Assembly (NCBI GenBank): GCA_036939355.1
Contig: JALLAP010000301.1
Location: 1 to 22,195 of the forward strand
Source of the DNA: Thalassiosira profunda
Lineage: Eukaryota; Bacillariophyta; Thalassiosirophyceae; Thalassiosirales; Thalassiosiraceae
Length of the DNA stretch: 22,195 nt
Direction: 5' to 3'
In this document: positions 1 through 22,195 of the stretch, piece by piece
How positions within the stretch are numbered: the first letter of the stretch is position 1
How the letters are laid out: each line of letters opens with the position of its first letter
Notes under the pieces: generated by a model
The model's input: the letters and a program-made list of their open reading frames with translations, nothing else
What the model was told of the DNA's origin: nothing
Database searches by the model: none
Translations under genes and position numbers: made by a program

Positions 1-267
1 CCATCGGCGCGGATGGTGGTGCGGCGAGCATCCCTGGAGTATGCGCTGCATGTCGAGGAACGCTGGTATTAGAGAGTGTGCTCGCCTGACAAAGATGAGG
101 AGGAACACGACTGTTGCGCCCTTCAGTCTTCGTTGCGTTGCAGCCCTCCCAAGTCCCCAGGTCGGTCGCAGACGCCGCGGACCGAGGGCTATCAGTACAT
201 AGGCGAGGGCAATGTTGCGCGGACGGCGGCGAGCGAGGTGCCGGCTGTGGAGGGAGCCGCCGCTTAG
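1..267 (+). CDS. 3' end of an unidentified gene, partial
   Basis: Frame 1 is open from the window edge and reads ...MVVRRASLEYALHVEERW, then meets a stop at 70-72. If a donor at 66 (GTATTA, weak) is joined to an acceptor after 143 (TTGCGTTGCAG), the frame continues through 144-267. It then reads ...TPRTEGYQYIGEGNVARTA and ends with a stop in an Ala/Val/Glu-rich tail. A CTGAC branch-point-like sequence lies at 87-91. The splice is phase-consistent, but the donor is poor, so the protein may instead end at 72. I do not recognise the family. The gene runs in the same direction as its right neighbour. Confidence 0.3.
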
Positions 268-445
268 GTGCAGAGGGTGGGAGCAGAAAGTGTTGCGAGT
301 GACATAAAGCATCACTTTGGGCCGGGTTGAACGCCTCTTTCACCACGGACTTTCAACTTTCACCTCCTCCGCCACACTCGCCTGACCTGATGATGGGCCG
401 TCGCCACACAGGTGGCGACGTCAATCAATAGAGAAGAGAATCGCT

Positions 446-1117
446 ATGGGCATCCACGAATACCTCGAGGCACGCGACATATCGCCCGCGGACGTCGGCC
501 CGTTCCTCTTCCTCCACACGCTACTGTCGGCGGCGCTCGTCGGATCGACATGGTGGGCGTGCTACGTAGGACCGAGACAAGCTTCTACCGAGCTGTTCTA
601 CAACGAGCCCATGCCCTCGTCGCTTCTATTGGACTCACTGGTGCGGATACCGGGGGTATCAGAGAGGGCAAAGCTGAGTGCGTGCCGGACGCTGGTGAGA
701 TTTCGACGATGTTATACATACCTCTTCCACTAGACATTGCTTTCGCACACACATAACATCACATCTCATTTTCATGCATCGATGCAGCTGAGCTTGGAAA
801 AGGCATCCCGAAACAGCCGACCGGTCCAATACCTCGAACGGAAGATACCCTCGCTCGATGCAACCCGCCTCTGTGTCTCTTATGCGGAAGCAAAGTTTGG
901 ACGACTGTTCCTCAAACCACTCACCGTGCCGGGGCGGATCTGGCTGTCATGGAAAGGCGCCAAAGCTTGGAAGCAGATGAAGAGTGGCTTGAGAGACGAT
1001 GCACGTGGAATCGAAAGAATAGATGCAAGAGCAACGGCAATTGGAGTAAAGAGCAACGCGATATTTCGTCGCGAACGCAGAGCAATCCGTCCGAATCTGG
1101 CAACAACAATCCGGTGA
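446..1117 (+). CDS. Hypothetical protein, possibly DUF1279/FAM210-like, two exons
   Basis: Two exons, 446-694 and 788-1117, join in phase 0. The donor is CTG|GTGAGA and the acceptor GATGCAG|CTG, with a 93-bp intron. The product is about 192 residues. Residues 18-40 (GPFLFLHTLLSAALVGSTWW) form one hydrophobic segment. The second half holds YAEAKFGRLFLKPLTVPGR followed by IWLSWKGAK, which looks like a second membrane-associated stretch, and the C-terminus is strongly basic. The pairing of an FxxHTxxS segment with a 'KPLTVPGRIWLSWK' segment faintly recalls DUF1279/FAM210 membrane proteins, but I cannot confirm this. The splice is supported because the first-exon frame runs into a stop at 733 while the protein-like second segment lies in another frame. 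The gene converges on the secreted basic protein, with 119 bp between stop codons. Confidence 0.5.
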
Positions 1118-1236
1118 ACAGGTAAACTGCGAGCAATTAAGCGAATGAATTCTTTGCAATTTGCTGCAATCTGTTGCAATAATTCTATCTTTACGTGCAG
1201 TGCGTGGATCGATCTACGATACCCCACAACGGTCCT

Positions 1237-1901
1237 TCAATTTATCAGCTTCCTCGCCTTGCCGTTGCCGTGCGACGCCGCCTTCAGCTTCTTCTCCATC
1301 TTCTCGTGTTCGGACAGCGGATCGTGCGCCTTTTCCGCCTTGCCATGATGGCGCTTTCTAGGCCCATCAGTAGGGCCCGTGCCGCCGGATGTGGTGGGCT
1401 GGGTGCCACTCGCGGCCTTGCCGTGCCTCCGCCTCCTGCCAGATTTCTCCTTCCGGCCACCGCCCTTCTTCTTGTGACTGCCACCTCGCCCTTTCCGCTT
1501 CTTCTTTCCGTCCTCTTCGTGCTCCATGTGTTCCATATCGTGTTCGACATCGCCCATTAGATGCTCGACTTCTGCCGCCATCTCGGCAATTGCAGGCTCC
1601 ATCCCATTCAACGCCCCGACCGCCTTCTCCAGCTTCTTCTCCTGTTTCTCCGCGTTCTCGCCAGTGACGCCAAGATCCCGCTCTCTCCCAACGAGCTGCC
1701 GGCGGAATCTGTCCTGGTTCTGTTGGGAGTGGCAGGTGCGATGAACACGTTAGAGGCGACGGCTAGGTTGCTATGGAGACGCTGGGGTATCCTGGGGTAT
1801 CCTAGAGGCTCTGCGAGCAAACACTAACTCACATCATTCTCGACAGCCTGGGCGGCGCCGACCGCGGCCAGCGCCAGCAGAAATGCGGCGATGTGCTTCA
1901 T
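1237..1901 (-). CDS. Secreted polycationic, His/Met/Glu-rich protein, two exons
   Basis: Exon 1 (1901-1833) encodes exactly 23 residues, MKHIAAFLLALAAVGAAQA plus VEND, a clear signal peptide with an AQA cleavage site. A GTGAGT donor and a CCAACAG acceptor remove intron 1720-1832, and exon 2 (1719-1237) continues in phase 0 to a 183-residue product. Residues 44-75 are a charged helical segment. Residues 75-93 are His/Glu/Met-rich (EHLMGDVEHDMEHMEHEED), a plausible metal-binding stretch. From 95 to the end the chain is dominated by Lys, Arg, Gly, His and Ser, with runs such as GKKKRKGRGGSHKKKGGG. No domain family is recognised. Secreted polycations in silicifying or calcifying algae can bind cell-wall polymers or minerals, so a silaffin-like or wall-matrix role is possible, but that is inference. 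It diverges from the DUF4954-like gene. Confidence 0.75.
1782..1805. repeat. Short tandem direct repeat inside an intron
   Basis: The unit TGGGGTATCC occurs twice back to back in the intron of the secreted basic protein gene. It has no apparent coding role. Confidence 0.6.
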
Positions 1902-2388
1902 TGTGCGAAGAGGATATCAATAGTATCAGTTGATCGTTCGATGCCCGCTTGCTTTTGGTTGCAGTGGTGAAAAGTGAGGTGCGATATGAGCATGGGATGT
2001 GCACAAGATGCACAACATGTGTGTGTGAGCAGCGGATCCTCCTCCTCTCATCTTTGCCAGGTTGCTGTGATTCATCCGGGGTGCGCCAAGGAAAATTTGA
2101 CCGCTGGTTAAGGATGGGATGGCGGGGAGGGGGGTCGGGAGCGCCGATTTTGTGAGTTGAAAAAAGTTGCTGCTCGTAAGGTAGGTACTAATTCCTACGC
2201 AGTCGGTATCCTTTTAGCGGCTAACTCGAGAGACCAGCCCCCCTCCGGCGCGCCGCCTCTCACAATCCTGCCTGCTAGAGGTCAGAGTGGCCCGCCTCTT
2301 CCCAACCCCAACATCCTCCACGGCCGCCACACTACCGCGCGGCGGGTCCGCCATCCAGCACCTCTCGCATCCGAAGTAGGCTTCGAAG
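1902..2388. promoter_or_regulatory. Divergent intergenic region (487 bp)
   Basis: This stretch separates the start codons of the secreted basic protein (-) and the DUF4954-like protein (+), so it must hold both promoters. It contains a G-rich tract around 2113-2146 and a TAGGTACTA motif near 2182 of a type that recurs in other intergenic parts of the window. I see no convincing TATA box and no RNA gene. Confidence 0.4.
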
Positions 2389-4726
2389 ATGAGCGACGTC
2401 CTCGCCCCCTTCCACCAAAGCCGCGCGGCGCGGCACGCCTACCTCGCCCGCACGCAGGCTCTCCTGTCCGCCCTCGATGCCGCCCAGGATGCGACGGTCG
2501 TCGCGCTGCCCAACCTCGAAACGGGCAACGAGCGCCGGCCGACGTCCACGTACGTCATTCGGCCGTTGTCGGGGAAGGAGCGCGCGACGCTGTTGGGAGA
2601 GTGCAACTGTCGCTTGGCGGACGACAAGACGGCGATCAAAGCGATGTACCGCGTGGCCGGCAACGGCGAGGGCAGTACTATGGCCAACTGGGATCTTTCC
2701 AGCTCGCTCAAATCGCAGGTGCGGAGCACCACCTTCGGCGGGAAAGTGCTCCTCGGTATCCTGTTGGATGGGCCTGATGCCGTCAAAGACTCGGTGCCAA
2801 GCAGTCTGAGCAAATTGGTGGGCGTGAGCAACAATGGGTTGATTCAGAACTGCATCTTGGAGCCGGGGTGCTCGGTGCACAAGAACTCCGAGGTGGCCAA
2901 TTCGCATGTGATGAAGTACGCCGCGGTGATTGGCTGTGGCACCGTTTCTTGCTCGGAGGAGGCGGCGGCAAAGAGCAAGAAGAAGTTCAACTTCGACATG
3001 GCCGAGGGATCGATGGACGTGGAGGTCGGTCCGGAAGCGGGTGGAGGCAGGGTGGTCAATGCGAAAGTGGAAAGGTGCGTTTACCTTTGTGCGTTGTCTT
3101 TTTGTACGATGTAGGTATGCTTTGCACTCACATCTCATGTCACGCAACGTCGAACTCTCTGTCTATAGCACGATGGTGGACGTCTGCCGCGATCTCAATA
3201 TGGATTCCAACGGTGGCACCGTCGCCCCGCTTGTTTCCTTCGCCCAGTCCAACGTCGCATCACCGGCAATGAACCTACTGTGCCCCCATTCCTCCATCAT
3301 CCACACCCCGAAAGCTAGCCACGTCCATCTGCTACCACATTCGACGGTCGATTCCGCCACCTCTGTTACGTCGGCGCTGCTGCTTCCGAACGCTGCAATC
3401 AAGGACGGATCCACCGTCTCTCACGCGCTGCTCCAGTGGGACTCCACTATCACCTCCCAATCGGACGCGCACCACGTCTTTCTCATGGAACGGTCAGAGG
3501 TGGGGCCACACAGCTTCACCGCCAATGCCATCTACGGCCCAGACTCGCACGTGAGCGGTGGCGAGGTGCACTGCACGATCTTCGGGCCGAATGCCAACTC
3601 TCACCACCAGAGCTTGCTTATTGGCATTCTGTGGCCGTTGGGACGAGGGAATGTGGGCTACGGAAGCAATGTCGGAAGCAACCACACTGGACGGATCCCG
3701 GACCAGGAAACGAGCGTCGGCGAGGGCACCTTCTGGGGACTGGGCAGCGTCATCAAGTTTCCTGTGGATCTCACCTCGGCGCCCTACTCCATCGTGGCGG
3801 CCGGAGTCCAGCTGCCTCCGCAGCGCATCACCCTCCCGTTCTCGCTGATTACGGACGGTCCCGGCGGGATGAACCAGCTGACGCCAGGTTGGCTGCTCCA
3901 GTACAGTCCGTACACGATCGCGCGGAGCGAGGTGAAGTTCGCCAACCGGAGGAAGGCGAAGCGGCACGATTTCTACACGGGATGGAAGATACTGCGGGCG
4001 GGCATGATGGACTTGCTCGTCGACGCGAGGGATTCGTTGGTGTATGCTGGCAAGAGCCAGTCGGCAGGCGAGGGCGCCAGCTCGAAGAAAGTGGTGTTCA
4101 AGACGGACAAGGCCATACCGGGGCTTGGATCCAATCAGCTGACGGAGAAGGGACGGCAGATTGGCGTGCGGGCGTACACGGACGCCATCCAGCGGTACGC
4201 TTTGCGTGGGCTGTTGGATCGACTGGTTCAGTTTGCAAAGAACGGAGGGCAGGTTTCGTTGAACACTGCTCTGAGACACGTAGAATTGAACGGCATCAGT
4301 GGAGGCGCGCTTGAGGCAGCAGTTGCCACGCCTTCCAAACCCATTGTCAACTGGCCGGTGCTTCCGTGGAACGAGGCGTCCCACACGGATTCCAACGCCG
4401 AATGGAAACACCAGCACTCGATGCTTCTCAAAGAGCTACCGTCCATCCTTCGTGGAGGAAGTTCGAACGACGGCGACGTCCTCTCGCAATTGCTGCAAAA
4501 GTGCATGGCCCTGGAAGACGACCACGCCAAGCGGGTGTACAAGAGCAAGTCCCGCGACGATGCCCGCGGAGGAAGCACCGTCCCGGGGTACAGCGATGTG
4601 CACATCCCCGCAGAAAAGGATTCAGTGGTGCTGGCTGCGAAGGAGGAGTCAGATAAAGTCACCAGCGATGCCCAGCTGGTGAAGGAGGTTCTTGGACTGG
4701 GCAGCATTGTGCGAAGTCGTTTGTAG
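2389..4726 (+). CDS. DUF4954-like left-handed beta-helix protein, two exons
   Basis: Exons 2389-3074 and 3169-4726 join in phase 2 (donor AAAG|GTGCGT, acceptor CTATAG|C) to give 747 residues. The sequence is rich in short hydrophobic hexad-like turns with Gly/Asn, as in left-handed beta-helix acyl- or nucleotidyl-transferase folds. Residues about 361-400 (GEVHCTIFGPNANSHHQSLL, then GNVGYGSNVGSNHTGRIPDQ) and about 453-492 (LPFSLITDGPGG, then SPYTIARSEVKFANRRKAKR) match, from memory, the conserved core of DUF4954 proteins known mainly from Bacteroidetes. Shared features are a GP..xxHHxSxLIA turn, a long Gly/Asn stretch, an FPFS-like step, and WPNRDRRKG-like basic residues before a helical region. 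DUF4954 has no established reaction that I know of. The C-terminal 250 residues are helical and charged and end ...LGLGSIVRSRL. No targeting peptide is evident at MSDVLAPFHQ, so a cytosolic location is likely. Length is close to the roughly 680 residues of the bacterial family. Confidence 0.72.
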
Positions 4727-5017
4727 ATACTTACTCATAGGAGATTAGATGTTGAGGAGGTAGGGTTGCACATGGCTCCAACCTAGCAGGTACCTAACGG
4801 CTAAGTGGTACTTACTCTACGTAGCGACTCCACAAGTTGCTCTCTGTAACGCAGGCCGGGAGCCCCCCACGTTCAGCGCGCTGACCCAACCAAGCCGCGC
4901 CAAACCACGGAGGGAACGGTTCCGGGCGGGAGAGAGATAGGCGGGTGTATAGCGGGGTTGTAATTCAGTGGAGGACCGAGGAGAGGGTTTGTGGCGCTCG
5001 GTGCATGTGCGTTGCAG

Positions 5018-6280
5018 ATGCCAACAATGGCACGAAGCACGATGCGCGAGAAGTTGCAAACGAAGCTGGCGAATGGAAATGGCGTCCCCTCGCCACCCGC
5101 CCCTGCATCAGGGGGGCAGGTCAATAAAATGCTGGTCCTTCTGCTCTTCGTGATGGTGGCGCTCAATATCTATCAGCAAACATCGTCGGCGGGGCTGTAT
5201 GCAACGTCAAACGACGATGAATATTACTATGAAGCGGACGAGGGCAGAGAAGAGGACAGCAGAGTGCACGTAGAGGAGCAGAAGGTGGACGAGGACGAAG
5301 CGGATCGCATAATACGACGGTCTTACGACAGCTCCTACGCCCACATTCTGCCCTGCCGAGAAGGCGTCGACGGCAAGGCGTGCATGGCGAAGACTCTGGA
5401 GTATTTCAACCCCCCGCCGGAGGCGAATATAACCGTGCCGCCAATTCCTTGGTGGTTCCAAACGCTATTGCGCGATGCCCAAAGCAACGGCGTGTACGGG
5501 TTTTGGCACCACTTCTACACAACGCAGCCAGCCTTCAACTTCTGTACGATTGGCAAGGTGGCGACGACAGAGTGGCGGAGGGTGTTTTGCAGGCTCAACG
5601 CCGACGAATGCACGGTCCCGGGATCGTGCGGCAAGAGAAATTGTATTTGGCGAACAAGGAAAGAAATGCCCGAGGGATCACCCTGGGCGGTATTCTTGCG
5701 CGATCCGTTGGAGAGATTGTTATCGGGCTTCCTCGATAAATGCTACAAGCCGAACGTCCGGCGAATCGAGGGGCACTGCGAGCCCAACGTCGTATTCAAT
5801 GCCGGCAAGGATTTGGTGGATCGCAAGGGCAATTTGTATCCATCGTTGACGAAGGGCCTCGAATCACACGACAAGCAGTGGTTTGCAGCCTACGTGGACG
5901 CAATGCCACTGAAATGGAACGTGCACTTTACACCACAGGCTTTGGCCTGCGACCTGTATCGAAAGCTTGACACATATGATTTCGTGGGAAACATGGGCCA
6001 GGACTTTATGTTAGACCTCGAGCGAATGGCAGATCGATACGGCGGGCCACTCCCGGAAATTCTTAACGCGAGCTTCGATTACATGGACAAGGTGAAGACC
6101 GGGAAGAAGAATACCGGACTCGAAGGACGGTTCCACTCGACGCACGCTCCGGCCAAGGTGCAGCAATTCTACACGGCGCAGACAGTGCGGAAGGGGCTGG
6201 AGATTCTATCAATTGATTACGTCACTCTGGGGCTGAAGGTACCGGAGTGGGCACGTCAAATGTTGCGAGACGATTCATAG
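5018..6280 (+). CDS. Golgi-type carbohydrate sulfotransferase, single exon
   Basis: A single open frame of 420 residues from ATG 5018; an upstream in-frame GTG at 4991 is not needed. Topology is type II: a short basic N-tail, a membrane anchor at about residues 38-52 (MLVLLLFVMVALNIY), an acidic stem (about 64-100) and a lumenal catalytic domain. The 5'-phosphosulfate loop of PAPS-dependent sulfotransferases is seen at 176-188 (CTIGKVATTEWRRVF), with Lys180 and the TT pair. The 3'-phosphate site is at 226-237 (FLRDPLERLLSGF), with Arg228 and Ser236. Several Cys residues (CTVPGSCGKRNC and others) suggest lumenal disulfides. Enzymes of this type (Sulfotransfer_2-like) move sulfate from PAPS to sugars of wall or secreted polysaccharides; the acceptor cannot be read from sequence. 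Its stop codon lies 20 bp from that of the convergent secreted Cys-rich gene. Confidence 0.82.
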   Translation: MPTMARSTMREKLQTKLANGNGVPSPPAPASGGQVNKMLVLLLFVMVALNIYQQTSSAGLYATSNDDEYYYEADEGREEDSRVHVEEQKVDEDEADRIIRRSYDSSYAHILPCREGVDGKACMAKTLEYFNPPPEANITVPPIPWWFQTLLRDAQSNGVYGFWHHFYTTQPAFNFCTIGKVATTEWRRVFCRLNADECTVPGSCGKRNCIWRTRKEMPEGSPWAVFLRDPLERLLSGFLDKCYKPNVRRIEGHCEPNVVFNAGKDLVDRKGNLYPSLTKGLESHDKQWFAAYVDAMPLKWNVHFTPQALACDLYRKLDTYDFVGNMGQDFMLDLERMADRYGGPLPEILNASFDYMDKVKTGKKNTGLEGRFHSTHAPAKVQQFYTAQTVRKGLEILSIDYVTLGLKVPEWARQMLRDDS

Positions 6281-6300
6281 ATGGTTTGTTTGCAATACAT

Positions 6301-6924
6301 TTACTCATTCTTCGGGGCCCCGACCACTTTATTGCCATCGACGCGAAGCAACACTCTACTTTTGTCTTCCGGATTGCTCGCACTGCCGATTGGCGGACTC
6401 GCGTAGCAGTCGATGCGATGACCGTTCACATCCCTGTCAGGAACAGACGCACGTATCATCTTGCAGCACTGCCGGACCGTTAAGGGAGTGCCCACATTAC
6501 AATCCCAGGGACCAATATCGTAGCAGTCATCGGCTGTCTTGCACCACTGCCAGGGATAATACACCAAGCCGTCCCCGTTCACCCCAACCACCCCCGTCTC
6601 CTCCACATTCGTCCGGAGCCCCACCTTGTAGTAATTGGGCTGGTCGCGCGTTCGTATTTGATGCACTTCGTAGTTCAGATGGTCTCGGCCCTCGAAGACG
6701 CCGGGGTATTTTTCGACGTCCTTCTGGATCAACTCCTCGCACTTCTGGATGCCCCGGCCCTTGCACTCCTCGAACTCGACGGTGAAGTGCATGAGCTCCC
6801 GTTCGTCCGCCGGCCGGAGTTTCCGGGCGCCCTCGCCTTTCCGTTGGCCCGCCCCCCGCAGCGCGCCGACGGGCAGCGCCAGGGCCGCCGCGACGACAGC
6901 CGCCGTGGCCGTGGTTCTCCGCAT
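6301..6924 (-). CDS. Secreted cysteine-rich protein of unknown function
   Basis: One exon encodes 207 residues from the ATG at 6924. The N-terminus MRRTTATAAVVAAALALPVG followed by ALRG is a signal peptide. The mature part has eight Cys: two near the front (ECKGRGIQKCEEL) and six in the second half, arranged as C-x5-C-x7-C-x10-CC, then one more after VNGHRID. An even number and this spacing suggest four disulfides in a small extracellular or lumenal fold. A Trp/Tyr-rich strand (VYYPWQWC) precedes the Cys cluster. I do not recognise a family. It shares a 194-bp divergent upstream region with the PNPase gene and converges with the sulfotransferase gene, so their 3' untranslated regions almost certainly overlap. 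Confidence 0.75.
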   Translation of the reverse strand: MRRTTATAAVVAAALALPVGALRGAGQRKGEGARKLRPADERELMHFTVEFEECKGRGIQKCEELIQKDVEKYPGVFEGRDHLNYEVHQIRTRDQPNYYKVGLRTNVEETGVVGVNGDGLVYYPWQWCKTADDCYDIGPWDCNVGTPLTVRQCCKMIRASVPDRDVNGHRIDCYASPPIGSASNPEDKSRVLLRVDGNKVVGAPKNE

Positions 6925-7118
6925 GGCTCTGTGTTGCTCTGCAAGTCTGCGTCGGTGAAACTGGAAAATGAGGATGACCCCGAACCATCCCCACTTTTGC
7001 AAGTTTAGGTTAGCCAATAACTCTAATAAGGATCCAAACCACCACAGCCACACAAACACAAACCCAAAGCCTGCCCTCGCCACGCCCGCCACGCGCCTCC
7101 CGCGCCGCGCTGCCGGCG
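6925..7118. promoter_or_regulatory. Short bidirectional upstream region
   Basis: Only 194 bp separate the start codons of the secreted Cys-rich gene (-) and the PNPase gene (+). Both core promoters and both 5' untranslated regions must fit here. The right part is very GC-rich, while the part around 7010-7030 is AT-richer (TTAGCCAATAACTCTAATAAG) and includes a CCAAT sequence. No further element can be defended. Confidence 0.4.
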
Positions 7119-10100
7119 ATGATCCCCTCCCGCGCCGCACGGCTCCGGCCGCCGCGGCCGCAGGCGGTGGCTCCATTTTCTTCGCGCCGCCGCTGGTCCT
7201 CGACAACTCGCGATGGCGATGGGCAGTCATCCGCACAACACGTGCACCGACGACCCATCATCGCAATGGGCGGCCCATCCCGGGCTTTGGGAGTGGCAGG
7301 GAACCCGTTCGACGCCTCTCGCACGGGTTTGGCAACCGCATCCTTCCGTCGGAAGGAAAATTGCAACCCGCGGCGACTCCTGAGCACGGCGAACGAGGAC
7401 GATTTTGATATACCCCCTCTGGACCTGTCGACTCCGTCTCTGTCGATTCCACTGCCGCCCAATTTGCTCAAGGAGAAGGAGAGCCGGGCGAAAGCTGCGG
7501 GTGCTGTTGCAAATGCCAGCTTGGAGACAAATCGGTCTGTTCCTGAAGTGGCGCCGCCAGAGACGGACACCCCCCCTGTCAAGCTGGTAGGCGACACACT
7601 TCCGCTTCCGCCCCCATCCGCAGCATCCACCGCCTCGGCACAAATCCCAGACACGTTCGCACCCATGGACGAAGCTCCAGGCGGATCCTTGAGCTCGGGG
7701 ATAGGAAACATGAAGGGCAGATTGACCGACGGCCGGCTTGCGACCGACCTAAGGGGGGATCTGCGGGGGGCGCTGACGGGCACGGAGCGACCAAAACAAC
7801 CCACCGCAAGTATGACTGCAGCAGAGAGAAAGGAGCACTTCGAGGAACTGAAGAGAAATAACGCCGCGGAATTCGCGACATGGTACCCCTCCCTGACCGC
7901 TGAAGGGCCGCCGCCACTCAGTGGGACCCGTCGCTTGATGGCCATGGCCAAACTGAACAAGGAAATTGCCGAGATGGAGAAGGAGTTCCTATCCAGCGAT
8001 GATGGCGATCTGTGGAAGTTTGGTTCCCGCCTCCATGGGAAGATGCGGGACGTGCACGTGCTGCGCGAGTGCGGGGCGACGCCGAACCAATTCAACAAGA
8101 GAATCCAGACAATTTACAAAAACGCCCAAGGAAAGGCTATGCTGCTTGGGTTGCAGAAAGAATATTATGCCAAGTCTGGCATGGTCGGCGATGATTGGCC
8201 GGGGAATGCATTGGAATCTACGCTTCGGTCAGAGCCTGTTATTTCCTCTTCTGTGAGCCCAAAAGAGGGGGTGGACCCACTAAAACAACCCACCGCAAGT
8301 ATGACCGTAGCTGAGATGAAGGGGCACCTCGAACAGGAGAAGGCACGTTACGCCGCGGATTTCACTACATGGATCACCGCCCTGACCACTGAGGGGCCGC
8401 CGCCACTCAGTGGTACTCGTCGTTTGAAGGCCATGGCCAAACTGAACAAGGACATTGCCGAGATCGAGAAGCAGCACCTCGCTGTCAGTGATAGTGAAGG
8501 GGGGAAGTTGATTCCCCGCCTCCAGAGGAAGATGCAGGGAAAGCGTCTGCTGCGCGAGTGCGGGGTGACGCCTACTCAATACAAGAACTTGCGCAAAAGG
8601 TACAAAGGCGGGCGACGAAAGGCCGTGCTGCTTGAGTTACAGAAACAATATTATGCCCAGTCTGGCATCGTCGACGTCGATTGGCCAGTGAGTGCGTACG
8701 CGAGTTTGGAATCGACGCTTCCGACGGAGCCTGGTTCTTCCTCTGCTGTCCAACCGGCGGTCCCGGTTGCACTGGCCCGACCTCAACCAGTTTCCGCACC
8801 GCGTTTAATGGGGCTGGGGTCCTCCCCCGTTCCCGCCTTCGTGGGAGATTTGATCACCACGCAGGCCGATGGAACGATATTGGGACACGCCGGGAGCACG
8901 AGCGTCCTCGTCACCGTCGTTCTGGATGGCGCCACCCCTTCCACCCCAACAGGGATCATTCCAAGAAAGGAAGAGGGCGGTTTGGAGGTGGACGCGGAGC
9001 AAAAGCCAGCAGCGGCCCAGAAGCTTCTTATGGAGGCCATCGAAAGGGCCGACGCGCAGTCGGGGGCGTCGTTTGTTCCGCTGCAGGTGGAATATCGCGA
9101 GCGATACCACGCCTCGGGCAAGATCCCCGGAAATCGACGCCGGCGGGACAACACAGGCGCGCTGTCCGACAAGGAGGTATTGTCGGCGAGGGTGGTAGAC
9201 CGGACTGTGCGTCCCTGGCTGATGATGGGGTTGGCGTCGCCTTCTTCCGGCGGTGCATTGCCGGAAAACATCGTGGTCAATTGCGAGGTGCAATCGTACG
9301 ACCCGCGGCCCTCCGCTGACGATGCCTCGCTGGACCGGACGCACGCGGATCCGACGGCGCTGGCCATCAACTCTGCGATTGCAGCTCTGTATCAATCGTC
9401 CTACTCCAATCCTCACCCTAGCCTTCCAGTCCCTGCGGAAGCAGCAGCTTGCGTCAAGCTTGCCGTCATGCAGGATGGTGCAGTGGTGTTCGACCCCACG
9501 CAAGAAGAATTGGGCGAGTGCCAGTTCGAGCTCCTCTACGCTGGAACCAAGGCTCGCACCTTGATGCTGGAATTCTCTGCGAACGGGGGCCCGCCATTGA
9601 ACAATGCGGAGCATCCCCAAGATCCAGGCATTGCCGAGGGAAGCGTGACCAGTGCACTGCGTTTGGCGCACGAGGCCATTCTTCCTATCATCGAGAAACA
9701 GGAGGATCTCCGGGAGACATACACACAGGAGGTCGAGTTGATGGCGCAGGAAAAGGACGAGGGCTTGATGACAGACGAGGAGGTGGCCCAGTTGCTTGGA
9801 CTGGACTCGTTTGGAGCAGCGTCAACAGTGAGCGAGGGTCCGTTCGCCGACGTGGATGGCATTGCGATCGTTGACGAGGCGAATGCCTTTGTTTGGTCGA
9901 GGTTGGAGGATGTGGCAATGAAGCTCTTTGGATGCAGTGGTGGGCAATCCAAAAGCCTCGCTTCCGATGACTCGGCTCGCATTCACGAAGGCAGTCTTTT
10001 GTCGAAGAAAGTCCGTGGCCGCAGAGAGAATGTGCTGCAAGCCGAAATCTCGAGATTACTCCGTGAGGAGTTCATGCCAAACGACGAAGGGCTTGCCGGC

Positions 10101-13100
10101 GTATATCGCACCGCCATTCGTGAGGGCGAGGGCTCGGAATGCCTCGTCAAATTGTCGCATCACGTCCACGAGTGCACGATGAAGAGGGCCATGACAGAAT
10201 GCGCCGCGAGGAAGCTTCGCGCTGATGGGCGCCCGGGACTCAACGTCGTGCGGCCCATAGCCGCAACTGCTCCGATTTTTCCGGATTCGGTCCACGGATC
10301 GGCGCTCTTCTCGAGGGGCGAGACGCAGGTCTTGTGCACAGCGACGATGGTGAGTAGACAGAGACGGGGACGACTCTTTGCGTGGGATTCTCTTTTCTAA
10401 CACTCAGTTCTGCCATTCGTTCTTTAGGGCGCTCCAAGAGAAGGCCTGCCAATTGCTGATCCCTACTCCTTCGAGGGGCAAGGAAAGGAGGAAATACAAG
10501 GCGACGATGAGAACGTTCCCCCCATTGGGAGTCTGCGATTTCTCAGAACTCAGGCCGAAATGGAAGCAGATATGAACACGCGGCGAGTGAAAGCAGGACG
10601 AGAGCTTACGGGCGATTCTGGGGTTTTGAGCGAGGTAGGTGTTGTTCTATGTATCTGTTGCGCTTCGCGAAAGGCTCGCATACCTGAACTGATCAATCTG
10701 GCTTGCGTTGCATGTTGCTTCAGGTGAAGAGGGCATTTCTCCACTACGACTTCCCAGACTTCTCGACGGGAGTGGTAAAGTCAAGAGCAGGGGCATCTGC
10801 CAATCGACGAGGTGAGTGCCTTTGTCTGGCTTAATGAATTTTCTCCCTAGTTCTGGATCTGATGTTGCAAACGCTGTTGGCGATGTAGCCATTGGGCATG
10901 GAAATCTCGCCGAGAAGGCGGTCTTGCCAGCACTACCGCATATCGATGACTTTCCGTACACCATTCGATTGACGAGCGAGGTGACCAGTTCCAATGGATC
11001 GTCGTCGATGGCATCAGCTTGCGGGGTGTCCCTCGCATTGTTGGATGCTGGAGTGCCAATGATTGCTCCAGTTGCGGGCGTCAGTGTTGGCCTTGCCCCA
11101 GGCTCGAACGAATTGCTTTTGGACATTACCGGTACCGAAGACCACTACGGCGATATGGACTTCAAGATTTGCGGAACAGTAAGTGCCTTCTTCGACTCTG
11201 TCGCCAGCGTTACTCTCTATTGGTCANATGGACTTCAAGATTTGCGGAACAGTAAGTGCCTTCTTCGACTCTGTCGCCAGCGTTACTCTCTATTGGTCAT
11301 CTCATCGTTTTGCAACCCATAGCATGGCGGAATCACAGCGATGCAGCTGGATGTGAAGCAACCTCTCCCTCTTGAGAACTTGCTCGCCGCCCTCGACCTT
11401 GCCAAAGAAGGAAGGCGAGCCATTTTGAATGCAATGGAGAACGAATGCCGGAGCACTCTTCCTGGCCTTCACCCGCGACCCTCCCTGAAGAGCACGGCGC
11501 CTCGCGTGGAAGTTATTGCCTTTGATCCGAACAGGAAACGCGACTTGGTCGGCCCCGGAGGAGCAGTGTTGCGGCAGCTCGAGGATCGCTTCGGTATCTC
11601 TCTGGATCTTTCCCAGGAAGGGCGGTGCATCATCTTTGGTTCCCCGACGAGCGTCGCAAAGGCCAAGCGAGTCATCATGGATCTTGTGTCCGACGTCGAA
11701 GTAGGAGGTGTCTACGAGGGCACAGTGATCGAGATAAAGGATTTCGGTGCTGTCGTTGAGCTGCTGCGAAACAAGGAAGGATTGCTGCATGTCAGTGAAC
11801 TCACGGACGACGCGGCGGGAAAGCACCCCGGCGGAAATCTCGGCCTCGTAAAGTCTCACCTGAAAGTCGGAGACAAAATCGAGGTAAGGAAGCCATGGCG
11901 CTGTTCCATCCAGCCGTTCAACTGCAACTGTAACTGATTCTCTCTACTCCTCCTCTCTGCAGGTATTGTGCACCAAAATCGATCATGTGCAAGGCTCCAT
12001 CAAGTTGAGCCGGAAGAAATTGTTGAGGAATAGGACACAAGTGCCGATATCAAAGAATCGAGACGTCGCCAACGGATCGATCANGGAAGAAATTGTTGAG
12101 GAATAGGACACAAGTGCCGATATCAAAGAATCGAGACGTCGCCAACGGATCGATCAATGGCGTGACAACGCCCTACGCCCCAGCCTCGGTAATTGAAGAG
12201 GCGAGCAATGTCGATAGTGACGAACCAGAGGGTGGAGGGGATGCTGAAGAGGAGGACGAAGACTTTGATGAGTGGATCGAAACCAATAGCGAGGATGTCT
12301 ACGATGACGAAAGCGACGAGACTGGCTACAGTTCAGATGAGTCGGATGACGTAGCTGGTGGTGGAGGCGACGACGCCAACGATGTCGATGACAGCGATTT
12401 CATTGAGTTGGATGATGCAGGTTCAGATGAAAGAGTCTCAGAAGCCGCCCCAGATCATGTTTCCGCCTTGGGGGCGCGTTGGATGGAGCGGTTCAATGAG
12501 CTTGAAGACTTCAAGGTAAGTGCGGGGTGCCCTTCCCATGGTTACAAGCTGCGTACCTGCTCACACTGTTCTCTCTCCAGAAACAAAATGGGCATTGCAA
12601 CGTTCCACGAACTTCTGGACCACTTGGCGGGTGGGTCAAAACACAGCGCAGGGCCCACAAAGAAGGGAAAATGCGGGACGATCGGAAGCAACGCCTCGAG
12701 GCAATTGGATTCGAGTGGACTGTGGGGGTGGGAACCACCAGCTCATACTCAACGCTACAACACGACCTTTGGGATCAGCGATACCAAGAACTGATCGACT
12801 TCAAGCGAGAGAATGGCCATTGCTTGGTCCCAAAGAGTGCTGGATCCCTAGGGCGTTGGGTAAGCACACAGCGCCACGCCCACAGAGAGGGAAGCATTCT
12901 GGAAGACAGAAAAGAACGTCTCGAGGCAATCGGGTTCGAGTGGACATTGGGGTCGGGCACCACCAGCTCAAGGCTCCAAAACGACCTTTGGGATCAGCGA
13001 TACCAAGAACTGATTGACTTCAAGCGAGAGCATGGCCATTGCATGGTCCCAGCACGCGCTGGATCTCTTGGAAAGTGGGTCGGTCGTCAGCGCGATCGCT

Positions 13101-13219
13101 TCAGAGAGGGAAACATTCTGGAAGACAGAAAAGAACGACTCGAAGCCATTGGCTTTGCATGGAGCGGCCTGGCGTCTACGACTGGTGCGGGCGGTGACAA
13201 CGACGACGATGAAGCTTGA
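7119..13219 (+). CDS. Polynucleotide phosphorylase with N-terminal tandem domains and C-terminal HA repeats
   Basis: Seven exons: 7119-10349, 10428-10634, 10724-10811, 10889-11178, 11323-11883, 11963-12515 and 12581-13219. After removing a 73-nt artefact in exon 6 they encode about 1831 residues, roughly twice a usual PNPase. PNPase phosphorolyses RNA 3' to 5' and can also add tails. In order: an Arg/Ser-rich presequence ([20 protein letters not shown]), suggesting mitochondrial import; two unknown repeats (about 226-362 and 388-523); RNase PH 1 (from about 575); a helical domain; RNase PH 2 (from about 1036); KH with GPGG at 1349-1352; S1 (about 1400-1480); an acidic linker; and three helicase-associated (HA) repeats starting near 1608, 1683 and 1756. 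Active-site residues are present: NRR (1173-1175), SNGSSSMAS, and [12 protein letters not shown] with Asp1260, Asp1266 and Lys1268. An extra segment of about 45 residues sits in RNase PH 2 after [12 protein letters not shown] plastid location cannot be excluded. Confidence 0.88.
7793..8700 (+). repeat. Tandem duplicated domain in the PNPase N-terminus (489-nt period)
   Basis: The block starting AAAACAACCCACCGCAAGTA at 7793 recurs at 8282. Both copies encode about 135 residues sharing [39 protein letters not shown] and DWP. DNA similarity is high over much of the unit, so the duplication is fairly recent. The fold is unknown; the copies look helical and basic. Confidence 0.85.
11155..11299. 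repeat. 72-nt direct copies around a single N (assembly join 1)
   Basis: Positions 11155-11226 and 11228-11299 are identical, with N at 11227. The repeat spans the exon 4 / intron 4 border of the PNPase gene, so a second, false copy of the exon end (MDFKICGT) appears. Removing one copy leaves an intron of 71 bp, normal for this gene. Confidence 0.95.
12012..12156. repeat. 72-nt direct copies around a single N (assembly join 2)
   Basis: Positions 12012-12083 and 12085-12156 are identical, with N at 12084. The join lies inside PNPase exon 6. As written it shifts the frame by one and stops translation just after the S1 domain; collapsing it restores one frame into the acidic linker and HA repeats. 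Confidence 0.95.
12590..13175 (+). repeat. Three helicase-associated (HA) repeats
   Basis: Three units of about 60 residues follow the pattern W-x5-L-x2-FK, then GHC-VP, then G-L-G-W-x3-QR, then DRK-RLEAIGF-W, which is the HA domain seen in many algal proteins and some bacterial helicases. Units 2 and 3 start at 12764 and 12983 (219-nt period). They share nearly identical DNA such as GACCTTTGGGATCAGCGATA, so they are a recent duplication. The first unit is split by the 12516-12580 intron. Confidence 0.85.
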
Positions 13220-13467
13220 AGGCGACGAGTTTAACTGGTAGCTCTGAGTTAGAAGATCACGCTCCCACAAACTACAAGCATTGTCGGCAATGAAGTGAAG
13301 AGAAGTATCGATCCCAGGATACACCCATTCTATCATTCCCAGCGCCCCCGCCTAAGTAGGTACGAGAGCTGCTCACGATTGATAAGTATCTAACTCTAAG
13401 TCTGCACTTTCTATTAGCTTTGAAAGAGGGCTTGAGATCCGAGGCTTCCGATGGCGCCTATCCGATC

Positions 13468-13716
13468 ATGCACAGGCAATTTCGGAGAGCGATTGGAGTG
13501 GCCATCGTTCGGGGAAACGCGCAGCTCAAGCAGCGACGACTGCACTTCGTTCGGGCTACGCGGCGGGAGGCGGCTGAGGCATACAACGCCCACAGCAGCA
13601 ACAATCGGTATCGCCCTGGTCAGGGCGGTGGTTCGAGCTGGTATCGGTCTCATATCCCCGAGGGGTATGCGGCTTACCAGCAGTTTCGGGACAGGCATGA
13701 CATCGGTGCGCATTAA
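13468..13716 (+). CDS. Possible small basic protein (82 aa), doubtful
   Basis: From ATG 13468 the frame encodes 82 residues: a basic start (MHRQFRRAIGVAIVRGNAQL), then an Asn/Arg/Gly/Ser-rich middle (SSNNRYRPGQGGGSSWYR), then a Tyr/Phe/His-containing tail ending DRHDIGAH. The frame is also open upstream to a possible acceptor (CTATTAG) near 13417, so an upstream exon could exist. Composition looks more protein-like than the opposite-strand frame. The basic, acid-poor start could be a mitochondrial presequence. No family is recognised. It sits between the PNPase stop and the light-harvesting gene, and could instead be a 3' or 5' untranslated region. Confidence 0.33.
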   Translation: MHRQFRRAIGVAIVRGNAQLKQRRLHFVRATRREAAEAYNAHSSNNRYRPGQGGGSSWYRSHIPEGYAAYQQFRDRHDIGAH

Positions 13717-13932
13717 TGGGCACCGACTTGAGGCCGTTTTAGCCGTGTTGGGATATTTTTCGGGATGTGTACAAACGTATGTACGTACTTAGGTACTCAT
13801 AACTATCTCTATCTATCGAGTCACGCTTTTGATTCCAAGTTAGAGCAAGCAAGGGGAATCTTTCACTTCAACCTGAACCCGTGACTGAAGCCTCGCTCAA
13901 CTACAACAACACAACAACACCCCCTCGAGACC

Positions 13933-14676
13933 ATGAAGTCCGCCGCTATCTGCCTCTCCCTGGTCGGCGCTGCCGCCGCCTTCGCCCCTGCTCCCACTCA
14001 GGTGTGTGTCGGTGTGGGTGCATCGTGAATGTTGTTGCAAACGCAGGCGTCGATTCAGAGAGATGCCCTTTGCAAACTAATCTCATACTCCGTTTCTCCC
14101 CTGACTCCACAGCGGGCGAGCACGCAGGTGTCGCTGACTCTCGACGAGCTCGGCGGCGGCTCCGCGCCCCTCAAAAACTACGACCCCTTCAACCTCGCCG
14201 AGTTCGGGAGCGACGAGACCCTCCGCTGGTTCCGCGCCGCCGAGCTCAAGCACGGCCGCTGCGCGATGGTCGCCACGACGGGATACCTCGTCAACGCCGC
14301 CGGCATCCACTTCCCCGGCATGCTCTCGAGCGACATCAGCTTCGAGAGCCTCTCGACCATGAGCCCCCCCGAGGCGTGGGCGGCCGTCCCGACCGCCGGG
14401 AAGGCGCAGATCCTTTTCACGATTTTCGTGGCCGAGCTCGTGTCGGAGGGATACCAGGGCACGCACTACATGAAGGGTGGGGAGTACCCGACCATGGTCT
14501 TCCCGAAGATCGACTTCTCAGGCGTTAGCAAGGAGACGATGGAGGTGAAGCGAACGAGGGAGCTGAACAACGGACGCCTGGCCCAGATTGCCATCCTTTC
14601 GTTCATTTCGGCGCACTACATTCCGGGATCGGTGCCCGCTCTTACGGAGGCGCCGTTCAACGCGGGGCACTTCTAA
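13933..14676 (+). CDS. Fucoxanthin chlorophyll a/c-binding light-harvesting protein, two exons
   Basis: Exons 13933-14001 and 14113-14676 join in phase 0 into 210 residues, the usual size for FCP antenna proteins. Exon 1 is the plastid presequence: signal peptide MKSAAICLSLVGAAA followed by the AFAPAP motif, whose Phe is needed for import across the inner plastid envelopes of red-lineage algae. Helix 1 carries the chlorophyll-binding motif AAELKHGRCAMVA (Glu67 to Arg72). The third helix has RELNNGRLAQIAI (Glu173, Asn176, Arg178), and a middle helix (KAQILFTIFVAELVSEGYQG) lies between. The protein binds chlorophyll a/c and fucoxanthin in the thylakoid membrane and passes energy to the photosystems. 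The helix-1 'W-F-R-A-A-E-L-K-H-G-R' form resembles Lhcr/Lhcx-like members more than the core Lhcf type, but the subgroup needs a tree. Confidence 0.92.
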
Positions 14677-15189
14677 ACCTGTCGTGTAGATCTTTCGATC
14701 TTGTTCTGGGCGGTGCGTGCAACGTCCAGAACGAACAGCTGTGAAAATGGCAACCAGCAAAGGAAGATGGAGTCTGAGTTACTCTGATACTCTTCTAGTA
14801 CGATACATTCGCCTCGTCGAAGGCAGTGCTTTTGGGATGTCCTGGACAGAACGCTCCATTGACGCGAATGTTCACCTCTCACTAAACTTTAGCAACAAAC
14901 CCAGAGCACGAAATGTTGTTTGCCCTCTTGGTCATCTTGCAAGAAATGTATCGTTATCACAGGTATGGTAGATACTATTCTTTTGCGGCTGAGAGCTGTG
15001 TGATGTGAAATTCAGGCTCCAAAGTGTTCTCAGCACGCGTTGGTGTGTAATATGATCAGAAAATCTACGATATGCATTTAACGTGGCCAACATGCGCCGC
15101 GTTTCTCCGGAACCCAACGAACACTATCATCAAACGTTCCGTGGCATACAATGTCCGGAACGAAGGAGTCACAAGCATCCGTGGCCGAA
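14677..15189. other. Convergent intergenic region (513 bp), no gene seen
   Basis: This lies between the stop codons of the light-harvesting gene (+) and the EB1 gene (-). It must contain both 3' untranslated regions. Short open frames are present on both strands, but none has recognisable protein character. I found no tRNA-like cloverleaf. Confidence 0.5.
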
Positions 15190-16798
15190 TTAATCAGCCA
15201 GCAAGTCTTCGTCGGCAAACGAGTCTTCGTCCAAAGCCTCCGTGGCCACAACAACCTCCACAGCAGGCCCCACCACCTTCTCCACAGGGGGCGAGTCCAG
15301 CCCGTCCGTGAGCAGCTCCTCGTCGTCGCTGTCGCTCGAGAACTGCGCCTCCACGGGCGGCACCGCCTCCGGTTCCTCCGGCACCACGTCCGCGCCAGCG
15401 GCAGACTCGTCCAGACCGGAGGTGAGCAGCTCCTCGTCTCCCTGATCGTCCTGCGCCTTCGGGGGGACCAAAGCGCTCTGGTTGATGGAGTTGACGGAGG
15501 CGTCCACGGTGATGTCCCCGACGAGGTTTCCTTCGTCGTCCACCGCAATGTCGTCGTCCTGCGTGGCGTACATGACCTTGAAGATGGAGTCCATCACCCG
15601 AGTCACGTCGCCGCTCCCCGCCTCAGCCTCCTCGTTTTCCTTGTAGACCTGCAGCATGACCTCGATGCCCCGCAATTTCTCAAAGTAGAAATCCCGCTCG
15701 CTCTCGATGGTGTTCAAGTTCATCTCCATTTCCGACGAGGCGAGCTCCAGCTCCGAATACTTCGTCGTCAACGCGGCAGTCTCCGATTTGAGCGCGCGGT
15801 TCTCCTCCTCCAGCTTGGCCACCTTGGCCGCACTGGCCGCCGAGGTGGGGGCGCCGGCCTTGCTCCGCGGCNTTCTCCTCCTCCAGCTTGGCCACCTTGG
15901 CCGCACTGGCCGCCGAGGTGGGGGCGCCGGCCTTGCTCCGCGGCTGGGCCGGCGGGCGGGCGTTCGCCTTGTTCTCCTTCGAGGCGGCGGAGGATCCCGA
16001 GCCGGGGCGGGAGGCGGTCGAGCGCGCGCTGCCCGTCGAGGCGGCGGAGCGCCCGCTGCTAGACCTGACAGGAGGCGCCCGCGAAGCAGCGGTCGTTCCC
16101 GTCCGCGCGGTGCCCACGCTCCGCGCCGCGCCCGGCCGGGCCGACGTCCCGCTCCGGGAACTCGCCGTCTTGCTCACGCCGACGCCTCCCTTGTTCGTCC
16201 CGACAGCCTTTCCGCCCTTCCCCTTCGCCCGCACGGCCACCGGATCGTACCCCTCCCGTCCTCCCGCCATCATCGGCGCCGTCTGGTCGAAGAACGCCTT
16301 GAGCCACTGGCAGAATTCGAGGTTGTCCTGGTACTTCCCCCGGATCAGCTTGTCCACTGTGGAAAGATATGGTGAGATTGGAATCATTTTAAGGACCGGC
16401 AACTCAGGTCGAGACCACACACCAACTCACCATCGACGTGCTTCTGGATCTTGTTCTTGTTGAACGCGTTCTGGAGGAGCTTGTAATTCCCCACGTACTC
16501 GTGGCTGGATTTGGCCGCCCAGTTGACCCGGGACATCGGGACCGAGCCGGGAAAAATGTATTCGGTCAGCTGGCACGCCACGGCGCCCGAGGCGGTTTGT
16601 TCGATTTTGGAGAGGTTGAGGTCCAGCAGCGTGTTGAGGAAGGTGAGGAGTTCGTTGCGGGACGTGAAGTACGCCCCGTCCATCATTCCTGCGAAGAAGA
16701 GCGAGAGGAGGAGCGGGGTGAGAGCGACATTGGAGCAACGGCACGCACGACATTCACCGACGTCCGCGCTCACCGATAGCGGCGTCCGTGGCTGACAT
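15190..16798 (-). CDS. EB1-family microtubule plus-end binding protein, three exons
   Basis: Exons 16798-16774, 16688-16431 and 16356-15190 (less 73 artefact nt) join in phase to 458 residues, against about 270-330 for most EB1 proteins. The calponin-homology domain starts [20 protein letters not shown]. It includes [20 protein letters not shown], the [12 protein letters not shown] segment and [17 protein letters not shown], all hallmarks of EB1 microtubule binding. A basic Ser/Arg/Gly-rich linker (about 130-225) follows, then a coiled coil and the EB-homology signature [13 protein letters not shown] (from 293) for dimerisation and partner recruitment. The last ~120 residues are highly acidic, with a repeated DEELLT-GLD motif, and end in ADEDLLAD. 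The canonical C-terminal EEY/F is absent. The 25-nt first exon was placed by the exact fit of [14 protein letters not shown] across donor ATCG|GTGAGC. It diverges from the proteasome gene. Confidence 0.93.
15800..15944. repeat. 72-nt direct copies around a single N (assembly join 3)
   Basis: Positions 15800-15871 and 15873-15944 are identical, with N at 15872. The join lies inside EB1 exon 3, at the end of the linker (…[20 protein letters not shown]). It breaks the frame as written; removing 73 nt restores it. Confidence 0.95.
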
Positions 16799-17092
16799 GA
16801 TGAGCAAATCTGATAGAGCGACAGAGGACGATGCAGCTAGCTCGGTGGCGAGCTAGAGAGGGTGGCGGCGGCCGCGCGGGGCGGGGCGCGGCGGAGGACG
16901 AGCGAGTTGCAAGTTGCAAGTGCAGAAAGCCGGTGTTGAACTAACGGTCGTTTTTTGTTGAGGCTGGTGCTTTCACCACGAGAGCTCAGGCCGGCCCCAT
17001 TTCTTCAGCTTTCGGCTCGCTTCGTCTCCGCTCTAGTTAGTCTCCCCTGCCGTCGGCCACCTTTCCCTGCCTCGCCATAGCCCTCCACAACC
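16799..17092. promoter_or_regulatory. Bidirectional promoter region between EB1 and proteasome beta-2
   Basis: The 294 bp between the divergent start codons hold a strongly GC-rich block (about 16860-16898) with a GGGGCGGGG GC-box-like core near 16878. They also hold a GTTGCAA direct repeat near 16905-16920 and a poly-T tract near 16951. The two genes are housekeeping, so a shared GC-rich promoter is plausible, but no transcription-factor site can be assigned with confidence. Confidence 0.45.
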
Positions 17093-17944
17093 ATGGACAC
17101 AGTATTCGGAGTCTCGTATGACGGGGGAGGTGCGTTGGTTCGGCGGTTGTCTGCGTTGGCGCGTAGGAAAGGGCCTGCCCCTCCACTTTTGTGCTCGACT
17201 GCAGATGTGCAGAGATGATGGGGTTGAGCTGCGAAAATGAGCTGCTGCATTTGCAATTGCCCTATATTCGCTGGCATTAATTGCGTATGAGGGACAGGCT
17301 GCAAATTTGCAATCGCATCTCGTGCGTTATATGTTTCTAACTCAAATCATACCCCCCTGCTTTGATGCGCAGTCGTCCTCGCGACGGATCAGGTCAACGC
17401 CCGATCGATCCTCATGTACCAGCAGAACCTCGACAAAATAGCAGAACTCTCCTCGCACTCGGCCATGGGCGTGTCGGGGCCGAACTGCGACCTCGTGAAT
17501 TTCTCAGAGTACGTCTCCAAAAACCTCAAACTCTACGAACTCTCCAACGACGGCATGAAGCTCTCCACCCACGCCCAGGCCAACTTCTGCCGGGGAGAAT
17601 TGGCCAAGGCCCTCCGCAAGGGCCCCTTCCAGGTCAACGTCATCCTCGGTGGGTACGACGAAAAGACCCCCACGGGGGGATCGCTCTACGTGATGGATTA
17701 CCTGGGGAGCTGCACCAAGGCCAAGTACGGCGCGCAGGGGTACGCGTCCAACTTTTGCCTCTCGATCATGGACCGGGATTGGGACGAGGGGATGACCGAG
17801 GACCAGGCCGTGAAGGTCGTGGAGCACTGCATTAAAGAGCTGCAGATGCGGTTTTTGATCAACCAGTCCAATTTCATTGTCAAGGTGATTGATAAGGAGG
17901 GGGTGAGGACGACTTCTTTCGGCGCCGACCCGACGGACAACTGA
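17093..17944 (+). CDS. Proteasome subunit beta type-2, two exons
   Basis: Exons 17093-17129 and 17373-17944 join in phase 1 (GGGGGAG|GTGCGT and TGCGCAG|TCGTCC) to 202 residues, the size of the beta-2-type (beta4 ring position, PSMB2/PRE1 orthologue) subunit. The start MDTVFGVSYDGGVVLATDQV lacks a propeptide and the catalytic Thr, as expected for this non-catalytic subunit. Conserved family features include the DKI-ELS turn, VNFSEYVSKNLKLYELSNDG, AQANFCRGELAKALRKGPFQ, VNVILGGYDE, the YVMDYLGS strand, and a C-terminal ELQMRF-x-NQSNFIVKVIDKEG segment. It builds the 20S core in cytosol and nucleus. The 243-bp intron is the longest clear intron in the window and lies directly after the first 12 codons. 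Confidence 0.93.
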
Positions 17945-18517
17945 GAAATGGAATTGGGAGGGCAGGCCATGTGGGAGATGCAACGGATAGGAACTGGGGA
18001 GAATGCTCGTCTGAAACGGATGGGTACTGCCTGCGTGCATTCCGGAGTGTTTCCCCGTGGAGTCTGATCATAGTAAATGCATTTTGGACAAGAAGATTTG
18101 CTCTCTCAAACTCATGCCGTCCCTCCCTCTGGGAACAAATCAAAATGGATTGAGTGTGGGGAGAGAGTCGATTCTAGAACGAAGACTTCAAATAACCCGT
18201 CTTTCTAGTAAATCAACTCGAGATCACTTGACCACCATCAAACACATCTACACCAAATCCATGTTCAAGTGAACACTCTCGGACAATCAGCCGCGTCCGC
18301 TAATATATGAAACAAACACACAATCTAACCCAGTCCGTCACGTCACAGTTCCAATGACTTCCTCGCACTCTTTCGTCACAGTGCAACCTTGTTAACAGTC
18401 TCCCAAAGAAACATCCCAAATACAATATAGCTAACAACTAACATCCAAGCCAACCAAGTCCCTTCCGTTTGTGGCCACCGCTTCTGGCCGCGTCGACTTG
18501 GTTTGACAATCTCTCTA
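17945..18517. other. Convergent intergenic region (573 bp); possible hydrophobic tail frame
   Basis: This separates the proteasome stop (+) from the stop of the 819-residue low-complexity gene (-). The left half looks like AT-richer 3' flanking DNA. In the right part a - strand frame ending at 18376 encodes a basic stretch followed by a 20-residue hydrophobic segment (WLAWMLVVSYIVFGMFLWET) and then a stop. This could be an alternative 3' exon of the neighbouring gene or chance. No RNA gene is seen. Confidence 0.4.
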
Positions 18518-21500
18518 TTAAAGGCCCTCGTAGCTTCCGCCGGGGTGGTGGGCATTGAAATTGGCGGGCGCTTTCGTATCGACAAGAGAAGAAACACGAG
18601 GAGGGCCCTTCGCGCCTTCCCTGTGCTCAGGATCTTGGCGAGACACGAGATGGGGCTCATTCGACCCAAACCAAGCAGGCTCTGTGGCTGCTCGTCCACG
18701 CAGGGCTGGTCCCCCGATGTTCAACAAGTTGCCAAAGTCATGGCTGAGGCCCATGCTGGACTGCGCAGTGTCATCTTCGGTGCCACCACCCCAGGAGAGC
18801 GCTCCCAACAGCATCCTCTCTCCAGAATCTTCAGGAGAAACTGGCTTAGTCTCCCCACTCGAGAACAAGGACACGCTGCCAGAACTCTCGGGCAAAAGAG
18901 AATCAACTCGAAATGCCGACGAGGCCCTGGAAGAGGCATTGTCCGAGATCGATGACGGACGATATGGCGAGTTGGCGGTGAGACGCTCTTGCTCAGTAGG
19001 GCGGAACGGAGATGCGCCAATTAAAGAGCCTCCGACGGGGGCGCCTGAAGATGACGTGAGACTTTCCAACACAGCTTCGGCCATGGACGAGGGCNAAAGA
19101 GCCTCCGACGGGGGCGCCTGAAGATGACGTGAGACTTTCCAACACAGCTTCGGCCATGGACGAGGGCAGGTCGCCATGCGCACTCGTAGCGCTGCTCGAC
19201 GAGACAGTCCTATCATAGGCTCCAAACTTGGACCTATCCAGTGCCATGGGAGGCGGGGATGGCGGCACGAGCTGCTCTTCCGATTTCCCAATAGGCATAA
19301 AAGCACTTCCACTACCGACGTTCGGTGGCGGCGACACGCTCGTATTGAAGGCTTGCACCGCGCTGTGGGTATTGAGCCCCCCCGTGGAGTGGAGGCGCAT
19401 GCGTGGCTCGGATAGTGGCGGTATCGCCAATCTCGTTTTGTCGTCCGTGGAGAACAAGAAAGGTTGGTCCTCGTGCACGCGCGCCATCCCGGGAGGGGAC
19501 GCTGTCGCACAGCGTTGTCTGTTGGCGTCGCCAACCAAAGGGGCATTGCCGTAGTATGCAGCCTGGTGCCGGTCAAACGAGGAGGGCAGAGTGGCGCCTG
19601 CCGAGAAGCATCGCGCTCGGTTGAGGGACATTGCGTTGGAGTCACTCATGGGCGAAGCGAATGGCATACTCCCGCCAGAGTTGCTATTGACGGCGGTGTG
19701 AAACGATGCTTCGGCTGGAGTGTGGACGTCCCTCGACGCTGACACCTCCCCCATAGACCACGTTTGGCTTGAGCTCAGTCCATCAGGACCGGGGCCGGTT
19801 CCAAAGATGGGGCTCGGGTGTCTAGGCCTTTGAGCTTGCCCAAACGGGTGAGGACCAAGCCCTGAATTGCGCCGGATAGACTCGTTGGACTGCACAAGAT
19901 TGCGCGTCACTGTCTCATTGGACTGGCTGAGACTGGATCCCCGCCCGGACAAATATCCATCGCCGCCCTTCGAAGAACCATGCGTCCCAGCCGAATGAAC
20001 AGACTGGTCCGAAGACTCAGTTGGCATGGTCTCGGCTTCGGTCGCAAGTCTCGCCCGAGTCATCTCCTTCAGCTCTTGGACCGTCAGTCCGTGAGGGAGT
20101 TTGCTGTGAGCGTGTTGATTCTGCGACTGGTTCGTATTGTAGTATCCCCCACCCCCTCCTTTAGGATACTGCCCTCCTGTGTAGTGATCTGGGGACTTTG
20201 CCCGGTTGAAGTTCGGGCTCGAGTTTTGGTGGGGACGGCTTCTGCGGGATGGCTCGGTGTAGGGGGTCGATGGAACCTCTCGCCGCTGGTTGGGAGTATT
20301 GAAGAGGACATGGCCCTGCATTTACAGACACGATAAAAGAGTGGTTTCAGCGCACAAGTTCTCTCACATCGCAGAGATCTCTGGCAGGTCAATCTCACCT
20401 CAGCGATATCCCTCACAGGCGTGTGCCTCCCATCAGGCGATCTCATTTCCGTTGGCTGATGGTTCGCCCCCGCTCTATCCAAATTCTGCCCGTACGATCC
20501 CGTCCGATGCCCCTTCATTGCACTGCGATTTCCTCCGTAGCCATACCCAGCACTGCCGCCGCTGCCCCCCGATGGGTCCGATCCCACGCTATTTTCGGCG
20601 CTGCCCCGGTCTTTCAGGGCAGCGGCATGGCGCGGCATACGCGGCGTCGAGTATTGCTGTTGCAGGGGCTGCCGGTAATTTGCATTTGTGCGAGGAGATG
20701 CAAACTGGGATGGGTTCCCACCGGCTCCCCCTCCCACGCCCAGCTGCGAATCGGTGTAATTTCTCGATTCGGCGGTGTACCCAACCCGGACCCCGCCATA
20801 GTTAGTTGGAACAGGGTGCTGTTGGTATTTTGGCGCATGCTGTGATACCGCGGTGTGATAATGAGGTTCCCGCCGGTATTGCTGCCCCGGAGGATGGCGC
20901 GGATGCTGCTGGTAATGCACCATCGTTTGGCTTTGATCCGCGCCCGCGGCTACCGGCGACACGGAGCTCGCATCGTTTGGGTTGTTCTCGCCGTCCGCCA
21001 GCCGTAGAGCAGTCTGTCGCTTCAAATCCTATCCAACGCAGAGGAGAGCAGGGAGGGGGTGCATGAGACGACGATGAATGGAAGAGCAAGAGCAAGCACG
21101 GCTGATCACTGCCCGAGCACGTCGTCCTCTCCGCGGAGACTTACCTGCACCGATTCACCGATCGGTGAGCGCGGCGCGCAGTGGGCAAAGGAGAGAAGAG
21201 AGGAGACTGTGAGATTAATGAAGGAGGCATCGATGCGCTGCCGCCCAGCAATCTTGGGAACTGGCAACGTCGCCGCAGTCCGGGTTCTCTGCCTCACGAA
21301 TCTTGGCTCTGGTGATTTAGCACTGCCACGTCACGAAACGACAGAGTATCTGCTAATTCGACCCGACCTGTTTAACGATTCGGTCCCAGAAATCGGCCAA
21401 ACATGCTAACTTAGCCTGTCGATGTGGCCAATTTTGGCCGCGGCTCTGTGCGGCGCCTTGGCCCCGCTGGCTACGATACCTTGCTATGCATCCGACGCCC

Positions 21501-21725
21501 CGCTCTCCACCCTTGCCGCGGCACCCAGCGGCGGTCCGCAGCGGGCATCTCTCTCAAGCCGATGACGGGGCCCACCCCGGCGGTCGGAGTGTCACAGCAA
21601 TCACGACGCGCTCCACTCACCTGCAACGACATCCCGCCCTGCGCCCGCATCCTGTCCCCCCCTCTCCCCGGCCCGCCATCATGACCGCTCGTCGGCTGGG
21701 GCATCGCCCCAACTCGTGCCCGCAT
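18518..21725 (-). CDS. Long low-complexity protein with repeated xVQ[DE]LK motif, three exons
   Basis: Exons 21725-21621, 21028-20399 and 20315-18518 (less 73 artefact nt) join in phase 0 to 819 residues. Donors are TTGCAG|GTGAGT and GCTGAG|GTGAGA; acceptors are TTGGATAG|GAT and AAATGCAG|GGC. Nearly the whole chain is rich in Ser, Gly, Pro, Gln, His, Asn and Tyr and is probably disordered. Two matching short motifs stand out: SLQDLKRQTALRLADGE across the exon 1/2 junction (about 33-49) and LTVQELKEMTRARLATEAE (about 322-340). Both look like amphipathic helices. There are no signal peptide or membrane segments in this model. An alternative 5' exon ending at 21145 (…SPIGESVQ|GTAAGT) also splices in phase to the second exon. 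I do not recognise the family; a scaffold or regulatory protein is a reasonable guess. Confidence 0.65.
19023..19167. repeat. 72-nt direct copies around a single N (assembly join 4)
   Basis: Positions 19023-19094 and 19096-19167 are identical, with N at 19095. The join lies in the last exon of the 819-residue gene and splits one frame into two apparent ORFs. Collapsing it gives a continuous reading through AEAVLESLTSSSGAPVGG. Confidence 0.95.
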
Positions 21726-22054
21726 ACAGCACCGGCTAGACGTCCATCATCACTCTCAGGTCAAGGAGGACGCGACGTTCGTTTGTTTCTTGACGTTTGT
21801 GTGTGAAGCACGTGCTTCTCCCCTTCTTCTCTCTGTTTCCCGCCATTTGTGCAAGTATTGTCACTGAGAGAGAAAGCAAGAAGATGGTGTGTCTGGCCGT
21901 CGTAACCAAGGACAATTATTCTAGATCTCACGATGAACTCGCCCAACACTAGTGACAATACTTTCTCATCGTGGCCGATCAACTCGGACGAGGAGGTGAG
22001 AGAAGAGAGACTGCATGAGCCCTTGAGCAAGAGTCCTCTAACCCTTCACATGTG
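21726..22054. other. Intergenic region (329 bp) between two minus-strand genes
   Basis: This holds the 3' flank of the gene entering from the right edge and the upstream region of the 819-residue gene. A short + strand frame starts at 21933 but has no protein signature. I see no clear element. Confidence 0.4.
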
Positions 22055-22195
22055 TTACGCTTTCTTCTTCCCATCCAGCTTCGCCTCGGCCTCCTTCTTC
22101 TCCCGCAGCTGCCTCGCCTGATCCTCCGCAGCCTCCTCCTTCGCCACGATGCCTGCATCTGCCTTCTGCGCCGCCGCTCCGTGGACTTTCTTGAA
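22055..22195 (-). CDS. C-terminal end of an unidentified charged protein, partial
   Basis: The - strand frame is open from the right edge for 46 residues to a TAA at 22055-22057. It reads a short FKKVHGAAAQKADAG segment, then a Glu/Ala/Lys/Arg-rich helix (EEAAEDQARQLREKKEAEAK) and ends LDGKKKA. The composition suggests a charged coiled-coil tail of a cytosolic or nuclear protein. Too little is present to name a family. Confidence 0.55.
   Translation of the reverse strand, partial: FKKVHGAAAQKADAGIVAKEEAAEDQARQLREKKEAEAKLDGKKKA

What the first reader, a model, noticed from the sequence alone, without database searches (positions are those of the whole stretch)
7119..13219. PNPase flanked by new domains: duplicated N-terminal module and C-terminal triple HA array
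Seen: one continuous, phase-consistent seven-exon frame of about 1831 codons, with a complete RNase PH–RNase PH–KH–S1 core and intact active-site residues. Upstream lie about 570 residues with two copies of an unrecognised domain; downstream lie an acidic linker and three HA repeats. Known: standard bacterial and plant organellar PNPases end shortly after S1 and start close to the first RNase PH domain; HA domains are usually found with helicases or as stand-alone arrays in algae. Inference: the added modules may tether PNPase to specific organellar RNAs or to a helicase, a single-chain analogue of the bacterial degradosome's PNPase–helicase pairing. This is my best candidate for an undescribed system here.
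Basis: partly seen in the sequence, partly recalled or inferred. Interest (0 to 1): 0.85.

Follow-up and report, generated by a model that had tools for sequence, protein, structure and literature searches.

The report
Diatom PNPase with HA-repeat tail
A marine diatom gene joins the RNA-degrading enzyme PNPase to three small HA repeats and to an unfamiliar duplicated front-end domain; relatives share the design, which suggests that these algae built new RNA- or partner-gripping arms onto an old enzyme.

Summary
Seven GT-AG exons (7119-13219) encode 1831 aa: basic N-terminus, a disordered-looking stretch, two copies of an unnamed helical module, a PNPase core, an acidic linker and three HA domains. 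Correction: the frame is continuous only if an assembly artefact (72-base duplication plus N, 12012-12084) is collapsed. The fusion is no misjoin: five other PNPases returned by the searches carry 1-3 HA domains behind the core, among them a 'complete' MMETSP transcript protein and proteins of Thalassiosira profunda and T. exigua. They form one branch (88/94, 91/93), next to Cyclotella cryptica, whose PNPase ends in SAP instead. The N-module occurs once in ten other PNPases and twice only here and in the sister haplotype. No helicase domain was found in the chain, so a single-chain degradosome is not supported. Most likely the HA tail is an extra nucleic-acid-binding arm of a probably mitochondrial PNPase; the N-terminal parts may dock a partner (inferred). 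Ten paper searches listed no description. New variant of a known kind.

The parts
7119..10349 (+). exon 1: N-terminus, both N-modules, RNase PH 1, first part of RNase PH 2
   Evidence: residues 1-388 show dN/dS 0.28-0.34 against haplotype C532 and are homologous to P0002 residues 36-449
7119..7298 (+). residues 1-60, basic (11 K+R, 2 D+E), likely organelle presequence (inferred)
7398..7463 (+). residues 94-115, conserved linear peptide [22 protein letters not shown]
   Evidence: strong form in window, haplotype C532 and 11 of 131 PNPase-like proteins
7794..8282 (+). N-module copy 1 (residues 226-388), helical domain without Pfam name
   Evidence: model mean pLDDT 80.5
8283..8762 (+). N-module copy 2 (residues 389-548)
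   Evidence: dN/dS 0.62 between haplotypes
8874..9668 (+). RNase PH domain 1 (about residues 586-850)
10239..11500 (+). RNase PH domain 2 (from residue 1041; interrupted by introns 1-4), [10 protein letters not shown] and NGSSSMAS conserved
   Evidence: dN/dS 0.037 for residues 1041-1272
10428..10634 (+). exon 2
10724..10811 (+). exon 3
10889..11178 (+). exon 4
11155..11299 (.). assembly join: 72-base copy, N, 72-base copy; lengthens intron 4
11323..11883 (+). exon 5
11518..11682 (+). KH domain (residues 1338-1392), GPGG loop
11695..12016 (+). S1 domain (residues 1397-1477, across intron 5)
11963..12515 (+). exon 6 (contains the second assembly join)
12012..12156 (.). assembly join inside exon 6: 72-base copy, N, 72-base copy; collapsed here for the frame to continue
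12171..12467 (+). acidic linker (residues 1505-1603)
12474..12712 (+). HA repeat 1 (residues 1606-1663, split by intron 6)
12581..13219 (+). exon 7 with stop codon
12767..12934 (+). HA repeat 2 (residues 1682-1737)
12986..13153 (+). HA repeat 3 (residues 1755-1810)

Best explanation
It is the nuclear gene for an organellar, probably mitochondrial, PNPase of a Thalassiosira diatom (T. profunda or very close kin). The core is a normal 3'-5' phosphorolytic exoribonuclease ring. The C-terminal HA array, on a flexible acidic linker beyond KH-S1, is an extra nucleic-acid-binding arm: three HA per subunit, nine per trimer, raising avidity for RNA or selecting certain RNAs and feeding them to KH-S1 and the channel. 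The N-terminal helical modules and the conserved 22-residue peptide in front of them most likely dock a partner. Shown: architecture, presence in relatives, one-branch distribution. Inferred: location, trimer, nucleic-acid binding by HA, partner docking.
For: Frame and domains; EDHxGDMDFK and NGSSSMAS stretches aligned to solved PNPases. HA behind the core in P0001, P0002, P0003, P0147 and P0155, one branch with the window at 88/94 and 91/93 support. The first HA of each PNPase is closer to the first HA of another species' PNPase (59-74% identity, P0001 set aside as near-copy) than to its best match among 29 HA domains of the own assembly and those of the other listed proteins (45-53%). HA1, HA2 and HA3 have pI 10.3, 8.2 and 9.1. 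C. cryptica and P0218 have SAP, a nucleic-acid-binding domain (recalled), after S1. In the 21.8 Mb assembly the four other RNase_PH loci match exosome subunits best, so this is the only PNPase seen. Seed-plant mitochondrial PNPases are described with an additional S1 domain and a longer RNA-interacting tail, 'KH-S1-S1' (PMC9181182, passages).
Against: My paper searches touching HA listed no binding data for this domain. The whole array is only mildly basic (37 K+R, 31 D+E). For the later repeats the HA kinship does not hold: the second HA of P0147 is closest to a non-PNPase HA of this assembly (62%), and its third shows no preference. P0001 has frame disruptions in KH/S1 and in its second HA and is labelled LOW QUALITY. 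Haplotype contig C532 ends in intron 4, so HA could not be tested for purifying selection within the species. 79 of 104 PNPase-like proteins reaching the end of S1 have under 40 residues after it, named pennate diatoms among them, so a tail is not needed for the enzyme as such.
Confidence: 0.5

Rival explanations
1. The HA array binds DNA and anchors PNPase to the organelle nucleoid, coupling decay to transcription.
For: SAP, in the same place in C. cryptica and P0218, is known mainly as a DNA-binding domain (recalled); 76 of the 94 HA-bearing rows among the 120 listed carry helicase families (PF00270, PF00271 or PF04851).
Against: No direct evidence; the enzyme's substrate is RNA.
Confidence: 0.2
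2. The HA array or the N-module is a protein dock that recruits an RNA helicase (SUV3-like): a degradosome assembled through the added arms.
For: PNPase pairs with SUV3 in human mitochondria (PMC9181182, passages); a short peptide before the N-module is strongly conserved, as docking peptides often are.
Against: No helicase family in the chain; HA sits in cis with helicases, which does not make it a dock; SAP in the same place suggests nucleic acid.
Confidence: 0.2
3. The HA repeats are passengers, picked up from a genome rich in HA repeats and not needed.
For: 150 HA matches listed in this assembly, a lower bound; copy number varies 1-3 among relatives; second HA of P0147 resembles a genomic HA and P0001's second HA is frame-disrupted.
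Against: HA is in frame in the window, P0002, P0003, P0147 and P0155, all on one branch; first HA of these stays 59-74% identical.
Confidence: 0.08
4. Artefact: the HA exons belong to a separate gene joined by the assembly at 12084.
For: There is a real assembly join (N and 72-base duplication) between S1 and the linker.
Against: P0001, P0002, P0003, P0147 and P0155 show the same order; window 11900-12400 matched one place in the assembly.
Confidence: 0.02

Closest known systems
Bacterial and metazoan mitochondrial PNPase (RNase PH-RNase PH-KH-S1; e.g. PDB 4nbq, 3cdi, 9njb)
   Same: core order, active-site stretches, KH and S1
   Different: about 585 residues in front and 354 after S1; insertions in the core
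Seed-plant mitochondrial PNPase with an additional S1 domain (PMC9181182, passages)
   Same: organellar PNPase described as having a longer RNA-interacting tail
   Different: extra S1 (the passage says 'at their N-termini' and later 'KH-S1-S1') rather than HA array and N-modules
PNPase of Cyclotella cryptica, P0004 (HJC23_001082)
   Same: next neighbour of the HA branch together with T. pseudonana P0121; a linker and a small C-terminal domain after S1
   Different: SAP (PF02037) instead of HA; no N-module found
SF2 helicases with HA arrays (76 of 120 rows listed); solved HA-type chain 2kta
   Same: HA repeats
   Different: helicase motor instead of PNPase
Human SUV3-PNPase complex and bacterial RNA degradosome
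   Same: PNPase as the exonuclease
   Different: partners are separate proteins there; no helicase domain found here

Membership tests
PNPase | two RNase PH domains in one chain | tested here: met
   RNase_PH four stretches, 103 bits; both halves match when scanned apart, RNase_PH_C over cut-off only in the second (34.3 and 17.8 bits, cut-off 20.8); both halves aligned to 4nbq
PNPase | catalytic Asp/Asp/Lys and Ser-rich phosphate site in the second RNase PH domain | tested here: met
   [10 protein letters not shown] and NGSSSMAS aligned to bacterial PNPases; residue roles recalled
PNPase | KH and S1 after the second RNase PH | tested here: met
   KH_1 24.4 bits (cut-off 21.5), S1 42.2 bits (cut-off 22)
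PNPase | trimer, phosphorolysis | not testable with these tools
   needs protein
HA domain (PF03457) | match over curated cut-off | tested here: met
   190 bits, three stretches; six-frame hits at 12575-12712, 12764-12937, 12983-13156
HA-bearing helicase | helicase motor in the same chain | tested here: not met
   no helicase family at E up to 1
RNA degradosome / mtEXO | physical association with a helicase or endonuclease | not testable with these tools
   needs co-purification
SAP-tailed stramenopile PNPase | C-terminal SAP domain | tested here: not met
   no SAP at E up to 1 in the window protein
known fold for the N-module | clear structural relative | tested here: inconclusive
mitochondrial protein | cleavable presequence and import | not testable with these tools
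   only the charge of the first 60 residues was counted

The most novel reading that the evidence does not exclude
Diatom PNPase is a scaffold whose C-terminal end is an exchangeable nucleic-acid anchor (HA array in Thalassiosira relatives, SAP in Cyclotella, none in the pennates named) and whose N-terminal end carries a conserved docking peptide plus a new helical module, so that one covalent chain does what separate scaffold and partner proteins do in bacterial and animal RNA degradosomes.
Probability: 0.3. Interest if true: 0.68.

Novelty: new variant of a known kind. Interest (0 to 1): 0.5.

Why it matters
PNPase is one of the most conserved RNA-decay enzymes, and its architecture is usually treated as fixed. 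A lineage that added or swapped terminal modules gives natural experiments on how the enzyme chooses RNAs and partners in organelles, in a group (diatoms) for which my searches listed no study of it. It would also put the abundant HA domain, for which those searches listed no binding test, into a defined enzymatic setting in which RNA binding can be measured.

Full report
WHAT IS THERE. The window is contig C300 of a 21.8 Mb, 1366-contig assembly. Splicing the seven exons gives GT..AG introns throughout and an 1831-residue protein. The frame is continuous only after removing a 72-base duplication and an N at 12012-12084; each of the four Ns of the window lies between two exact 72-base copies, which I read as contig ends joined by the assembler. 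The join at 11227 lies at the exon 4/intron 4 border and leaves the frame intact. Window 11900-12400 matched one place in the assembly.

THE ORGANISM. Contig C532 aligns to window 1190-6983 at 90.6% and to 7047-11209 at 92.2% identity and ends inside the 72-base stretch of the 11227 join. Its translated part (1262 aa) is 99.3% identical over 863 aa to P0001, annotated in Thalassiosira profunda, while the window protein is 85.5% identical to P0001 over 1443 columns. So the assembly is most likely T. profunda with two diverged haplotypes; a BUSCO duplication of 26% in a T. profunda genome estimated to be diploid is reported (PMC12159174, passages only).

DOMAINS. Pfam finds RNase_PH (four stretches), KH_1, S1 and three HA domains over cut-off. 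RNase_PH_C was missing there but shows in the second half at 34.3 bits when the core is scanned apart, and below cut-off in the first half. Against solved PNPases the second RNase PH domain keeps the NGSSSMAS and EDHxGDMDFK stretches. Residues 226-388 and 389-548 are two copies of one module, 58% identical over 157 aligned codons. AlphaFold2 predicts copy 1 as a helical domain (mean pLDDT 80.5, 13 sequences); comparison with solved folds was inconclusive. The HA array is modelled as repeated helical units (mean pLDDT 84.9, pTM 0.52, 19 sequences).

CONSERVATION. Two protein searches listed 222 proteins, of which 131 match the PNPase core and 104 reach the end of S1. Five of the 104 carry HA domains: P0001 (T. 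profunda; three stretches, the second frame-disrupted), P0002 (MMETSP transcript, 'type:complete'; one), P0003 (T. exigua; one), P0147 (three) and P0155 (two), the last two on short JGI contigs. Two more carry SAP over the Pfam cut-off (P0004 Cyclotella cryptica, P0218), and three have SAP below it (P0219, P0220, P0222: 16.5, 19.2 and 19.4 bits against 23.9). Of the 104, 25 have 40 or more residues after S1 and 79 fewer; the median is 9. The eight pennate-type rows looked at one by one (such as Seminavis, Fragilariopsis, Mayamaea, Nitzschia) have 2-8. In a 42-row tree the HA proteins and the window are one side of a branch (88/94), in a 21-row tree too (91/93); C. cryptica and T. pseudonana (P0121, a partial model that ends after S1) are the next neighbours. 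One gain of HA is the simplest reading; support is moderate. The SAP-type proteins outside this group lie far from C. cryptica in the 42-row tree, so SAP was gained twice or lost often. The first HA of each PNPase is most like the first HA of another PNPase, but the second HA of P0147 is most like a non-PNPase HA of this assembly and its third shows no preference, so later repeats may have other histories.

THE N-MODULE. Ten other PNPases have it once: P0190, P0002, P0019, P0126, P0123, P0011, P0125, P0128, P0157 and P0124. Two copies were seen only in the window and C532 (P0001's model starts inside copy 2). It was not found in P0003 (model starts close to the core) or P0004. In front of it lies a peptide, [22 protein letters not shown] in the window, whose strong form is present in 9 of these 10 proteins (P0124 begins inside the module) and in P0005 and P0024, where the module was not found. 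A short peptide kept in an otherwise variable region often means a binding site; that is an inference.

SELECTION. Between window and C532, dN/dS is 0.28 for residues 1-225, 0.34 for N-module 1, 0.62 for N-module 2, 0.38 for the short linker after it, 0.31 for RNase PH 1, 0.22 for the middle part and 0.04 for the available part of RNase PH 2; 0.255 over 1257 codons. The region in front of the PNPase core thus looks coding and constrained, copy 2 the loosest. The HA part cannot be tested this way because C532 ends in intron 4.

HOW IT MAY WORK. I favour an added nucleic-acid-binding arm: the HA repeats sit behind KH-S1 on a long acidic tether, relatives use SAP in the same place, and the repeats are basic to mildly basic. 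A longer RNA-interacting tail has a precedent in seed-plant mitochondrial PNPase (PMC9181182, passages). Helicase docking is possible, more for the N-terminal part than for HA, but nothing here shows it. Mitochondrial location is inferred from the basic N-terminus alone.

NOVELTY. Ten paper searches listed, by title and start of abstract, no paper on diatom PNPase architecture or a PNPase-HA fusion. I saw listings only, plus passages of PMC12787238, PMC9181182 and PMC12159174. The library is open-access only. I therefore report the architecture as undescribed as far as I could search: a new variant of a known enzyme.

Noticed in passing
window 11227, 12084, 15872, 19095: Four single Ns, each between two exact 72-base copies: probably contig ends joined without trimming the overlap. 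The one at 12084 breaks the PNPase frame as written; those at 15872 and 19095 lie in other ORFs.
   Followed up: yes
L017 (C532 1-10000): Second haplotype aligned with window 1190-11209 at about 91-92% identity; dS 0.16 in the PNPase gene, high for alleles of one species.
   Followed up: partly
G000, many contigs: 150 HA (PF03457) matches listed in a 21.8 Mb diatom assembly, a lower bound; I did not look at their genes apart from extracting HA domains from 11 loci.
   Followed up: partly
P0005 525-856, P0024 480-808, P0023 796-874: Other PNPase relatives carry four, four and one copies of a different ~78-aa repeat in front of PNPase; no Pfam match for it in P0005. By eye it recalls winged-helix/LOTUS domains (untested).
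   Followed up: partly
P0008 (Attheya), C-terminus: Two Cys/His repeats (CWSHG..CKHSGAICKNKKEGHK) after S1, yet another tail; may be a mobile-element piece or gene-model error.
   Followed up: no
window 2930-4726 +: Long ORF with weak hexapeptide-repeat (GlmU-like) and DUF4954 matches.
   Followed up: no
window 4964-6280 +: Sulfotransferase-family (PF03567) ORF.
   Followed up: no
window 14029-14676 + and 17366-17944 +: Chlorophyll-binding light-harvesting protein (PF00504) and a proteasome subunit (PF00227).
   Followed up: no
window 16387-16836 -: Calponin-homology match below cut-off; perhaps an EB1-like protein (guess).
   Followed up: no
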